From Actinopolymorpha alba DSM 45243 (GTDB taxonomy: Bacteria > Actinomycetota > Actinomycetes > Propionibacteriales > Actinopolymorphaceae): DNA of 64,000 nucleotides. Shown here piece by piece: positions 1-64,000 of this stretch. The translations under genes and the position numbers were made by a program. The stretch spans positions 1-64,000 of the forward strand of contig NZ_KB892708.1 of NCBI RefSeq assembly GCF_000373925.1, read 5' to 3'. How positions within the stretch are numbered: position 1 is the stretch's first letter; every line of letters begins with the position of its first letter. The notes under the pieces are model-generated. The model was given only the letters and a program-made list of their open reading frames with translations. It had not been told where the DNA came from and did no database searches.

Positions 1-233
1 CTCGTCGCGCCGGCTGTGCGGCCGAGGTCTCGCCGGTCCGCCTCCCGGATCACCTGGAGCTGGACCGCGTCGATCTGGGCCGAGAGAGCTTCAAGACTGA
101 CCAGGAGGTCGATCAGTTCCTGGCCGGGAGTCGACCACAACAGCGCACCGGACTCCTCAGCGAACCGGGCACGCGCCCGCTCGACCAGCACCGAGAACCG
201 GTGCCGGCCCGCGTCCGCCGAGGTCGAATCCAT
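1..233 (-). CDS. DUF222 / HNH endonuclease-type protein, N-terminal part only
   Basis: The reverse strand opens at ATG 233 and stays open to the window edge, so about 77 N-terminal residues are visible. The segment LLVSLEALSAQIDAVQL followed by READRRDLGRTAGAT resembles the start of the DUF222 (13E12 repeat) domain, where a leading helix is followed by an E-A-D-x-R and G-A-T pattern. In this family DUF222 is normally followed by a C-terminal HNH nuclease domain, which would lie outside the window. Such genes are numerous and often mobile in actinobacteria; their function is poorly known. The call rests on the N-terminus alone. Confidence 0.6.
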   Translation of the reverse strand, partial: MDSTSADAGRHRFSVLVERARARFAEESGALLWSTPGQELIDLLVSLEALSAQIDAVQLQVIREADRRDLGRTAGAT

Positions 234-316
234 ACCCGAACACTAGCGGCGACCACCGACAACCTCCGGCCCCGAAAGCCCAACAAAACAAGGCCATCCG
301 GCATCCGACCAGACCA

Positions 317-381
317 CCGTTCTGGGTCGGGGGCACCCTTGGCCAATAGAGCCGTACAAGGGTGCCCCGACCCAAAAACGG
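317..381. repeat. Long inverted repeat (hairpin), 25-bp arms
   Basis: Arms at 317-341 and 357-381 are complementary over 25 bp with only a few mismatches, separated by 15 bases. There is no T-tract. It lies upstream of both flanking genes, which diverge, so a terminator role is not obvious. Confidence 0.75.
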
Positions 382-439
382 CACGCCATCACGGCGCCAA
401 CCGCGCCGCCCACCGCGCCGCCCACCGCCAGGCCCGCGT

Positions 440-520
440 TCCATGATCATGAAGCCAGAAAGGGCTATGAGTCCCGAAACCCTTCACGAAGAAGATCATG
501 ATCACGAACATGATCATGGA
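440..520. repeat. Palindromic TGATCA cluster
   Basis: tccatgatcatg (440-451) and catgatcatgga (509-520) are exact reverse complements, and gatcatgatcac sits between them at 494-505. The spacing and self-complementarity suggest protein-binding sites or a hairpin ahead of the gene at 596; no regulator is identified. Confidence 0.55.
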
Positions 521-595
521 GAGGGTGGGTCGGAGGGCTTGTCGGTCCCGCGGGGTAGGGTCCGGGCGAGTGTGACGCCGAGGTGAGGAGACCCG

Positions 596-1579
596 ATGCC
601 GGCTGTTGGTGCCTTGTTCCCGTGTGCCTTCGCACCCGAGGCTCTTCCGGACTATGCGCGCCGGGTCGAGAGCCTTGGCTACCGCGAGTTGTGGATCGTT
701 GAGGACTGCTTCTACACCGGCGCGATCGCGCCGACCACGGCGGCGCTCGCTGCGACTGGCCGGCTGGCGGTTGGGTTGGGCGTCATGCCGGCGGTGATGC
801 GCAACGCCGCGACCGCGGCCATGGAGTTGTCAGCGCTGCTTCGGCTCTTTCCAGGACGCGTGCTGGCGGGCTTCGGGCATGGGGTCGCGAGCTGGATGGA
901 GCAGATCGGTGCGCTGCCCGCGTCCCAGCTTGCCGCGCTGGGCGAGACCGCCACGGCGGTGCGCGCGCTGCTCGCGGGTGAGACAGTCACCGTCAGCGGC
1001 CAGCATGTCCGGCTGGACGGCGTACGCCTCGAGTTTCCCGCAACGGTGCCACCACCGATCTTCCTGGGCGTACGCGCGGCGAAGTCCCTGCGACTGGCCG
1101 GACAGGTGGCAGACGGCATCCTCCTGTCCGAGATGTCAGGCCCCGGCTATGTCCGGTGGGCGCGGGAGCGGATGGCTGCCGGTCGGGCTGACGCAGGCCG
1201 CACTGATGCCTGCCAGGTCACCGTGTACGCGTGGTTGGCGCTCGACGAGGAAGGGGAGTGGAAGGTACGCCAGACACTCGCGGCAACCCTGCTCAGTCAG
1301 AGCCCGTCCGTCCAGCTCACCGAGCTGAGCTTCGCGGCAGACGCGTCGGAGTTGGCGCGACGTACACCCGATCACGACCAACTCGCCCGCGCGCTACCTC
1401 GCGAGTGGGTCGAACAGGTGGCCGTGACCGGGCCGCCGGAGAGTTGTGCGAAGGCCCTCCATGACCTCCATGCGGCCGGAGCCGACACGGTGGTCCTCGT
1501 TCCTACCGCCAAGACCCCCGACTCAGCGCTGCGCCAACTCGAAGAGGTGAGTCCGACTGTGCTCCCGGCACTGCGCTGA
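596..1579 (+). CDS. LLM-class flavin-dependent oxidoreductase
   Basis: The 327-residue protein is a single luciferase-like TIM-barrel domain. The N-terminus has the family pattern of a short strand, then YARRVESLGYRELWIVED, followed by GRLAVGLGVMP and the LAGFGHGV segment that lines the cofactor site in the family. This class uses reduced FMN or coenzyme F420 to oxidise or reduce small organic substrates; many actinobacterial members use F420, but the cofactor and substrate cannot be told here. The ATG at 596 follows a gaggag-type ribosome site and matches the usual family start. It converges on the dehydrogenase at 1599-2495. Confidence 0.85.
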   Translation: MPAVGALFPCAFAPEALPDYARRVESLGYRELWIVEDCFYTGAIAPTTAALAATGRLAVGLGVMPAVMRNAATAAMELSALLRLFPGRVLAGFGHGVASWMEQIGALPASQLAALGETATAVRALLAGETVTVSGQHVRLDGVRLEFPATVPPPIFLGVRAAKSLRLAGQVADGILLSEMSGPGYVRWARERMAAGRADAGRTDACQVTVYAWLALDEEGEWKVRQTLAATLLSQSPSVQLTELSFAADASELARRTPDHDQLARALPREWVEQVAVTGPPESCAKALHDLHAAGADTVVLVPTAKTPDSALRQLEEVSPTVLPALR

Positions 1580-1598
1580 ACCCCGCGCGCGAAAGCGG

Positions 1599-2495
1599 TC
1601 ATGCGTCCTGGCGGGCCTCGATCCCCGCGAGGCGTTCGAGTGCCTTGACCAGGGCGTGGTTGCCTTCGCTCCCGAGACCCGCGCGCTGCAGTGTGCGGTA
1701 GAGGTGAAAGATCGTGCTGGTGGCGATCGTGGGTACGCCGAGTTCGTCGGCAGCCTCCAGCACCAGTCGGAGGTCCTTCTGCTGCAGGTCGATTGTGAAT
1801 CCGGGGCGCCAGTCGTCGCGGATCACCTGCGGTCCACGGTTCGCCAGCATCCACGAACCAGCCGCTCCGCCCTCGACCGCGGCGATCGTCTTCTCAAGAT
1901 CGAGCCCGCCGGCCTTGGCGAAGACCAGCGCCTCGGCAACACCCAGCATCGACGTGACGACCAGGATCTGGTTGACGAGCTTGCAGGTCTGCCCGGCCCC
2001 GACCGGGCCGACGTGCGTGATCGTGCTCCCCATCGCCTCGAGGTAGGGGAGTGCCCGCTCGACGTTCGACGGGTCACCACCGACCATGATCGACAAGGTG
2101 CCCTTGGCGGCGCCCTCGCTGCCGCCTGACACCGGCGCGTCGAGGAACCCCACGCCCTGCTCAGCGAGCCTGGCCGCCCAGCCGCGGGTGGCCTCCGGAC
2201 TCACCGTGCTGGTGTCGACGATGAGCGAGCCGGCCCGGGCACCTTCGGCGATCCCGTCCGTCCCGAACACCACGTCCTCAACGTCCGGGGTGTCACTCAC
2301 GCAGGTGAAGATCACGTCGCAGCGCTCGGCGACGCCCCGTGGTGAGTCCGCCACCTCAGCGCCGGCCGCGGCGAGCGGCTCCGCGCGGTCCGCGGTGCGG
2401 TTGTGGACCACCACGTCGAAGCCGGCGCGGAGGAGGTTCGCGGCCATCCCGCCGCCCATGATCCCCAGCCCGACATATCCCACCCGCGCGCTCAT
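1599..2495 (-). CDS. NAD(P)-dependent beta-hydroxyacid dehydrogenase (3-hydroxyisobutyrate / tartronate semialdehyde reductase family)
   Basis: The 298-residue protein starts with the Rossmann motif GLGIMGGGMAANLL (residues about 9-22), followed by the family segment DAPVSGGSEGAAKGTLSIMVGG in the middle and GQTCKLVNQ, whose lysine is the catalytic residue of the family. Length and domain order (NAD-binding, then the all-helical C-terminal half) are normal. Members oxidise or reduce 3-hydroxy acids; the exact substrate is not clear. It starts 46 bp after the S9 peptidase gene on the same strand, so the two may be cotranscribed. A ggaagg ribosome site precedes ATG 2495. Confidence 0.88.
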   Translation of the reverse strand: MSARVGYVGLGIMGGGMAANLLRAGFDVVVHNRTADRAEPLAAAGAEVADSPRGVAERCDVIFTCVSDTPDVEDVVFGTDGIAEGARAGSLIVDTSTVSPEATRGWAARLAEQGVGFLDAPVSGGSEGAAKGTLSIMVGGDPSNVERALPYLEAMGSTITHVGPVGAGQTCKLVNQILVVTSMLGVAEALVFAKAGGLDLEKTIAAVEGGAAGSWMLANRGPQVIRDDWRPGFTIDLQQKDLRLVLEAADELGVPTIATSTIFHLYRTLQRAGLGSEGNHALVKALERLAGIEARQDA

Positions 2496-2541
2496 GCGGC
2501 ACCCTTCCCACTGTGTCGATTGATTCGCTCGCTTCGCTTGC

Positions 2542-4407
2542 TCATGCGCGTCCTCTCTCGTCGGCGGACAGGTGCTCGGCGAGGAACGCCAGCGCCTGCG
2601 GATAGGCGTCGAGTTGGTTCGCCCGCTTGGCCAGACCGTGCCCTTCGTCGGCGTACACCCGAAGCTCGCACGGCACGCCGCGCTCCCGCAGCGCCGCGAC
2701 CACCTGCTCAGCCTCCGACAACGGAACCCTCGGGTCGTTGGCTCCGTGAATGACGAACAACGGCGCCCGGATCTCGTCGACTCGGGTGAGCGGGCTGGCC
2801 TCGTGCAGGAACGCCCGGTCGTGCGCGAGCGTGCCGTACTCGCGTTCCCGGTGAGTGCGGCGGTAGTCGGAGGTGTTCTCGAGGAACGTCACCAGCGACG
2901 CGATGCCCACGATGTCGACGCCCGCGGCCCAGCGTTCGGGCTGGAACGCCACGCCGGCCAGCACCATGTAGCCGCCGTACGACCCGCCGTAGAGCGCGGC
3001 CCTGGTCGGATCGAGGCCGATGCTGGGCAGCCAGTCGTGGAGCGCCGCCAGGTCCGCGACCGAGTCGAGCCGGCGCCGTACGTCGTCGAGGGAGTACCAC
3101 CGCTTGCCGTACCCCGTCGACCCGCGCACGTTCGGCACCAGGACGGTGTGCCCCTGGGCGACCAGCCCGGCGACGACTGGACTCCACTGCAAAACCGACT
3201 GGCTTTCAGGACCGCCATGGACGACGAGCACGGCTGACCCGTCGCCCCCGTCGGCCGGGCGGAAGACGAACGTCGGGATGCGCTCGCCGTCAGGTGTGGG
3301 TACGCGGTGGGAGGACGGTTGGACGAGACCGTCGGGGAGTTCGGGTGCGTCCGGAGCGCGGACCGGGCTGAGCGCACCCGTCGCCGGGTCGCAGCGAACG
3401 GCGTACGGCGGCTCGACGGGCGAGGAGAAGGTCAGCGCCAGGGACGACCCCGATCCGGACCACACCGGGTCGGGGTGTCGGTGGAACGCCGCGCAGCCAC
3501 CGGAGGGCAGGTCCAGGGTACGAAGCAGGACGCCGTCCGCGAGTCGATGGAGCGCGAGGGACGTCGCACCGTCAGCGTTCGTCGCGATCAGGAGGTGCTC
3601 GCCGTCCGGTGCTGCCCAGCCCACCAGGTCGTGGTGGTCGTCCTCGACCAGGGTGGTCCAGGTACGGCTCGCCAGGTCGTACCTCATGACCGCGGTCATC
3701 TCCCGGCCGGCATTGCTCGAGATGAGGAAGCCTGAGGAGTCCGGTAGCCAGGACGGCGTGGTCAGGAAGGCGTCGTCGCCCCAGGGCGTGAGTTCCTCGA
3801 CGCGGCCGTCGGTGGTGGAGACGAGGACGAGCTGGACGGAGTTCGCGGGGGCGTTGGGCCGGGTCAGCGCGATCCAGTGATTGTCCGGCGAGGCTTCGGC
3901 GGCGACGACGTACCCACCTCCGTCGTACAACACCCGCTCCTCGCCCGTCGCCGGCTCACGGCTCACGAGGTCGAAGTCCACGCCGTTGCGACGGTTCGTC
4001 AGGTAGAGCACGCGGCCGGGTTGGACTCCGGCGAGGCGATGGATCCAGCGGGGATCGTGGACGAGGGGGCGCAGCGGCGGGAGAGCGTCGGCGGAACCAG
4101 CGTCCGCGTCATCAAGGCCCGCGTCATCGAGGTCGAGCAGCGACAGCTGGGCGCGTTCGTTCCCGCCGGCGTCGTGCTCCACCACGACGGTGCGGCTCCC
4201 CGGCAGGTAGCGGCCGGTCGCAGCACCTGGCAGGTCGGTGAGTTGTCGCCACGAGCCGTCGGCGCCGGCTTCGTAGAGCTGCATCGAGCCCGACGCGTCG
4301 TTGCCCACGAGCAGTCGACCCGCCTCGTCGACGTCGCGGGCCACGACGACCTGCGTGTTGAGGAGGTTGATCAGGAGCGCGTTTGTGGGAAGGACGCAAG
4401 TCGTCAT
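2542..4407 (-). CDS. S9 family (prolyl oligopeptidase-type) serine peptidase
   Basis: The protein has 621 residues. About 350 N-terminal residues have the repetitive short-strand character of a beta-propeller, and the rest is an alpha/beta-hydrolase peptidase domain. The nucleophile elbow GGSYGGYM, the acid segment IHGANDPRVP and the histidine segment YADEGHGL give a complete Ser-Asp-His triad. No signal peptide is seen, so it is probably cytoplasmic and acts on short peptides. A TACGGT box at 4414-4419 (reverse strand) ends six bases before ATG 4407, so the mRNA is probably leaderless. It diverges from the aldolase gene at 4564. Confidence 0.9.
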   Translation of the reverse strand: MTTCVLPTNALLINLLNTQVVVARDVDEAGRLLVGNDASGSMQLYEAGADGSWRQLTDLPGAATGRYLPGSRTVVVEHDAGGNERAQLSLLDLDDAGLDDADAGSADALPPLRPLVHDPRWIHRLAGVQPGRVLYLTNRRNGVDFDLVSREPATGEERVLYDGGGYVVAAEASPDNHWIALTRPNAPANSVQLVLVSTTDGRVEELTPWGDDAFLTTPSWLPDSSGFLISSNAGREMTAVMRYDLASRTWTTLVEDDHHDLVGWAAPDGEHLLIATNADGATSLALHRLADGVLLRTLDLPSGGCAAFHRHPDPVWSGSGSSLALTFSSPVEPPYAVRCDPATGALSPVRAPDAPELPDGLVQPSSHRVPTPDGERIPTFVFRPADGGDGSAVLVVHGGPESQSVLQWSPVVAGLVAQGHTVLVPNVRGSTGYGKRWYSLDDVRRRLDSVADLAALHDWLPSIGLDPTRAALYGGSYGGYMVLAGVAFQPERWAAGVDIVGIASLVTFLENTSDYRRTHREREYGTLAHDRAFLHEASPLTRVDEIRAPLFVIHGANDPRVPLSEAEQVVAALRERGVPCELRVYADEGHGLAKRANQLDAYPQALAFLAEHLSADERGRA

Positions 4408-4413
4408 GGAAGG

Positions 4414-4419
4414 ACCGTA
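4414..4419 (-). promoter_or_regulatory. -10 box of a probable leaderless promoter
   Basis: TACGGT on the reverse strand lies six bases upstream of ATG 4407. No clear -35 box is seen. The same hexamer sits 6-7 bases before the ATGs at 45577 and 51999. Confidence 0.5.
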
Positions 4420-4563
4420 ACAATCCTCCGTTTCACCGGGAGGTGGTGTCCTGCCGGCCGAAGCAGGTCACCGCCGCGCAGGAACCGAAAGGGCGGGCGG
4501 CACGTCTGGGGCGAAGATCAGGAGAGAATGGGAGAAACCGGATCGACGGTGAGGAGCGTACGG

Positions 4564-5343
4564 ATGGCAGAACCAACGTTCACCGGAGTCGGCGTTGCGT
4601 TGCTGACGCTTTTCGACGAAGCCGGCGCGGTCGACGTGCGGGGCACGATCGGCCACGCCAAGCGGCTGGTCGACGCGGGCGTCCGTGCGGTGCTCGTGGC
4701 GGGGACGACCGGTGAGGCCGAGACCCTCACCGAACCCGAACGCGAAGACCTCATCGCCGCCGCCCGCCAGGAGCTTCCCAAGGACATCACGGTGATCGCC
4801 GGCGCGAGCGGATCCTGGCCGCGGGCAGCGGGGGCGCGCGCGGTGACCGCCCGCAAGGCCGGCGCTGACGCGGTGCTCGTGAGCCCGGCGCGTGGCGGCG
4901 TCGACACTCGCGTGCTGTACGGCGCGGTGGCCGAGGCGGTCGGTGACGCAAGCCGGGTGATCGGCTACCACAATCCGGGTCCGCTGGGCGTCCCGGGAAT
5001 CGAGGTCGAGGCGCTCGCCGATCTGCCCATCGGCGCGATCAAGGACTCCTCGGCGGATCCGGCTCGGCTGCTGCAGGAGCTGGGCAGCTGGAACGGCCGG
5101 ATCTACGTGGGCTCGGCGGCGATCCTCAGTTTCGCCGGGCCGCTCGGGGCCGCGGGCGCGTTGCTGGCGTTCGCCAACGCCGAACCCGAGGCCTGTATCC
5201 AGGCGTTCGCCGGCCATGTTGGAGCGCAGCGGTTCCTGACCGATCTGGTGGAGGCGGTCCGCAAGGGCGGGATGCGGGCGCTGAAGGAGGCGACTGCCGC
5301 GAAGTACGGCACCTCGACCGTCCGCCGGTCCGCCCTCTCCTGA
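4564..5343 (+). CDS. Dihydrodipicolinate synthase (DapA) family aldolase/lyase
   Basis: A 259-residue class I aldolase-type TIM barrel. GTTGEAETL matches the family substrate-binding GTTGE motif, VIGYHNPGP carries the conserved tyrosine, and AIKDSS contains the Schiff-base lysine. At 259 residues it is shorter than true DapA (about 290-300) and the C-terminal helices are reduced. The family covers lysine biosynthesis, N-acetylneuraminate lyase and sugar-acid aldolases; with no lysine gene nearby, a sugar-acid or hydroxy-acid substrate is at least as likely. The frame is open far upstream but that part is antisense to the peptidase. ATG 4564 is chosen because gaggag lies 7 bases before it; ATG 4528 is an alternative. 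Confidence 0.82.
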   Translation: MAEPTFTGVGVALLTLFDEAGAVDVRGTIGHAKRLVDAGVRAVLVAGTTGEAETLTEPEREDLIAAARQELPKDITVIAGASGSWPRAAGARAVTARKAGADAVLVSPARGGVDTRVLYGAVAEAVGDASRVIGYHNPGPLGVPGIEVEALADLPIGAIKDSSADPARLLQELGSWNGRIYVGSAAILSFAGPLGAAGALLAFANAEPEACIQAFAGHVGAQRFLTDLVEAVRKGGMRALKEATAAKYGTSTVRRSALS

Positions 5344-5382
5344 CCGCGCCCGCGTTCCAGAGTTCCGACCTAGGCTCCTGGT

Positions 5383-6243
5383 GTGCGAAACGTGCGCATC
5401 GATCGGCACCACTCCGTCCTCGCGCGGTGGGAGATGGCCTACGGGCTACCGGCTCGGGTCCTGCTGCCGCTGGTCCGTCACTACTGCGGTTACGAGGAGA
5501 TCTCGCCGGCACTGCTGAGCCGGCGAGAGGTGCCGTCAGGCGATGTGACGCTGATCCTCAGCCTGGGTCCGACACTCCGCGTACGAGACGTTGCCACACC
5601 AGCCTCGTCAGGTCGGACGCTCGGGTCGTTCGTGGCGAGCCTGCATGAGTCGGCAGTTGTCACGGAGTACTCCGGGCATCAGCACGGCGTCGAGGTCAGC
5701 CTCACCCCGCTCGGCGCGTACCAACTCTTCGGCGTCGCGATGCATGAGCTCACCAACCAGGTCGTCGATCTCGTGGATGTCTGGGGCCGCGATGCCGAGT
5801 CACTGGCCGAACGGCTTCATGGCGTACGCCGATGGGATGCGCGGTTCGACCTCCTCGACGCCTTCTTCGCCAGGCGCGTCGCATCGGCCCGCGAGCCTTC
5901 GGGTGAGGTCGCCTGGGCGTGGCGAGAGCTCCGTCAGTCGCACGGCCGGGTCGCGATCCGGGACCTCGTGGAGGAACTCGGTTGGAGTCACCGGCGCCTG
6001 ATCGCGGACTTCCGTGAGCAGATCGGCCTGCCACCCAAGACGCTCGCCAGGGTCCTCCGCTTCGACCAGGTCGTACGCCGGCTACGCGCGGAGGGCGGCG
6101 GCTCCTTTGCCCAGATCGCGATGGACTGCGGGTATTTCGATCAGGCGCACCTCAATCGCGACTTCCGGGAGTTCGCCGGCACCACGCCCGGTGCGTACGC
6201 CAATCAACTCCTGCCCGACGGTGGTGGCGTCTCGGCCAGTTGA
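5383..6243 (+). CDS. AraC family transcriptional regulator (DUF6597-type N-terminal domain)
   Basis: 286 residues. The N-terminal 160 residues resemble the DUF6597 sensor domain (ILSLGPTLRV, then GHQHGVEVSLTPLGAYQLFG). The C-terminal 100 residues form the twin helix-turn-helix AraC domain, including GWSHRRLIADFREQIGLPPK and FAQIAMDCGYFDQAHLNRDF. Such regulators usually activate adjacent genes; here the VOC protein follows 60 bp downstream and is the likely target. GTG 5383 is preceded by TAGGCT at 5371-5376, six bases upstream, consistent with a leaderless transcript. Confidence 0.9.
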   Translation: MRNVRIDRHHSVLARWEMAYGLPARVLLPLVRHYCGYEEISPALLSRREVPSGDVTLILSLGPTLRVRDVATPASSGRTLGSFVASLHESAVVTEYSGHQHGVEVSLTPLGAYQLFGVAMHELTNQVVDLVDVWGRDAESLAERLHGVRRWDARFDLLDAFFARRVASAREPSGEVAWAWRELRQSHGRVAIRDLVEELGWSHRRLIADFREQIGLPPKTLARVLRFDQVVRRLRAEGGGSFAQIAMDCGYFDQAHLNRDFREFAGTTPGAYANQLLPDGGGVSAS

Positions 6244-6303
6244 AATTTCGTCCAAGACGTTACCGCGACGCATTTCCTAGCCTCATCAGGAAAGGAGGCA
6301 GGG

Positions 6304-6708
6304 ATGACACAGAACATCTATCCGGCCCTGCGTTATGCGGACGCCCGGGCAGCGATCGACTTCCTGAAAAGGACCTTCGGCTTCGAAGAGATCGCCGTCA
6401 TGACGGACGACGATGGTCGAGTGGCGCACGCTGAGCTGGACCTGGACGGTGGGGTGGTCATGCTGGGATCACGGATCGGGGACTCCGACTCCGAGGAGCG
6501 CTTCCCCAGCGGCCCGACGACGATCTACGTCGCGCTGGACGATCCTGACGGGCACCACGCGCGGGCGAGGTCAGCGGGCGCACAGATCGTGATGGAGCTG
6601 ACCGACCAACCGTACGGCTCGCGCGAATACGCCGCCCGCGATCCCGAGGGAAATGTGTGGTGCTTTGGCACCTACCGCCCGAAACCGCGCGACCTCTTAA
6701 GGTCCTGA
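6304..6708 (+). CDS. VOC family protein (glyoxalase/bleomycin-resistance fold)
   Basis: 134 residues, a single vicinal-oxygen-chelate unit. It begins with the family pattern YPALRYADARAAIDFLKRTFGFEE and ends with the DPEGNVWCFGTYRP strand. Two such half-barrels make the metal site after dimerisation. Family members include lyases, dioxygenases and drug-binding proteins; the substrate is unknown. A strong aaaggagg ribosome site (6291-6298) precedes ATG 6304. It lies directly behind the AraC regulator gene and is probably controlled by it. Confidence 0.88.
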   Translation: MTQNIYPALRYADARAAIDFLKRTFGFEEIAVMTDDDGRVAHAELDLDGGVVMLGSRIGDSDSEERFPSGPTTIYVALDDPDGHHARARSAGAQIVMELTDQPYGSREYAARDPEGNVWCFGTYRPKPRDLLRS

Positions 6709-6778
6709 CAACTCGGAGCGTGCTCTTGCCGGTCGGGTCTCACGTTTGGGTTGTTCGGGACGTCTACGTGGTGTGAGC

Positions 6779-7267
6779 ATGCGACCGTTCGAGCGGGTGG
6801 TGGTCGAGTACGGGCCGATGGTGTTACGGGTGTGCCGTGCCGTGCTGGGCCCCGACGAGGCTGAGGATGCCTGGTCTGAGACGTTCCTGGCAGCACTGAG
6901 GGCTTACCCGGAGTTGGCCGAGGACGCCAACGTGGAGGCGTGGCTGGTCACGATCGCGCATCGCAAGGCGATCGACGCCACCCGGGCCACGGCCCGCCGG
7001 CCGCTGGTCGTGGAGTCCCTGCCGGACCGCGCCGCCCGCACTCGCCAGCCAGAAGACTGGGACGGCGACCTGTGGGCGGCGCTGGCGGCACTGCCGACCA
7101 AGCAGCGCATCGCGGTGGCGTACCACTACCTGGCCGGACTGCCGTACTCCGAGATCGCCGCCCTCACCGGCGGCAGCACGGACGCGGCCCGCCGCGCCGC
7201 CTTTGACGGGATCAAGACGCTACGTGCCACCTACCTGGCGCCGGCGAGGGGAGGGACGGACCGATGA
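6779..7267 (+). CDS. ECF-type RNA polymerase sigma factor
   Basis: 162 residues with the two core domains of group 4 sigma factors. Region 2 includes EYGPMVLRVCRAVLGPDEAEDAWSET, and region 4 spans about residues 98-150 with LPTKQRIAVAYHYLAGLPYSEIAALTG, an atypical but recognisable helix-turn-helix. Its TGA overlaps the ATG of the next gene (ATGA), so synthesis of the methyltransferase is translationally coupled. No anti-sigma gene is adjacent. ATG 6779 is preferred because upstream in-frame codons have no ribosome site. Regulation of, or by, DNA alkylation is an inference from the pairing. Confidence 0.8.
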   Translation: MRPFERVVVEYGPMVLRVCRAVLGPDEAEDAWSETFLAALRAYPELAEDANVEAWLVTIAHRKAIDATRATARRPLVVESLPDRAARTRQPEDWDGDLWAALAALPTKQRIAVAYHYLAGLPYSEIAALTGGSTDAARRAAFDGIKTLRATYLAPARGGTDR

Positions 7268-7881
7268 TGGTGACCAACGAGTCAGAAGCCCGACACCTGT
7301 TCGGGCCGCTGTTCGAGATCGAGGAGCAGACCGCCGAGCGGCTGCACGCCCGCCTGGCCTCCATGGCTGACCGGGAGGGCCTGCTGGATGTGGCGTACCG
7401 GACGGTGGACACTCCGGTAGGGACGCTGCTGCTCGCTGCCACCGAGCGGGGACTGGTGCGGGTCGCGTACCCCAACCAGGACCACGATGCCGCACTGGCT
7501 CAGCTGGCCGAACTGGTGAGTGCCCGCGTTCTCCACGCGCCCGCTCGGCTGGACGCGGTGGCTCGGCAACTCGAGGAGTACTTCGCACACCGCCGGCGGG
7601 TGTTCGACGTGCCGGTGGATCTACGGCTGTCCCGCGGCTTCCGCCAGGCGGTGCTCGCCCACCTGCCGCACATTCCTTACGGCGCGACGGAAAGCTACAC
7701 GCAGGTCGCGGCGGCGGCGGGTAGCCCACGTGCGGTACGCGCGGTGGGCACCGCGTGCGCGACCAACCCGGTGCCGATCGTCGTTCCGTGCCACCGGGTG
7801 GTGCGGGCCGATGGTTCGTACGGCGGGTACGCGGGCGGCGCGGCCGTCAAGCAGGCGTTGCTGACGCTGGAGGCAGCCTGA
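7264..7881 (+). CDS. ogt: Methylated-DNA--protein-cysteine methyltransferase
   Basis: 205 residues. The C-terminal domain has the suicide-cysteine motif VPCHRVV within VPIVVPCHRVVRADG, preceded by RAVGTACATNP, the usual O6-alkylguanine-DNA alkyltransferase order. The N-terminal part (YRTVDTPVGTLLLA, EEYFAHRRRVFDVPVDL) is the ribonuclease-like domain. The first 40 residues are an extension beyond the standard fold. The protein reverses O6-alkylguanine in DNA by transferring the alkyl group to its cysteine. It overlaps the sigma factor gene by 4 bp and forms a two-gene operon with it. Confidence 0.93.
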   Translation: MMVTNESEARHLFGPLFEIEEQTAERLHARLASMADREGLLDVAYRTVDTPVGTLLLAATERGLVRVAYPNQDHDAALAQLAELVSARVLHAPARLDAVARQLEEYFAHRRRVFDVPVDLRLSRGFRQAVLAHLPHIPYGATESYTQVAAAAGSPRAVRAVGTACATNPVPIVVPCHRVVRADGSYGGYAGGAAVKQALLTLEAA

Positions 7882-7906
7882 GAAGTCCCCCGGCGAAGGC
7901 TGCCGG

Positions 7907-9310
7907 CTAGCTGGCCTGGCTCACGCTCGACATGTTGAAGTCGGGCACCCGCAACGCCGGCGCGGCCACCCGCGGGAAGTAATCACCCCACTCGCGAGAG
8001 AACGCCGGCACGGTCACCCCCGATTCGGAGAAGCGGCTCAGCAGGTCGACCGGACTCTCGTTGAACCGGAAGTTGTTGACCTCCCCGACCACCTCGCCGT
8101 TCTCGACCAGGTAGACGCCATCGCGGGTCAGACCGGTGAGCAGCAGCGTCTGCGGGTCGACCTCGCGGATGTACCACAGGCAGGTCAGGAGCAGGCCCCG
8201 CTTGGTGCCCGCGACCAGGTCGTCAAGGGAAGCTTGCGTGTCAGGCACGTCCAGGATGAGGTTGTCGACGAACGGCGTCACCGCGAGGTCGGTGAGCTCG
8301 GCCGAATGGCGGGTCGTCGCGAGGGCCGCCAACTCGCCGTCGCGGATCCACTCGGTCGGCGCGAGCGACAGACCGTTGTCGAAGACGCTCTGGGTGCCGG
8401 ACGACGCGTGCGCCACCACGAAGGGCGCGCACTCCAGACCGGTGTATGCCGGATCGGAGCGCAGGTTGAGGTTGACAGGGGAGAGGCGCTCGCCGACGCG
8501 GGTGCCGCCGCCCTGCTTGGAGTAGACCGTCTGCCCGTCGTGAGCGTCGCGGGCCGACATTGTCCAGTAGGCGTAGATGAGCAGGTCGGCGACGGCCGTC
8601 GGCGGTAGGACCGTTTCGTAACGGCCCGCCGCCAGGTCGACCTTGCGTTCTGACCAGGCGAGGCGGCGGTCGAGGTCGGCCGCCAGGCTCGTCACGTCGA
8701 CGTCCTGGAAGTCCCTGGTCGCCTTACCGACCCAGGCTGAGCGGCTGAGGTCAGGGGACTTGCCCGTCATGGTGACGAAGCCGGTGGGTTGGACGTGCCG
8801 GAGGCGTACGCCGGTCGAGGTGCCGAGGTAGGTCGTCGTCAGGTCGTGCTCGACGTACCCGTAGTGGTGGATGCCGGTGTCACGGGCGCGCCCGAATGCC
8901 TCGCCGAGTGCTGGCGCGAACGTGTCGAAGACGTGGATGGACGTCTCGGCCGGCGGGGTGTCCCAGCCGGGCGCGGCGTCACCCTCGATCAGGGGGCGGG
9001 CGTCCTCGGCGGGCTCGTTGTCCCGCGCGACCTCCTCAGCGGCACGGACGACCGCGTCGATGTCGTCGTTCGTCAGCACGTTGCGGCTGACGACACCGGA
9101 CGAGACGCCGGTGTTGCCGGCGATCGTCGCGATGACGGTGAGGGAACGCGTCACCATCACGCCGTTGGTGGTGAGGGTGTTGTTGGCCCAGCGAAGGTTG
9201 GCGCTCGAGGACTCGGTGGCAAGGACGACGCAGCCGTCGGCCTTCGACCGGGCCAGTGCCCGCTCGACGGTCTCCTGAAGAGTCAGCTCGCTGCTCAAGG
9301 GACTGCTCAC
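7907..9310 (-). CDS. pmbA: TldE/PmbA family metalloprotease subunit
   Basis: 467 residues from GTG 9310, whose GTGA overlaps the stop of tldD. It has the two-domain PmbA layout: an N-terminal domain with ALARSKADGCVVLATESSSANLRWANN and a C-terminal domain with TSGTQSVFDNG and LLLTGLTRDGVYLVENGE. TldE lacks the HExxxH zinc motif of its partner. In characterised systems TldD/TldE form a heterodimeric protease that trims unfolded peptides and matures ribosomally made peptides. An upstream continuation of the frame is antisense or overlapping sequence and is not taken as coding. Confidence 0.88.
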   Translation of the reverse strand: MSSPLSSELTLQETVERALARSKADGCVVLATESSSANLRWANNTLTTNGVMVTRSLTVIATIAGNTGVSSGVVSRNVLTNDDIDAVVRAAEEVARDNEPAEDARPLIEGDAAPGWDTPPAETSIHVFDTFAPALGEAFGRARDTGIHHYGYVEHDLTTTYLGTSTGVRLRHVQPTGFVTMTGKSPDLSRSAWVGKATRDFQDVDVTSLAADLDRRLAWSERKVDLAAGRYETVLPPTAVADLLIYAYWTMSARDAHDGQTVYSKQGGGTRVGERLSPVNLNLRSDPAYTGLECAPFVVAHASSGTQSVFDNGLSLAPTEWIRDGELAALATTRHSAELTDLAVTPFVDNLILDVPDTQASLDDLVAGTKRGLLLTCLWYIREVDPQTLLLTGLTRDGVYLVENGEVVGEVNNFRFNESPVDLLSRFSESGVTVPAFSREWGDYFPRVAAPALRVPDFNMSSVSQAS

Positions 9311-10815
9311 CGTCCTGATTCCTGGGTCGTGTTGAGGATGCGCACACCGCGGAAGAGCGCCGAGGGGCAGCCGTGACTCACCGGCGCGACCTGGCCGGGT
9401 TGGGCCTTGCCGCAGTTGAAGGCCCCACCGAGGACCCACGTCTGCGGCCCGCCCACGGCCTCCATCGAACCCCAGAAGTCGGTGGTGATGGCCTGGTAGG
9501 CGACGTCACGGACCTGGCCGGCGAGCCTGCCGCCCTCGATGCGGTAGAACCGCTGCCCAGTGAACTGAAAGTTGAATCTCTGCATGTCGATCGACCATGA
9601 CCGGTCACCCACGACGTAGATGCCGCGCTCGACCCCGCTGATCAGCTCGTCGGTCGAGGGGCCGTCGGCGGCCGGCTGGAGCGAGACGTTCGCCATCCGC
9701 TGCACCGGGATGTGCGACGGCGAGTCGGCGAACGCGCAGCCGTTGGAGCGGTCATAGCCGAAGCTGTGGGCAATCCGGCGGTCGAGCTGGTAGCCGACGA
9801 GGGTGCCGTCCTTCACGATGTCCCAGGACTGCCCGGCCACGCCTTCGTCGTCGTAACCGACACTCGCCAGACCGTGCTGGACCGTGCGGTCACCCGTGAC
9901 GTGCATGATGCCGGAGCCGTAGCGCAGGGTGCCGAGCTTGTCGGGGGTGGCGAACGACGTGCCCGCGTAGTTGGCTTCGTAGCCGAGGGCCCGGTCGAGC
10001 TCGGTCGCGTGCCCGATCGACTCGTGGATGGTGAGCCAGAGGTTCGACGGGTCGATCACCAGGTCGTACGAACCCGCCTCCACACCCGGCGCCTTGAGCT
10101 TGGCGGCCAGCAGGTCGGGGATCTCGGCGAGCTCGGCGTTCCAGTCCCAGGTGGTGCCCGTGAGGTACTCCCACCCGCGCCCGACCGGCGGCGCGAGGGT
10201 GCGCATCGAGTCGAACCGGCCCGACTCGGGATCGGTGCCGAACGCCTCGAGGGTGGGGTTGAGCCGCACCCGCTGCTGGGTCGTGACGGTGCCCTTGCTG
10301 TCGGCGTAGAACTTCTGCTCCTTGACCTGCCGCAGCGTCGCCGTCGCGTGGGCCACGCTCTCAGCCGCGAGAAGCCGGCGACTCCAGTCGGCCAGCAGCT
10401 CGACCTTCTGGGACTCGTCGACGGTGAAGGGATCGACGTCGTACGCCGACACCCACGTGACGTTGTTATAGAGGGGCTCGTCGGCCAGCTCGATGCGTTC
10501 GGCGTTCATGCCGGCCGCGACCTGGGCGACCTCGACCGCCTGCTCGGCGACGCGGACCGCCTCCGCCGGCGTCAGGACGACGCTCGCCGCGAACCCCCAG
10601 GTCCCGTTGTGGATGACCCGGACCGCGAACCCGGTGTCCTCGCCGTCGTGGCTGCCGACGAGCCGGGCATCACGCAGGGAGAGGTTCTGGGTGCGGATCC
10701 GCTCCAGCCGGAAGGAGGCGTGCTCAGCACCCAGGTCGCGGGCGCGGCTCAGCGCGGCGTCAGCGAGAGTGCGGAGCGGGAGGGTGAGGAAGTTCTCATC
10801 GATCTCGTGCGGCAC
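9307..10815 (-). CDS. tldD: TldD family metallopeptidase, catalytic subunit
   Basis: 502 residues. The zinc motif HESIGHATELDRALGYE gives HExxxH, as in TldD. SAYDVDPF and the GxGxxRGxRIL-like C-terminus (GCPSALFRGVRILN) are also family features. It is immediately upstream of the TldE gene with a 4-bp overlap, so the two subunits are made together. No precursor-peptide gene for a microcin-like product is evident nearby, which favours a housekeeping proteolytic role. ATG 10815 gives the normal family N-terminus. Confidence 0.9.
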   Translation of the reverse strand: MPHEIDENFLTLPLRTLADAALSRARDLGAEHASFRLERIRTQNLSLRDARLVGSHDGEDTGFAVRVIHNGTWGFAASVVLTPAEAVRVAEQAVEVAQVAAGMNAERIELADEPLYNNVTWVSAYDVDPFTVDESQKVELLADWSRRLLAAESVAHATATLRQVKEQKFYADSKGTVTTQQRVRLNPTLEAFGTDPESGRFDSMRTLAPPVGRGWEYLTGTTWDWNAELAEIPDLLAAKLKAPGVEAGSYDLVIDPSNLWLTIHESIGHATELDRALGYEANYAGTSFATPDKLGTLRYGSGIMHVTGDRTVQHGLASVGYDDEGVAGQSWDIVKDGTLVGYQLDRRIAHSFGYDRSNGCAFADSPSHIPVQRMANVSLQPAADGPSTDELISGVERGIYVVGDRSWSIDMQRFNFQFTGQRFYRIEGGRLAGQVRDVAYQAITTDFWGSMEAVGGPQTWVLGGAFNCGKAQPGQVAPVSHGCPSALFRGVRILNTTQESGR

Positions 10816-10878
10816 GCCGACGACCTTATCGGTCCGAACCCCATTGCTGTGGTGATCATGCTCAAGTCGTGACCGAAA

Positions 10879-10905
10879 GCGCCCTCTGCTGATGGCAGAG
10901 GGCGC
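10879..10905 (-). terminator. Terminator of the sugar operon
   Basis: gcgccctctgc (10879-10889) and gcagagggcgc (10895-10905) are perfect 11-bp complements with a 5-base loop. On the reverse strand the stem is followed by TTTC. It lies 19 bp beyond the GH130 stop codon. Confidence 0.8.
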
Positions 10906-10923
10906 CCCTGTGTGCGCGACCTC

Positions 10924-12009
10924 TCAGGAGATCCGGTCGAGCCGGGCCACACCGATCTTGGCGTCGGCCATGCCGTAGAACACGAAACGTACGCCGTCGA
11001 TCTCCTCGATGGTGGTCGGGAAGACGACGTTGGCGACGGTCCCGGTGCGCTCGTCGTCGGTCTCCGGCTCGAGGATCGGCTCGGGTGTACGCGCGATGAC
11101 GCGCGCGACGTCCTCGGGGTCGAGCAGCATCGCGCCGGCGCCGTACCTCACCTGCTGCGTGGTCGGGTCCCAGCCCGGAGGGATGTGTCCACTGACCCCG
11201 TGGTGGATCAGCAGCCAGCCTTCGTCGACCCGGATCGGCGGCGGACCCGCACCGATCTTGAGCTCCTCGAAGGCGTACTCCGACATGGCGACCTGCCGAT
11301 GGTCGTGCAGGTGGGTCAGCGCGCTGAGGTCGCGTTGGGCCGCCGCCGCCGAGACGTACGACACCCAGATGCCGGGACGGTCATCGGTGACACCGGCCGG
11401 GAGGTGCGTCCCTTCGCCGGGACGGAGCCAGCCGAGGTCCCACATCGGGCGGTGCAGCATCGCGTACGCCAGCTCGCCGTCGGGTCCCGGCACCGGCTCC
11501 GGGAAGAACACCGTGTCCTTGTTGGGGAACAGGTTCACGTCGGTGTCAAGGTCGGCTTGATACTCGAAGTGGAGTGGCCCGAGGCGGCGCCAGGTCCGCA
11601 GGTCCTCCGACACCGCGAGCGCGGGCTTGGGACCGAGCGGGCCGTACGCGACGTACGTCATCAGGTGGACGCCCAGCGAGGGCACCCACGTCGTGCGCGG
11701 GTCCTCAACCCCAGCGTTGTTGAGCCCGCGTTCCCAGCCGGCGTCTGGTGCGAGGACGACACCTCGGCGTTCGACTCCGACCGGTACACCGTCGCGGACG
11801 ACGATCTCGGCGAGACCGACCCGCGACACGTTTCCAGGCGCGACCAGCCGGGGGAGCAGATACAACTGCCCATCGGGTGTACGCCCACTCGCGGGGTTCA
11901 GGACGCCCTCAGCCTCCCACTCGTTACCGGGCTCGGGTGCCATCACGACACCGAGCCGGGTAAGCGTGTAAGGCACGGTGGTGGCGACTTTGGTCGATGG
12001 ATCGCTCAA
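10924..12009 (-). CDS. Glycoside hydrolase family 130 protein (beta-mannoside phosphorylase-type)
   Basis: 361 residues with the five-bladed propeller character of GH130: NPASGRTPDGQLYLLPRLV near the start, then NAGVEDPRTTWV, whose aspartate is the catalytic acid of the family, and LIHHGVSGHIPPGW later. GH130 enzymes phosphorolyse or hydrolyse beta-1,2- or beta-1,4-mannosides in the cytoplasm. It is the last gene of the LacI/ABC operon, 4 bp after the permease gene, so it probably degrades the imported oligosaccharide. Mannoside specificity is family-based inference. Confidence 0.88.
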   Translation of the reverse strand: MSDPSTKVATTVPYTLTRLGVVMAPEPGNEWEAEGVLNPASGRTPDGQLYLLPRLVAPGNVSRVGLAEIVVRDGVPVGVERRGVVLAPDAGWERGLNNAGVEDPRTTWVPSLGVHLMTYVAYGPLGPKPALAVSEDLRTWRRLGPLHFEYQADLDTDVNLFPNKDTVFFPEPVPGPDGELAYAMLHRPMWDLGWLRPGEGTHLPAGVTDDRPGIWVSYVSAAAAQRDLSALTHLHDHRQVAMSEYAFEELKIGAGPPPIRVDEGWLLIHHGVSGHIPPGWDPTTQQVRYGAGAMLLDPEDVARVIARTPEPILEPETDDERTGTVANVVFPTTIEEIDGVRFVFYGMADAKIGVARLDRIS

Positions 12010-12013
12010 CGGA

Positions 12014-12952
12014 TCAACCCTTCACACTGCTTCCGAGGTTCGTGGACACAAAGTGGCGCTGGAAGAGAAGGAACAGCGCGACCGCCGGCGCGGCCAGCAC
12101 ACACGCGCCAGCGAGGATCGCGCCGAACGGGTTCGCCGCTCGCGCCGCGACGTTGTTCATGTAGTTCGCGAGGGAAACCGCGAGCGGCTGCATGCCGGCT
12201 TCCTTCGTGATCAGGAAGGGCCAGAGGAATTCGTTCCAGGGCCCGATGAAGGTCAGGAGTACCGCGGTCAGCAAGGCCGGCTTGACGAGGGGAACCGCCA
12301 CCCGCAGCAGGATGGTCAGCTCGCTCGCACCGTCGATCCGGGCCGCGTCGAACAACTCACGCGGCAGCTGCAGGAAATACTGCCGGAAGACGAACACCGC
12401 CGTCGAATTGATCGCGAACGGCAGGATCATGCCCAGGTAGCTGTCCGCCAGCCCGTAGTTGCGCACGATCAGGACATACAGCGGGACGGTCAGGAGTTGG
12501 AACGGCACGACCTGGACCAGCACCATGACATTGAAGGCGACGCCGCGGCCGCGGAACTCCAGTTGGGCGAGCGCGTATCCGGCGAGAACGCCGAACACCA
12601 CGGTGCCGAGGATCACCCCACCGGTGAAGATTCCTGAATTGATCAGCGACTGGAGAAGGTCGATCGCTCCGTTGATCTCGCGGTAGTTGTGCAACGTGAG
12701 GTTGCCGGGATTGGGGAACGCTCCGCCCGGAGAGCTGTCCGGCTCGGCCTGCAAGCTGCCGATGAGCATGTAATAGAAGGGGAAAAGAAAGACGAATGCT
12801 CCGGCCAGCAGCGTGAGAAAACGAAAGACCGGTGCGTGTCGGCGACGTGGCTGCCCGGCATGCCTTGGCTGCTCTGCTCGCCTTGGTGCGGCCCGGCCGG
12901 GAGCGCGGGCGGTTGCGATGTCGGTGTCAGGGGTCAGCGCCACCAGGATCAC
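12014..12952 (-). CDS. Carbohydrate ABC transporter permease (MalG type)
   Basis: 312 residues with about six hydrophobic segments (first at FLTLLAGAFVFLFPFYYML). The EAA loop is FDAARIDGASELTILLRVAVPLVKPA, which docks on the ATPase. It overlaps the partner permease by 4 bp and is followed closely by GH130. No ATPase gene lies in the operon, so a shared MsiK-like ATPase elsewhere probably energises it, as is common for actinobacterial sugar importers. The first 40 residues are a charged Arg-rich cytoplasmic extension. Confidence 0.9.
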   Translation of the reverse strand: MILVALTPDTDIATARAPGRAAPRRAEQPRHAGQPRRRHAPVFRFLTLLAGAFVFLFPFYYMLIGSLQAEPDSSPGGAFPNPGNLTLHNYREINGAIDLLQSLINSGIFTGGVILGTVVFGVLAGYALAQLEFRGRGVAFNVMVLVQVVPFQLLTVPLYVLIVRNYGLADSYLGMILPFAINSTAVFVFRQYFLQLPRELFDAARIDGASELTILLRVAVPLVKPALLTAVLLTFIGPWNEFLWPFLITKEAGMQPLAVSLANYMNNVAARAANPFGAILAGACVLAAPAVALFLLFQRHFVSTNLGSSVKG

Positions 12953-13884
12953 TCCCTCTCCAGCAGTCGACGTTGGAGCAGCGCGACGAGGAGTACACCG
13001 ATCACGAGAATCACCCCGATGGCCGAAGCGATGTCGGGGTTGCCCTGCTCGATTCCGCGTTGGTACATCAGCAACACCGGCGAGGTGGACGCGCCGTCAG
13101 GCCCGCCGCCGCCGGTGAGTAGGTACGGCTCAGTGAACAGGTTCGCCCCGGTGACCGTCGCGAGCAGCACGACCAGTGTGGTTGCCGGGCGTACGCCTGG
13201 CACGGTGACCGACAGGAACGACTGCCAGCGGCCGGCACCGTCGACCGCGGCGGACTCGTACAACTCCTTCGGCACGTTCTGCAACGCCGCCAGGTAGAGC
13301 AGGATGAAGAAGCCGAGCTGCTTCCAGGTCACATAGACCGCCACCGTGGGCATCGCCAAGTGTTCGTTGACAAGCCACGAAGGACTTGGAGCGAGTGGGC
13401 CCAGGAGGGAGTTGACCAAGCCGTTCGAGTTGAAAAGGAACAGCCACACTCCGACCACCGCGACGCTGGCGGTGATGTACGGCACGTAGTAGCTGACGCG
13501 GAAGAACGTGCGAAGCCGGATCGCCGCGTTGAGCGCCGTGGCCAGCAGCAGCGACAGCACCACTGTCAACGGAACGTTGATGACGAGGAACACCAGGATG
13601 TTCCGGAACGCCTGCCACACCGTCGGATCCCCGAGCACGGCCGCGTAGTTGGCGAACCCGACGAACGGCCGGTCCACGATGGCGCCGGGGGCGGCGAAGA
13701 AATAGTCGTGGAACGACATGTAGACCGCGAAGCCGAGCGGATAGGCGAAGACCGCGGCGAGGAAGAGCAGGTACGGCGCGACGAAGAAGGCCCCGAGCGG
13801 TTGGCTCCCGAACACCTTGCTGGCGACCCGGCCGGCCAGCCGGCCCGCTGGTGGGCGGGCCGGCTGCTGGAAGGTGGCTGTCAC
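12949..13884 (-). CDS. Carbohydrate ABC transporter permease (MalF type)
   Basis: 311 residues with about six transmembrane segments, beginning with PLGAFFVAPYLLFLAAVFAYP. The EAA motif is YESAAVDGAGRWQSFLSVTVPGVRP. It pairs with the MalG-type permease, whose ATG overlaps this stop codon, and follows the binding-protein gene by 27 bp. Together they form the membrane channel of the oligosaccharide importer. Confidence 0.9.
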   Translation of the reverse strand: MTATFQQPARPPAGRLAGRVASKVFGSQPLGAFFVAPYLLFLAAVFAYPLGFAVYMSFHDYFFAAPGAIVDRPFVGFANYAAVLGDPTVWQAFRNILVFLVINVPLTVVLSLLLATALNAAIRLRTFFRVSYYVPYITASVAVVGVWLFLFNSNGLVNSLLGPLAPSPSWLVNEHLAMPTVAVYVTWKQLGFFILLYLAALQNVPKELYESAAVDGAGRWQSFLSVTVPGVRPATTLVVLLATVTGANLFTEPYLLTGGGGPDGASTSPVLLMYQRGIEQGNPDIASAIGVILVIGVLLVALLQRRLLERE

Positions 13885-13911
13885 GTTCGCACCTCAGGCA
13901 TGGTTCGCACC

Positions 13912-15204
13912 TCAGGACTGTCCGGCCAGGCCGTCGATCTTCGATGCGGCGCTGTCGAATGCGGGCTCGACGCCCTGCTTGCCGAAGATGACCGACCGGG
14001 CGTACGCGTCGCGGAACGTCTGCCAGATCTCGATGGAGTTCGGGACGTTCGGAACCTCAACCGTGCGGTCGGCCTGGGCCGCGAAGTTCTGGTACTCCGG
14101 GTTCTTGGCGAAGTAGTCCGGGTAGGCGCTGGCGAGATCCGCCCTCATCGGCATCTGGCCGGTCAGCTCGAGCAGCTTGCCGTCCTGCTCCTTGCTGGTG
14201 GCGAACTTCAGGACGTCCCACGCGGTGGCGCGGTTCTTGCAGGAGGAGTACATCGCGACGTTCTTGGCATCGCTGAAGGTGTGGATGTCGCCGGCCGGCG
14301 CGCCCTTGGAGGTGGGGATCGGTGCCACACCCCAGTCGACCTTGTCTTTGTACGACGCGATCGCCCACGGTCCGACGATGGCCATCGCGGCCTTGCCCTC
14401 GGCGAAGGAGTCGCCGTTGTAGGCCTCCTGCGAGGCGAGCTTCTCGGCGTACAAGGTCTTCCAGAAGTCCGCGACCTCGAACCCAGCGGCGGAACTGAAC
14501 TGCGACTTACCGTCCTCGACCAACTGCTTGCCGCCGGTCTCCGCGGCGTACAAGGGGTAGAAGTCGAACCAGGACTGGAAGAACTCACTCGTCGGGGCCG
14601 GCCAGATCGCACGTGGAGCGGCGCCGCTCTTCACCACCTTGCGGGCGGTCGCGAGAAACTCGTCATAAGTCTGCAAGGGCGGCTTGGCGGTGCTGATTCC
14701 AGCCTTGGCGAACACCTTCTTGTTGTAGAAGATCATCACCGGATTGGATTTCCAGGGCACCTGGTAATACTTGCCGTCGGGCGAGACGTACTGCTTGGCC
14801 CGGGTGCCGGTGCGGCTCTCGAGGTATTTCTTGGCGTCCGGGAAGTCATCGAGCGCGACCAGACCGCCCTGCTTCTGGAACTGCGGTACGGCCGCGGGGG
14901 CGGTATTGAAGATCAGGCACGGTGCGTTGCCGGCGGTGATGGCGGCACCGATCACTTCCTCAGAACTCTTGCCCGCCGGGATCTCCTGCGCAGTGATCTT
15001 CTGGTCGGGATGCGCGGCGTTCCAGGCCGCCGTCATCTGCTTACCCCAGGCGACTTCCTGCTCGTTGTTGGAATACCAGATCTTGATCGGTCCGCGCGCC
15101 TTGGCCGCGTCGGACGTTGCGGTGCCATCGCCACTGCCGCCGCAGGCTGCGGCGGCAGTGGCCAGTACTACGGCGAGGGCTGCGGTCGTGAGGGTGCGTT
15201 TCAT
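13912..15204 (-). CDS. Sugar ABC transporter substrate-binding lipoprotein
   Basis: 430 residues, extracellular solute-binding protein family 1. The N-terminus is a lipoprotein signal: MKRTLTTAALAVVLATAA, then a lipobox ending in AACGG, so it is anchored outside the membrane. The mature part has the two-lobed periplasmic-binding pattern (IKIWYSNNEQEVAWGKQM, then LVALDDFPDAKKYL). Its start codon overlaps the LacI stop codon (TAATG). It would deliver the oligosaccharide to the two downstream permeases. Confidence 0.9.
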   Translation of the reverse strand: MKRTLTTAALAVVLATAAAACGGSGDGTATSDAAKARGPIKIWYSNNEQEVAWGKQMTAAWNAAHPDQKITAQEIPAGKSSEEVIGAAITAGNAPCLIFNTAPAAVPQFQKQGGLVALDDFPDAKKYLESRTGTRAKQYVSPDGKYYQVPWKSNPVMIFYNKKVFAKAGISTAKPPLQTYDEFLATARKVVKSGAAPRAIWPAPTSEFFQSWFDFYPLYAAETGGKQLVEDGKSQFSSAAGFEVADFWKTLYAEKLASQEAYNGDSFAEGKAAMAIVGPWAIASYKDKVDWGVAPIPTSKGAPAGDIHTFSDAKNVAMYSSCKNRATAWDVLKFATSKEQDGKLLELTGQMPMRADLASAYPDYFAKNPEYQNFAAQADRTVEVPNVPNSIEIWQTFRDAYARSVIFGKQGVEPAFDSAASKIDGLAGQS

Positions 15205-16247
15205 TACTTCTCCGAGGGGCTTGACTGCACGCGGTGCTGTGCGGTTGATCGACGGGCGACCAACTGCGCGGGTTCGAGTTTGACGTCACCTACGGCTTCG
15301 CCGTCGATCAGGGAAAGGAGCGCGCGGGCGGCGACCTGACCCCAGCCGAACACGTTCGTACGGACCGTGGTCAGCGCTGGGTGGATGTGCGCGGCCAACT
15401 CGGTGTCGTCGTATCCGGTCACCGAGAGATCGCCCGGCACCTGGAGACCGAGATCCTGCGCCGCACTGATGCCGGCGATCGCCATCAGGTCGTTGGCGTA
15501 GACGATCGCGGTCGGTCGGCTGGGTTGGCAGAGCAGCCGGCGGGTGGCGGCCGTGCCGCCGGCGGCGGTGAAGTCGGCGTCCTCGACCCGACCGGCGGGA
15601 AGACCGGCGGCGTCGAGCGCGTCGAGAAACGCCTGCTTGCGTTCGTGGCCATGGAGAAAGTCGTCTGGACCGGCCACGTGTGCGATGTCGGTGTGGCCGA
15701 GACCGACCAGGTGTTCGACCGCGGCGAGGATGCCCGGCCGGTGGTCAAGGCACACGGCAGGGAACGGCGAGGGTACGTCCGGCCGGTTGAGGGTGACAGC
15801 GGGTAGGCCGAGGTCTTCGACCAGCGGAACCCGCGGATCATGGCGCCGTAGGTCACTCAGGATCACACCGTCGACGCGGGCGTCCTCAGCGAGCCGTCGA
15901 TAGCCGTTCTCTTCGGCCGCCCCAGCCGCGACCACCTGGAGGACCAGTGCATGACCGCGTTCGGCGAGGACCGTCTCGACACCGGCGATGAACGACGGGA
16001 AGAACGGATCGGATCCGAGGAGCACGGGATCGCGGGCGAGAACCAACCCGAGCGCGAACGCCCGAGACACCGAAAGTGAGCGGGCTCGGGCATTCGGTCG
16101 CCACCCGAGCTCGGCCGCGGCGGCGAGGATGCGTTCCCTCGTCGCCGGAGCGACGCCTGGCCGGCCGTTCAGCGCGAACGACACGGCTCCCTTCGAGACG
16201 CCCGCGTGGCGCGCGACATCGGCGATCGTGGGACGTCGCCCTGCCAT
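15204..16247 (-). CDS. LacI family repressor of the GH130/ABC sugar operon
   Basis: 347 residues. The N-terminal DNA-binding domain is MAGRRPTIADVARHAGVSKG, with the hinge helix near residues 50-60, followed by the periplasmic-binding-like effector domain (LGLVLARDPVLLG, then VTGYDDTELAAHIHPALTTVR). It is the first gene of its own operon; the stop overlaps the binding-protein start, so repressor and transporter are made from one mRNA and the system is autoregulated. ATG 16247 has a gggagg ribosome site. Two palindromic operators overlap the promoter upstream. Confidence 0.93.
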   Translation of the reverse strand: MAGRRPTIADVARHAGVSKGAVSFALNGRPGVAPATRERILAAAAELGWRPNARARSLSVSRAFALGLVLARDPVLLGSDPFFPSFIAGVETVLAERGHALVLQVVAAGAAEENGYRRLAEDARVDGVILSDLRRHDPRVPLVEDLGLPAVTLNRPDVPSPFPAVCLDHRPGILAAVEHLVGLGHTDIAHVAGPDDFLHGHERKQAFLDALDAAGLPAGRVEDADFTAAGGTAATRRLLCQPSRPTAIVYANDLMAIAGISAAQDLGLQVPGDLSVTGYDDTELAAHIHPALTTVRTNVFGWGQVAARALLSLIDGEAVGDVKLEPAQLVARRSTAQHRVQSSPSEK

Positions 16248-16295
16248 CGCGCCTCCCTGGCCCAGACCCGCTCGTCGCTTAACCAGCTGGTAACA

Positions 16296-16321
16296 AAACC
16301 GGTTTAGAACTAAACCGGTTT
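16296..16321. promoter_or_regulatory. Twin LacI-family operators
   Basis: AAACCGGTTT occurs twice, at 16296-16305 and 16312-16321, with centres 16 bp apart; the whole block is itself almost a palindrome. LacI-family operators are typically CG-centred palindromes of this kind. The copies flank and overlap the -10 region of the operon promoter. Confidence 0.85.
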
Positions 16322-16337
16322 TGGGTCGGGATGTCAA
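16309..16337 (-). promoter_or_regulatory. Promoter of the sugar operon
   Basis: On the reverse strand TTGACA (16332-16337) is a perfect -35 box, followed after 17 bp by TTTAGT (16309-16314), a 4/6 match to the -10 consensus. Transcription would start near 16302, inside the promoter-proximal operator, and run into the lacI gene. Confidence 0.7.
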
Positions 16338-16387
16338 CACGTGTCGGAGTCAGCGAGGGTTCAGGTTGGTGTGCCTGGGCATGGAAT

Positions 16388-16418
16388 CGCGGTTGTCAAG
16401 GTGACCCTGACAACCGCG
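16388..16418 (-). terminator. Hairpin behind the aldo/keto reductase gene
   Basis: cgcggttgtca (16388-16398) pairs perfectly with tgacaaccgcg (16408-16418) around a 9-base loop. It lies about 50 bp beyond the reductase stop codon and has no T-tract. Confidence 0.6.
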
Positions 16419-16471
16419 GGTTCCGAGGTGTTGGCGCCGGCGAAACTCCGAGCCGGACGCCGCGTCGTGCT

Positions 16472-17437
16472 CTACCAGGCGTAGTGCTCCGGAGCGGTCT
16501 TGTAGCCGGGGAAGATCTCGTCGAGGCGGGCCAGCGCCTTCTCGTCGAGATTGACGTCGAGAGCGCGGACGGCCGCGTCGAGCTGGTCCATGGTGCGCGG
16601 ACCGATGATCGGTGCGGTGACCGCCGGCTGCGCGAGGAGCCAGGCCAGTGCGACGTCGCCGGGCTCGTGGCCGAGGTCGGCGGCGAGGCTCTCGAACTGC
16701 TCCAACTCCGCCCGGTGCCGCTCGATCGCGTCGGCCTGCTGTCGCCGGCTGCCTTCGTTCGCCTTACGGATGACGCCACCGAGCAGGCCGCCTGCCAGCG
16801 GCGACCACGGGATGATGCCGAGGCCGTAGTGCTCAGCGGCCGGGATCACCTCGAGTTCGATGTCGCGGGTGAGCAGGCTGTACTTCGACTGCTCGCTCAC
16901 CAGGCCGAGGAAGTCGCGCTGGGCGGCGGCGGCCTGCGCCTGGGCGATGTGCCAGCCGGCGAAGTTGCTGCTGCCGACGTACAAAACCTTGCCCTGCGCG
17001 ACAGCCACCTCCAGGGCCTGCCAGATCTCCTCCCACGGCGTGTCCCGGTCGACGTGGTGGAACTGATACAGGTCGACGTAGTCGGTCTGGAGCCGCTTCA
17101 GGCTGGCGTCGAGGTTACGGCGGATGCTCAGTGCGGAGAGCCGGCCGGAGTTCGGCCAGTCGTTGCCCATGTCGCCGTAGACCTTGGTGGCGAGGACGGT
17201 CCGCTCACGGCGCTCGCCACCCTGGGCGAACCACCGGCCGATGATCTCCTCGGTCCGGCCGCGGTGACCCTCACCGCCGTAACCGTTGGCCGTGTCGAAG
17301 AAGTTGATGCCCTTGTCGTGCGCGGCGTCCATGATCGCGTACGAGTCAGCTTCGGACGTGAGCGGTCCGAAGTTCATCGTGCCGAGACAGAGCCGACTGA
17401 CGCGGAGGCCCGTCCGGCCAAGGTGAGTGAAGTCCAT
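16472..17437 (-). CDS. Aldo/keto reductase
   Basis: 321 residues from ATG 17437, which has an aggatgg ribosome site; the frame is open 12 codons further upstream. All four catalytic positions of the family are present: the aspartate and tyrosine in FFDTANGYG, the lysine in VLATKVYG and the histidine in YQFHHVD. The start MDFTHLGRTGLRVSRLCLG is that of the AKR subgroup related to YajO/Tas-type enzymes. It reduces aldehydes or ketones with NADPH. It is a single-gene unit next to the sugar operon promoter. Confidence 0.92.
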   Translation of the reverse strand: MDFTHLGRTGLRVSRLCLGTMNFGPLTSEADSYAIMDAAHDKGINFFDTANGYGGEGHRGRTEEIIGRWFAQGGERRERTVLATKVYGDMGNDWPNSGRLSALSIRRNLDASLKRLQTDYVDLYQFHHVDRDTPWEEIWQALEVAVAQGKVLYVGSSNFAGWHIAQAQAAAAQRDFLGLVSEQSKYSLLTRDIELEVIPAAEHYGLGIIPWSPLAGGLLGGVIRKANEGSRRQQADAIERHRAELEQFESLAADLGHEPGDVALAWLLAQPAVTAPIIGPRTMDQLDAAVRALDVNLDEKALARLDEIFPGYKTAPEHYAW

Positions 17438-17545
17438 GCATCCATCCTGTTGGCCGACCCAGCGGCCGTCCAACAGAAAGATTCGCTCACATTCAGCACT
17501 CTGGCTGCTGAGTCAGCCTGGAGTCCGGGGTTGCATGGGTCGTCC

Positions 17546-17565
17546 AAAAACTTGCCCGTGGCAAG
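17546..17565 (-). terminator. Rho-independent terminator
   Basis: On the reverse strand CTTGCC, a three-base loop and GGCAAG are followed directly by TTTTT. It could stop transcription coming from the MITE-like element or from the Rpf-like gene upstream, before it enters the aldo/keto reductase. Confidence 0.7.
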
Positions 17566-17581
17566 GGCGTCCTCCAGACAG

Positions 17582-17805
17582 TGGAGACTTTCCCGTGTTC
17601 AGGAGCCTGTTGCTTTTTGATAGATGAGAACGATGTTCATCCCTGAGGTCTACCGGAGGCCGCAGCCCCACGCTCAGCAGGCGAGCTGCTCTGAGCGCAG
17701 GGTTCCACTGAGTGCTCGTCCAACGCTGGAATCCGCGGGCTTTCCCCACTCTTTACAAAAGGGCGCGCATTAAGCAACAGGCTCTCAGACCCGGATAAGT
17801 CTCCA
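17582..17805. mobile_element. MITE-like element or insertion-sequence remnant (224 bp)
   Basis: Terminal inverted repeats of 34 bp lie at 17582-17615 and 17772-17805 and match at 27 of 34 positions. Both the outer nine bases (tggagactt) and the inner thirteen (starting gagcctgttg) are identical. The interior of about 156 bp has no credible transposase frame. No target-site duplication is evident. This structure fits a non-autonomous miniature transposable element or the collapsed ends of a lost element. Confidence 0.65.
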
Positions 17806-18043
17806 TGCCTTGAGTGGTGACCGAAATTCCGTCTCGCCAGAGAGTATTTCCCGGCCCTGAGGTTTCTGAAATACCTGCCCAGGATCGCCGGACTATTGTG
17901 CCCGCACATATTCCGCAGCAAGCTGCGCGGAATTCGCGGTGTCTCGTTGGGAATTCCCGATGCGATAGACCTTACGACGCTCACCACTCCGCGGCGCCCC
18001 GCGCATGACAATGGGGGGATGGGACGCCGCGAAGTGGTCGAGA
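17806..18043. other. Non-coding spacer downstream of the Rpf-like gene
   Basis: The stretch contains two small hairpins: gtatttc with gaaatac (about 17847-17876), and ttccgc-agc with gctgcgcggaa (about 17911-17932). Base composition is less GC-rich than in neighbouring genes. I see no supported gene. Confidence 0.5.
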
Positions 18044-18995
<952 letters not shown>

Positions 18996-19071
18996 CCGGT
19001 TCCCGGACATATGGACCGCTCGCGACGTTGATCTCACAGGCATAAACGCAGGTCAGCCGGTAAACGGGCAA

Positions 19072-19638
19072 CTATGTCCGGCCCTCACGTTCCTGGGCGT
19101 CGAAGAGGGTCTCACTGACGGCGGGGCCGGTGTCGTCACGTGACGTACCCCACTGAGCCTCGAAGACCGGAAAGCCAGCTGCCCGGGCCGCGGCGCAGAC
19201 GGCCGGGTCGTCGTCGACGAGGACCGCGACGGTGGAGGCCTTGGCGATCCGGCGGAGTTCACCGACCTTCACCTGGCGGGCCGGTCGGCGGTCGCCAGCA
19301 CGCCGGAGTATCAGCCGACCGGGTGGTGCGTCATGCCTGGTCAGCCAGCGTTCGGTCGGCTGCCGGCAACGTTCGGGGCGGCCGGAGAGATAGACGATGC
19401 CGTAGCGATCGGCGAGTTCGCGGACGACGGCGAAGCCTTCCGCGAACGCAGGGTCAGACGGCGCGGCCGCGAAGAACCTGTCCCAGTCCTTGGGCGTCAC
19501 CGCCAGGTGGTGGAGGCGGTGGCGTACGTCGGCAAGCACCCCGTCGATGTCGACGACCGCGACCGTGTGGTTGCTCGAACCGCGGCCGCGGCTGGCCGGG
19601 TCACGGCGGGTCGAGACGTCGTTGGTCGGGTCCGGCAT
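19072..19638 (-). CDS. HAD-like phosphatase family protein
   Basis: 188 residues from ATG 19638, preceded by a gaggc ribosome site. The frame extends upstream, but that part overlaps the divergent nuclease gene. VVDIDGVLADVRHRLHHL carries the DxDG nucleophile motif, YLSGRPERC the motif II serine/glycine segment, and VLVDDDPAVCAAARAAGFPVF the acidic motif IV. The fold is that of HAD phosphatases acting on small phosphorylated molecules or nucleic-acid ends. It is divergent from the SbcD-like gene 79 bp away, so a shared DNA-metabolism role is possible but unproven. Confidence 0.78.
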   Translation of the reverse strand: MPDPTNDVSTRRDPASRGRGSSNHTVAVVDIDGVLADVRHRLHHLAVTPKDWDRFFAAAPSDPAFAEGFAVVRELADRYGIVYLSGRPERCRQPTERWLTRHDAPPGRLILRRAGDRRPARQVKVGELRRIAKASTVAVLVDDDPAVCAAARAAGFPVFEAQWGTSRDDTGPAVSETLFDAQEREGRT

Positions 19639-19717
19639 GTGACAAGCCTCCCAGGACGGCGGCGCCGGGCGTGGCAACCCAGCATTGTCGGCAGCGCCCG
19701 CTAGCGTGCGGAGCACC

Positions 19718-20902
19718 ATGGCCGCCACCGCCGCGATGACCCCGACCGCCGCGCCGAGCCGCGCGCGGGTCACGTTCGTGCACTCCAGCGACTGGCAGCT
19801 TGGCATGATGCGCCGCTTCCTCGGGCCTGAAGCCCAGGCTCGCTACGGTCAGGCGCGCATCGACGCGATCGAGCGGCTGGGTGCGGTCGCCCGGGACGCC
19901 AGAGCGGACTTCGTGGTGGTGGCCGGCGACGTGTTCGACGCCAACCAGGTCGACCGGCAGGTCGTCCTGCGGGCATGTGAGGCGTTGCGGGCCGTCGACT
20001 GCCCGGTCCTTCTTCTGCCCGGTAACCACGATTCGCTCGAGCCCGGCACGGTCTGGACCAGCCCGTCCCTCGCTCCGCACCTTCCGAGCCAGGTGGACGT
20101 CCTTCTCGACAGCCGGCCGAGATCCCCGGTGCCGGGAGTCGAGGTGGTGGGCGTTCCCTGGCGCACCCGGCGGCTGCTCGCCGATCCGCTGGGCGACGTC
20201 TCGGCGTTCGATCCACTGCCTCCTGGCATGCTGCGCGTCCTCGTCGGCCACGGCCAGGTCGACTCACTCGCGCCCGACGTCGGTGACCCGGCGCTCATCC
20301 GCGCGGCGCCACTGGAGCGGGCGATCGCCGACGGACGGCTGCATTACGTGGCCCTGGGCGACCGGCATTCGTGTACGTCGGTCGGTGAGACGGGCCGGAT
20401 CTGGTATTCCGGCACTACCGAACCCACCCGGCCGGAGGAGGAACGCCCCGGCGAGGCCCTCACCGTGGAGCTCAGCGCGGGGCCGGACGGTTCGTCGTGC
20501 ACGGTGACACCGGTACGCGTCGGCACCTGGCGTCTGCTGTCCCGGGTGGTCGAGGTCGACGGTGACGCGGCCCTCGACGAGTTGTCCGCGTGGCTCGGCG
20601 ACCAACCAGACAAGGCCCGCACGGTTGTCCGCCTCGGGGTGCGGGGGAGCCTGTCCGTCAGCGCCCTGACCCGCCTGGAGATGCTGCTCGACGCGCATGA
20701 GGAGCGGTACGCCGCGATCCAGCGCTGGACCCGCCACTGGGACGTCGGCCTGCTCCCCGACGACGCCGCGCTCGACGCGCTCCCGGTGAGTGGCCCGGCC
20801 CGCGCGGCGCTGGACGAGCTCCGCGCGGCGACCGGCGCCGGCGACTCCGAAGCGGCGGATGCGCTGGCCCTGCTGCACCGGCTCGCCGGGGGTGCGGCGT
20901 GA
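19718..20902 (+). CDS. SbcD/YhaO-like metallophosphoesterase (DNA repair nuclease family)
   Basis: 394 residues. Calcineurin-type motifs appear in order: SSDWQLG, VVAGDVFDA, LPGNHDS, VGHGQVDS and ALGDRHS. Against SbcD/Mre11, the first motif has Gln where DxH has His, and the GHxH motif reads GDRH; this looks like a distinct actinobacterial subfamily, so metal coordination may differ. The C-terminal 150 residues form the capping domain. GTG of the ATPase gene overlaps its stop by 4 bp, implying a nuclease-ATPase complex. Start could be ATG 19718 or 19736. Confidence 0.85.
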   Translation: MAATAAMTPTAAPSRARVTFVHSSDWQLGMMRRFLGPEAQARYGQARIDAIERLGAVARDARADFVVVAGDVFDANQVDRQVVLRACEALRAVDCPVLLLPGNHDSLEPGTVWTSPSLAPHLPSQVDVLLDSRPRSPVPGVEVVGVPWRTRRLLADPLGDVSAFDPLPPGMLRVLVGHGQVDSLAPDVGDPALIRAAPLERAIADGRLHYVALGDRHSCTSVGETGRIWYSGTTEPTRPEEERPGEALTVELSAGPDGSSCTVTPVRVGTWRLLSRVVEVDGDAALDELSAWLGDQPDKARTVVRLGVRGSLSVSALTRLEMLLDAHEERYAAIQRWTRHWDVGLLPDDAALDALPVSGPARAALDELRAATGAGDSEAADALALLHRLAGGAA

Positions 20903-23532
20903 GACTGCACCGGCTGGTGCTGCGTCACTTCCGCGGTGTGGCCGAACGCGAGGTCACCTTCGACACCAACGGCGTCACGGTCGTCGTCGGTGACAACGAG
21001 ACCGGCAAGTCGAGCCTGCTCGAGGCGCTGGCGCTGGTGTTCGAGCTGCCCGACGATTCGAAGGCGGCCAAGCTGCGTGCCGTCCAGCCGGCCGGGCAGG
21101 ACGTCCCCACCGAGGTGCGGGCGGAGGTCAGCTTCGGCGACGTGCGCCTGCACTACCGCAAGCAGTGGTTCCGGCAGCGGGCGACCGAGTTGCGCCTGGA
21201 GCCGGGCGGGCAGACCTGGACCGGCCGGGAGGCGCACGACGAGGCCGGCCGATTGTTCGCCGAGCACGTCGACCAGACGTTGTGGGCGGCGCTCATCGTC
21301 GGACAGGAGCACGCGCTCTCGGTGCCGGCGGCCGGTTCGGTGGCGGCCGTCCTCACCGCGCTCGACGAGGCGGCGGGCGGTGAGGTCGACCACGGTGCGT
21401 CGGTGCCGCTGGTGGAGGCGGTCGAGCGGGAGTATCTCCGCTACTTCACCCGGACCGGCCGGCCGACGGGCGAATACTCCGAAGCGCAGGCCCGCCGCGA
21501 CGACGTACGCGCTCAGGTCATCGAAGCAGAGGACCGACTCGCCGCCCTCGAGCAGGACATCGCCCGCGCCGAGCGGTTCGGTCGTGACCTCGCCGTCCTC
21601 TCCGCCCGCCTCGACGAGCAGACCGGTAAGGCGGCCGAGCTGGAGGCGGAGCGGAACGCGGGGGAGGAGCTGATCGCCCGGGTCGACCGTCTCCGCCGCG
21701 ACGCCGACCTCGCCAACCAGCGATTGACGGCCGAACGCGGTGAGCTGGAGCGCCGCCAGCTTCTGGTGGCCGAGGCGCGGCAGCGGGCCGACAGCGCGGC
21801 AGCCGCGAGTGAAGCCGCCCTGTCCGCCGCGGCCGCGCTCCGCTCCAGTGAGCGAGAGTTGGAGGCGTGCACCGCCGCTCTGCGTACCTCCCGGGAAGCC
21901 CAGACCGAACGCCGCTCTGCCGTACGCCGGCTCGACGGCCAGCTCACCCGGCTGCGCGACCAGGCCGACCTCGCCGAGCTGGCGGCGCGGCTGGTCGACG
22001 TCGAGGAGGCGCGGGTCCAGGAACGCCGTACGGCATCCGAACTCACCCGGTTGACCATCGACGACGCCGCGGTCGATGCGGCCGAGGCAGCTCATCGGGA
22101 GGTGCTCCTGGCCCGCGCGGCGCTGGCCGCGGGCTCGCCCAGCATCGTCGTTCGCCAACTCGGGTCAGCTCAGGTGGAGGTCGGCGGATCCGTCCTCGAC
22201 GAGGCCGAGGCCGAGCTGCGGGCCGAACGCGACACCACGATCGCGGTGCCCGGCGTGGTCGAGGTGACCGTACGGCCCGGCGCGGGCGCGACCGAGCTGG
22301 CCGCCGCCTACGCGCGGGCCGAACACACCGAGCGGGAGTTGCTCGCCGAGTTCGGCGTCGCCGATGTCGCGGAGGTACGCCGGGCCGGCCGGGCTCGGGC
22401 GGAGGCGGTGCGCGCGCTCGACACCGCGCGCGAAACTCTGACCCGCCGGCTCGATGGTGCGTCGCCGGACGAGCTGGTCGCGCGCCGCGACCTCCTGGCC
22501 GACCGGGTAGCTGAGACGGAAGCCACCGCCGACTCGCTCGACGAGCAGTCCCCGCTGCCCGGCACGGTCGAGGAAACCCGGGCCGCTCTCGTGCGGGCAC
22601 AGGAGGAAGAGGCCACCGCCGCCCGGCTGCTCGCCGACGCCGAAGCTCGCGAGTCCCAGCACCGCAAGGAGTTCGAGACCGCGAGCGGCGCGGACACCGA
22701 AGCACGGGTCCGCGCCGAGCAGGAGACAGAACGCCGGGATGACGCGCAGGCCGCGCTGGTGGCCGCGCGTTCGGCGCGTTCCGACGAGACCCTCGCCGCG
22801 GCGGTGGTGTCCGCCGAGGCCGTGGTGGTGACGGTCGTACGCGATCTCGAGCAGGTCGAGGAGACACTGGCGGCCAGCGGGATCGAGCAGCTCGACGATC
22901 GCATCAGCGAGGCGGCCGCCCTGCGCCAGCAACTCGCCGCACAGGTCGAGGAGCTGCACGACGACCTCCGGCGGGTCGAGGGTCGGCTCGAGATGGCCGG
23001 CGTCCAAGGTCTCGCCTCAGCGGTGGAGCGAGCACGTGCCGACCTTGCCCAGGTGGAGGGACGGCTTCAGACCCTCGAGCGCCGGGCACTGGCCGCGAGC
23101 CGCCTGCGGGACACGCTGGCCCGGCATCGGGCGGAGGCGCGCCGGCGTTATGCCGCGCCGCTCCGAGAACGCATCGACGCTCTCGGCCGGTTCGTCTACG
23201 GCCCGTCGTTCGGGGTGGTTCTGGGCGACGACCTGGAGGTGCGGGCCCGGACCCTGCACGACCACCAGCTTCCCGTGTCGTCCCTGTCGACCGGCGCCCG
23301 CGAACAGCTCGCGACGGTCGTACGCCTGGCCATCGCCGCGCTCACGGCCACCGACGGTAGCGGCGTGCCCGTGGTGCTGGACGACGCGCTCGGCTGGTCT
23401 GATCCGGGCCGGCTGGGCGCGATGGGGTCGCTGCTTGCTCGCGCTGGTGCGTCCAGCCAGGTCGTCCTGCTCACCTGCGTACCCGACCGGTACGCCGGCA
23501 CGGTCGCCGGTGCCCGCATCATTCGGGTTTAG
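20899..23532 (+). CDS. SbcC/YhaN-like AAA ATPase with long coiled coil
   Basis: 877 residues. The Walker A motif is GDNETGKSS (residues about 32-40); the C-terminus has the signature LSTGAREQL and Walker B VVLDDALGWSD. About residues 190-780 are rich in Ala, Glu, Arg and Leu with heptad character, typical of an SMC/Rad50-like coiled coil. There is no central CxxC zinc hook, and the protein is shorter than SbcC (over 1000 residues), which places it nearer YhaN. It starts with GTG overlapping the nuclease stop. Expected role: tethering and processing DNA ends with the upstream nuclease. Confidence 0.88.
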   Translation: MRLHRLVLRHFRGVAEREVTFDTNGVTVVVGDNETGKSSLLEALALVFELPDDSKAAKLRAVQPAGQDVPTEVRAEVSFGDVRLHYRKQWFRQRATELRLEPGGQTWTGREAHDEAGRLFAEHVDQTLWAALIVGQEHALSVPAAGSVAAVLTALDEAAGGEVDHGASVPLVEAVEREYLRYFTRTGRPTGEYSEAQARRDDVRAQVIEAEDRLAALEQDIARAERFGRDLAVLSARLDEQTGKAAELEAERNAGEELIARVDRLRRDADLANQRLTAERGELERRQLLVAEARQRADSAAAASEAALSAAAALRSSERELEACTAALRTSREAQTERRSAVRRLDGQLTRLRDQADLAELAARLVDVEEARVQERRTASELTRLTIDDAAVDAAEAAHREVLLARAALAAGSPSIVVRQLGSAQVEVGGSVLDEAEAELRAERDTTIAVPGVVEVTVRPGAGATELAAAYARAEHTERELLAEFGVADVAEVRRAGRARAEAVRALDTARETLTRRLDGASPDELVARRDLLADRVAETEATADSLDEQSPLPGTVEETRAALVRAQEEEATAARLLADAEARESQHRKEFETASGADTEARVRAEQETERRDDAQAALVAARSARSDETLAAAVVSAEAVVVTVVRDLEQVEETLAASGIEQLDDRISEAAALRQQLAAQVEELHDDLRRVEGRLEMAGVQGLASAVERARADLAQVEGRLQTLERRALAASRLRDTLARHRAEARRRYAAPLRERIDALGRFVYGPSFGVVLGDDLEVRARTLHDHQLPVSSLSTGAREQLATVVRLAIAALTATDGSGVPVVLDDALGWSDPGRLGAMGSLLARAGASSQVVLLTCVPDRYAGTVAGARIIRV

Positions 23533-23555
23533 CGCGGGTCTGGCAGGGTGTCCTC

Positions 23556-24059
23556 GTGAACTCCCACGTCCAGTTGGTGCGGGTGGCCGAGCGGCACAAG
23601 GCGGTGCTGGCCAACCTGGTGCAGTTCTACCGGTATGACTACACCGAGTTTCGGGACCTCGAGCTCACCCCGCACGGCACCTATCCCTACCGCTACCTGG
23701 ACCACTACTTCGTCGAGCCTGGCCGGCAGGCGTTCTTCATTCTCGATGGCGACCGGCTGGCCGGGTTCGCGCTGATGCGTCGGTGCGAGGATGGCACCAA
23801 CCAGGTCGCGGAGTTCTTTGTCCTCAAGGCTCACCGGCGCCAGGGCGCTGGTCGGGCGGCGGCGCGGGCATTGTTCCGGCGTTTCCCAGGACGGTGGCGG
23901 CTGGAGTTCGACCATGCCAACGCTGGGGCCGCGGCATTCTGGCCGGCCGCCGCGAAGGAGGTGGCGTCGGGCTCTGTCGAGGCGGAAGACCTGTGTCCAC
24001 CCGAGGTGGACCACCCGTGCCGGCAGCTGCGGTTCTCGGTGGCTGGCACCCATCCGTAG
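23556..24059 (+). CDS. GNAT family N-acetyltransferase
   Basis: 167 residues from GTG 23556. The acetyl-CoA pocket is seen in VAEFFVLKAHRRQGAGRAAAR, matching the motif A pattern R/QxxGxG/A, followed by FPGRWRLEFDHANAGAAAFW. The N-terminus (LANLVQFYRYDYTEF) is shared by a subgroup annotated only as GNAT. The acceptor substrate is unknown. It follows the ATPase gene by 23 bp on the same strand and could be cotranscribed. Confidence 0.82.
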   Translation: MNSHVQLVRVAERHKAVLANLVQFYRYDYTEFRDLELTPHGTYPYRYLDHYFVEPGRQAFFILDGDRLAGFALMRRCEDGTNQVAEFFVLKAHRRQGAGRAAARALFRRFPGRWRLEFDHANAGAAAFWPAAAKEVASGSVEAEDLCPPEVDHPCRQLRFSVAGTHP

Positions 24060-24068
24060 CCTGCCCGG

Positions 24069-24114
24069 GTTGTCAGAGGTTTCTCGGCTTAGAGACCGCG
24101 AAACCTATGACAAC
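24069..24114. terminator. Bidirectional hairpin between convergent genes
   Basis: gttgtcagaggtttc (24069-24083) pairs with gaaacctatgacaac (24100-24114) at 13 of 15 positions. It sits between the convergent GNAT and fdhD genes and overlaps the end of fdhD. Confidence 0.6.
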
Positions 24115-24998
24115 TCGGCGATCGTCTCGCTCGCGGGTGTGCTTTGACGCGGCGACTCGATGCGTTCGGGATGGGTGTAGGTGACGAAGCGTTCACCACG
24201 TAGGAAGCCGACCAGCGTCATACCGAAGCGTTCGGCCAGATCCACCGCGAGGCTCGACGGTGCCCCTACTGCCGCGACCAAGGGGATACCCGCGGCGAGC
24301 GCCTTCTGGCCGATCTCGTACCCCGCGCGGCCGCTGGTGACGAGGACGCAGCCGGACAACGGCAGCCGCCCATCGAGGAATGCCCAACCCACCACCTTGT
24401 CGACGGCGTTGTGCCGGCCGATGTCCTCGCGGGCGCACAGCAGCTCACCGTCGGGGGAGAACAACCCGGCCGCGTGGAGCCCGCCGGTACGACTGAAGAC
24501 ATCCTGGGCGGCGCGAAGGCGGTCCGGCAGCGCGCAGAGCATCGCGGCGTCGACCACCGGACCGGCAAGCACGGGTTGACAGCCACGGAGTTCGAGCTCG
24601 TCGAGGCTCTCCTTACCGCAGACGCCGCAGGCCGCGGTGGCAGCGGCGTACCGCGCGGCAGGCGGGTTGACCAGCGGAGCCGCCAGATCGACCGTCACGA
24701 CGTTGTACAACTGCTCCGAGGAGAGGGTCGGATCGGTGCAGTACGCGATCCGTACGACCTGGTCGGGGGACTGAAGAAGGCCTTCGGAACGCAGGAAGCC
24801 GGCGGCCAGCTCGAAGTCCGAACCCGGGGTCCGCATCGTGACCACGAGCGACCTGGGAGGCTGGCCCGGCCAGGCCACCCGGATCTCCAGCGGCTCCTCC
24901 GTGGCCACCACGTCATCGCGGTAGCGCACCTGCGTGCCGTCGACCTCGCGAACGCGGACCCGCACAGTGCTACCTGGCCGGCGCCTGGTGTGGCTCAT
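24105..24998 (-). CDS. fdhD: Formate dehydrogenase accessory sulfurtransferase FdhD
   Basis: 297 residues. The sulfur-carrying motif CGVCGKES and the conserved EDIGRHNAVDKVVG segment are both present; LASGRAGYE-like VLVTSGRAGYEIGQKAL is also diagnostic. FdhD passes sulfur from IscS-type desulfurase to the molybdenum cofactor of formate dehydrogenase. No formate dehydrogenase gene lies in the window, so the client enzyme is encoded elsewhere. It begins 33 bp after the MarR gene on the same strand and may be cotranscribed with it, although a hairpin lies at the junction. Confidence 0.93.
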   Translation of the reverse strand: MSHTRRRPGSTVRVRVREVDGTQVRYRDDVVATEEPLEIRVAWPGQPPRSLVVTMRTPGSDFELAAGFLRSEGLLQSPDQVVRIAYCTDPTLSSEQLYNVVTVDLAAPLVNPPAARYAAATAACGVCGKESLDELELRGCQPVLAGPVVDAAMLCALPDRLRAAQDVFSRTGGLHAAGLFSPDGELLCAREDIGRHNAVDKVVGWAFLDGRLPLSGCVLVTSGRAGYEIGQKALAAGIPLVAAVGAPSSLAVDLAERFGMTLVGFLRGERFVTYTHPERIESPRQSTPASETIAELS

Positions 24999-25022
24999 CG
25001 GTGCGTTCCTGTTCCTCGCCTG

Positions 25023-25041
25023 CGACGGCGACTAGCCGTCG
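25023..25041 (-). terminator. Short hairpin at the marR stop codon
   Basis: cgacggc and gccgtcg form a perfect 7-bp stem with a 5-base loop that contains the MarR stop codon. There is no T-tract, so it may only attenuate transcription into fdhD. Confidence 0.45.
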
Positions 25042-25496
25042 TCGCCGACCAGCGCCTCGAGCGCGGGCAGGGCGGCGAGCAGTGTGGCGTACTCCTCAGC
25101 AGACAGGCGCCCGAGCCGGTCCTGGAGGGCCTTGGTGCGGGCCGATCGCAGGCCCTGCGCGATCTGCCGTCCCTCGTCGGTGGCGCGCACGATGCTGACC
25201 CGCCCGTCCTTGGGGTCGGCCTCACGGACCGCGTACCCCGCCTGCTCCAGGAACGCCACGACCCGCGAGAGGGTGGGCGGCGCGACCTGTTCACGGGCGG
25301 CCAGCTCGCTCAGCCGCATCGGACCCGCATGCGCCAGGGTGGCGAGGGCGGAGATGCCGCCATGGCCGAGGTCGCCGCGTTCGGGGGCGCCCTGGCGGCG
25401 CAGCCAGCGGGACGTCCGGGCGATCGCGAGGTAGAGGCGGGTGGCTTCCTCGCGCTGGACGGCGGTCGCGGCTCCGGTCACAGTCTCCGCGTTCAT
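25032..25496 (-). CDS. MarR family transcriptional regulator
   Basis: 154 residues with the winged-helix MarR layout: LGHGGISALATLAHAGPMRLSELAAREQVAPPTLSRVVAFLEQ, then the wing YAVREADPKDGRVSIVRATDEG. It overlaps the exporter stop by 4 bp (ATGA), so the regulator is made with the pump. Such MarR proteins usually repress their own pump operon and release DNA on binding a drug-like ligand. Confidence 0.92.
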   Translation of the reverse strand: MNAETVTGAATAVQREEATRLYLAIARTSRWLRRQGAPERGDLGHGGISALATLAHAGPMRLSELAAREQVAPPTLSRVVAFLEQAGYAVREADPKDGRVSIVRATDEGRQIAQGLRSARTKALQDRLGRLSAEEYATLLAALPALEALVGDDG

Positions 25497-27271
25497 ACGG
25501 CCGCTCCCTGGTCATCAGGCAGGTCCCTGGCGGGGTGGGCCAGGCGTTCGTCGTGGACGTAGCGTTGGCCGCGCAACAGCGAGGCGAACGCGCCGACGAG
25601 AGTCATCATCGCAGCCGCGAGAAACACGATGACAAGTCCATGGTGGAACGGCGCCGAGATCAACCTGGGGAAGAACTCCTTGCCCGTGAGGGTCGCGACG
25701 CTCGCGCTGGGAAGGTGATCGAGTACGCCCGTGGGACCCAGAAGCTGCGCCATCGGGTTGTAGCCGAGGAACGCCGCGAAGAGGCTTCCGACGGGCGGCA
25801 GGTGGCCCACGTGTTCGGCGACCGTGGTGGGAACGCCCTGGGCTTTCAGGCTCGAGGTGAGCGTGCCCGGCAGGGTGCTGGCCAGCCCGATGATCATCAG
25901 TGAGAAGAAGATCCCGATCGACAACGACGTACCCGAGTTGAAGAACGTCCCGCGCATCCCTGAGGCGGCGCCCCGCTGGCTGGCCGGCACGCTGTTCATG
26001 ATCGCCGAGGTGTTGGGGGAGGAGAAGAGCCCGGATCCGATGCCGTTGAGCCCGATGAGGGCGGCGAACGCCCAGTACGGAAACTCCACCGGGAGCATCA
26101 GGAGCCCCGCGAACGTCACCGTGACGAGGAGCAGCCCGCCGGTCGCGAAGGCGCGTGCGCCGTACCGATCCGACAGGTACCCCGAGATCGGCCCGGCGAC
26201 CAGGAAGCCGATGGTGAGCGGCACCAGGTAGATGCCGGCCCACAGAGGGGTCGACGCGAAGTCGTAGCCGCGCAGCGGCAGCCAGATGCCCTGAAGCCAG
26301 ATGATCAGCATGAACTGCATGCCACCGCGCCCGATGGAGGCGAGGAGCCCGGCGAGGTTGCCGGCGCTGAACGCGCGGTTGCGGAACAACCCCAGATGGA
26401 ACATCGGGTCAGCGATCCGGGACTCGATGACACAGAACGCGACCAGCAGCGCCACGCCGCCGATGAGGGCCGCGAGAACCCACGGGTTCGTCCATCCCAT
26501 CGTGTGACCGCCGAACGGCTGGATGCCGTACGTGATCCCGGCCAGGAGGGCCGTCAGCCCGAGCGCGAAGGTGAGGTTGCCCGCCCAGTCCAGCGAGCCA
26601 CGGGTACGGACGCCGAGCTCGTGGAGCGAGCGATATGACCAGATCGTGCCGAGTATTCCGAACGGCACGCTCACCCAGAAGACCGCCCGCCAGTTCCACT
26701 CCGAAAGCAGCCCGCCGATGAGCAGGCCGAGGAACGAACCCGCGATCGCGGCGACCTGGTTGATGCCGAGCGACGTACCCCGCTGATCCGAAGGGAACGC
26801 GTCGGTGAGGATGGCGGTGGAGTTGGCGAACAGCATGGCGCCGCCGATGCCCTGAACCACCCGCCAGCCGATCAGCCACAGTGCCCCCGAGCTGTGGATG
26901 AACGGATCAAGGGCGAGCGCGATGGAAGCCGCCGTGAAGACGACGAAACCGTAGGTGTAGATCCGGACCCGCCCGTACATGTCACCCAGCCGGCCGATGG
27001 ACACCACGAGTACGGCCGAGACCAGCAGGAAGCCCATGATCATCCAGAGCAGGTAGCTCACGTTGCCCGGTGCGAGGGGGTTGAGCTGGATCCCGCGGAA
27101 GATCGCCGGCAGCGAGATGATCACGATCGAGGAGTTGATCGTCGCCATGAGGACGCCGAGCGTGGTGTTGGAGAGCGCGACCCACCTGTAACGCGGGTGG
27201 TCCCGTTCGTAGCGGAACCTCCCGTTCGTGGCGCTTGGGGGGACCTGATGTGCGCTGGCCCTGGCTGACAC
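25493..27271 (-). CDS. DHA2 family MFS multidrug exporter (14-TM type)
   Basis: 592 residues from GTG 27271 (ribosome site gaggc about 8 bases before). There are roughly 14 hydrophobic segments, first at WVALSNTTLGVLMATINSSIVIISLP, with motif A GRLGDMYGRVRIY and motif C-like GSFLGLLIGGLL, typical of EmrB/QacA drug:proton antiporters. A loop of about 80 residues near the C-terminus is longer than usual. It is the first gene of an operon with marR. The region before the start carries ctaactaaccta-type direct repeats (about 27346-27357), a candidate MarR site. Confidence 0.9.
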   Translation of the reverse strand: MSARASAHQVPPSATNGRFRYERDHPRYRWVALSNTTLGVLMATINSSIVIISLPAIFRGIQLNPLAPGNVSYLLWMIMGFLLVSAVLVVSIGRLGDMYGRVRIYTYGFVVFTAASIALALDPFIHSSGALWLIGWRVVQGIGGAMLFANSTAILTDAFPSDQRGTSLGINQVAAIAGSFLGLLIGGLLSEWNWRAVFWVSVPFGILGTIWSYRSLHELGVRTRGSLDWAGNLTFALGLTALLAGITYGIQPFGGHTMGWTNPWVLAALIGGVALLVAFCVIESRIADPMFHLGLFRNRAFSAGNLAGLLASIGRGGMQFMLIIWLQGIWLPLRGYDFASTPLWAGIYLVPLTIGFLVAGPISGYLSDRYGARAFATGGLLLVTVTFAGLLMLPVEFPYWAFAALIGLNGIGSGLFSSPNTSAIMNSVPASQRGAASGMRGTFFNSGTSLSIGIFFSLMIIGLASTLPGTLTSSLKAQGVPTTVAEHVGHLPPVGSLFAAFLGYNPMAQLLGPTGVLDHLPSASVATLTGKEFFPRLISAPFHHGLVIVFLAAAMMTLVGAFASLLRGQRYVHDERLAHPARDLPDDQGAAV

Positions 27272-27531
27272 GAAACTGCCTCGCTGCTGGCTTGCGGGAA
27301 CGTGGGTGGGTGGGCGTGGACGCGGACCCAAATACTTGCTTGTCGCTAACTAACCTAAACCCGAGCCTCGCCGCCCGCTATTCCCACTCCTGCTTCTCGC
27401 GAAGGCCGGTACGCCCCCCACAAGGCACCGGAGTTGATCAACGACGGCCGAAACGGACACCTCGTACGTGCATTGTCCGATTCGGCCGCCGTTGATCAAC
27501 TCCGCCGCTCGAGGAGCCAGACTGACCGGAC
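27272..27531. other. Intergenic region between glgX and the exporter operon
   Basis: It holds the promoter side of the exporter operon, with AT-rich ctaactaaccta near 27346, and the long hairpin at 27430-27503. No gene is seen. Confidence 0.5.
27430..27503. terminator. Long hairpin behind glgX, 30-bp arms
   Basis: Arms 27430-27459 and 27474-27503 match at 28 of 30 positions around a 14-base loop. It lies 29 bp beyond the glgX stop codon and before the exporter operon promoter, so it probably ends the glgX transcript. No T-tract is present. Confidence 0.7.
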
Positions 27532-29628
27532 TTAGACCCGCTTGAGCACCAGCAACGACCGTGAGATCAGCTTGACCCGCTCACCGGCGAGCACCGCGAG
27601 CCGATCCCGCAGGTCGTCGTCGGCCGTGTCGAGCACCGGCTCCCACGCAGAGCCGTACTTCTCGGGCGGGATGGTGAACTCCAGGTCGTCCTCGGAGGCG
27701 TTGAACAGCAGCAGGAACGAATCGTCGAGGATCCGCTCGCCCTGCCGGCCGGGCTCCTTGATCGCCTCGCCGTTGAGGAAGACGGTGAGCGACTTGGCGA
27801 ACCCCGCGGTCCAGTCCCGCCCTGTCATGTCCATGCCGTCCGGCTTGAGCCAGGCGACGTCGCCGAGTTTGTCGCCACGCCCCAGCCCGTCGAAGAACCG
27901 GCGCCGCCGGAAGACCGGGTGTTCGGCGCGGAGTTGGCTGACGGAACGCGTGAAGGCGAGGAGGTCGGAGTCGGCGGCCGCCCAGTCGACCCAGGAGATC
28001 TCGTTGTCCTGGGAGTAGGCGTTGTTGTTGCCGTGCTGGGTGCGTCCGAGTTCGTCGCCGTGCAGGATCATCGGCACGCCCTGGGACAGGAACAGCGTCG
28101 CGAGGAAGTTGCGCCGCTGGCGGTCGCGTAACGCGATGATGGTGGGCTCGTCGGTGAGGCCCTCGACACCGGCGTTCCACGACCGGTTGTCGCTGGTGCC
28201 GTCGGCGTTGTTCTCGCCGTTCGGCTCGTTGTGCTTGGTGTTGTAGGAAACCAGGTCCCGCAGAGTGAACCCGTCGTGGGCGGTGATGAAGTTGATCGAA
28301 GCGTACGGCTTGCGCCCATCCTCTTCGTACAGATCGGACGACCCGGTGAGCCGCATCGCGAACTCGCCGAGCGTCGCCGGCTCACCCCGCCAGAAGTCGC
28401 GTACGCAGTCGCGGTACTTGCCGTTCCACTCGGTCCAGACCGGCGGGAAGTTGCCAACCTGGTAGCCGCCCGGCCCGACGTCCCAGGGTTCGGCGATCAG
28501 CTTGACCCGCGACACGATCGGATCCTGCTGGACGAGGTCGAAGAACGCCGACAGCCGGTCGACCTCGTGAAACTGCCGGGCCAGCGTCGCCGCGAGGTCG
28601 AACCGGAACCCGTCGACGTGCATCTCGGTGATCCAGTAGCGCAGCGAGTCCATGATCAGCTGCAGGACGTGCGGATGCCGCATGAGCAGGCTGTTGCCGG
28701 TGCCCGTCGTGTCGGTGTAGTAGCGCGGGTCGTTGTCGACGAGGCGGTAGTAGGCGGCATTGTCGATGCCACGGAACGCCAGTGTCGGGCCCAGGTGGTT
28801 GCCCTCGGCCGTGTGGTTGTAGACGACGTCGAGGATGACCTCGATGTCGGCCCGGTGCAGCGCCCGCACCATCGCCTTGAACTCCAGCACCTGCTCGCCG
28901 AGTTGGCCAGCGGAGGTGTAGGCGTTGTGTGGGGCGAAGTAGCCGATGGTGTTGTAGCCCCAGTAGTTGCGCAGGCCCTTCTGCCCGAGCCCGTTGTCGT
29001 GGACGAACTGGTGGACGGGCATCAACTCGACCGCCGTGACGCCGAGCGACTTCAGGTGGTCGATCACGGCGGGTGAGGCGAGCCCCGCATAGGTGCCGCG
29101 CGCCGCCTCGGGGATGTCGGGGTGGTTGATCGTCAGACCCTTGACGTGGGCCTCGTAGATCACCGTCTCGTGGTAGGCGTGTCGCGGCGGCCGGTCGTCC
29201 TGCCAGTCGAAGTACGGATTGACCACGACCGACTTCATCATGTGCGGCGCGGAGTCGAGCGTGTTGAGCTTGTCGCGGTTGCCGAAGTGGTAAGAGAAGA
29301 GCCCCTCGTGCCAGTCGATCTCGCCCTCGACCGATTTGGCGTAGGGATCGAGCAGGAGTTTCGCCGGATTGCAGCGGTGGCCGGTGGCGGGTTCGTACGG
29401 CCCGTGGACGCGGAAGCCGTAGCGCTGGCCCGGGCCGACCCGGGGGAGGTAACCATGCCAGACCGAGGCCTCCCGCTCAGTGAGCTCGACTCGCGTCTCG
29501 GTGCCGTCGGCGTCGAACAAGCAGAGCTCGACGGCCTCAGCGACCTCGCTGAACAGCGCGAAGTTGGTGCCCGCGCCGTCGAACGTCGCACCCAGGGGGT
29601 ACGGCGTCCCCGGCCACACCTCTACCAT
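27532..29628 (-). CDS. glgX: Glycogen debranching enzyme GlgX
   Basis: 698 residues. Residues about 10-100 are the CBM48 N-terminal domain (PYPLGATFDGAGTNFALFS). The GH13 barrel follows, with the nucleophile aspartate in DGFRFDLAATLAR, the acid/base glutamate in LIAEPWDVG and the third acid in ITAHDGFTLRDLVSYN. Length and order match GlgX/TreX isoamylase-type enzymes that hydrolyse alpha-1,6 branches of phosphorylase-trimmed glycogen in the cytoplasm. ATG 29628 has agaggg upstream. It diverges from the hydrolase operon at 29779. Confidence 0.95.
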   Translation of the reverse strand: MVEVWPGTPYPLGATFDGAGTNFALFSEVAEAVELCLFDADGTETRVELTEREASVWHGYLPRVGPGQRYGFRVHGPYEPATGHRCNPAKLLLDPYAKSVEGEIDWHEGLFSYHFGNRDKLNTLDSAPHMMKSVVVNPYFDWQDDRPPRHAYHETVIYEAHVKGLTINHPDIPEAARGTYAGLASPAVIDHLKSLGVTAVELMPVHQFVHDNGLGQKGLRNYWGYNTIGYFAPHNAYTSAGQLGEQVLEFKAMVRALHRADIEVILDVVYNHTAEGNHLGPTLAFRGIDNAAYYRLVDNDPRYYTDTTGTGNSLLMRHPHVLQLIMDSLRYWITEMHVDGFRFDLAATLARQFHEVDRLSAFFDLVQQDPIVSRVKLIAEPWDVGPGGYQVGNFPPVWTEWNGKYRDCVRDFWRGEPATLGEFAMRLTGSSDLYEEDGRKPYASINFITAHDGFTLRDLVSYNTKHNEPNGENNADGTSDNRSWNAGVEGLTDEPTIIALRDRQRRNFLATLFLSQGVPMILHGDELGRTQHGNNNAYSQDNEISWVDWAAADSDLLAFTRSVSQLRAEHPVFRRRRFFDGLGRGDKLGDVAWLKPDGMDMTGRDWTAGFAKSLTVFLNGEAIKEPGRQGERILDDSFLLLFNASEDDLEFTIPPEKYGSAWEPVLDTADDDLRDRLAVLAGERVKLISRSLLVLKRV

Positions 29629-29778
29629 CCACGTCCCTCTCTGGTCCCGCTCTGGTCGAATCCTGCCAGGTCTGTCCGTGCCGGGCGCGGCACCTCCTCG
29701 AAGACCCAGGGAACGTTTCGGGCCCGCGCTACCTCCTCCCTGCGAAGACCGCGGGTACGCGGCGGAGGAGGGATCGGA

Positions 29779-30756
29779 ATGCTACGGCAAGGCAGGAAAG
29801 CTCGGTACCGATGGTTGCGCAGGGTGGTGAGCGGGCTCGGGGTTCTGGTGGTGGCGCTGGCGGTGCTGATCGTCTCGACGGCGTACGCCTACTGGCCGGC
29901 CGAGGACCGGTCGTATCGCTCAGCCTGGCGCGCCAGCGTCGACTCGAGGTTCGTGGACACCCCGGTCGCGAGGTTCCACTACGTGCGGGCCGGGTCTGGC
30001 CCGGCGGTGGTGCTGCTCGCGCCCTCACCGGGATGGGCGATCCTGTGGAGCAGCCAGATCAGGGCGCTTGCCCGCGATCACACGGTGTACGCCGTCGACC
30101 TTCCCGGGAACACCGGCTACACACAGCTGAAGGACAAGCGGTTTGGCTTCGACCTACCCAGCATTACGGGCGCATTACGGAGCTTTCTCGATGCCGTCGG
30201 CGTCCAGCGGGCGGCGCTGGTCGGCAATTCGTGGGGCGGCGGTTTCGCGCTCGGCTTCGCGCAGCGGTTCCCCGATCGGGTGAGCAGGCTGGTGCTGATC
30301 GACGCGAGCGGGCTCGATCTGCCTGACCCGCCGAGTTGGGAGATCGTGAAGTATCCGGTCCTGGGCGAGCTGCTCACCAAGCTCACGACCAGCCGGTCGA
30401 CAGTCGCCCGCTACGCCAGACGGTCAGTGGTCGACACGCACGTCATCACCGACGAACTCGTCCGGGAGATGTACGCACCGATGACCTTCCGCGACAACCT
30501 CCGGGCGATCTACGAGGGCGAACGCGGGCTGGACTGGTCCCAGACCGATCGCGGCCTGGCGCGGACTCGTACGCCGACTTTGGTGATCTGGGGCCGGTCC
30601 GATCCGGTGTACCCGGTCGAGCGGGCGGCGATCTTCGGCCGCCGCCTGCCAGACGCTCGCGTCCGGGTGCTCGACCAGTGCTCCCACTCGCCGATGATCG
30701 ACTGCGACGAGCGTGTCAACCCGTTGTTGGCGGAGTTCCTCGCGGGTGCGAAGTGA
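29779..30756 (+). CDS. Membrane-anchored alpha/beta hydrolase
   Basis: 325 residues from ATG 29779 with a strong ggaggaggg ribosome site. The frame is open upstream but that is antisense to glgX. Residues about 14-38 are a hydrophobic anchor (VVSGLGVLVVALAVLIVSTAYAYW cut by no obvious cleavage site). The hydrolase domain has the nucleophile elbow GNSWGGG, acid WGRSDPVYPVE and histidine CSHSPMID. Substrate is unknown. It overlaps the sigma factor gene by GTGA and is the first gene of a three-gene operon. Confidence 0.85.
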   Translation: MLRQGRKARYRWLRRVVSGLGVLVVALAVLIVSTAYAYWPAEDRSYRSAWRASVDSRFVDTPVARFHYVRAGSGPAVVLLAPSPGWAILWSSQIRALARDHTVYAVDLPGNTGYTQLKDKRFGFDLPSITGALRSFLDAVGVQRAALVGNSWGGGFALGFAQRFPDRVSRLVLIDASGLDLPDPPSWEIVKYPVLGELLTKLTTSRSTVARYARRSVVDTHVITDELVREMYAPMTFRDNLRAIYEGERGLDWSQTDRGLARTRTPTLVIWGRSDPVYPVERAAIFGRRLPDARVRVLDQCSHSPMIDCDERVNPLLAEFLAGAK

Positions 30757-31310
30757 GGCCGACCGACCGCGACCTGGCAGCACGGGGTGCGGGCAGTCCG
30801 GTCTGTGCGGCCGGCGACGCCGAGCTCGCCGTGTTGGTGCGCGCCGCCCAGCGAGGTGACGGGCTTGCCATGGACCGGCTCCTGGAGCTGCTGGCGCCGC
30901 ACGTCGGACGCCTGGTGGGACCGATCGCCCTGACCGACGGCCCGGACGCCGCCCAGGAGGTGCTGATCATCATCTTCCGGAGCCTTCCGCGGTTGAAGGA
31001 ACCCGCGGCGGTGTTTGGGTGGGCGCGCGCGATCGCTGTGCGGGAAGCGGTCCGCATCGCCCGCGCCGCCGCCCGGACCCGCCCCGCAGAGCTGGCCGAG
31101 GTGCCCGCACGCGGGGACCCGCAGCTCGCCACCGATGTGCGTGACGTACTCGACCGGATGTCGCCGGAGCACCGCGCGGTGCTGGTCCTCCGGGACCTGG
31201 AAGGCATGGACGAGCAGACCGCTGCCGAGCTGCTCCGAATCCCGGCCGGCACCGTCAAGTCCAGGTTGGCGCGGGCCCGCGCCCGGTTTCGAAAGGCTTG
31301 GGAGCAATGA
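30753..31310 (+). CDS. ECF-type RNA polymerase sigma factor
   Basis: 185 residues from GTG 30753, overlapping the hydrolase stop. Region 2 is LLAPHVGRLVGPIALTDGPDAAQEVLIIIF, with the D-A-Q-E pattern of core binding; region 4 is LDRMSPEHRAVLVLRDLEGMDEQTAAELLRIPAGTVKSRLARAR, a textbook helix-turn-helix. No anti-sigma factor is adjacent. Coupling to a membrane-anchored hydrolase and an SRPBCC protein suggests signal sensing by one of these, which is inference. Confidence 0.9.
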   Translation: MRPTDRDLAARGAGSPVCAAGDAELAVLVRAAQRGDGLAMDRLLELLAPHVGRLVGPIALTDGPDAAQEVLIIIFRSLPRLKEPAAVFGWARAIAVREAVRIARAAARTRPAELAEVPARGDPQLATDVRDVLDRMSPEHRAVLVLRDLEGMDEQTAAELLRIPAGTVKSRLARARARFRKAWEQ

Positions 31311-31786
31311 CCGAAGAACTCTGGCCCGTCGCCGAGCTGGACACGGTACGCCGGCTTGAGGTGCTGGCCGCCTCGATGCCGGGCGCGATGTACGCGGAAG
31401 AGGTCGTGGCCGCGCCCTTCGACACAGTGTGGGAGGTGGTCGAGGACATGGACAGCGAGCTGCCCCGGCTGCTCCCGAACTTCCGCTCCTGGCGGACGTT
31501 GTCCCGGGACGGCGAGCGGCTCCGGGCGGAAGCGCGCGGCTATCTCGGGCTGCGCTCGGGGTTCGACGTGGTGCTCCGCCCCGGATGGTGTCTCATGCAG
31601 GACGCCCGGGTCATGGGCGGTATGGCGGCGAGTCCAGGAGTGGGGGGTACGCGGTTCGCGGTGATGGCCGCGCCGCGTGGCTCGGGGCGCGGTGTCCTGG
31701 GACCGCTCCTCCGGCCGCTGCATCCGGTAGTGGCCGGAAGGATCCTCAGGCGCCTGCGCGACCGGGTGGCCGAGCGTTCCGGATGA
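31307..31786 (+). CDS. SRPBCC (START-like) family protein
   Basis: 159 residues from ATG 31307, overlapping the sigma stop by ATGA. The pattern YAEEVVAAPFDTVWEVVEDMDSELPRLLP, followed by LRAEARGYLGLRSGFDVVLRPGWCLMQ, matches a polyketide-cyclase/START-like cavity protein that binds a hydrophobic ligand. No catalytic residues can be assigned. It may be the ligand sensor or target of the adjacent sigma factor. Confidence 0.72.
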   Translation: MTEELWPVAELDTVRRLEVLAASMPGAMYAEEVVAAPFDTVWEVVEDMDSELPRLLPNFRSWRTLSRDGERLRAEARGYLGLRSGFDVVLRPGWCLMQDARVMGGMAASPGVGGTRFAVMAAPRGSGRGVLGPLLRPLHPVVAGRILRRLRDRVAERSG

Positions 31787-31826
31787 GCGTGCTCGGGCGC
31801 GTCTCCCGGTGCTCGCCGCACACCTG

Positions 31827-32828
31827 TCAGCCGGGGTGTTCACCGCAGCTCGCCCTGGTGACGAGCTCGGTCGCCAGCACCTCGTGACGTCCGCCGACCC
31901 GCTCGCCGAGGATGCGTTCGTGCAGCCAGCTGGCCGCGGTCGCGCCGAGCTCCCGCATCGGTTGGCGTACGGTCGTCAACCGGGCCGGGCGGGCGGCCAG
32001 GATGTCGTCCCACCCGGTCACCGCGACCTCGGCCGGCACCGACAACCCGAGCTCGTCCGCCGCGCTGAGCACGCCCAGGGCGACCTCGTCGTTGGCGCAG
32101 ACGAGTGCCTGTGGCCGGTGCGGCTTTCGCAGCAGGGCGAGCGCCGCCTCATGGCCGGCCGCCACGGAGAACCCACAGCGGATCGGCCGCGGAACCCGCC
32201 GCCCGGCGGCCGCGAGCGCCGAACGGAACCCGGCGTACCTGCCGCCGACGTCGGGCGACTCCCGCGGGTCGCCGAGGAAGGCGAAACGCTGGTAGCCGTG
32301 CCCGAGCAGGTGTTCGGTCAGGCGCTCGGCACTCGCGGTGTTGTCGGCATTGATCGATTCGATTTCGCCGACGGGTGGACGGGCGAGGAGTACGACCGGC
32401 CGCTGGTCGGCGATCCGCGCGACCACCCGGTCGGCGATGGTCCGGCCCATGATCACCATCCCGTCGACCCGACCGGCGAGGTCCATCGCGAGCTCCTCGG
32501 CGTTCGGGCGGCGGTGGGTGGCGAGGATCAGCACGCTGCATCCGTGCGCCGCGACCCTGTCCTCATACCCCAGGATGACCTCGGCGTAGTAGGGACCGGC
32601 CAGGTCGGGGAACACGATGCCCATCGCCATGTACCTGCCCTGCGCGAGCTGGCGGCCCGCCTGGCTCGGGTTGTATCGCAGGGTGCGGGCCACCTCGACC
32701 ACCCGGTCACGGGTCTTCGCCGCCACCAGCGAAGACCCGTGCAGGGCGCGTGACACGGTCGCGATCGAGACGCCGGCGCGTTCAGCCACGTCGTAGATGG
32801 TGGCCGGCCGCCGATCCTCCGCCCCCAT
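31827..32828 (-). CDS. LacI family transcriptional regulator
   Basis: 333 residues. The DNA-binding head is ATIYDVAERAGVSIATVSRALHGSSLVAAKTRDRV, followed by the hinge and a sugar-binding-like domain (MAMGIVFPDLAGPYYAEVILG, AVTGWDDILAARPARLTTVRQP). ATG 32828 has ggaggag upstream. A CG-centred palindrome lies 28 bp before the start, and a related site lies before the upstream glycoamylase-like gene, indicating autoregulation and a shared regulon. It lies 69 bp downstream of that gene on the same strand. Confidence 0.92.
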   Translation of the reverse strand: MGAEDRRPATIYDVAERAGVSIATVSRALHGSSLVAAKTRDRVVEVARTLRYNPSQAGRQLAQGRYMAMGIVFPDLAGPYYAEVILGYEDRVAAHGCSVLILATHRRPNAEELAMDLAGRVDGMVIMGRTIADRVVARIADQRPVVLLARPPVGEIESINADNTASAERLTEHLLGHGYQRFAFLGDPRESPDVGGRYAGFRSALAAAGRRVPRPIRCGFSVAAGHEAALALLRKPHRPQALVCANDEVALGVLSAADELGLSVPAEVAVTGWDDILAARPARLTTVRQPMRELGATAASWLHERILGERVGGRHEVLATELVTRASCGEHPG

Positions 32829-32855
32829 GCTGTCCAGCTACTCCTCCGCGCCGGC

Positions 32856-32870
32856 TGAAAGCGCTTATGG
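32856..32870. promoter_or_regulatory. LacI-family operator before the regulator gene
   Basis: TGAAAGCGCTTATGG contains the perfect palindrome AAGCGCTT. It shares TGAAAGCG-TTA with the site at 34462-34475, so the same regulator probably binds both. Confidence 0.7.
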
Positions 32871-32897
32871 TAATTCGGACCAGTGGTCGAGTAGCGG

Positions 32898-34445
32898 TCA
32901 GTCGGCCGCTCCGGCGTTGAACCGCTCCATACCCATCAGGGGCGCCAGGTTGCGCTCGGCTTCACCATGGGAGAAGTACGCCCGCAGCCGATCACCGAGC
33001 AGGGCATTACCGATGGGCCCCAGGACCATCGCCTGGTCGAGCGAGAGGTACCGCTGCGCGGCCCGACCGCTCTTGACCGCGATCGCGTCGTAGAAACCGC
33101 CCGGGCCGTAGGAGTCGAGATCGCGCTCCAGCTTGGTCAGGTTGGCGACTGCCGCCCCGCGGGCGTACGGCAAGGCGAGGAAGGACGCGTGCGGCGTCAC
33201 GACACCGTCGCCGAAGGACGGCATAGGTTGGGCGTCCCGGCAGCCCTCGAAGCCGCGGTCGACGTTCGTGGCCTCGAGGTCGGACGGGTAACCGCCAGGA
33301 TCCATGCCGAGCTCATCAACGCCGTACACCGCGTACCCGCCGTTGGGGTTGCTGGCGGGGGAGAAGCCCCAGTAGCCGTACCCTGCTTCCTTCAGCCCGT
33401 GTTCGATCTGGCCGCGTACGTACAGCGGATGGTTGACGCCCCAACTGCGCTTGCCCCATTTTTCTTCCGGCACGAACATCGCGGGCATCAGCGCCTCGAA
33501 CATGTCGCCGCCCCAGCTCGGCACGAACCGCATGCCGCGATATTGGTAGGCGCCCTCGAAGACCTGCACACCGAGGTACGTCGCGTTGAATCCGACCGGC
33601 TTCTGCTCCATCCAACTCCAGTCGCAGCTGGCCGGGAACGTGCGGTTGGCCCCGAAGTAGTGCTCGCGCGGAATCTGGCCGCGCGCGATGCCGATATAGC
33701 TCGCGATCCGCGCCTCGGTGTTGAAGACGTCGTAGTGATGACACGTCATCCAGATCGTGGATCCCTTGTATTCCTTGGCGTTGTGACAGCCCTGGCCGGG
33801 CTCGTCGATGAAGCCGCCATGGATCAGCCCGCCGCCGGCGTTGTGCTGACCCGGCGGGTTCGGGTTGTAGAAGACGCCGAAGTCCATCGCGGCCAGCAGT
33901 TTCTCCGCTTTGCGCGCGGTCGAGCCCGGCATCGCGGTCCGCACCACCATGAACGACGCGGCCAGCCAGCCGTTGTCGACGCTGGACAGGAACGGCTGGA
34001 TCGGGTCGCCGGAGTCGGGCCACTTGCGCAGGACGGCACCCGTCTGTGGGTCGTACCAGTTGTAATACATGCCGGAACGCTCGTGATGGTCGAGTCGGGC
34101 GAGGGTGTCCAGCGTTTGTGCGACCCGGCGTTGGGCGTCGCGAGCTCCGATGATGCCGAGGTCGCGGGCGATCACGGTGCTCCACAGGTAGCCGCCGATG
34201 TTCGTCGGCGACGTGTACGCGCTCCGGGTGGACGCCGCGAGGCTGCCGCCGATGTTGTCCGCGGGCAGGCCGGTGGCCGGGTCGACCATCGCGACGAACG
34301 ACTTCCAGGTGTCCTTGGCGTACCGCATCAGGGTCGCCTTCTCGGTGGGTTCGGCGGTCGCGGGCGCCGCGAGGCTGCCTGCCATAGCCGCCGTGGTGAC
34401 CGCGAGGGCGAGTAACGCCCGGACGAGTCGTCTCCGTCTACGCAT
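32898..34445 (-). CDS. Secreted glycoamylase-like protein (PF10091/GH144-type)
   Basis: 515 residues. Residues 1-31 are a signal peptide with an Arg-rich n-region and APATA cleavage site. The rest is an (alpha/alpha)6-barrel type domain: TSPTNIGGYLWSTVIARDLGI, then GMYYNWYDPQTGAVL, FLSSVDNGWLAASFMVVRTA and, near the end, GVVTPHASFLALPYA. These segments are typical of glucoamylase-family proteins and of GH144 endo-beta-1,2-glucanases. The polysaccharide substrate cannot be stated. The gene has a LacI-type operator 17 bp before ATG 34445 and a gaggag ribosome site. Confidence 0.8.
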   Translation of the reverse strand: MRRRRRLVRALLALAVTTAAMAGSLAAPATAEPTEKATLMRYAKDTWKSFVAMVDPATGLPADNIGGSLAASTRSAYTSPTNIGGYLWSTVIARDLGIIGARDAQRRVAQTLDTLARLDHHERSGMYYNWYDPQTGAVLRKWPDSGDPIQPFLSSVDNGWLAASFMVVRTAMPGSTARKAEKLLAAMDFGVFYNPNPPGQHNAGGGLIHGGFIDEPGQGCHNAKEYKGSTIWMTCHHYDVFNTEARIASYIGIARGQIPREHYFGANRTFPASCDWSWMEQKPVGFNATYLGVQVFEGAYQYRGMRFVPSWGGDMFEALMPAMFVPEEKWGKRSWGVNHPLYVRGQIEHGLKEAGYGYWGFSPASNPNGGYAVYGVDELGMDPGGYPSDLEATNVDRGFEGCRDAQPMPSFGDGVVTPHASFLALPYARGAAVANLTKLERDLDSYGPGGFYDAIAVKSGRAAQRYLSLDQAMVLGPIGNALLGDRLRAYFSHGEAERNLAPLMGMERFNAGAAD

Positions 34446-34461
34446 CGGCTGCTCCTCTAAA

Positions 34462-34475
34462 TGAAAGCGATTACA
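34462..34475. promoter_or_regulatory. LacI-family operator before the glycoamylase-like gene
   Basis: On the reverse strand TGTAATCGCTTTCA is a near-perfect CG-centred LacI operator 17 bp upstream of ATG 34445. Its half-site TGAAAGCG recurs at 32856. Confidence 0.8.
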
Positions 34476-34587
34476 TAAGGAGTAGCGGGTGGAGGCGAGG
34501 TTGTGAAGGTCGCGTCGCGGCCGGGTGGTTGCCGACTTTGTACAGGCGGCACGTCACACCGCACGTGGGCCAGGTGGCGCGCATGAA

Positions 34588-34637
34588 CAAAGGTCGCGGA
34601 CTGCTGACCCGGGAAGGTCCACAGTCCGCGACCTTTG
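34588..34637. repeat. Perfect 16-bp inverted repeat
   Basis: caaaggtcgcggactg (34588-34603) and cagtccgcgacctttg (34622-34637) are exact complements with an 18-base loop. No T-tract. Confidence 0.8.
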
Positions 34638-34740
34638 ATCGCGTGCCCTGCGCTTGGGTGCGCCGCCGACCTCTTTGTGCTTTGTGAGGTAGCTGGTCGG
34701 TGGTGTGAGTGGGACTCGCTCGAGCCTGTGTGAGGATCCA

Positions 34741-34826
34741 AATGACCACCTATACGTGGTCATTACCTGCCTTGCATGGCATCGACACCATGCGAGGCGG
34801 GCAATGACCACGTTTACGTGATCATT
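34741..34826. repeat. Compound palindrome of 86 bp
   Basis: Two copies of an aatgaccac...gtggtcatt-type palindrome (34741-34764 and 34803-34826) flank a central inverted repeat (gccttgcatgg with ccatgcgaggc). The entire 86 bp is also roughly self-complementary, and most mismatches are transitions that G-U pairs in RNA would tolerate. It lies upstream of the glycoamylase-like gene and downstream of the CDF gene, 46 bp beyond its stop... on the far side of both coding regions. Confidence 0.75.
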
Positions 34827-34871
34827 CAGGGGCTGGCCTCCACCGCGAACGCCTGATCTACGAGACGTGCC

Positions 34872-36161
34872 CTAGTGCACGTGGTGCGCGAGGCTCGCGT
34901 GATGGTCGACGACCTCACCGGCCGCGGTGACCGGGTGCGGGTCGACGTGCACGGTGGCGCTGGCCAGGCGCGGGAGCGCGTGCCGGAGTCGATGCTCGGC
35001 GTCCACCGCGACCGCGTGCGCGCTGAGCAGACTGGAATCCGCCGCGGTGGTGAGGGTGGCCTCGAGGTGGAGCGCGTGCCCCACCCAGCGCATGCGCACG
35101 TTCGTCACCTCGCGTACCCCCTCTGTCTCGGCGAGGGTCTGCTCGGCCTGCTCCACCATGGCGGGGTCGACCGCGTCGAGCATGCGCGAGAACACCTCCT
35201 TGGCCGCGTCCTTCAGGACGAAGGCGATCATGATGGTGATGCCGAGGCCGACGATCGGGTCGGCGTACGGAATCCTCAGCCAGGTACCCACCGCGGCGAG
35301 CACCACCACCAGACTGGTGAGGGCGTCCGTGCGCGCGTGGAGGCCGTCGGCGACCAGGGCGGCGGAGCCGATCTCGCGACCGACCCGGATGCGGTACCTC
35401 GCGACCAGTTCGTTGCCGATGAACCCGATGACCCCCGCCGCTCCGACCAGCGCCAGGTTGTTGATCTCCTGCGGATCCAGGATCCGCTTGACCGCCTCGT
35501 ACCCCGCGGCGAAGGACGACAGAGCGATGAGTGCGACGATCACGATCCCGGCGAGGTCCTCGCTGCGGCCGAGGCCGTAGGTGAACCTCCGGGTGACCGC
35601 CCGCCGTCCGAGCAGGAAGGCGATGGCGAGGGGCACCGCGGTCAGGGCGTCGGCGAAGTTGTGCAGCGTGTCGCCCAGCAGAGCCACCGAGCCGGTGAAC
35701 ACGACAACGATCGCCTGGCCCACCGCCGTCACCATCAGTGCGGCGAAGGAGATCCACAGTGCCCGCAGGCCGCGGCGACTGGATTCCAGTGCGGAGTCGA
35801 TGCGGTCCGCCGAGTCGTGCGAGTGGGGTACGACAACGTGGCGTACGGCGGCCCAGACCCGCCGCAGGCCGCGCTCCGATCCGTGCCCGTGCCCGTGCCC
35901 ATGGCCGTGGCCGTGCTCGGCCTGGTCGTCGTGGCCATCACCATGGCCGTGCTCGCCACCGTGCCCGTGGCCGTGCTCGCCACCGTGGCCGGCTTCGTCC
36001 TGGTGACCGTGGCCATGGCCGTGCCCGTGATGCTCGCCGTGGGGAGTCTCGTGGGAATCGTGGCCATCGGGACCGTGGTCGTGGTGATGGCCTGTGACAT
36101 GCTCGTCAGCGGCGTGCTGGCGATGCGAATCGTTCGCGGAACCTGGCGCGTTGGTGGACAT
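34872..36161 (-). CDS. Cation diffusion facilitator (CDF) metal exporter with His-rich N-terminus
   Basis: 429 residues. Residues about 12-98 are extraordinarily rich in His, Gly, Asp and Glu (repeated HGHGH runs), a metal-buffering tail. Six transmembrane segments follow, with the paired metal sites HNFAD in the second and HARTD in the fifth segment, the pattern of Zn/Cd/Co exporters. A cytoplasmic C-terminal domain contains VTNVRMRWVGHALHLEATL. It expels divalent cation in exchange for protons. It diverges from an ArsR-family gene 46 bp away, whose product probably represses it. Confidence 0.93.
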   Translation of the reverse strand: MSTNAPGSANDSHRQHAADEHVTGHHHDHGPDGHDSHETPHGEHHGHGHGHGHQDEAGHGGEHGHGHGGEHGHGDGHDDQAEHGHGHGHGHGHGSERGLRRVWAAVRHVVVPHSHDSADRIDSALESSRRGLRALWISFAALMVTAVGQAIVVVFTGSVALLGDTLHNFADALTAVPLAIAFLLGRRAVTRRFTYGLGRSEDLAGIVIVALIALSSFAAGYEAVKRILDPQEINNLALVGAAGVIGFIGNELVARYRIRVGREIGSAALVADGLHARTDALTSLVVVLAAVGTWLRIPYADPIVGLGITIMIAFVLKDAAKEVFSRMLDAVDPAMVEQAEQTLAETEGVREVTNVRMRWVGHALHLEATLTTAADSSLLSAHAVAVDAEHRLRHALPRLASATVHVDPHPVTAAGEVVDHHASLAHHVH

Positions 36162-36168
36162 GCACGGC

Positions 36169-36198
36169 AGGATAGCTTCTTACCTAGTCAGATGTGAA
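36169..36198 (-). promoter_or_regulatory. Promoter of the CDF exporter gene
   Basis: On the reverse strand TTCACA (36193-36198) and TATCCT (36169-36174) are 18 bp apart; the -10 box ends seven bases before ATG 36161, so the message is nearly leaderless. The region lies between the divergent genes and would be covered by the ArsR repressor. Confidence 0.6.
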
Positions 36199-36207
36199 GG
36201 GATTGGT

Positions 36208-36567
36208 ATGGAGGCCACGTCGCCGCACATCGAACCGCACTCCGTCGCGGTCGAACCCTCTGATGATCAGGTACGCGCGGCGACGGCGGTGTTCGGGATG
36301 CTGTCCGATCCGACCCGGTTGCGGATCCTCTGGGTCCTACGCGATGGCGCCGAGCTTGACGTCACGTCCCTCGCCCAGCACGCGGACGTCGGCGCGACGG
36401 CCGCCAGCCAGCACCTCATGAAGCTCCGGCTCGCCGGTCTCGTCACCACCCGCAAGGAGGGCCGCCGGGTCTTCTATCGCGTGCGGGGCGGGCACCTTCG
36501 GCGGCTGTTGGCCGAGGCGTTGTTCCACACCGACCACCAGCTCAGCGGGCAGCCCGACCACGACTGA
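36208..36567 (+). CDS. ArsR/SmtB family metalloregulator
   Basis: 119 residues from ATG 36208; in-frame codons upstream overlap the divergent gene. The winged helix reads FGMLSDPTRLRILWVLRDGAELDVTSLAQHADVGATAASQHLMKLRLAGLVTTRKEGRRVFYRV. The C-terminal HLRRLLAEALFHTDHQL supplies histidines and aspartate in the alpha-5 position used for zinc or related metals by SmtB/CzrA-type sensors. It is expected to leave the shared promoter region when metal binds, switching on the CDF exporter. Confidence 0.92.
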   Translation: MEATSPHIEPHSVAVEPSDDQVRAATAVFGMLSDPTRLRILWVLRDGAELDVTSLAQHADVGATAASQHLMKLRLAGLVTTRKEGRRVFYRVRGGHLRRLLAEALFHTDHQLSGQPDHD

Positions 36568-36591
36568 CCGGCGGTCCTCGGCAGGTAGCCG

Positions 36592-37290
36592 CTACCGGAG
36601 TCCCGCGCGGCGCAGCACGAGTTCGACGATCTCAGGACACGCGCCGAGCGGTGCGGCGACGCCGGCGGCGCCCGCCTCCAAGGCGTCCGTCCGGACGCGG
36701 TCGGCGAAGAAGCCTGGTGCCAGGAGGTACATCGCCACGCCCACGCGCTGAGCGCCTGACTCCCGGGCCTGGGCGACCGCCTCACCCACCGTCGGCTTGG
36801 CGGCCGAGGCGAATCCGCAGAGGACGCGGACACCGGTACGCGCGCTAAGAGCCTGGGCGATGCCCTCCACCGTGACGTTCGCATCCGGGTCGGTCGAACC
36901 CGCCGCGGCCAGCACGACGGTGTCGTACGCCAACGCGCCGGCGCGGAGCCGATGGATCAACGCGTCCAGCAGGAGATCGTCTGGCCCGAGGACTCCACAC
37001 GTCCTGGCCTCCCAGCCTCGGCCGGCGACCAGGGCCTCGACCTTCGGTAGGTCGACCTTGGAGTGGTAGGCGTGGCTGAGGAGGAACGGCAGCACCCTCA
37101 CCCGATCGACGCCCTGCGTGGCGAGCGTGTCGAGGGCGGCGCCGGGATTGGGCTCGGCGAGTTCGAGGAACGCGGCGACGGCGGTCAGACCCGGGACGGC
37201 CGCCTGAGCTTCGGCGGCGACGGCGTGGGCCACCTCGGCGGCACGAGGATCCCGACTGCCGTGTGCCACCAGGAGCAGACCATCACCCAA
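36592..37290 (-). CDS. Sirohydrochlorin chelatase (CbiX/SirB family)
   Basis: About 232 residues. Two related alpha/beta halves are visible: LLLVAHGSRDPRAAEVAHAVAAE with the metal-binding histidine, LLSHAYHSKVDLP, and later VVLAAAGSTDPDANVTVEGIA. The family inserts ferrous iron into sirohydrochlorin to make siroheme. No ATG is available at the right place; TTG 37290, eight bases after gaggg and overlapping the CysG stop, is the best start, though the exact codon is uncertain. It completes the siroheme branch for the sulfite reductase upstream in the same operon. Confidence 0.85.
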   Translation of the reverse strand: MGDGLLLVAHGSRDPRAAEVAHAVAAEAQAAVPGLTAVAAFLELAEPNPGAALDTLATQGVDRVRVLPFLLSHAYHSKVDLPKVEALVAGRGWEARTCGVLGPDDLLLDALIHRLRAGALAYDTVVLAAAGSTDPDANVTVEGIAQALSARTGVRVLCGFASAAKPTVGEAVAQARESGAQRVGVAMYLLAPGFFADRVRTDALEAGAAGVAAPLGACPEIVELVLRRAGLR

Positions 37291-38515
37291 GAGAGCGCCC
37301 TCGTAGTTTCGCCAACTCCGCCGCGACCGTGACCACCTCGCCCACGATGATGACGGCGGGGGAGCGGACCTCGTGTGCTGTGGCGATGGCGACGATCGTC
37401 TCGAGGGTACCGGTCGTCGTGCGCTGGTCGGGCAGGGTGCCGCGCTCGACGATCGCGACCGGTGTCGCCGGCGGACGCCCCTGCTCGAGGAGGGAGTCGA
37501 CCAGGCCGGCGAGCTGACCAACCCCCATGAGGAACACCAGCGTGCCCTCGATCGCGGCGAGCGAGGACCAGTCGGGTTCGGCCCCGTCGCGGGCGTGATG
37601 GGCGGAGATCACGGTGAACTGCCGGGCCACTCCACGATGCGTGACCGGGATTCCCGCGTACCCAGGCACCGCCACCGCGCTTGTCACGCCGGGCACCACC
37701 TCGCACGGAACACCCGCCTCGGCGCAGACCAGCGCCTCCTCCGCGCCCCGCCCGAAGACGAACGGGTCGCCTCCCTTGAGGCGTACGACGCGCTGCCCGG
37801 CCAGGGCGCGTTCGACGAGCAGGTCGTTGATCTCGGACTGCGTCAGCGTGTGGGCCCGGGGGCCCTTGCCCGCCTCGATGACCTCGACGTCTGCGTCGAG
37901 TTCGGCGAGCAGTGCCCGGGGTGCGAGCCGGTCGACCACCACCACGTCCGCGTCGGCGAGCAACCGGCGCCCCCGAGCGGTGATGAGGCCCGGATCGCCC
38001 GGGCCACCTCCGACGAGGGCGACGTGGCCGCCATGGTCGCGGCGGCGCCGGCGTACAGGCAACTCACCGGTCTCCAGCTGGACGGCGATCCGGTCCTTGA
38101 TGGCGCGGGCGCGGCGCGGGTCGCGTCCGGCGGAGACCGCGACCGTCACGTCGTCGACCCGGGCCGTGGCGGGCGTCCAGGCCGCTGAGTGGCTCGCGTC
38201 GTCGGCGCGGACGCACCAGATCCCGGCCGCCTCGGCGTCCGCGGCCACCTGTGCGTCGGTCTCCAGGTCGCCGGTCGCGGTCTGCGCCAGCCACGCACCC
38301 GCGAGGTCGCCGGTGGCGTACGCGCGCGCCAGCCAGGTCACCCGCGGGTCTGACACGAGGACGGCGAGGTCCTCGCAGAGCTCCGGGGCGATCACGAGGA
38401 CGGTGGCATCGGCGTCCAGCAGTCCGCGAGTACGCCGGGCGGCCACCGGGCCACCCCCGACCACGACGGTCCGGAGGCCGGACACGTCGAGGACGAGGGG
38501 ATAGCGCGGGCTCAT
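37283..38515 (-). CDS. cysG: Siroheme synthase: precorrin-2 dehydrogenase fused to uroporphyrinogen-III C-methyltransferase
   Basis: 410 residues from ATG 38515, overlapping the CysH stop. Residues about 1-150 are the NAD-binding precorrin-2 dehydrogenase half (YPLVLDVSGLRTVVVGGGPVAARR). Residues about 165-405 are the SAM-dependent methyltransferase half, with HVALVGGGPGDPGLITARG, VVRLKGGDPFVFGRG and EVVPGVTSAVAVPGYAGIPVTHRG, all strong CobA motifs. The two halves turn uroporphyrinogen III into sirohydrochlorin; the downstream chelatase adds iron. Order of domains is that of CysG although the linker is short. Confidence 0.93.
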   Translation of the reverse strand: MSPRYPLVLDVSGLRTVVVGGGPVAARRTRGLLDADATVLVIAPELCEDLAVLVSDPRVTWLARAYATGDLAGAWLAQTATGDLETDAQVAADAEAAGIWCVRADDASHSAAWTPATARVDDVTVAVSAGRDPRRARAIKDRIAVQLETGELPVRRRRRDHGGHVALVGGGPGDPGLITARGRRLLADADVVVVDRLAPRALLAELDADVEVIEAGKGPRAHTLTQSEINDLLVERALAGQRVVRLKGGDPFVFGRGAEEALVCAEAGVPCEVVPGVTSAVAVPGYAGIPVTHRGVARQFTVISAHHARDGAEPDWSSLAAIEGTLVFLMGVGQLAGLVDSLLEQGRPPATPVAIVERGTLPDQRTTTGTLETIVAIATAHEVRSPAVIIVGEVVTVAAELAKLRGRSLG

Positions 38516-39237
38516 GTGTGGATGCCGCACTCGGTCTTGGTGGAGCCCGCCCAGCGACCGCTGCGCGGATCCTCACCGTCGGCGACCCGTCGTGTGCAGG
38601 GCCAGCATCCGACCGAGGGGTAGCCGTCGGAGAGGAGGGGGTTGGTGAGGACGCCGTTCTCGGCGATGTAGCGGTCGACATCGTCCTCGGTCCACCGCGC
38701 CAGCGGCGCGACCTTCACCTTCCCGCGGCGGCCGTCCCAGCCGACGACGGGTGTGCTGGCCCGGGTCGGCCCCTCGTCCCGGCGGATACCAGTCGCCCAG
38801 GCGTCGTAGGCCTGGAGTGCCCGCTCGAGCGGTGCGACCTTGCGGAGCTGGCAGCAGAGCTCGGGGTTACGGCGGAACAGCTCGGGCCCGAGGGTCGCGT
38901 CCTGCTCCGCGACGGTCTGCCGTGGGCGTACCGTCACCAGGTTGATCGGGATGACGACAGACGCCGCGTCCGCGGTGCCCACCGTCTCGGCGAAGTGGTA
39001 GCCCGTGTCCAGGAACACCACGTCGATGCCGGGAACGACCTCCGAGGCGAGGTGCGCCAGCACGGTGTCCTGCATCGACGACGTGACGCAGAACCGCGGT
39101 CCGAACGTCTCAGCGGCCCAGCGGATGATCTCGGTCGCCGAAGCCTCCTCGAGGTCGCGACCCGCCCGGGTGGCGAGGCTTTCCAGGTCACGGCCCTCGC
39201 AGCCGTGGGGCCGGGGGAGGGCCTGTGCACGGGTCAT
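38512..39237 (-). CDS. cysH: Phosphoadenylyl/adenylyl-sulfate reductase
   Basis: 241 residues from ATG 39237. The PAPS-reductase fold motif is VTSSMQDTVLAHLASEVVPGIDVVFLDTGYHF. Two cysteine pairs are present, CC in NPELCCQLRKV and CxxC in VGCWPCTRRV, together with the terminal TECGIH. The cysteine pairs are the 4Fe-4S signature of the APS-type enzymes, so adenylyl sulfate is the likely substrate. It reduces activated sulfate to sulfite, which the adjacent sulfite reductase uses. Overlaps both neighbouring genes by 4 bp. Confidence 0.93.
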   Translation of the reverse strand: MTRAQALPRPHGCEGRDLESLATRAGRDLEEASATEIIRWAAETFGPRFCVTSSMQDTVLAHLASEVVPGIDVVFLDTGYHFAETVGTADAASVVIPINLVTVRPRQTVAEQDATLGPELFRRNPELCCQLRKVAPLERALQAYDAWATGIRRDEGPTRASTPVVGWDGRRGKVKVAPLARWTEDDVDRYIAENGVLTNPLLSDGYPSVGCWPCTRRVADGEDPRSGRWAGSTKTECGIHT

Positions 39238-39380
39238 GACCGCACCACCAGTCCGACGAACTTCAACGAGAAGACCCGGGTGCAGGCGCGGCACTCCCAG
39301 GCACCATGGGTGTCCTCGGCGGGACGGAGATCCTCGTCACCGCAGTAGGGGCAGTAGAAGGGGGTAGCGCGTTCGGTCAC
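39234..39380 (-). CDS. Small zinc-ribbon protein of the sulfite reductase operon (48 aa)
   Basis: A 48-residue frame starts at GTG 39380, which overlaps the sulfite reductase stop (GTGA), and ends at a TGA that overlaps the CysH ATG (ATGA). The sequence has FYCPYCGDEDL and WECRACTRVFSL, two CxxC knuckles spaced as in a zinc ribbon. Small zinc-finger proteins are typical between sulfite reductase and cysH in actinobacteria; their function is not established. The exact fit between two overlapping junctions and the four cysteines make it a strong coding call in spite of its size. Confidence 0.88.
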   Translation of the reverse strand: MTERATPFYCPYCGDEDLRPAEDTHGAWECRACTRVFSLKFVGLVVRS

Positions 39381-41080
39381 GACAGGGCCTCCTCGGGGGC
39401 TCTGGTCACCCATTGGGCGAATCGCTCACCTGGCTGGCGCTGATCGAGATAGCTGCGTACGACGCGTTCGACGTAGTCAGCAAGGTCCTTGGAGGTCACC
39501 TTCAGGCCACGCAGTTTGCGTCCGAAGCCGGCGTCGAGCCCGAGCCCGCCGCCGAGGTGGACCTGGAAGCCCTCGACCTGCTGGCCGTCGCCGTCGAGCA
39601 CGATCTGGCCCTTCAGCCCGATGTCGGCGACCTGGATGCGGGCGCAGGAGTTGGGGCAACCGTTGATGTTGACGGTGATGGGGACATCGAGATCGGGAAT
39701 CCGCTGCTCGAGCTCGTCGATCAAGGTCTGGGCGCGGGCCTTGGTCTCGACGATCGCGAGCTTGCAGTACTCGATGCCGGTGCAGGCCATCGTGTTGCGC
39801 CGCCATCCAGAAGGCCGGGCCTGCAGGCCGAGGTCGGCCAGCGCCGCCACCAGGGATTCCACCTGGGCTTCCTCGACGTCGAGGACGAGCAGCTTCTGGT
39901 GTGGGGTGGTGCGGATCCGGTCGGAGCCGTGCGCCGCCACCACGTCGGCGACCTTGCCGAGCAGCGTTCCGGACACCCGACCGGCCACCGGTGCGACGCC
40001 GACGAAGTAACGCCCGTCCTTCTGTTCGTGGACGCCCACGTGGTCGCCGGGCACGGCCGGCGCCTCGGGGGCGGGGCCATCGATGAGCTTCCGCTTGAGG
40101 TATTCGTTCTCCAGCACCTCGCGGAACTGCGCCGGACCCCAGTCGGCCACCAGGAACTTGATCCGCGCCCGGTGCCGCAGCCGGCGGTAGCCGTAGTCGC
40201 GGAAGACGCTGGTGACGCCCCACCAGACCTCGTGGACCTCCTCGAGTGGCACCCACGCACCGAGCCGCTGGGCGAGCATCGGGTTGGTGGACAGGCCACC
40301 GCCGACCCAGAGGTCGAAGCCCGGACCATGGTCGGGGTGTACGACGCCGACGAACGCGATGTCGTTGACCTCGGGCGCCACGTCGTGGTGGGGGTGCCCG
40401 GTGAGGGCGGTTTTGTACTTCCGGGGCAGGTTGGAGAACTCCTTGCTCCCGATGTAGCGCGTGGCGATCTCGTGGATGGCGGGCGTCGGGTCGATGATCT
40501 CGTCGGCGGCGATACCCGCGACCGGGCTGGCGATGATCACCCGTGGGCAGTCGCCGCAGGCCTCCTGGGTCTGCAGGCCCACCGCCTCCAGGCGCTCCCA
40601 GATCGCTGGCACGTCCTCGATCCGGATCCAGTGCAGCTGGATGTTCTGCCGGTCGGTGACGTCCGCGCTGTCGCGGGCGTACGTCGTGGAGATCTCCGCG
40701 ATCGTCCGGAGTTGGGCAACCGTCAGCTGGCCACCGTCGATGCGGACCCGGAGCATGAAGTACTCGTCATCAAGCTCTTCAGGCTCCAGGGTGGCGGTGC
40801 GGCCGCCGTCGATGCCGGGCCGGCGCTGGGTGTAGAGGCCCCACCAGCGGAACCTGCCGCGCAGGTCGGCCGGGTCGATGGAGTCGAAGCCACGGTGGGC
40901 GTAGATGTTCTCTATCCGGGCCCGGACGTTCAGGGCGTCGTCGTCCTTCTTGACCTGTTCGTTCTTGTTGAGGGGTTCGCGGTAGCCGAGCGCCCACTGC
41001 CCCTCGCCGCGCTTACGACGGGGAACGGCGCGGGTGCGAGCCGGAGTGGCGGCAGAGGACTGGGACCCTTGGGTGGCCAT
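39377..41080 (-). CDS. Ferredoxin-dependent sulfite (nitrite) reductase, NirA/SirA type
   Basis: 567 residues from ATG 41080; ATG 41110 is possible but gives an unusual extension. Two sulfite-reductase ferredoxin-like/4Fe-4S modules are present: YFMLRVRIDGGQLTVAQLRTIAEIS and PHQKLLVLDVEEAQVESLV. The metallocentre cysteines lie in CTGIEYCKL and NGCPNSCAR, ligating the 4Fe-4S cluster coupled to siroheme. The operon (CysH, siroheme genes) shows that sulfite is the substrate rather than nitrite. The first 50 residues are basic and low-complexity. Expression is probably governed by the leader-peptide attenuator upstream. Confidence 0.92.
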   Translation of the reverse strand: MATQGSQSSAATPARTRAVPRRKRGEGQWALGYREPLNKNEQVKKDDDALNVRARIENIYAHRGFDSIDPADLRGRFRWWGLYTQRRPGIDGGRTATLEPEELDDEYFMLRVRIDGGQLTVAQLRTIAEISTTYARDSADVTDRQNIQLHWIRIEDVPAIWERLEAVGLQTQEACGDCPRVIIASPVAGIAADEIIDPTPAIHEIATRYIGSKEFSNLPRKYKTALTGHPHHDVAPEVNDIAFVGVVHPDHGPGFDLWVGGGLSTNPMLAQRLGAWVPLEEVHEVWWGVTSVFRDYGYRRLRHRARIKFLVADWGPAQFREVLENEYLKRKLIDGPAPEAPAVPGDHVGVHEQKDGRYFVGVAPVAGRVSGTLLGKVADVVAAHGSDRIRTTPHQKLLVLDVEEAQVESLVAALADLGLQARPSGWRRNTMACTGIEYCKLAIVETKARAQTLIDELEQRIPDLDVPITVNINGCPNSCARIQVADIGLKGQIVLDGDGQQVEGFQVHLGGGLGLDAGFGRKLRGLKVTSKDLADYVERVVRSYLDQRQPGERFAQWVTRAPEEALS

Positions 41081-41168
41081 ATGGTGTGCGATTCCTCGGT
41101 CGAAGGGCACGGTCGCGGATGGACGACCGCGGCGTCAGGTCGAGAAGTGAGGATGCCGGCGCAACCGG

Positions 41169-41199
41169 GCGCCCGCTCCTGCGCGCAGGAACGGGCCCT
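41169..41199 (-). promoter_or_regulatory. Candidate antiterminator/attenuator hairpin
   Basis: Downstream of the leader peptide, GGCCCGTTCCTGC and GCAGGAGCGGGCGCC (reverse strand) form a strong hairpin. It lies between the terminator-like stem at 41214-41232 and the sulfite reductase gene. Confidence 0.5.
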
Positions 41200-41210
41200 G
41201 CTGGCAGACA

Positions 41211-41232
41211 AAAGGGGGCGCCTCAGCGCGCC
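41211..41232 (-). terminator. Candidate attenuator terminator at the leader-peptide stop
   Basis: GGCGC (41228-41232) and GCGCC (41217-41221) form a stem whose loop contains the leader stop codon; CCCTTTT follows. Ribosome position on the leader could decide whether this stem forms. Confidence 0.5.
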
Positions 41233-41312
41233 TGGAGACAGAGCATGCTGCGCATGCGTCCGAAATCGAGATGACGCCGGCCCACGAGCAGGGGGGTCAC
41301 CGGCGCAGTCAT
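41223..41312 (-). CDS. Leader peptide of the sulfur-assimilation operon (29 aa)
   Basis: ATG 41312 opens a 29-codon frame ending at TGA 41225-41223. The peptide contains LLVGRRHLDFGRM and SMLCLQAR, which matches the small R-R-H-x-D-x-x-R...C putative leader peptides described ahead of sulfur-metabolism genes in actinobacteria. A cysteine codon four residues before the end could make ribosome progress depend on cysteinyl-tRNA. It lies 143 bp ahead of the sulfite reductase ATG with hairpins in between. Confidence 0.72.
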   Translation of the reverse strand: MTAPVTPLLVGRRHLDFGRMRSMLCLQAR

Positions 41313-41469
41313 GGTGATCAGGGTGCGTGACCGACGTCTCCAAAGGCAACTCCCTTGCCCGAGATGCGAGACGACCGTCTCGAATTCCGACAAGCATCGT
41401 AGGAATTGGATGGCGGCGGCGCGGGTGGTCGCATCGCTAGACTTCATGCCGAAGAAGAGGGGGTGTCCC

Positions 41470-42021
41470 GTGACCCACCCGGCGTTCGCTGTGGACCTTT
41501 GGCCAGATTTCTGGACCGAAGGTGATCTCGCCGTCCTTCCTGACGATGGGCACCGGTACGAGATCATCGACGGGAGCCTGGTCGTGACCCCACCACCCCA
41601 TGGACGCCATCAGAACATCGCGACCAATCTGATGGTGCTGCTGCACACCGCGGCGCCGCCGGGGTGGCGGATCCTCCAAGCGGTCGGCGTGCGGCTACCG
41701 GGGGCTAACTTCATCCCCGATCTCGTGGCCCTCCGGCCTGGTGCGGTGCTCGACGTCTGGCATGAGGCCAGCGATGTGGGGTTGGTCGTGGAGGTGGCGT
41801 CGGGGTCGACGCAGGATTTCGATCGCGGGAGCAAGGCGATCAAGTACGCCAAGGCGGGGATTCCGGCGTACTGGCGGGTAGCTCTTGATGGCTCGGTCAC
41901 GGTCGAGGCGTTGGTCGCTCCTGGTCAGTACGGCATCGTGGCAGAGGTGAAGCCGGGTCAGGCGTGGGAGGCCGCAGTCCCGTTCCCGGTGGTCCTCGAC
42001 CCCGACGCCCTGATCGTCTGA
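41470..42021 (+). CDS. Uma2 family protein (DUF820, restriction-endonuclease-like)
   Basis: 183 residues from GTG 41470, which follows a gaggggg ribosome site; ATG 41446 is the alternative. The family core is LPDDGHRYEIIDGSLVVTPPPHGRHQNI, then PDLVALRP and GLVVEVASGSTQDFDRGSKAIKYAKAGIPAYWRV, providing the D...E-x-x of the PD-(D/E)xK nuclease-like fold. Uma2 proteins are abundant in some actinobacteria and cyanobacteria with unknown function; nuclease activity is not established. A C-terminal remnant of a second copy follows downstream. Confidence 0.88.
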   Translation: MTHPAFAVDLWPDFWTEGDLAVLPDDGHRYEIIDGSLVVTPPPHGRHQNIATNLMVLLHTAAPPGWRILQAVGVRLPGANFIPDLVALRPGAVLDVWHEASDVGLVVEVASGSTQDFDRGSKAIKYAKAGIPAYWRVALDGSVTVEALVAPGQYGIVAEVKPGQAWEAAVPFPVVLDPDALIV

Positions 42022-42131
42022 CCCGCTCTTCACGCCCGCTTCGCCGCGCCTCGTTCGAGGCCCCGCTCGCAGGGACCTCGATCAGGCGTTCGTCGTGGCC
42101 CGCCGCGGGTGGCGTACCTCGGGGGGCGCGG

Positions 42132-42278
42132 GTCGCATCTGACGGCACCACGACCGTCCATGTCCTCGCCGATGAGGGGGAGTACGCCGTCCTTACTGTG
42201 GTGAAGCCGGGAGACCGATGGTGGGCGTCGTTGCCCTTCGGCGTGACGGTCGACCCGGGCGCGCTCACCGCCGGCTGA
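42132..42278 (+). pseudogene. Remnant of a second Uma2 copy (C-terminal 48 codons)
   Basis: The frame VASDGTTTVHVLADEGEYAVL...VKPGDRWWASLPFGVTVDPGALTAG aligns with the C-terminus of the preceding Uma2 protein (VALDGSVTVEAL, VKPGQAWEAAVPFPVVLDPDALIV). No upstream part of the domain can be read in this frame, so it is a decayed or recombined duplicate rather than a gene. Confidence 0.6.
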
Positions 42279-42336
42279 TCCGGCGCGCGGCAGGCTTCGA
42301 CTTTCCCGACGCGAGCGAGCGGTCCTCGACCCCGAT

Positions 42337-42404
42337 CAAGATCAACACGCAGAAACGGTCCACGATTCGCGCGAATCGTGGACCGTTTCTGCGTGTCGAT
42401 CTTG
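42337..42404. terminator. 68-bp near-perfect palindrome (33-bp arms)
   Basis: Arms 42337-42369 and 42372-42404 match at 32 of 33 positions with two unpaired bases between. The only mismatch is a transition. It lies between the Uma2 remnant and the convergent glyA gene, 42 bp beyond the glyA stop, and could stop transcription from both sides. No T-tract. Confidence 0.78.
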
Positions 42405-42445
42405 AGCTCCGAAAGCGGCACTCCGTTGTGAGGCCGCTGCCCGGC

Positions 42446-43729
42446 TCAGGGCGTCGGCCAGCCCGGGATGGGGAACGCGCTGGTGAACTCCCGGATCTCG
42501 GCGGCGATCCGGTCGAGGCTGTCACCGTCGTCCTTCTTGCCCGCCTCGACCGCCTCGTCCATCCAGGCCGCGATCCGGGGCATGTGCTCGGGGGCCATGC
42601 CGCGGGTGGTGACGGCCGGCGTGCCGATCCGGATGCCGGACGGGGACCAGGGCTTGCGCGGGTCGAACGGCACGGTGTTGAAGTTGAGCTCGATGCCGGC
42701 CCGGTCCAGGGCCTTCGCCGCCGGCTTACCAGCGACGTCCTTGTTGGTCAGGTCGATGAGGATCAGGTGGTTGTCGGTGCCACCAGAGACGAGGTCGAAG
42801 CCCCGCTCGGCGAGCGCCTCGGCCAGCGCCTTCGCGTTGGCGACGATCTGGCTGGCGTACAGCCGGAACTCCTCGGTCGCCGCCTCCTTGAGCGCCACCG
42901 CGATCGCCGCGGTGGTGTGGTTGTGCGGACCGCCCTGCAGGCCGGGGAAGACGGCCTTGTCGATCGCCTTCGCGTGCTCCTCGGTGGTCATCAGCATCGC
43001 GCCGCGCGGGCCACGCAGGGTCTTGTGTGTCGTGGTCGAGATGACCTCGGCGTGCCCAACTGGGGTCGGGTGCACCCCACCGGCGACAAGGCCGGCGATG
43101 TGGGCGATGTCGGCGACGAGCAGCGCGCCCACCTCACGGGCGATCGCCGAGAACGCCGGGAAGTCGATCAGTCGCGGGATCGCGGTGCCACCGCAGAAGA
43201 TCAGCTTGGGGCGTTCCTTCTGGGCGATGTCGCGCACCTGGTCCATGTCGATCCGGCCGGTCTCGTGGCCGACGCCGTAGTGGACCGGCCGGAACCACGT
43301 GCCGGTCGCCGACACGGGAGAGCCGTGGGTGAGGTGGCCGCCGTGCGCGAGCTCCAGGGACAGGAAGGTGTCACCCGGCTGCATGAACGCGAGGTAGATC
43401 GCGAGGTTGGCCGGGGATCCGGAGTACGGCTGGACGTTGGCGTGGTCGACACCGAACAACGACTTGGCCCGGGAGATGGCCAGCTCCTCGACCTCGTCGA
43501 TGAACTGCTGGCCCTCGTAGTAGCGCTTGTGGGCGTACCCCTCGGAGTACTTGTTGGTGAGGAGCGTGCCGGTCGCGTCGAGAACGGCCCGGGACACGTA
43601 GTTTTCGCTCGGAATCAGCCGGATCTTCTCGAACTGCCGGCGACCCTCTGCGTCGATGAGCTCGGCGAGTTGCGGGTCGGACTCGGCCAGCCGGGCGGTG
43701 AGATCCAGCGGGGTCGTGCGGTCTGTCAT
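42446..43729 (-). CDS. glyA: Serine hydroxymethyltransferase
   Basis: 427 residues from ATG 43729, preceded by an ideal aggagga ribosome site. The PLP-lysine motif TTTHKTLRGPRGA, and YSEGYAHKRYYEGQQFIDEVE near the N-terminus, are diagnostic. The enzyme interconverts serine and glycine and loads tetrahydrofolate with a one-carbon unit. The leader holds a ZTP riboswitch, which links expression to one-carbon shortage. Length and motifs are complete. Confidence 0.96.
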   Translation of the reverse strand: MTDRTTPLDLTARLAESDPQLAELIDAEGRRQFEKIRLIPSENYVSRAVLDATGTLLTNKYSEGYAHKRYYEGQQFIDEVEELAISRAKSLFGVDHANVQPYSGSPANLAIYLAFMQPGDTFLSLELAHGGHLTHGSPVSATGTWFRPVHYGVGHETGRIDMDQVRDIAQKERPKLIFCGGTAIPRLIDFPAFSAIAREVGALLVADIAHIAGLVAGGVHPTPVGHAEVISTTTHKTLRGPRGAMLMTTEEHAKAIDKAVFPGLQGGPHNHTTAAIAVALKEAATEEFRLYASQIVANAKALAEALAERGFDLVSGGTDNHLILIDLTNKDVAGKPAAKALDRAGIELNFNTVPFDPRKPWSPSGIRIGTPAVTTRGMAPEHMPRIAAWMDEAVEAGKKDDGDSLDRIAAEIREFTSAFPIPGWPTP

Positions 43730-43768
43730 CGTCTCCTCCTGGGTCATGTGGGGCGGCTGTGCTGACCC

Positions 43769-43868
43769 AGGCACCCAGGCGCGCGGTGCCCCTGCTCGGT
43801 CGTACGGACTGCGTGCGTACGCCGCTCCCCGGTGGTTACTTCCACCTTGCTCGCGCCAGTCGCGGCAG
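43769..43868 (-). ncRNA. ZTP (pfl) riboswitch upstream of glyA
   Basis: On the reverse strand the aptamer blocks occur in the right order: GCGACTGGCG, GGTGGAA with AACCACC closing a hairpin, then CGGGGAGCGG and, after a variable stem, CGCGCCTGGGTGCC. These match the pfl motif, where ZTP/ZMP signals folate shortage. It ends about 40 bases before ATG 43729, so expression would be switched in the leader. Confidence 0.85.
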
Positions 43869-43876
43869 CCACGAGC

Positions 43877-45577
43877 CTAGTGCACCGGCTCGAAGGCCCG
43901 GTCGACGATGGCCGCCGTCTCGATGCCGCGGGGGAGCGTGCCGTAGGTCGTGCCCCAGTCCCGGCCGAGGCGGGTCGCGCAGAATGCGTCCGCCACCGCG
44001 GGCGGACCGAAGCGTACGAGCAGTGCGCCCTGCAGGATCAGCGCCAGGCGTTCGGCCAACCGGCGGGCCGCGACCTCTGGCTGCTCCAGGTCGGCCAGCG
44101 AGGTGAGGACGTCCTCAACGGCCCGGTCGAGGCGCGGGTCGGCGCCCCGCACCGGGGCCACTTCACCGAGCCAGGCGTCGACGGCGGCGGGTTCGCGTTG
44201 CAGTGCCCGGAGGACGTCGAGCGCCTGGATGGTGCCTGCCCCCTCCCAGATGGAGTTGAGCGGCGACTCCCGGAAGAGCAGGGACATGCCGGAGTCCTCG
44301 ACGTAGCCGTTGCCGCCGAGGCACTCCAGGGCTTCGGCGGCGAACCCGGGCGCCCGCTTGCAGACGAGGTACTTCGCCGCCGGCAGGGCGATCCGGAGCA
44401 GGGCCTGCTCGCGGGCACTCGACGCGGCGTCGACACCGTGGGCGAGCCGCAGCGCGAGGAGCGTGGCCGCCTCCTGTTCGACGGCGAGGTCGGCGAGCAC
44501 GTTCGTCATCGCCGGCTTGTCGACCAACGGTCCGCCGAACGCCTGCCGGTGCCGGGCGTGCCAGATCGCCTCGGTGAGTGCCCGCCGCATGAGCGCGGCC
44601 GAGCCGATGACGCAGTCGAGCCGGGTCGCCGCCACCATCGCGATGATCGTCGCCACGCCACGCCCCTCCTCGCCCAGGCGCCGCGCCCAGGTCGACGCGA
44701 ACTCCACCTCAGCCGACGCGTTGGAGCGGTTGCCGAGCTTGTCCTTGAGCCGGACCAGCCGGAAGACGTTGCGGCTGCCGTCCGGCAGGACGCGGGGGAC
44801 AGCGAAGCAGGTGAGCCCGTCGGGTGCCTGCGCGAGCACGAGGAACAGATCGCTCGTCGGCGCGGAACAGAACCACTTGTGCCCGGTGAGGACGTAGTCG
44901 CCGTGCGACCCGACCGGATCCGCCCGCGTGGTGTTGGCGCGTACGTCCGAACCGCCCTGCTTCTCGGTCATGGCCATCCCGGCGAGCGCGCCGCGCTTCT
45001 CGCCGGCCGGGCGGAGACCGGGGTCGTACGCCGTCGAGGCGAGCTTGGGTACCCACTCGTCCGCGAGACCGGGGTCGGTGCGCAGCGCGGGAACGGCGGC
45101 GTACGTCATCGAGACGGGGCAGCCGTGGCCGGCCTCGGCCTGGCTCCAGAGATAGAAGCCGGCCGCCCGGGTGAGATGCGCGGAGGGTTCGTCCGACGTC
45201 CATGGGGTGGCGTGGAGCCCCCACCCGACAGCGCGTCCGAGGAGTTCGTGCCAGGCCGGATGGAACTCCACCTCGTCGACGCGCCGGCCGTACCTGTCGT
45301 GGCTGACGAGCCGCGGCGGATGCCGGTGGGCGTCGAACGCCCAGGCCCGCGCCCGCGCGGACCCGGCGAGCGCGCCGATCTCCGCGAGCCGAGACCCGGC
45401 CGCACCGTCAAGGGCGGGTTGCGCCCAACGGTGCAGCGCCTCGCCGAGCGCGGCGTCAGCCGACAGCGCGTCGTACGGCTCCAGCGGTGGCGGCTGGTTG
45501 GTCACGGCATGCGTCTCGCCCTGCTCGTGCCGGACGGGTGGGCGTTGGGGCGAGGTAGCGGGCTGTCCAGCGTCCAT
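43877..45577 (-). CDS. Acyl-CoA dehydrogenase family protein, AidB-like
   Basis: 566 residues, longer than standard acyl-CoA dehydrogenases (about 380), with the N-terminal extension of the AidB group (SHDRYGRRVDEVEFHPAWHELL). The FAD-domain signatures AMTEKQGGSDVRANTT and, near the C-terminus, ECLGGNGYVEDSGMSLLFRESPLNSIWEGAGTIQALD are typical of AidB. Members may protect DNA from alkylation or act as isovaleryl-CoA dehydrogenases; which applies is unclear. A TACGGT box at 45584-45589 ends six bases before ATG 45577, suggesting a leaderless message. GTG 45505 is a weaker alternative. Confidence 0.85.
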   Translation of the reverse strand: MDAGQPATSPQRPPVRHEQGETHAVTNQPPPLEPYDALSADAALGEALHRWAQPALDGAAGSRLAEIGALAGSARARAWAFDAHRHPPRLVSHDRYGRRVDEVEFHPAWHELLGRAVGWGLHATPWTSDEPSAHLTRAAGFYLWSQAEAGHGCPVSMTYAAVPALRTDPGLADEWVPKLASTAYDPGLRPAGEKRGALAGMAMTEKQGGSDVRANTTRADPVGSHGDYVLTGHKWFCSAPTSDLFLVLAQAPDGLTCFAVPRVLPDGSRNVFRLVRLKDKLGNRSNASAEVEFASTWARRLGEEGRGVATIIAMVAATRLDCVIGSAALMRRALTEAIWHARHRQAFGGPLVDKPAMTNVLADLAVEQEAATLLALRLAHGVDAASSAREQALLRIALPAAKYLVCKRAPGFAAEALECLGGNGYVEDSGMSLLFRESPLNSIWEGAGTIQALDVLRALQREPAAVDAWLGEVAPVRGADPRLDRAVEDVLTSLADLEQPEVAARRLAERLALILQGALLVRFGPPAVADAFCATRLGRDWGTTYGTLPRGIETAAIVDRAFEPVH

Positions 45578-45583
45578 GAGGCC

Positions 45584-45589
45584 ACCGTA
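45584..45589 (-). promoter_or_regulatory. -10 box of a probable leaderless promoter
   Basis: TACGGT on the reverse strand ends six bases before ATG 45577, the same arrangement as before the peptidase gene (4407) and the YihY gene (51999). Confidence 0.5.
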
Positions 45590-45611
45590 GGCCCCCTTGA
45601 CCGAGGGTTGA

Positions 45612-45690
45612 GAGGGCTGCGAGGGATTCCCTCGACGGACTGCTCGCAGGCTCCCTTGATGTCTCGTCGAGCGAATCCCTCGCAGCCCTC
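45612..45690. terminator. Long hairpin behind the membrane operon, 26-bp arms
   Basis: Arms 45612-45637 and 45665-45690 match at 25 of 26 positions with a 27-base loop. It lies 51 bp beyond the end of the four-gene operon and before the acyl-CoA dehydrogenase promoter, so it probably terminates that operon. Confidence 0.72.
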
Positions 45691-45740
45691 GCCGTCGTCA
45701 GCGAGCGCCGTGGTCAGTGAGCGCGGTGGTCGGTGTGGGG

Positions 45741-47039
45741 TCAGCTGGCGAAGAGGAGGAACAGGCCGCCGACCGTGTAGCCGACCATCACCAGGAGCAG
45801 CGGAACCTGGCCGGCGAGCTGTTGATCCCTGGGCAGGAGGCGTAGCGCGCCGTCGTGGGCCGCCGTCACACCGGCCAGGTGACCGCCGAGCACCCCACCA
45901 AGCTGGAACGCGGCGACGATGGCCGCGGTGGTGAGGGATTCGTCCGGTGTCGCGCCGGCGAGACCGAGGGGGTTCCAGCCGAGGCCGAACGGATCGGAGG
46001 CGAGGATCAACGCTCGCTGCCCTTCGACGACCAGCAGCGAGTAGTAGTGCGCAAGCAGGTACCCCGCGACCACGGGCACGAGCGAGTGGGCGAGCCCGCC
46101 CGAGAGCCCCGACCGGGAGGTGGTGCTCAGGTAGCTCGCCGCGACGACGCCGCACATGAGGAGGAGCCCGGCGGTCGCCGTGACCGGCACCGGCAGCGGG
46201 AGGGCCTGCGTGAGGCGCGCCCAGGCCGGCGTCGCGCCCAGACTGTCGTACGCCGTGGAGCCCAGGCAGACGGCGATCACCGCGACGAGGCCCGGGCGTA
46301 CCGCCAGAGCGGCGAGGCCGTCGAACGGATTGCGTACGACAAGCCGACCGTCGTCGCGCCGACCAAGCGGCGCCAGATGCCCGAGCAGGGTGGAGTAGAC
46401 CTCGAAGCCGTCAGCCCGCTCGAACCACCGGTCCCCGTAGACGAGCGCCCCGACCAGTTGGCAGGCGGCGTACGTGACGAAGAAGAGTGCGATGACCCGG
46501 GGCGACGTACGCCCGGGAGCGACGAGCTCCAGCCAGACGAAGGCGAGGAGCCCCGCGGCCGCCGGCCAGTGGCCGAGCCGTTCCGGATAGGGCCGAAGAC
46601 CCGACGCCGCCGGTAGTCCGGGCAGGCTGGCGAGGAGACGGTGCACGAGCCGGAGTGGGTTCGCGGTCCGCCACACCGGGCCCACCAGTATCGAGGCGAC
46701 CGGGATGCCGACCCAGAAGAGCACGTACGCGACGTACGGCGCGAGGTTGCGGTCATCGTCGGGTCCGGCCACCGCGACCAGGCCGGTGAACACCGCCAGT
46801 GCCAGGGCGCAGGCCCGCACCGCCTGGGGGATTAGGGCGCTGGCGCCGAGAACCTGGAGTACGCCGGGCAGCGGCCGACCGGCGGCGGAGCCCCGGAAGC
46901 GCGGCGTCCGCCACAGCACGCCCAGGCCGAGGAACGACACGAGCAAGGCGAGCGCGGCACCCTGGAGGACCAGGTCGAGCGGCAGCGGTAGGTCCGTACG
47001 CTCGCCGATGCCGTGGGCGAGGACTGTCTCCCACCTCAC
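45741..47039 (-). CDS. Uncharacterised polytopic membrane protein (last gene of four-gene operon)
   Basis: 432 residues with about eleven hydrophobic segments, including VLQGAALALLVSFLGLGVLW and ending LLLVMVGYTVGGLFLLFAS. No transporter signature (Walker, MFS motif A, sodium-symport) is recognised. Conserved-looking polar residues lie inside membrane segments (HYYSLLV, DPFGLGWNPLGLAG). It overlaps the lipoprotein gene by 4 bp. Function is unknown; by context it works with the three exported or membrane proteins of the operon. Confidence 0.75.
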   Translation of the reverse strand: MRWETVLAHGIGERTDLPLPLDLVLQGAALALLVSFLGLGVLWRTPRFRGSAAGRPLPGVLQVLGASALIPQAVRACALALAVFTGLVAVAGPDDDRNLAPYVAYVLFWVGIPVASILVGPVWRTANPLRLVHRLLASLPGLPAASGLRPYPERLGHWPAAAGLLAFVWLELVAPGRTSPRVIALFFVTYAACQLVGALVYGDRWFERADGFEVYSTLLGHLAPLGRRDDGRLVVRNPFDGLAALAVRPGLVAVIAVCLGSTAYDSLGATPAWARLTQALPLPVPVTATAGLLLMCGVVAASYLSTTSRSGLSGGLAHSLVPVVAGYLLAHYYSLLVVEGQRALILASDPFGLGWNPLGLAGATPDESLTTAAIVAAFQLGGVLGGHLAGVTAAHDGALRLLPRDQQLAGQVPLLLVMVGYTVGGLFLLFAS

Positions 47040-47443
47040 CGGACGACCAGTTGGAGCAGCAGCGTCTCAGGGTGCGCCTCCACGTCGAAGCGCCCGGCCC
47101 GGTCGACGGTGAACGCGAACACCGCGGGCTGACCGGGGCGCGCCTGGCCCTCCAGGTCGTACCCGTGGACGTGGATGTCCGTGGGCTCCGAGCTGTGGAC
47201 GGTGAGCCGCACCTGTTGGCCACGGGGTAGCTCCACCCGGCGTGGTGGGGGACTGACCCGCCCCTGGTCGACGGAGACGGTGATGGTCGTGGTGGTTGTG
47301 GAGGTCGTGATGGCAGGACCCGCTGACGGACCCTCGCCGGTCGCTGGCGCGGGGGCCGCGCAACCGGCCAGCAGGGCGACCACACTGAGCGCGAGGGCGA
47401 GCCGGAATCGGTGAACCACAAGGCGGACGGCAGGCACGCTCAC
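47036..47443 (-). CDS. Small lipoprotein with cupredoxin-like domain
   Basis: 135 residues from GTG 47443. Residues 1-28 form a lipoprotein signal with lipobox LLAGC. After a Thr-rich linker, about 85 residues (ITVSVDQGRVSPPPRRVELPRGQQVRLTV, then PTDIHVHGYD, ending with FDVEAHPETLLLQLVV) have the beta-sandwich pattern of EfeO-type cupredoxin-like domains. There is no cysteine, so a type I copper site is absent, but several histidines could bind metal. Overlaps both neighbours by 4 bp. Confidence 0.72.
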   Translation of the reverse strand: MSVPAVRLVVHRFRLALALSVVALLAGCAAPAPATGEGPSAGPAITTSTTTTTITVSVDQGRVSPPPRRVELPRGQQVRLTVHSSEPTDIHVHGYDLEGQARPGQPAVFAFTVDRAGRFDVEAHPETLLLQLVVR

Positions 47444-48345
47444 GTCGACTCCGTCGCGCCCGGCAGGGGTTCGGAACCACTCAACTGCCGGCGCATGCCG
47501 ACGAACCCGCCGGCCGCGAGCCCCGCGCCCCCGCCAAGGGTGCTGGCCAGGAGCAGCCGGTCAGTGCTGGCTGGCCAGGCGAACGGAAGCTCGGAGTAGC
47601 CGAAGCTGCCGAAGTCCGGGAGCGCGGCGACGACGAGGGCGGCTCCCACCACGGCGGCCACGAAGGCGGTGTGGGTGGAACGGCGGGCGGCGGCGACCAC
47701 GGTCGCGGCCCCGAGCGGCCAGCACACCAGTCCCACCCCGCTGGCACCGAGGAAGAGTGAGACGAACGGCTGCCCGGTGACAGCCAACGCCGAGCCCGCG
47801 ACGTGTGCGACGTGCGCGCCGGTCACCGCGACCACGCCGGCGGCCAGGCCCGCGCGCCACCACGGGACCCGGCCGAGCAGGCTTCCGGTGATCGCGAGGC
47901 CGGCGATGAGGAGCCACCACGGCAGCGGCGAGGGTCCTGGCCGCCACTCGATCTGGCCGACCACCGCGGAGGTCCCTTCCGTCGTACGGACCGGAATCCG
48001 CCAGCGACCCTCGGCGGCGCGGCCGTCTGCCAGCGGTGGTGGCTGGGTGCGCGGGTCGGTGAGACGCACGGTGTCGCCCGCACGGACCACCCGCGATGGG
48101 TCACCCGCCCGATCCGGGAGCACCGTGACATCGGCCGTTCCAGCGTTGCGGAGTTGGAGTTGCGTGCCGTTGTTGACCATGCGGGCGCTGAGTCCGGTCA
48201 CCGGCGGGGTGATCCCGGTGACCTCGACCCGGTGGTCGCGCGGCGTCAGACCTCCGGCGTGGGCGAAGGCGGGTGACGCCGGCGCGAGCACCATCACGAC
48301 GATCGCCGCCACCAGACCGACCCGCCGCGACCGGCGTGCCCTCAC
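47440..48345 (-). CDS. Exported/membrane protein with N-terminal extracellular domain
   Basis: 301 residues from GTG 48345, which overlaps the upstream stop by 4 bp. A signal peptide (RRVGLVAAIVVMVLAPASPAFA) is followed by a mature start AHAGGLTPRDH, then an extracellular beta-rich domain to about residue 145 and about five transmembrane segments (WWLLIAGLAITGSLLG onward). The histidine at mature position 2 recalls CopC-like copper proteins, which is only a hint. Function unknown. Confidence 0.7.
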   Translation of the reverse strand: MRARRSRRVGLVAAIVVMVLAPASPAFAHAGGLTPRDHRVEVTGITPPVTGLSARMVNNGTQLQLRNAGTADVTVLPDRAGDPSRVVRAGDTVRLTDPRTQPPPLADGRAAEGRWRIPVRTTEGTSAVVGQIEWRPGPSPLPWWLLIAGLAITGSLLGRVPWWRAGLAAGVVAVTGAHVAHVAGSALAVTGQPFVSLFLGASGVGLVCWPLGAATVVAAARRSTHTAFVAAVVGAALVVAALPDFGSFGYSELPFAWPASTDRLLLASTLGGGAGLAAGGFVGMRRQLSGSEPLPGATEST

Positions 48346-49436
48346 GTCCGTACGACCGGACGCTGTCCGGCGACCACTCCAGGGACGCAGAGAACGGCGA
48401 GCAGCAACCCGTGGAGAGCGGCGACGATCGGTACGCCCGTCCACAGCTCCACGATGGATGGCAGCCGTCCGACGGAGACGGAGGCGAAGCCAAGGTAAAC
48501 GGTCCAGGTGACGAACGGCGCCAGCATCGCGAACCCGATGAACGTCGTACGCCGCTCCGCCGCGGGCCGGAGCCAGAGCAGCAGCAGGTCGACGAGCACC
48601 CCCGCGACCACGATCGCCGCGAGCGTCGCGAGATTGCTGAACGCCGTGAGCGCGCCGGAAACAATGGCGCAGACGGCATACAGCAGGGTGGCGAAGCCGG
48701 GTGGCACCTGCCAGCGGCGGGCGAGCAGCAGGATCGGTGCGAGCAGGAGCAGGTTGGCGGCGACGATGCTGATGGCCAGCTGGGCGCCGCCGGCGTCGCC
48801 TTCCTGGTTGGAGAAGGCCGTCACGATGTGGATCCCGCCCCACTGCAGGGGATTGCCGTACGACATGAAGAGCAGGATGAGCGAGGCGGCGAAGGCGAGC
48901 CCGAGCAGCCCCGGCAGGAGCCGGCGGAACGACGGCGCCGTCCCCGTGGTGGGGTTCGACCACGCCGACCGCAGCGGCGCGGTGAGGATCACGATCATCG
49001 AGGTGATCAGTACGAGGTGGCTCGGGCTGAAGAGGATCGTGATGTTCTGCTCGATGCCGAGCAGCGTGTGCCAGATGAAGTCGGCGACACCGCCGGCCGC
49101 GAACACCGGCAGGGCGATGACCGCGAGCCCGTATCCCAGGGGGATCGCGGCGAGCCCCCGGCGACCTGCCGCCAGGTTGCGCCAGACGAGCCACAGGATC
49201 CAAATCGCGGTGGCGGTGAAGCCAGAGTAGAACACGCCGTGCCACGGGGTGAAGAACGACTCGAGTTCCGGGACGTTGCTGTGCGCCCACGCGTCGAGGA
49301 AGAGCCCGACACCGAACCACACACCGAGCAGGCTCGTCACCAGATCGGCGCGGTACGTCGGCGCTGAGCGCGGCTCTCCCGAATCCACGAGCCATGCGCG
49401 GATGCCAACACCGGGCCGGTTCGCCACGATCGCCAT
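48342..49436 (-). CDS. Uncharacterised polytopic membrane protein (first gene of four-gene operon)
   Basis: 364 residues from ATG 49436, with a ggaggga ribosome site. About nine to ten membrane segments are predicted by eye. Histidines lie in or beside membrane segments in WHGVFYSG, ADFIWHTLLG and SPSHLVL, a pattern suggestive of metal or heme contact but unproven. It is the promoter-proximal gene of the operon, and the next start overlaps its stop. A two-component system ends 110 bp upstream on the same strand. Confidence 0.72.
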   Translation of the reverse strand: MAIVANRPGVGIRAWLVDSGEPRSAPTYRADLVTSLLGVWFGVGLFLDAWAHSNVPELESFFTPWHGVFYSGFTATAIWILWLVWRNLAAGRRGLAAIPLGYGLAVIALPVFAAGGVADFIWHTLLGIEQNITILFSPSHLVLITSMIVILTAPLRSAWSNPTTGTAPSFRRLLPGLLGLAFAASLILLFMSYGNPLQWGGIHIVTAFSNQEGDAGGAQLAISIVAANLLLLAPILLLARRWQVPPGFATLLYAVCAIVSGALTAFSNLATLAAIVVAGVLVDLLLLWLRPAAERRTTFIGFAMLAPFVTWTVYLGFASVSVGRLPSIVELWTGVPIVAALHGLLLAVLCVPGVVAGQRPVVRT

Positions 49437-49507
49437 GCGTGTTCCCTCCCTCGACAGTGGTGCTGTGGAAGGGATCTTCGCCCGATCTGGACGCGGGCGG
49501 AAGCGAG

Positions 49508-49533
49508 CCAGCACGCAGGGGTCTACGTGCTAG
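49508..49533 (-). terminator. Hairpin between the two-component system and the membrane operon
   Basis: agcacg at 49510-49515 and cgtgct at 49526-49531 pair, extended by flanking gcc/ggc-type bases. It lies just beyond the response-regulator stop codon and would separate the two operons. No T-tract. Confidence 0.5.
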
Positions 49534-49545
49534 CCGTACCTCGGG

Positions 49546-50193
49546 TCACGCGTTGAGGTAGCGCAGGACGGCGAGGACCCGGCGGTGGTCGTTCGGACCT
49601 GCCGACAGGCGCAGCTTGGTGAAGATGTTGGTGCAGTGTTTCTCGACCGTGCGTTCGGCGATGTGCAGGCGCTCGGCGATGGCGCGGTTGGTGCGGCCCT
49701 CCGCCATCAGGCCCAGAATCGTGCGCTCCCGGTCGGTCAGGGTGGTCATCGGATCGTCCTGCTGGCGGTGCCGGCCGACCAGTTGGTCAACGACGACGGG
49801 ATCGAACGCCGATCCGCGTGAGCCCACCTGCCGGATCGCCGCCGTGAACTCCTCGAGGTCTGACACCCGGTCCTTGAGGAGGTAGCCGACGCCCTCGGCT
49901 CCGGTGTCGAGCAGCTCCACCGCGTAGCTCACCCGGACGTACTGCGAGAGCACGAGAACGCCGGTGTCAGGGTGGCGTTGACGCAGCAGGCGAGCGGCCC
50001 GGAGGCCCTCGTCAGTGCGGGTCGGTGGGAGCCGGATGTCGACGATCGCGACGTCGGGACGATGGCGGCCGACGGCACCGAGCAGCTCACTGGCGTCCTC
50101 GACGCTGGCCACCACGTCGAAGCCGGCCTCCTGCAGCAGGCGGACCAGACCCTCGCGTAGCAGCGTGGAATCCTCCGCGATCACGACCCGCAC
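49546..50193 (-). CDS. NarL/LuxR family response regulator
   Basis: 215 residues from GTG 50193. The receiver domain has VVIAEDSTLLREGLVRLL, the phospho-acceptor aspartate in VAIVDIRLPP and the lysine in YLLKDRV. The C-terminal LuxR helix-turn-helix is LTDRERTILGLMAEGRTNRAIAERLHIAERTVEKHCTNIFTKL. It overlaps the histidine kinase gene by 13 bp and is the output half of the pair. Its targets may include the downstream membrane operon. Confidence 0.93.
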   Translation of the reverse strand: MRVVIAEDSTLLREGLVRLLQEAGFDVVASVEDASELLGAVGRHRPDVAIVDIRLPPTRTDEGLRAARLLRQRHPDTGVLVLSQYVRVSYAVELLDTGAEGVGYLLKDRVSDLEEFTAAIRQVGSRGSAFDPVVVDQLVGRHRQQDDPMTTLTDRERTILGLMAEGRTNRAIAERLHIAERTVEKHCTNIFTKLRLSAGPNDHRRVLAVLRYLNA

Positions 50194-51875
50194 GGCAACA
50201 CCGCCTTCACTGTCGTTCCCTGGCCGGGCGAACTGCTGATCGCCAGCGTGCCGGCAGTGGCCTCCACCCGGTGGACCAGCCCGGCGAGACCGGTGCCCTG
50301 TGTGGGATCCGCGCCGCCACATCCGTCGTCGCCGACCTCGACCTCCAGGTCTCCTCCACGCTGGGCGACCCGGATCCAGCCCCGCGCGGCGTTGGCGTGC
50401 TTGGTGAGGTTGGTCAGTGCCTCCGCCACGATGTAGTAGGCCGAGGACTCGATCTCTGGTGGCAAGGTGTCGGGCAGGTCCAGCCTGACGTCGAGGGGTA
50501 CGGCCGCGACTGACGTGAGCTCCTGGACGGCTCCCCGCAGCCCGCGTTCGGTGAGGACGGGCGGGTGGATCCCCTGACACAGCGCGCGGAGGTCGTCGAG
50601 CGCGTGCAGCACCGCCTCCTTCGCCTCACCCACCAGCGGACGGGCCCGGTCCTGGTCTGTCGCGAGCGTCGTCTCCGCCAGGCCGAGGGTCATGGCGGCG
50701 GAGAGCAGCCGTTGTTGTACGCCGTCGTGCAGGTCCCGCTCGAGCCGGCGGCGTTCGGCTTCCCCGGCCTGCACGAGCCGGGCCCGAGACTCCGCGAGTT
50801 GCCGAAGTCGCGCCCGCAGCGCCGCGGTGAGGCGTTCGTTCTCCAGCGCCAGCGCGGCGGCCGCGCAGGCGGCGTCCACGAGTTCGGGTTCGTCCAGCAG
50901 CGCCGGATCGTGAATCAGAACGGCGACCCGTGCCCCGGCCCGGTCGACCCGGGTCACGACCCGTTCGGCTCCGGGCGGGGGTAAGGCGAGGGGTTCGCCC
51001 TGGCTGTCCGCGTAGTGCTCATGCTCGGGTAGCCAGTACCCGACCCGGAGGGTTGGATCGTGCAGCGTCGTGGCGAGCGCTGCCTGCAGGTCGGCGGTGG
51101 GCACGGTGGTCGACAGGCCCACCACGAGGTCGGCGACACCCGCCTGGTCGATCCGTCGCCGCACCAGGCTGGCGAGGTAGGCAAGGGGTGTGGCCGCGAG
51201 CGCCGCGAGGGTCGCGACGTAGACGGGCGTGGGGTTGAGGCCGAGGTCCTCGACCGGTTTGAGCGAGACGAACAACACGGTGACCAGAGCCGCGGCCGCG
51301 TAGACCGGCGTTGTCGCCCGCCGCTGGGTCACGCTGCTTCGCCGCCAGCGCATGACGACGACGCTGAGCACCGCGGCACCGATCACCACCGCCACGACAG
51401 CCTGGGTGCGGCGAATGCCGTCGATCAGGAACGCAAGAGCTGTCGGCGGCGCGAAGTCGCCCGCCATCTCCAGCGCGATGCTGACCGAGACCAGGGTCGT
51501 TTCCAGGTAGGCGAGGGTCACCAGCAGGCGCGGCAGGAGCCCACCGAGGCGCCCCGTGGGAAACGCGAGGGCAAGGTGGGCAAGGCCTCCGACCCAGAGC
51601 GAGGAGAATCCGATGACGATCCACTGCAGCGGTGGCTCGAAGTTGCCCGCCAACTGCTGAGGAATCCAGGCCAGGCCGATGCCCACCATGAGCAGGCCGA
51701 TCCGGTTGCGTTTGGAGCGGCTCAACGCGACGAGTCCGGCGCCAACGAACGACGCACCCACGACGACGCCGAGCAGCGCGACCAGGCGAGGCTGGTCGTC
51801 GTGTGAGGCGATCGCCAGGATGCCGGCCATGATGGACGCGGCGACGAGGGCGAGGGCGCGCCGCCTACCGGTCAT
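50181..51875 (-). CDS. NarL-type sensor histidine kinase
   Basis: 564 residues from ATG 51875, with gaggggg as ribosome site. The N-terminal half has about seven to eight membrane segments (ALALVAASIMAGILAIAS onward), a membrane-embedded sensor. A GAF-like region follows. HisKA_3 is EAERRRLERDLHDGVQQRL, with the phospho-histidine in LHDG, then the ATPase domain with AYYIVAEALTNLTKHA (N box) and DDGCGGADPTQGTGLAGL. It phosphorylates the adjacent response regulator. The signal is unknown. Confidence 0.93.
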   Translation of the reverse strand: MTGRRRALALVAASIMAGILAIASHDDQPRLVALLGVVVGASFVGAGLVALSRSKRNRIGLLMVGIGLAWIPQQLAGNFEPPLQWIVIGFSSLWVGGLAHLALAFPTGRLGGLLPRLLVTLAYLETTLVSVSIALEMAGDFAPPTALAFLIDGIRRTQAVVAVVIGAAVLSVVVMRWRRSSVTQRRATTPVYAAAALVTVLFVSLKPVEDLGLNPTPVYVATLAALAATPLAYLASLVRRRIDQAGVADLVVGLSTTVPTADLQAALATTLHDPTLRVGYWLPEHEHYADSQGEPLALPPPGAERVVTRVDRAGARVAVLIHDPALLDEPELVDAACAAAALALENERLTAALRARLRQLAESRARLVQAGEAERRRLERDLHDGVQQRLLSAAMTLGLAETTLATDQDRARPLVGEAKEAVLHALDDLRALCQGIHPPVLTERGLRGAVQELTSVAAVPLDVRLDLPDTLPPEIESSAYYIVAEALTNLTKHANAARGWIRVAQRGGDLEVEVGDDGCGGADPTQGTGLAGLVHRVEATAGTLAISSSPGQGTTVKAVLPCGS

Positions 51876-51985
51876 GCGTACCCCCCTCGGCCGGTCCCCG
51901 ATGGTGACCGGGGTGGCGCCAGAGTACGTGCGGCGTTGGCGTCGTGGGCCGCTGTGGCGTCGGGCACCACGTGGCATCATCCGGT

Positions 51986-51991
51986 TACGGT
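51986..51991 (+). promoter_or_regulatory. -10 box of a probable leaderless promoter
   Basis: TACGGT ends seven bases before ATG 51999. Same hexamer and spacing as before the genes starting at 4407 and 45577. Confidence 0.5.
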
Positions 51992-51998
51992 AGGCCGC

Positions 51999-52967
51999 AT
52001 GGCAGTTCGGACGCCGAGTGCGCGCCTGGTCAACCGGACCGGTCGATGGTCTGGTGGACCCGCTCCTTGGCGACTCCTCAAGGGCACGGTGGCCGCCTGC
52101 ATGCGTTACCGCGTCACCGGACTCGCGGCCGAAGGCGCGTTCTTCGCCGTACTTTCACTGCCACCACTGGTGTTCGGGCTCGCCGGATCGCTGGGATACG
52201 TCGTCGGCGTGTTCGGCGCGCAGACGGTCGGAAGCGTGAAGTCCGAGCTCCTCGAGGTCGCCCGGCGCGCCCTCACCGAGCAGAGCGTCCAGAGCGTCAT
52301 CGTCCCGACGTTGGACGCAGTGCTCGACCGTGGACGCGCGGACGTCATCTCGATCGGGTTCGTGCTCGCCCTGTGGTCCGGATCGCGGGCACTGAACGTC
52401 TTCATCGACACGATCACGATCATGTACGGCCTCGGCGGCCGGCGTGGGATCGTCAAGACCAGGGTGCTGTCGTTCTCGCTCTACGTCGTGGCGCTCGCCG
52501 TGGGCGTGGTGGTCATCCCGCTCGTCCTCGCCGGACCGGCGCTGGTTGATGCCCTCCTCCCGCGTGGGTTGAGTTTCCTGCACGTGCTCTACTGGCCGAC
52601 GGTCATCGTCTTGTCGACCGGGTTTCTCACCACGCTCTATCACCTCGCCGTGCCCGAGCGCACGCCCTGGCGGCACGACCTGGCGGGTGCGGTGATGGCG
52701 ATGCTCCTGTGGCTCGGCGGTAGCTACCTCCTGCGGTGGACGCTTTCCCACGCGATCGGGAGCACCTCGATCTACGGGCCGCTCGCCGCGCCGATCGTCG
52801 TCCTGCTCTGGCTCTACGTCATCGTGATCTCCCTACTGATCGGGGCGGCGTTCAACGCGACGTTCCACACGTTCCTGGAGGAACGTGCCGGGGTGAAGAG
52901 ACGCGACACCGAGGCCGAAGCCCCGATGCCGCGTCTCCCCGAGGCCGATCAGCTGAAGGCGAAGTAA
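51999..52967 (+). CDS. YihY/BrkB family membrane protein
   Basis: 322 residues from ATG 51999. Six hydrophobic segments follow the family pattern, with RVTGLAAEGAFFAVLSLPPLVFGLAGSLG, then LVLALWSGSRALNVFIDTIT and YGPLAAPIVVLLWLYVIVISLLIGAAFNA. YihY proteins were once annotated as ribonuclease BN but are membrane proteins of unclear role. It overlaps the convergent transporter gene by 19 bp at its 3' end. A leaderless promoter box precedes it. Confidence 0.9.
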   Translation: MAVRTPSARLVNRTGRWSGGPAPWRLLKGTVAACMRYRVTGLAAEGAFFAVLSLPPLVFGLAGSLGYVVGVFGAQTVGSVKSELLEVARRALTEQSVQSVIVPTLDAVLDRGRADVISIGFVLALWSGSRALNVFIDTITIMYGLGGRRGIVKTRVLSFSLYVVALAVGVVVIPLVLAGPALVDALLPRGLSFLHVLYWPTVIVLSTGFLTTLYHLAVPERTPWRHDLAGAVMAMLLWLGGSYLLRWTLSHAIGSTSIYGPLAAPIVVLLWLYVIVISLLIGAAFNATFHTFLEERAGVKRRDTEAEAPMPRLPEADQLKAK

Positions 52968-54241
52968 CGCAGCCAGACGTACGGCCAGGCAAGGATGACG
53001 GTCACGACGGTCACCACCGCGCCGTACTTCGTGAACTTCCAGAAGCTGATCGGCTCCCCGTTGCGGGCGGCGATCCCGATGATGACGACGTTCGCGCTCG
53101 CCGCCACGGCGGTCGCGTTGCCGCCCAGGTCCGCGCCGAGCGCGAAGGCCCACCACAACGCCGTGCCTTGCTCAGGGTCAGGTGCGGCCTCCACCAGTCC
53201 CTCCACGATCGGCACCATGGTGGCGACGTAGGGGATGTTGTCGACGAACGCGCCGAGGATCGCCGAGCCGAACAGCAGGGCGGCCGCGGCGACGACGTAC
53301 TCGTCTCCAACGGCGTTGATAGCGGCCCTCCCGAGCGCCTCGATCACGCCGACGTTGACCAGGCCTCCGACGAGAATGAACAGGCCCATGAAGAAGACCA
53401 GGGTCTGCCACTCCACCTCCTCCAGAAACTCCGCCGGCGAGGCACCGGAGACGAGGATCATCGCGCCGGCGCCGAGAAGAGCCACGATCGACGGCTCGAG
53501 ATGCAGGACGGAATGCAGGCTGAACGCGAGGACCACTCCGGCGAGGACGACCAGGCATCGGATGAGGACCACCGGGTTGGTGATCGCCTCCTTCTCGTCC
53601 AGGTCCATGATCTCGACCGGATGCTCGGGCCGCAGCCGCAACGTGGACCGGAAGAGAAACCGGCACATCAGAATGAAGACCGCCATGAGCACGACGACGA
53701 TGGGTGCCAGGTTGAACAGGAAGTCGTTGAAGGACAGGTTCGCTCGGGTACCGATGATGATGTTCGGCGGGTCCCCGATGAGCGTGGCGGTTCCACCGAT
53801 GTTGGAGGCCAGGGCTTCGGCGATGAGATACGGCGCGACCGGCAGCCCCAGCCGGCGACACACGAGCACGGTGACGGGAGCGACCAACAGCACCGTCGTC
53901 ACGTTGTCGAGCACCGGCGAGAGTGCCGCCGTGATGAGGACCAGCAGCACCATCAACCGATAGGGGCGGCCCCGTGCCCGCTTGGCCGCCCAGATCGCGA
54001 GGAACTGGAACAGCCCCGTCTGCTTGAGGATGCTGACGATGATCATCATGCCGAGCAGCAGGAAGATGACGTTCCACTCGATGCCGGTCTCCTCGGCGAA
54101 GAACGCCGAATGAGCGTTGACGATCCCGGCGAGAGCCATCAGTGCGGCGCCGCCGAGCGCGGCCGCGACTCGATTGATCTTCTCGGTCGCGATGAACACA
54201 TAGGCGAGGACGAAGATCGAGAGGGCAAGCGCGGTGGTCAT
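52949..54241 (-). CDS. ArsB/NhaD superfamily (SLC13-like) membrane transporter
   Basis: 430 residues with about eleven to twelve membrane segments. The family signature SNIGGTATLIGDPPNIIIG is present in the middle and ADLGGNATAVAASANVVIIG near the end, an internal repeat of the ion-transporter superfamily. Members exchange sodium for protons or export arsenite; here the pairing with a CPA1 antiporter favours a cation role. It overlaps the antiporter stop by 4 bp (ATGA), and ggaggt precedes its ATG 54241. Confidence 0.88.
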   Translation of the reverse strand: MTTALALSIFVLAYVFIATEKINRVAAALGGAALMALAGIVNAHSAFFAEETGIEWNVIFLLLGMMIIVSILKQTGLFQFLAIWAAKRARGRPYRLMVLLVLITAALSPVLDNVTTVLLVAPVTVLVCRRLGLPVAPYLIAEALASNIGGTATLIGDPPNIIIGTRANLSFNDFLFNLAPIVVVLMAVFILMCRFLFRSTLRLRPEHPVEIMDLDEKEAITNPVVLIRCLVVLAGVVLAFSLHSVLHLEPSIVALLGAGAMILVSGASPAEFLEEVEWQTLVFFMGLFILVGGLVNVGVIEALGRAAINAVGDEYVVAAAALLFGSAILGAFVDNIPYVATMVPIVEGLVEAAPDPEQGTALWWAFALGADLGGNATAVAASANVVIIGIAARNGEPISFWKFTKYGAVVTVVTVILAWPYVWLRYFAFS

Positions 54242-55788
54242 GAGCGGACCTCCGTCCTGGAGGGGTGGCGGATGTCTGTGGGAATGGCGGGTTGCTCGTC
54301 GCCGTGTTCGCCGAACCATCGAGCGAGCCGTCCGGCTCGACCGACCGCCCGCAGTCGACGCTCCGCCGCTCGTCGGGCTCCGGCTTCGGTGACGACGAGC
54401 AGGTGGTCGCCGGCGGCTACGGCTGTGTGCTGGTTGGGTACGAACGTTCGTCCGTCTCGCACGACGAGGCTCAGGGCCGCACCGGTTGGCAGTCGTAGCT
54501 CCTCCAGGTAGATGCCAATGAGGCGGGAGCCAGCCGGAACGCTTACCTGGAGGAGCTCGGCGTGCGCCTCGCCGAGCGGTGCGGACTCCACCGACAGCTC
54601 GCGGGGCTCTGCTGGTTCGGCGACGCCGAGCTGCCGGGCGAGGAAGGGCAGCGTCGGTCCCTGGATCAGGGTGAGGACGACGACGAGGACGAACACGATG
54701 TCGAAGACCGCTGTCGCGGTGGGAAACCCAACGCTCAACGGGATTGTGGCCACGACGATCGGTACGGCACCACGTAAGCCCGCCCAGGACATGAAGATCT
54801 GTTCGCGCCAGGGCACGCGGAACCACACCGTGCAAAGGAAAACGGTCAGGGGGCGGGCGAGGAGGAGCAGCGCGCCACCGACGACCAGGGCGGGTGCGAC
54901 CGCGTCAGGCAGGCGGCCCGGGCTGGCGAGAAGTCCGAGCAGGACGAACAATCCGATCTGGGCCAGCCAGGCGGTGCCTTCGGCGAAGCCGAGAGTCGCG
55001 CGCTGGTGGGGGAGCCGGGCGTTACCGAGCCACAGCCCCGCGACGTAGGCGGCCAGGAGCCCGCTGGCCCCGACCAGGCCCGCCGACGCGTACCCGAGCA
55101 GGGCAAGGGCCATCGTGGCGATCGGGTAGAGGCCCGCTGCCGGAAGGGCGCTGCGGGACAGGACCCATTCGCCGAGCCGGCCCACGACCAGTCCGACCAG
55201 GACGCCGACCAGCAGCTGGTAGCCGACCTGTGCGAGAGCCGCCCAGGGGTTGGCGTTCGTCCATGCGTCGGACACCACCAGGGCGACGAGGATGACGACC
55301 GGCGGATCGTTGAACCCGGACTCGGCCTCGAGCGTCGCGCCGAGTCGGGCCCGGATCCGCAGCCGGCGAAGGACGGAGAAGACCGCAGCCGCGTCGGTCG
55401 AACCAACCGCGGCACCGAGCAGGATGGACGTACGCCAGTCGAACCCGAGAGCCGCATGGGCGGCGAACGCGGTGACCGCGACGCTCACCGCCACTCCGAG
55501 GGTCGCGAGCAGCATCGACATGCCGACGACGGGGCGGATCACCTTCCAGCGGGTGGTGAGGCCACCCTCGGCGAGGATGAGAGCGAGGGCGACGAGCCCG
55601 AGGTTCTGGGTGAGCTGGGCGTCCTCGAACTCCAGGCCGAGCCCGGCTTCGCCGATCGCGAGGCCGATGGCGAGATAGACCAGTAGGGTGGGCAAGCCCG
55701 CCTTGACAGACAGGCGGACCGCCGCGGTGGCCGCGAGCAGGACGAGCATGGCGCCGCAGAGGACGAGGTTGAGTTCGTTGGCTGTCAT
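54238..55788 (-). CDS. CPA1-type cation/proton antiporter with C-terminal RCK_C domain
   Basis: 516 residues. Thirteen or so membrane segments carry the CPA1 core, with LLGAAVGSTDAAAVFSVLRR and the conserved ESGFNDPPVVILVAL (the double acidic/asparagine ion site). Residues about 415-495 (LLQVSVPAGSRLIGIYLEELRLPTGAALSLVVRDGRTFVPN) form a TrkA-C/RCK_C regulatory domain, as in NhaP2-like potassium/proton antiporters. It is upstream of the ArsB/NhaD-type gene, with a 4-bp overlap. A 62-codon ORF with a good ribosome site ends on its ATG. Confidence 0.9.
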   Translation of the reverse strand: MTANELNLVLCGAMLVLLAATAAVRLSVKAGLPTLLVYLAIGLAIGEAGLGLEFEDAQLTQNLGLVALALILAEGGLTTRWKVIRPVVGMSMLLATLGVAVSVAVTAFAAHAALGFDWRTSILLGAAVGSTDAAAVFSVLRRLRIRARLGATLEAESGFNDPPVVILVALVVSDAWTNANPWAALAQVGYQLLVGVLVGLVVGRLGEWVLSRSALPAAGLYPIATMALALLGYASAGLVGASGLLAAYVAGLWLGNARLPHQRATLGFAEGTAWLAQIGLFVLLGLLASPGRLPDAVAPALVVGGALLLLARPLTVFLCTVWFRVPWREQIFMSWAGLRGAVPIVVATIPLSVGFPTATAVFDIVFVLVVVLTLIQGPTLPFLARQLGVAEPAEPRELSVESAPLGEAHAELLQVSVPAGSRLIGIYLEELRLPTGAALSLVVRDGRTFVPNQHTAVAAGDHLLVVTEAGARRAAERRLRAVGRAGRLARWFGEHGDEQPAIPTDIRHPSRTEVRS

Positions 55789-55973
55789 GGCGTACACCCC
55801 CCAGCCGGGTGGGACAGCGGTTCTGGTGTACGCGGAATGGTTGTGGCGGAAGAGTCGGTCACGGCGAATGCGGCGAGGCTCGGGCGGGCGCTGACACCAC
55901 GCTCGAACGGCGGACCTGAAGAGGGCCGAAGAGTAGACGCCACCACGCCGTGGACCGCGGGAGCGCGGTTCAC
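55785..55973 (-). CDS. Possible small ORF (62 aa) translationally coupled to the antiporter
   Basis: GTG 55973 follows ggaggt by six bases, an ideal ribosome site, and the frame ends with TGA overlapping the antiporter ATG (ATGA). The peptide (MNRAPAVHGVVAST..., ending HPAGGCTP) has no hydrophobic segment and no family resemblance that I recognise. It could be a leader peptide that controls antiporter translation, or a non-coding frame in a GC-rich leader. Confidence 0.4.
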   Translation of the reverse strand: MNRAPAVHGVVASTLRPSSGPPFERGVSARPSLAAFAVTDSSATTIPRTPEPLSHPAGGCTP

Positions 55974-56030
55974 GGTAGGACCTCCGGGTGGTTCGCACGC
56001 GGGAACGTGCGGAGACCTCAGACGGACAGG

Positions 56031-56447
56031 TCAGGGACCGAGAAGGCGTGGTGGTGCGCGGCTCGCGTAGACCCGTAGGTCGTTGGTGAGGACCGGCACC
56101 ATCGCGTCGCGCTCGGCCTGGCTGACGCCGGCCGGAGCGGTGGTGCTGAGCAGGTCCTGCGGAGTGGAGTCGAGCCCGTGGATCGCCGAACCGATGGTGG
56201 ATCCGGCGGTGAGCTTGGGGGTGTGCTTGCTCCCGGCCGGCCACTGGGGGTGGGCCATCTGAGTGGAACCCGGGTCAGCGGACACGCACGGGCCGGCGCC
56301 CGCCTGGAGGGCCGGAAGCGGGTGTTGCTGGCGGGTGTGCGCCTCGACTCCGGCAAGGTGCACACCGAGCAGCAACAGGAGGGTGAGAAAGCAGGCAGAG
56401 AGAATCCGAGGAACGCCGAACGGGCGTGATGAGGTGCGCGTGATGAT
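56031..56447 (-). CDS. Possible small secreted protein without a standard start codon
   Basis: The frame reads RPFGVPRILSACFLTLLLLLGV, a convincing signal-peptide core, then HLAGVEAHTRQQHPLP and 90 more residues to TGA near 56031. The first ATG/GTG/TTG in the frame (TTG 56375) falls inside the hydrophobic core. A perfect AGGAGG lies at 56454-56459, six bases before ATC 56447, so a non-standard AUC start, or a sequence change at the start codon, is suggested. It follows the DUF1684 gene by 37 bp on the same strand. No family is recognised. Confidence 0.35.
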   Translation of the reverse strand: MITRTSSRPFGVPRILSACFLTLLLLLGVHLAGVEAHTRQQHPLPALQAGAGPCVSADPGSTQMAHPQWPAGSKHTPKLTAGSTIGSAIHGLDSTPQDLLSTTAPAGVSQAERDAMVPVLTNDLRVYASRAPPRLLGP

Positions 56448-56484
56448 GCGGCACCTCCTCAGATCGTTTTGCCGATCCTTTACC

Positions 56485-57300
56485 TTACCGGGCGCAGCGG
56501 GTCAGCACCTGCTTCTCTCCGGCGTTGATCTCGAACGGCAGCACGTTCTGGGCCGGCGGGAGTGGGCAGATGAACGCGTCAGAGAAGGCGCAGGGCGGCA
56601 GGACCGTCCGGTTGAAGTCCAGCGTCACCGGCCCGGCCGCCGGCGGGAGCGGCAGGAAGAGGAAGCGGGCCGGACCGTACGTCGAACGCCCGCTCGTGGC
56701 GTCCCTGAACGTGATGTGTGCCTGGCCTTCCTTACCGGTGTGGATCGCCACCAGCTCGGCGTCCGCGCCGGCCACGGAGAACGCGAAGGTCCCGACGATC
56801 GGATAGTCGGCCTCGCGCTCGGAGTTGCTGTGGTTGATGTGGATGGTCCCGTCGGGGTCCGCCGGGCGGAACTCTCCCGCCACCATCCAGGCCGGGTCTG
56901 GTGCGAAGGCGTCGATGCCACCGAATGCCGCGACCGCCGCGGCGTTCGGGTCGAACGTTCGGACCGCGATGTCCTCGCCCCGCTTGATGATCGCGAGCTC
57001 GACGTCGCCGACGGCGAGTCGCTGCCCGGCGTGCAGGAGCCCGTCGTTCACGGGTTCGCCGTCCACGGTGAGGCCTTGTGCGCCTGTCACGCGTACGTCC
57101 GAGCCCTCCTCCGACCAGGTGCCCGGCAGCCCGTCGATCCGGGTCGCAGCCGACAGCCAGTGGGTTCCCGTGAGAGTGAGGCTTCCGCCCGGCGCCGCGA
57201 CGGTTACATCACGCTGCGCGTGCCACCGTTGCCACTCGGCCGCGAAGCCGGTGCTGTCGTCGGTGACCGCCTGGGTGGTGGGGGTTCCGGTCATAGTCAT
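56485..57300 (-). CDS. DUF1684 domain-containing protein
   Basis: 271 residues. The C-terminal motif CAFSDAFICPLPPAQNVLPFEINAGEK is the signature of DUF1684. The N-terminal half (THWLSAATRIDGLPGTWSEEGSDVRVTG, with FHA-like short strands) precedes it. Function is unknown. Its ATG overlaps the ABC ATPase stop by 4 bp, so it is the last gene of the oligopeptide-type ABC operon; a link to the transported substrate is inferred from this position only. Confidence 0.88.
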   Translation of the reverse strand: MTMTGTPTTQAVTDDSTGFAAEWQRWHAQRDVTVAAPGGSLTLTGTHWLSAATRIDGLPGTWSEEGSDVRVTGAQGLTVDGEPVNDGLLHAGQRLAVGDVELAIIKRGEDIAVRTFDPNAAAVAAFGGIDAFAPDPAWMVAGEFRPADPDGTIHINHSNSEREADYPIVGTFAFSVAGADAELVAIHTGKEGQAHITFRDATSGRSTYGPARFLFLPLPPAAGPVTLDFNRTVLPPCAFSDAFICPLPPAQNVLPFEINAGEKQVLTRCAR

Positions 57301-58094
57301 GCCTCCGTGGTCTGGGGAGGGACTTCTTCGAGGTCGGCTGGCAACCGTGGAATGGCCGCCAGCAGTGCGCGCGTGTAGTCGTCGGTCGGGGTGGCCAGCA
57401 CGGTCGAGGTCGGGCCGGTCTCGACGACCCGGCCGTCTCGCATGACCGTGACCTGCTGGCAGAGCTGGCTCACGATAGCCAGGTCGTGGGAGACAAGGAC
57501 GAGCGTGAGCCCGAGGCGTTCGACGAGTTCCTGGAGGAGTTCCACGATCTGCCGGCGTACGGACACGTCCAACGCACTGACGGGTTCGTCGGCGAGCAGC
57601 ACCCGAGGTGCCGGCGCCAGCGCGCGGGCGATCGCGATCCGCTGGCGCTGCCCGCCGGAGAACTCATGTGGGTATCGCTGGCCGTCGTCAGGGTGCAACC
57701 CGACGGCGGTCAGTAGTTCGGCGACCCGGTCGGCGCGATCACTACGGCTGTCGCCGATCCGGAGCGAGCGCAGGGGTTCGGCGATGATGGACGCGACCGG
57801 CATCCGGGGGTTGAGGGACGAACGCGGATCCTGGAAGACGACCTGCACCTGCTGCCGGAAATCCCGCTCCGGGACCCGGTCGAGCGGCGTACCAGCGAAC
57901 CGCACCTCACCAGCACTCGGACGGTCGACACCCAGAAGGAGCCGGAGCAAGGTCGTCTTGCCCGCGCCGGACTCGCCGACGATGCCAAGGCTCGCTCCCG
58001 CGTGGACGGTGACGCTCACGTCGTCGAGCGCGGGCCGGGGCCGCCGCGGGTAGCGACGCGTCAGGTGCTCTCCCACCAGTAGGGGCTCGGTCAT
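57297..58094 (-). CDS. ABC transporter ATP-binding protein (DppF/OppF type)
   Basis: 265 residues. Walker A is GESGAGKTT, the signature SGGQRQRIAIARAL, Walker B VLLADEPVSALD, and the switch histidine lies in LVSHDLA. Together with the DppD-type subunit it powers import. The stop overlaps the DUF1684 start; the ATG overlaps the upstream ATPase stop. Confidence 0.93.
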   Translation of the reverse strand: MTEPLLVGEHLTRRYPRRPRPALDDVSVTVHAGASLGIVGESGAGKTTLLRLLLGVDRPSAGEVRFAGTPLDRVPERDFRQQVQVVFQDPRSSLNPRMPVASIIAEPLRSLRIGDSRSDRADRVAELLTAVGLHPDDGQRYPHEFSGGQRQRIAIARALAPAPRVLLADEPVSALDVSVRRQIVELLQELVERLGLTLVLVSHDLAIVSQLCQQVTVMRDGRVVETGPTSTVLATPTDDYTRALLAAIPRLPADLEEVPPQTTEA

Positions 58095-58924
58095 GCGTCA
58101 CCGCGCTCTGTGCCGGCGGCGCCGGGCGTCACCACGGCGGGCGGGCTCGCGAGCCGGGTGACCTCGCGGGCGCTGGCCACGAGTTCGCGCCCGTAGCTGG
58201 ACTTCGGGCGGCGCAGCACATCGTCGGTCGGGCCCGACTCGACGACCTCGCCAGAACGCATCACCAGCAGTGTCCGCGCGAGGCCGGCGACCACGGGGAG
58301 GTCATGGCTGATGAACAGCAGGGCCACGCCGGTCTCCTCGATCAGCTCGTCCAGCAACGCGAGAATCTGCTTCTGCACGGTGACGTCGAGGGCCGTCGTC
58401 GGCTCATCGGCGATCAGGACCCGCGGCCGGCAGGCGAGCGCCATCGCCACCGCCACCCGCTGCCGCTGGCCGCCGGAAATCTGGTGGGGCAGGGCGCGCA
58501 CGATGCGTTCGGGGTCGGGTAGGTGGACCCGCCGGCACCACTCGAGCGCCTGGGCCTGCGCGTCAGCCCGGTTGAGTCCGTGGTGCAGCCGGAGCGGGCC
58601 GGCGATCTGCCGGCCGACCGGCATCAGCGGATCGAGCGCGGTCAGCGGCTCCTGGAACACCATGCTCACCGTGCTGCCACGCACCCGCCGCCACGCGCGG
58701 TCTGGCGCTTCGAGGTAGTCCCGACCGTCGATGACGATCCGGCCGGTGGCTCGCATGCCGTCGGGCAGCAGGCCAAGGAGCGCCTGCGCGGTCAGGGACT
58801 TGCCAGAGCCGGACTCCCCGATCAGCCCGACCCGGTCGTGCGCGGCGAGTTCGAGGGTGACGTCCCGGACGAGCGAGCGACCGCCCAGAGCGATGGAGAG
58901 GTTCGTGGCCGCGAGTACCGTCAT
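58091..58924 (-). CDS. ABC transporter ATP-binding protein (DppD/OppD type)
   Basis: 277 residues from ATG 58924; the frame is open upstream but that part belongs to a different frame of the permease gene. Walker A is GESGSGKSL, signature ISGGQRQRVAVAMAL, Walker B VLIADEPTTALD, and FISHDLPVVAG carries the switch histidine. It is the D subunit of the oligopeptide/nickel-type importer, overlapping both neighbours by 4 bp. Confidence 0.93.
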   Translation of the reverse strand: MTVLAATNLSIALGGRSLVRDVTLELAAHDRVGLIGESGSGKSLTAQALLGLLPDGMRATGRIVIDGRDYLEAPDRAWRRVRGSTVSMVFQEPLTALDPLMPVGRQIAGPLRLHHGLNRADAQAQALEWCRRVHLPDPERIVRALPHQISGGQRQRVAVAMALACRPRVLIADEPTTALDVTVQKQILALLDELIEETGVALLFISHDLPVVAGLARTLLVMRSGEVVESGPTDDVLRRPKSSYGRELVASAREVTRLASPPAVVTPGAAGTERGDA

Positions 58925-59823
58925 CGGTCGGCTCCCTGGCGAGAACGCTCGCGGAGCTGCGGGTCGAGGAGTTCGCGCAGCCCGTCGCCCAGCAGGTTGA
59001 CGCCGATCACGGTCGCCGCGACCGCGAGGCCGGGGAGTACGACGTTCCAGGGCGCCACGCTCACTGTCGCCTGCGCTTCCTGCAGCATGCGTCCCCACGA
59101 CGGTGCCGGCGGCGGCGTGCCCAGCCCGAGGTACGACAGCGACGCCTCGGCGACGACCGCGATGCCGAAGGCCAGGGTCGCCTGAACCACGAGCGTGTGC
59201 CAGATGTTCGGAAGCACGTGCCGGACAAGGATCATCACCGGGCGGGTTCCGCAGGTCCGGGCGGCGAGCACGAAGTCCTGCGTGAACACCCGGCTCGCGG
59301 AGATCCGGGTCAGCCGCGCCACCTCGGCGGACAGGCCGATGCCGATCGCCGTGACCGCGACCCCCGTCGACGCGCCGTACACCGTGACCAGCAGCATCGC
59401 GAGCAGCAGTGTCGGGAACGCGATCACGATGTCGATCAGCCCAGCGATCGCGTCGTCGACCATCCGTCCGGCCGCGGCCGCCACCAGACCCAGGGGCACG
59501 CCGATCACGGACGCGACCACGACGGAGGAAAACCCGACCCACACAGCGGTCCACGCGCCCAGCATCAGCTGGGTGAACTGGTCACGTCCCAGCCTGTCGG
59601 TGCCGGCCCAGTGGAGTGCCGAGGGCCCGGACAGGCGGGCGCCGGGGGATGCCTGGTCGAGGCCGTACGGCGTCCAGATCAGCGACACGAGGGCCAGCGC
59701 GAGGATGGCGCCGACGACCACGACGCCGGCCACGAAGGCGGGCGAGCGCACCCCACGGCGCGTCCGGACACCTGGCGTCGGCCCCGCCTCCACAGCGGTC
59801 GACTCGAGTGTGGGCACGCTCAT
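58921..59823 (-). CDS. ABC transporter permease (DppC/OppC type)
   Basis: 300 residues from ATG 59823. Six membrane segments are seen after a hydrophilic N-terminus of about 30 residues (first at FVAGVVVVGAILALALVSLIW). TDRLGRDQFTQLMLGA and the EAA loop AARTCGTRPVMILVRHVLPNIWH are typical of OppC. It pairs with the OppB-type permease whose stop overlaps this ATG. Confidence 0.92.
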   Translation of the reverse strand: MSVPTLESTAVEAGPTPGVRTRRGVRSPAFVAGVVVVGAILALALVSLIWTPYGLDQASPGARLSGPSALHWAGTDRLGRDQFTQLMLGAWTAVWVGFSSVVVASVIGVPLGLVAAAAGRMVDDAIAGLIDIVIAFPTLLLAMLLVTVYGASTGVAVTAIGIGLSAEVARLTRISASRVFTQDFVLAARTCGTRPVMILVRHVLPNIWHTLVVQATLAFGIAVVAEASLSYLGLGTPPPAPSWGRMLQEAQATVSVAPWNVVLPGLAVAATVIGVNLLGDGLRELLDPQLRERSRQGADR

Positions 59824-60776
59824 CCCGCACCACCCCGCAGCCGTGGATCGATCAGCCGTTGAACGACGTCCACCACGAGACCCACCACCAGGACAGTGGC
59901 GGTCATGAGGAACACCGTGCCCTGGACCACCGGCAGGTCGCGCGCCTTGACACTGGTGAGCAGCAGCGTGCCGAGGCCGGGCAGAGCGAAGACGCTCTCG
60001 ATGACGACCGTTCCGAGCAGGGAACTCGCCAACAGCACACCGAGAACGTTGACCACCGGCGCGGCGCCGTTGCGGAGACCGTGCCGCCACAGCGCCTGGG
60101 TCAGGCTGTAGCCGAGGGATCGCGCGGTCCGGATGTACTCCTGGTTGAGCACGTCCAACGTCGCCGACCGGACGTACCTCACCAGGACGGAGGTCTGCGC
60201 GACGGTCAGCGTGATCACGGGCAGGACCAGCGACCGTGCCGCGAGCGTGGGCTCCAGCCAGGCATCGCGCGGAAAGCCGCCGGGTGGGAGCAGGCGCCAG
60301 TCCACGGCCACCAACCAGACCAGGATGATCCCCACCCAGAAGACCGGCAGCGCGATGCCCAGCTGCGCGAGGGCGGAAACGACGATCCCGGCGACCCCGC
60401 GCCGGCGTACGGCGGCGAGGATCCCGATCGGGACGGCGACCAGCAACGACAGGACGAACGCGCTCAGGGCCAGCGGAAGCGTCACCGGGAGCCGGCCCAC
60501 GATCTGGTCGAGGACCGGCAGCCTGGTGAAGAGGCTCTCGCCCAGCTGGCCGCTCAGCAGTCCGCCGAACCATCCGGTGAACTGCTCCAGCAGCGGCCGG
60601 TCCGTACCCAGCTGGTGCCGGATCGCGTCCAGCTGGTCAGGTGACGCGCCGACCGCGAGCAGCGTCACCGCCGGGTCACCCGGAAGCACCCGGAGCAGGA
60701 AGAAGATCGCCGAACCCGCGACGACCAGTGAACCCAGCAGCCAGGTGACCCGCCGGAGGAGGTACCCGAGCACGCC
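59820..60776 (-). CDS. ABC transporter permease (DppB/OppB type)
   Basis: 318 residues from GTG 60776, preceded by gggaggt; GTG 60812 further up is possible. Six membrane segments begin with VTWLLGSLVVAGSAIFFLLRVLPGDP, the classic OppB N-terminus, and the EAA loop is RTARSLGYSLTQALWRHGLRNG. It is the first permease of the operon, 87 bp after the binding-protein gene. Confidence 0.92.
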   Translation of the reverse strand, partial: GVLGYLLRRVTWLLGSLVVAGSAIFFLLRVLPGDPAVTLLAVGASPDQLDAIRHQLGTDRPLLEQFTGWFGGLLSGQLGESLFTRLPVLDQIVGRLPVTLPLALSAFVLSLLVAVPIGILAAVRRRGVAGIVVSALAQLGIALPVFWVGIILVWLVAVDWRLLPPGGFPRDAWLEPTLAARSLVLPVITLTVAQTSVLVRYVRSATLDVLNQEYIRTARSLGYSLTQALWRHGLRNGAAPVVNVLGVLLASSLLGTVVIESVFALPGLGTLLLTSVKARDLPVVQGTVFLMTATVLVVGLVVDVVQRLIDPRLRGGAG

Positions 60777-60863
60777 TACCTCCCGCCGGTCACGTGGTCG
60801 ATAGACCGGCACCTGGCCGGCGACCCGCCGAAGCAGGCGCCGGCCACGTGCGCGGGCGACAGA

Positions 60864-62435
60864 TCAGGACCGCTTGGCGATCGGCGCCACATAGAAGCTG
60901 TCTGTCGTGTTGTTCTTCTGGTAGCCGCTGACCGAACTCGAGGCCACCTTGATCGCCGGGTCGAGGAAGAGCCAGTTGCTGGCCGCGTCCTCGGAGATCT
61001 TGCGGGCCACCTTCTTCAGCAGCGCGGTCTGCTCAGCCTGCGTGGCCGCGGACTCCGACTGCTTCACCCACTGCTGGACCTGCTTGTTGTCGTACTGCCA
61101 GTAGAACTCCGGATCGCCGTACCAAACCAGGTCGCGCTGGTTGACGTGCGTCATGATCGTGGCCGCGAAGTTGTGGTTCTTGTACACCTTGTCGGTCCAC
61201 GTGGCGTCGTCGATCGGGTTCAGCCTGATGGTGATGCCGGCCTGCGACAGCTGGCTTTTCAGACCCTGCGCGATGATGTTGGTCGCGTCCGAGGGCACGT
61301 AGTCGACGGTGAACGAAAGCCCCTTCGGGTATCCCGCCTTCGCCAGCAGCTTCTTCGCGTTCGCCGGGTTGTACGCGTCGATGCTGGTGAGGTCTTCGTA
61401 CCACGGGTCGGTCGGCGGCACCATCGAGCCGATGACCTGGCCACGGTCAGCCCAGACGGCCGTCAACAGTGCCTTACGGTCGGTCGCCTGGCGGATCGCC
61501 CGGCGTACGTCGACATTGGTGAACGGCGCCTTCGCGTCGTTGAAGTTGAACAACTCCTTGGTCGTCGAGGTGCCTTCCACGATGGTGAAGTCGGGGCGGT
61601 TCTCGAACTGCGTCAGCATGTCGGGCGACGTCACCTGCGTCACGAGGTCGAGCTGCCCGCTGAGAAGGGCGTTGTTCTCGGCGGTGGCGTCCTTGAAGAA
61701 CCGGTAGACGACCTGCTTGTTGGCCGGCTTGGTGCCCCAGTACTTCTCGTTGCGGTCCAGGGTGATGGAGTCACCCTGCTTCCAATCGGCAACGGTGTAA
61801 GGCCCGGTCCCGATCACGGTGGTGTCGGGCTTGCCGGCGCTCTGCTTCGTCACCGCCGCTCCGGTCGCGGTCAGGTAGAAGAGGAACGACTGGGAACGCT
61901 CCGACAAGGTGACCTTGACGGTGCTCGCGTCCGGCGCCTCGATGTCCTTCATGACCTGGAGGTTCTTCTTACGGGCGCTGGTCGACTCCTCGGAGATCAC
62001 CCGCTCGAGCGTCGCCCGGACGTCGCTCGCCTTGAGAGGCGTGCCGTCAGAGAAGGTGACCCCTGGGCGGAGGTGGAAGGTGTAGACCTTGCCGTCGGGG
62101 GAGACGTCCCACGACTTCGCCAGCAGGGGCTCGACCTTGCCGTCATCCGTCAGCACCGTGAGGCCCTCGACGACGTTGCGGAGCAACACCTGGGCGTGGC
62201 CGGTGTTGCCACCTTTGACCACATCGAGAGTGGTTGGTTCGTTGAGCGAGCCCACCGTGATGGTCGCGTCCGGGTTGACGGCGCCGGGCTTCGCGCCGGC
62301 TTGCGTTCCTGCGTCGGTCGTGCCGGCGTTCGTCGTGCAGGCCGAGAGCGCGAGGGCAGCGACCGCGGCGGCAGCGACGAGGGTGCGGAGGGGGGTGACG
62401 GACCGGACGGCCCGCGACCAGCCTGAGGTGGGCAT
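60864..62435 (-). CDS. ABC transporter substrate-binding lipoprotein, family 5 (oligopeptide type)
   Basis: 523 residues from ATG 62435. The lipoprotein signal ends in LALSACTT. The mature protein has the family-5 pattern NPDATITVGSLNEPTTLDVVKG, LLAKSWDVSPDGKVYTFHLRPGVTFSDGTPLKASDV and YPKGLSFTVDYVPSDATN. It presents a peptide-like, nickel-chelate or similar ligand to the permease pair downstream; the ligand cannot be deduced. It is the first gene of the operon. The frame opens further upstream but without ribosome site. Confidence 0.92.
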   Translation of the reverse strand: MPTSGWSRAVRSVTPLRTLVAAAAVAALALSACTTNAGTTDAGTQAGAKPGAVNPDATITVGSLNEPTTLDVVKGGNTGHAQVLLRNVVEGLTVLTDDGKVEPLLAKSWDVSPDGKVYTFHLRPGVTFSDGTPLKASDVRATLERVISEESTSARKKNLQVMKDIEAPDASTVKVTLSERSQSFLFYLTATGAAVTKQSAGKPDTTVIGTGPYTVADWKQGDSITLDRNEKYWGTKPANKQVVYRFFKDATAENNALLSGQLDLVTQVTSPDMLTQFENRPDFTIVEGTSTTKELFNFNDAKAPFTNVDVRRAIRQATDRKALLTAVWADRGQVIGSMVPPTDPWYEDLTSIDAYNPANAKKLLAKAGYPKGLSFTVDYVPSDATNIIAQGLKSQLSQAGITIRLNPIDDATWTDKVYKNHNFAATIMTHVNQRDLVWYGDPEFYWQYDNKQVQQWVKQSESAATQAEQTALLKKVARKISEDAASNWLFLDPAIKVASSSVSGYQKNNTTDSFYVAPIAKRS

Positions 62436-62858
62436 GTACTTGCTCCAAGACACACGTGGTCGGACTCTGAAGTGGCTTTCTCTCGGCCCCCGCCGGTGAA
62501 CTACCGATATGTAAGTGATGGGGAGTGGCCGGGATATTCCGCGGCGTCTCACCCCACGCGCCGGATCCTCATGGGCACCGCGTGGCCCGGCGAGGCACGG
62601 ATCGCTGGTCGGATGTTGGCGTCAGCGACAACAGCGACCGCGGGTCCCGGCACCGATCGAAGGAGCGGAGCGGTCGAGCGGCGGCGGGAATCTCACGCAG
62701 GCGAGAGTACCTGACGGGCGGGAATTCCTAGTGATTCAGTGGGAGTGCGCTTCATCACGTGCCGGGATCTGTACGGAATCTGTACGGAATCTGCCGAGAA
62801 CGGGTGACCCTGCCGAGTCAGGGACCTGCTGAGATCGTCCGGATGCGTCGAGGCTGTC

Positions 62859-62900
62859 CGGGTGCTTCAGGACATGAGACCGGGTGCTTCAGGACATGAG
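62859..62900. repeat. 22-bp tandem repeat (two copies)
   Basis: cgggtgcttcaggacatgag occurs at 62859-62878 and 62881-62900, separated by two bases. Just upstream tctgtacggaa occurs twice in tandem (62767-62788). Confidence 0.8.
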
Positions 62901-62902
62901 GA

Positions 62903-62924
62903 AGGCCCCGCCGAAACGGGGCCT
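62903..62924 (-). terminator. Terminator of the tRNA cluster
   Basis: aggccccg (62903-62910) and cggggcct (62917-62924) form a perfect 8-bp stem with a 6-base loop, 20 bp beyond tRNA-Val. Confidence 0.65.
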
Positions 62925-62943
62925 GACCTGCGGAAATGCGGGG

Positions 62944-63015
62944 TGGGCGATACTGGGATTGAACCAGTGACCTCTACCGTGTCAAGGTAGCGCTCTCCCA
63001 CTGAGCTAATCGCCC
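62944..63015 (-). tRNA. tRNA-Val (GAC)
   Basis: The cloverleaf is complete: acceptor GGGCGAT pairs with ATCGCCC, D-loop TAGCTCAGTGGGAGAGC, anticodon loop CTTGACACG with GAC, and T-loop GGTTCAATCCC. CCA is not encoded. Confidence 0.93.
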
Positions 63016-63034
63016 GCGTGTTGCGAGGGGTTCG

Positions 63035-63105
63035 AGGTGGAGACGGGATTTGAACCCGTGTACACGGCTTTGCAGGCCGTTGCCTCGCCTCTCGGCCACT
63101 CCACC
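63035..63105 (-). tRNA. tRNA-Cys (GCA)
   Basis: Acceptor GGTGGAG pairs with CTCCACC, anticodon loop CCTGCAAAG contains GCA, and T-loop GGTTCAAATCC is normal. The discriminator base is U, as expected for tRNA-Cys. Confidence 0.93.
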
Positions 63106-63166
63106 GACGACAGGCCTGCAAGTGTGAGACCTGGGGGCAAACCCCAGACCCCCCAGGCCCGCTCCG

Positions 63167-63239
63167 AGCGGACGACGGGATTCGAACCCGCGACCCTCAC
63201 CTTGGCAAGGTGATGCGCTACCAGCTGCGCTACGTCCGC
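63167..63239 (-). tRNA. tRNA-Gly (GCC)
   Basis: Acceptor GCGGACG pairs with CGTCCGC, anticodon loop CTTGCCAAG contains GCC, T-loop GGTTCGAATCC. It is the first tRNA of a Gly-Cys-Val cluster on the reverse strand, followed by a small ctggggg/ccccag hairpin. Confidence 0.94.
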
Positions 63240-63273
63240 ATGTGCGCCGCGCTGTTTCCTCGACGCGCAGAGA

Positions 63274-63301
63274 ACATTATCCGATCCTTCGCCCGACTCA
63301 A
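63274..63301 (-). promoter_or_regulatory. Candidate promoter of the tRNA cluster
   Basis: On the reverse strand TTGAGT (63296-63301) and TAATGT (63274-63279) are 16 bp apart; the expected start lies about 28 bases before tRNA-Gly. The -35 box overlaps the end of the CapA-family gene. Confidence 0.45.
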
Positions 63302-64000
63302 ACTGGGGGTTCCGGTACGTCGCTCAGATCCGCACACGAGCGGAGCCGAACCCAGTCCCGGCGCATCTCCCGCGCCTGCCTGCCGGCCGCGAAATCGGGC
63401 AGTCCGTCGGACCCGATCAGGGCAGGCGCCCAGTGGGCCTTCGCGACGGTACGCCCAGAGAGCGTGACCGTCAGGACGCCGGTCGTGATGGTCTCGGTGG
63501 AGCTGCGGTTGTACCAAACGAAGTTGCCGAGCCCGTACGCGACGAAGGCGCTGGTGCCGGTCAGTTGACCCGCTGCCAGCTGGACGTGGGCATGGGTGCC
63601 GGCCACGATGTCGGCGCCGGCAGCCGAGAGTGCGCGGGCCAGCGACCGCTGGTCGCCGGTCGGGCAGCCCTCCCGCTCGACACCCCAGTGCAGGTAGACC
63701 ACTACGACATCGGCTTCCTGGCGCGCCTGACGTACCGCCGCGAGAAGACGCTGCGGGTCGAGCGACGCGGCGACCCCGGCGCTGGACTCGGTGGCCGAGA
63801 AGTTCCGCGTGGTCGGGTCCACGACGGCGTCGGCGCCGATCACCGCGATCGTCGTACCCCTGATCGTCACCAGGTGGGGCGCGAAGGCCTCGGCCGCGTT
63901 CGCGCCGATCCCCACGACAGCCAGGGGAGCGCGGGCCTTCGCCGCAAGGCTGTCGGCCAACCCGACAGGGCCGTAGTCGACGGCATGGTTGTTCGCCATG
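63298..64000 (-). CDS. CapA family protein, C-terminal part (gene runs past window end)
   Basis: About 234 residues are inside the window; the N-terminus lies beyond the edge, since the first visible residues ANNHAVDYG are an internal motif of this family. VVVVYLHWGVEREGCPT, ADIVAGTHAHVQ and VAYGLGNFVWY follow in the standard order of the calcineurin-like PGA_cap domain. Family members take part in poly-gamma-glutamate or capsule synthesis; whether this one is exported cannot be seen without the N-terminus. Confidence 0.88.
   Translation of the reverse strand, partial: MANNHAVDYGPVGLADSLAAKARAPLAVVGIGANAAEAFAPHLVTIRGTTIAVIGADAVVDPTTRNFSATESSAGVAASLDPQRLLAAVRQARQEADVVVVYLHWGVEREGCPTGDQRSLARALSAAGADIVAGTHAHVQLAAGQLTGTSAFVAYGLGNFVWYNRSSTETITTGVLTVTLSGRTVAKAHWAPALIGSDGLPDFAAGRQAREMRRDWVRLRSCADLSDVPEPPV

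Follow-up and report, generated by a model that had tools for sequence, protein, structure and literature searches.

A 29-codon open reading frame (ORF) precedes the sulfite reductase (nirA) operon of Actinopolymorpha alba, and we propose that it probably acts as an attenuator that responds to cysteine by stalling the ribosome, through the joint action of a single UGU codon and a conserved motif in the nascent peptide. The proposal draws on sequence comparison. The window analysed is a stretch of 64,000 nucleotides (contig NZ_KB892708.1, positions 1 to 64,000), in which the leader and the operon are arranged as follows:

41223 to 41312, minus strand: leader ORF of 29 amino acids, translated as MTAPVTPLLVGRRHLDFGRMRSMLCLQAR and a stop codon
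41238 to 41279, minus strand: conserved core from R12 to C25 (R-x-H-L-D-x-x-R-x-x-S-x-x-C), from an alignment of 17 leaders that were selected by a motif containing H and D, so that the conservation of these two residues follows from the way the leaders were picked
41238 to 41240, minus strand: putative control codon for cysteine, TGT, with C as the next base
41093 to 41097, minus strand: GAGGA, the Shine-Dalgarno-like (SD) site of nirA, read from the sequence
39377 to 41080, minus strand: nirA-type sulfite reductase, 567 amino acids from the ATG at 41080 (PF01077, 1.8e-60; PF03460, 1.9e-38)
38512 to 39294, minus strand: PAPS/APS reductase of the cysH type (PF01507, 4.9e-45)
37283 to 38530, minus strand: siroheme-synthesis (cysG-like) protein, TP_methylase/NAD-binding (PF00590, 3.6e-51; PF13241, 1.3e-22)

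The start of nirA lies 142 nt after the leader stop and is preceded by the GAGGA site. A preliminary description of this DNA had noted the 29-codon ORF with its stop in a hairpin loop, CCCTTTT behind it and a second hairpin, and translation, a terminator scan and the sequence itself bore out all of these. It had also set the design apart from poly-cysteine leaders, and indeed the window peptide contains one cysteine and no cysteine run. The single-cysteine design is not unique to the nirA locus; other single-cysteine leaders pass the NCBIfam model NF042934.

Several further elements were observed in and around the locus. A 59-amino-acid ORF between nirA and cysH (39234-39413) carries two CxxC pairs and looks zinc-ribbon-like by eye, with no Pfam match at 1e-6. 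The palindrome CGAGACGGTCGTCTCG at 41367-41382, about 55 bp before the leader ATG, has one exact match in the window; its form CGAGACnnTCGTCTCG is found at the same place in five of the seven family relatives and in a broken form in the other two, and it is a likely operator for some regulator. A divergent, plus-strand ORF of the Uma2 type (PF05685, 41311-42021) adjoins the leader, its true start probably lying further inside. Elsewhere in the window are a ZMP/ZTP riboswitch (43766-43873) directly before an ORF (42446-43774) that by eye looks like a serine hydroxymethyltransferase (glyA), and a c-di-AMP riboswitch on the minus strand (18750-18905).

Because the DNA is so GC-rich, a 29-amino-acid ORF is by itself little evidence, and it is the conservation before nirA that carries weight. 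Of 80 relatives, 79 have a leader with the motif in the 700 nt ahead of nirA; the exception within that distance is locus L045. This upholds the earlier description of a leader peptide ahead of the operon. Moreover, all eight genomes examined for the family, that of the window included, carry such a leader, and in 7/7 relatives the next gene is nirA, with 83-90% identity over the part compared. Among the matches listed, the closest nirA relative is that of Actinopolymorpha rutila (85% identity), and the leader region of another genome of the same genus (G042) is the same as in A. rutila. The nirA set is rich in Streptomyces and related rows repeat, such that the 80 leaders (the window's and those of 79 loci) reduce to 41 distinct 17-codon cores. 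Judged by these comparisons, the 29-amino-acid ORF is a genuine leader, of a kind already catalogued.

The catalogue entry in question is NF042934 (cis_reg_atten, 'putative leader peptide'). Its leaders share the core and the position of the nirA leaders, and the name of the model gives no mechanism. The window peptide itself has no match to it even at E≤10 (the cut-off is 27 bits), having L15 and F17 in place of the usual V and L. When seven nirA leaders of relatives were scanned, two passed the cut-off (Streptomyces, 32.9 bits; Thermocrispum, 37.0 bits), four scored 17.7-25.9 bits, with Kribbella at 25.9, and that of A. rutila was not listed. On this evidence the window leader is one that would work like the NF042934 family, to which it is joined by intermediate leaders at the same locus, and is not a scoring member of it. 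Five leaders scanned against Pfam matched no family.

At E≤1e-5, NF042934 matched in 8/8 family genomes and in 27 of 40 genomes of the class, our own included. In a phylum sample, for which fewer candidates per genome were scored than in the other searches, 5/119 genomes matched; all five, again including our own, belong to the same class, and five other genomes of that class had no match at this threshold. Fourteen control genomes gave no match at E≤1e-5, and the weak matches found in 10 of them at E≤10 were all below the cut-off. Every match at E≤1e-5 was fetched and read, giving 58 loci, and the pattern R...D..R.....C is present in 58/58. To these loci, which form the basis of a wider set, were added L117 (minus strand), a leader found beside an NF042934 match, and L084-L086, weaker matches in our own genome that were kept for their fit to the pattern and for the sulfur-type genes downstream; another 13 weak matches (E 0.25 to 9) were left out, and L158-L160 were dropped as repeats of L082, L085 and L083. 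The wider set thus comes to 62 leaders with 60 distinct cores, and it overlaps in kind with the nirA set. Since the pattern behind it already requires R, V/I/L, D/E, R and C, these residues are conserved by construction, whereas the choice of codon is not. The His of the motif is replaced by Ala, Val or Pro in 24/58 cores of the wider set.

It is at the level of codons that the cysteine stands out. The control cysteine is encoded by TGT in 58/58 loci of NF042934 matches, in 60/60 distinct cores of the wider set (58 found by pattern and two that the pattern missed) and in 39/41 distinct nirA cores, where the exceptions (L023 and L054) use TGC. A further group of loci (L170-L201) has TGT in 28/28 distinct cores, a count that overlaps the other sets. 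As a background, TGT accounts for 18/438 cysteine codons of the nirA genes, 8/140 of the downstream genes and 18/101 of the ORFs in the window. Even within the same leaders the other cysteine codons are mostly TGC (TGC:TGT of 20:3 at position 6, 12:8 at position 11 and 17:8 after the core). Moreover, the base that follows is also restricted: a pyrimidine is found after the control codon in 59/60 cores of the wider set and in 40/42 of the nirA set (C 35, T 5, A 2), the counts after TGT in 58 wider-set cores being C 48, T 9, G 1 and A 0. Third positions elsewhere in the wider-set cores are A or T in 0-31%, and at the R and D of the motif several synonymous codons occur, five being used for Arg and both of the possible ones for Asp. 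Since the NF042934 search works at the protein level and is blind to codons, the uniformity of TGT does not come from the selection of matches. The preliminary suggestion that the cysteine codon exerts control is therefore a likely one, given the conserved residue, the extreme codon bias and the sulfur genes downstream. The literature searched, to which the full text of Canestrari 2020 did not belong, yielded no description of a UGU rule; the frozen UGU control codon is the new element here and the part worth following.

A single tRNA-Cys gene, with anticodon GCA, was found among 46 tRNA genes in an assembly rated 95.9% complete; it is located in the same window (63035-63105), between tRNA-Gly and tRNA-Val. 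Both cysteine codons are therefore probably read by one tRNA, UGU by wobble. As a separate observation, A or T is the third base of the codon preceding the first conserved Arg in 88% of the 41 distinct nirA cores, and this Arg is CGA in 21/41; the wider set has 28% and 8/58, respectively.

Six more copies of the leader were read in this genome, three of which score above the NF042934 cut-off and three below. They precede sulfur-type genes, those for a luciferase-like monooxygenase, an SDF symporter, OsmC, a rhodanese, a TauD dioxygenase and an NMT1-type binding protein, and in all seven leaders read in the genome, that of nirA counted, the control cysteine is TGT. Across this and other genomes we scanned 30 downstream proteins, out of 59 leaders with a downstream ORF; these were picked by us, and the crude ORF score used may miss the first gene. 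Fifteen are plain sulfur enzymes, 13 are compatible with a sulfur role (transporters, monooxygenases, OsmC or DUF4395) and two, a ROK and a POR protein, have no evident sulfur link. A table of eight leader peptides of Streptomyces lividans in PMC8079986 contains no nirA leader. In the same table metL, the metNIQ leader listed as methionine-dependent, carries three cysteines close to its C terminus and may be a cysteine leader.

We also examined the RNA that separates the leader from nirA, in which four elements were recognised:

41217 to 41232, minus strand: hairpin GGCGC-GCTGAG-GCGCC with the leader stop in its loop, from a terminator scan and the family alignment
41210 to 41213, minus strand: TTTT tract, not conserved, the T-runs of family relatives being only 1-2
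41171 to 41196, minus strand: second, stronger hairpin GCCCGTTCCTGC-GC-GCAGGAGCGGGC, read from the sequence, with no T-run behind it
41157 to 41174, minus strand: conserved distal block GGGCGCCCGGTTGCGCCG from the family alignment, which could fold on itself or pair with the two arms of the stop-codon hairpin

The TGA of the leader (41225-41223) falls in the loop of the first hairpin, with CCCTTTTGTC directly behind. At the same place 7/7 family relatives have GGCGCG-CTGA-CGCGCC, whose stem is longer than the window's. The mean z of the stop-codon hairpin is -1.01 in the 80 nirA loci, -0.60 in 60 wider-set leaders and -0.82 in the seven family relatives, and that of the window's own is +0.7; as a general feature of these leaders the hairpin is suggestive. 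By eye, the sequence of the second hairpin is not conserved in the family. The distal block, in the family form GGGCGC-CCGGTYGCGCCG, is conserved, less well so in two of the genomes (G045 and G040). The preliminary description had proposed to look for mutually exclusive stems in the fold of 41080-41320, and such stems can be drawn: stop-codon hairpin and distal block could fold separately, as two local hairpins, or join in a single long helix, and across eight genomes either set of pairs is retained in 95.8% of cells. The region also folds better than its shuffles (z = -2.1; 3/200 shuffles as good). Most of the pairs are invariant, however, and covariation does not exceed that of shuffles, which neither supports nor refutes the alternative pairings. 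Rfam covariance models gave five matches in the window at the gathering score, none of them in 41000-41400.

How a stalled ribosome would be read out is where the first alternative arises, namely classical transcription attenuation, in which the stop-codon hairpin and CCCTTTT would act as an intrinsic terminator unless a ribosome stalled at the cysteine keeps it from forming. Both hairpin and T-tract are present in this genome, alternative pairings exist on paper, and a scan of 41000-41700 found the stop-codon hairpin as its only terminator-like site (1, against 0.2 ± 0.5 in shuffles). However, the stem has five GC pairs and is followed by merely four T, and a hairpin at the stop codon would lie under the terminating ribosome and could not form meanwhile. 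Comparison did not bear out termination at this element as the conserved readout. The longest T-run within 60 nt after the leader stop is 1 or 2 in all seven family relatives, none of which has the T-run of the window, and in the 80 nirA loci, the window's included, terminator-like sites (at least five T in eight) are found in three, against 1.5% of mononucleotide-shuffled sequences; a looser rule (at least four T) gives 6/80 against 13.5%. Anywhere in the 80 spacers the longest T-run is 1-3 in 66, 4 in 11 and 5 in three. On these counts a conserved intrinsic terminator was rejected as the readout and is disfavoured, the tract of the window may be active in this genome without being the conserved device, and we regard classical attenuation as an unlikely account of the leader. 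We also modelled how accessible the nirA SD is as a ribosome is moved along each of 80 leaders, one codon at a time. Accessibility rises slightly when the cysteine is reached, from 0.33 to 0.39 over the 80 loci and from 0.22 to 0.32 in 20 diverse loci of our choosing, but it falls from 0.36 to 0.32 in the window, and over the 80 loci it has no clear peak at the cysteine. An SD of at least three bases is lacking before the leader start in 76/80 loci and one of at least four bases precedes nirA in 76/80, where the start was chosen for its SD, which biases the contrast with the leader. A second alternative is that UGU and its neighbours are kept for pairing with the RNA downstream and not for decoding. 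In 30 loci of the Streptomyces type the block GCAGGUCAGAGCCGC, a short way ahead of the nirA start, is nearly invariant where the rest of the spacer varies (e.g. L020:2846-3006), and RNAalifold pairs it with the leader around the cysteine codon; these loci were chosen for GTCAGA in the spacer (38/80, 30 after long and identical ones were dropped) and are too alike for a test of covariation. In 71 nirA leaders the complementarity of the windows that begin at codons 12 and 13 to the spacer is slightly raised (z of 0.20 and 0.33, s.e. 0.08 and 0.10), below that at codon 7 (0.68), but z at these windows is 0.11 and 0.09 (s.e. 0.11-0.12) for 59 wider-set leaders. Moreover, the pairing predicted for Streptomyces places a U opposite the third base of UGU, and TGT stays while the spacers vary widely between genes. 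As complementarity is not raised in the wider set, and is so only slightly in the nirA set, the UGU bias looks like selection on decoding, and we think it quite improbable that pairing explains it.

Two further alternatives concern the peptide. The leader could be an arrest peptide responding to cysteine, sulfide or O-acetylserine as a small molecule in the exit tunnel, independently of the charging of Cys-tRNA. The fixed spacing of R, D, R and C in 58/58 NF042934 matches, with synonymous codons varying at R and D, would suit such a sensor, as would the fact that a single cysteine suffices in many leaders. A near-invariant UGU points instead to decoding, and mycobacterial relatives respond to cysteine supply through their cysteine codons, as Canestrari 2020 is cited for in later papers; we give this possibility little chance. 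It seems very improbable, lastly, that the ORF makes a small protein working in trans. The strong conservation of the peptide core would fit such a protein, but the genes that follow the copies are diverse, the N-terminal part lacks conservation and the tail behind the cysteine has anything from 0 to 11 residues.

Canestrari and co-workers reportedly found, in 2020, that mycobacterial cysteine-rich leaders respond to cysteine. In the mycobacterial polycysteine attenuators the downstream ribosome-binding site is reportedly sequestered and freed by the stalled ribosome. Ms4527A, Ms5788A and the mycobacterial polycysteine leaderless sORFs resemble the window leader in preceding sulfur operons, in being short ORFs without an SD and in having a similar core; unlike it, they have a run of cysteines where the window leader has one. 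Against the model of the Ms4527A Cys-rich leader (NF042936) the window peptide scores 16.9 bits, the cut-off being 45. The work of Canestrari is cited for the mycobacterial cysteine response in passages of PMC9094748, PMC9031893 and PMC13236596, the last of which places cysteine genes of M. smegmatis under translation attenuation, and ribosome profiling of mycobacterial cysteine-rich leaders is described in a passage of PMC4633059. As early as 2005, PMC1262725 predicted cysteine-rich leaders of mycobacterial cys operons without a terminator; its polycysteine leaders, placed ahead of cys operons in Mycobacterium and Propionibacterium, are like the window leader in being candidate leaders with no conserved terminator and differ in having cysteine runs near the stop instead of one codon. 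A cysteine-codon attenuator has also been described before cysS in Rhodobacterales, the uORFC-8-2 motif (a passage of PMC8632094), and it differs in having two tandem codons, a dominant UGC and a terminator-like U-run in its consensus. With arrest peptides such as TnaC and SecM the window leader shares conserved residues at a fixed distance from the stall site, and the feature expected of such peptides, conserved residues at fixed spacing with synonymous codons left free, was found in all 58 of 58 matches. Unlike in TnaC and SecM, the stall site here would be a hungry codon, and arrest at the window leader is a prediction.

Returning to cysteine-responsive stalling, the reading that we favour, the 29-codon ORF would be a leader acting in cis. 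When Cys-tRNA(Cys) is short the ribosome would stall with UGU in its A site, a codon that would be read by wobble because the sole tRNA-Cys found has the anticodon GCA. The nascent chain would reinforce this stall through its conserved Arg, Asp and Arg, which at 13, 9 and 6 residues ahead of the cysteine would be held within the exit tunnel. A ribosome halted in this way would then shift the pairing of the stop-codon hairpin and its distal partner, such that nirA-cysH is expressed; with ample cysteine the ribosome would reach the stop codon and expression would drop. Candidate readouts are release of the ribosome-binding site, Rho-dependent termination and an intrinsic terminator.

A single control codon poses a problem of sensitivity. 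According to Elf and Ehrenberg (PMC1183508, in passages on attenuation theory), a single regulatory codon gives weak, hyperbolic control of low sensitivity, and codon choice matters through tRNA isoacceptors. If one tRNA reads both cysteine codons, UGU is left unaccounted for by isoacceptors. The sensitivity of single-codon control could be restored if the nascent chain prolonged the pause. We therefore put forward, tentatively and as a possibility that may well fail, a more general notion of amino-acid-gated arrest peptides, in which a chain of the form R-x-[HA]-[VI]-D-x-x-R would prime the ribosome and one wobble-read UGU-pyrimidine would serve as a sensitive cysteine switch for a class-wide sulfur regulon.

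The locus in the window is one more actinobacterial sulfur leader, and the comparison that it prompted offers a sharp clue to the working of the single-cysteine kind. A nearly frozen UGU in genomes that mostly use UGC is explained neither by isoacceptor theory nor by the poly-cysteine model, and the pattern predicts weaker cysteine control after one silent change. If the arrest reading is true, the peptide would supply the sensitivity that attenuation theory denies a single codon. Moreover, if the peptide motif matters too, a tractable system that joins attenuation and nascent-chain arrest would emerge from entries now named only 'putative leader peptide'.
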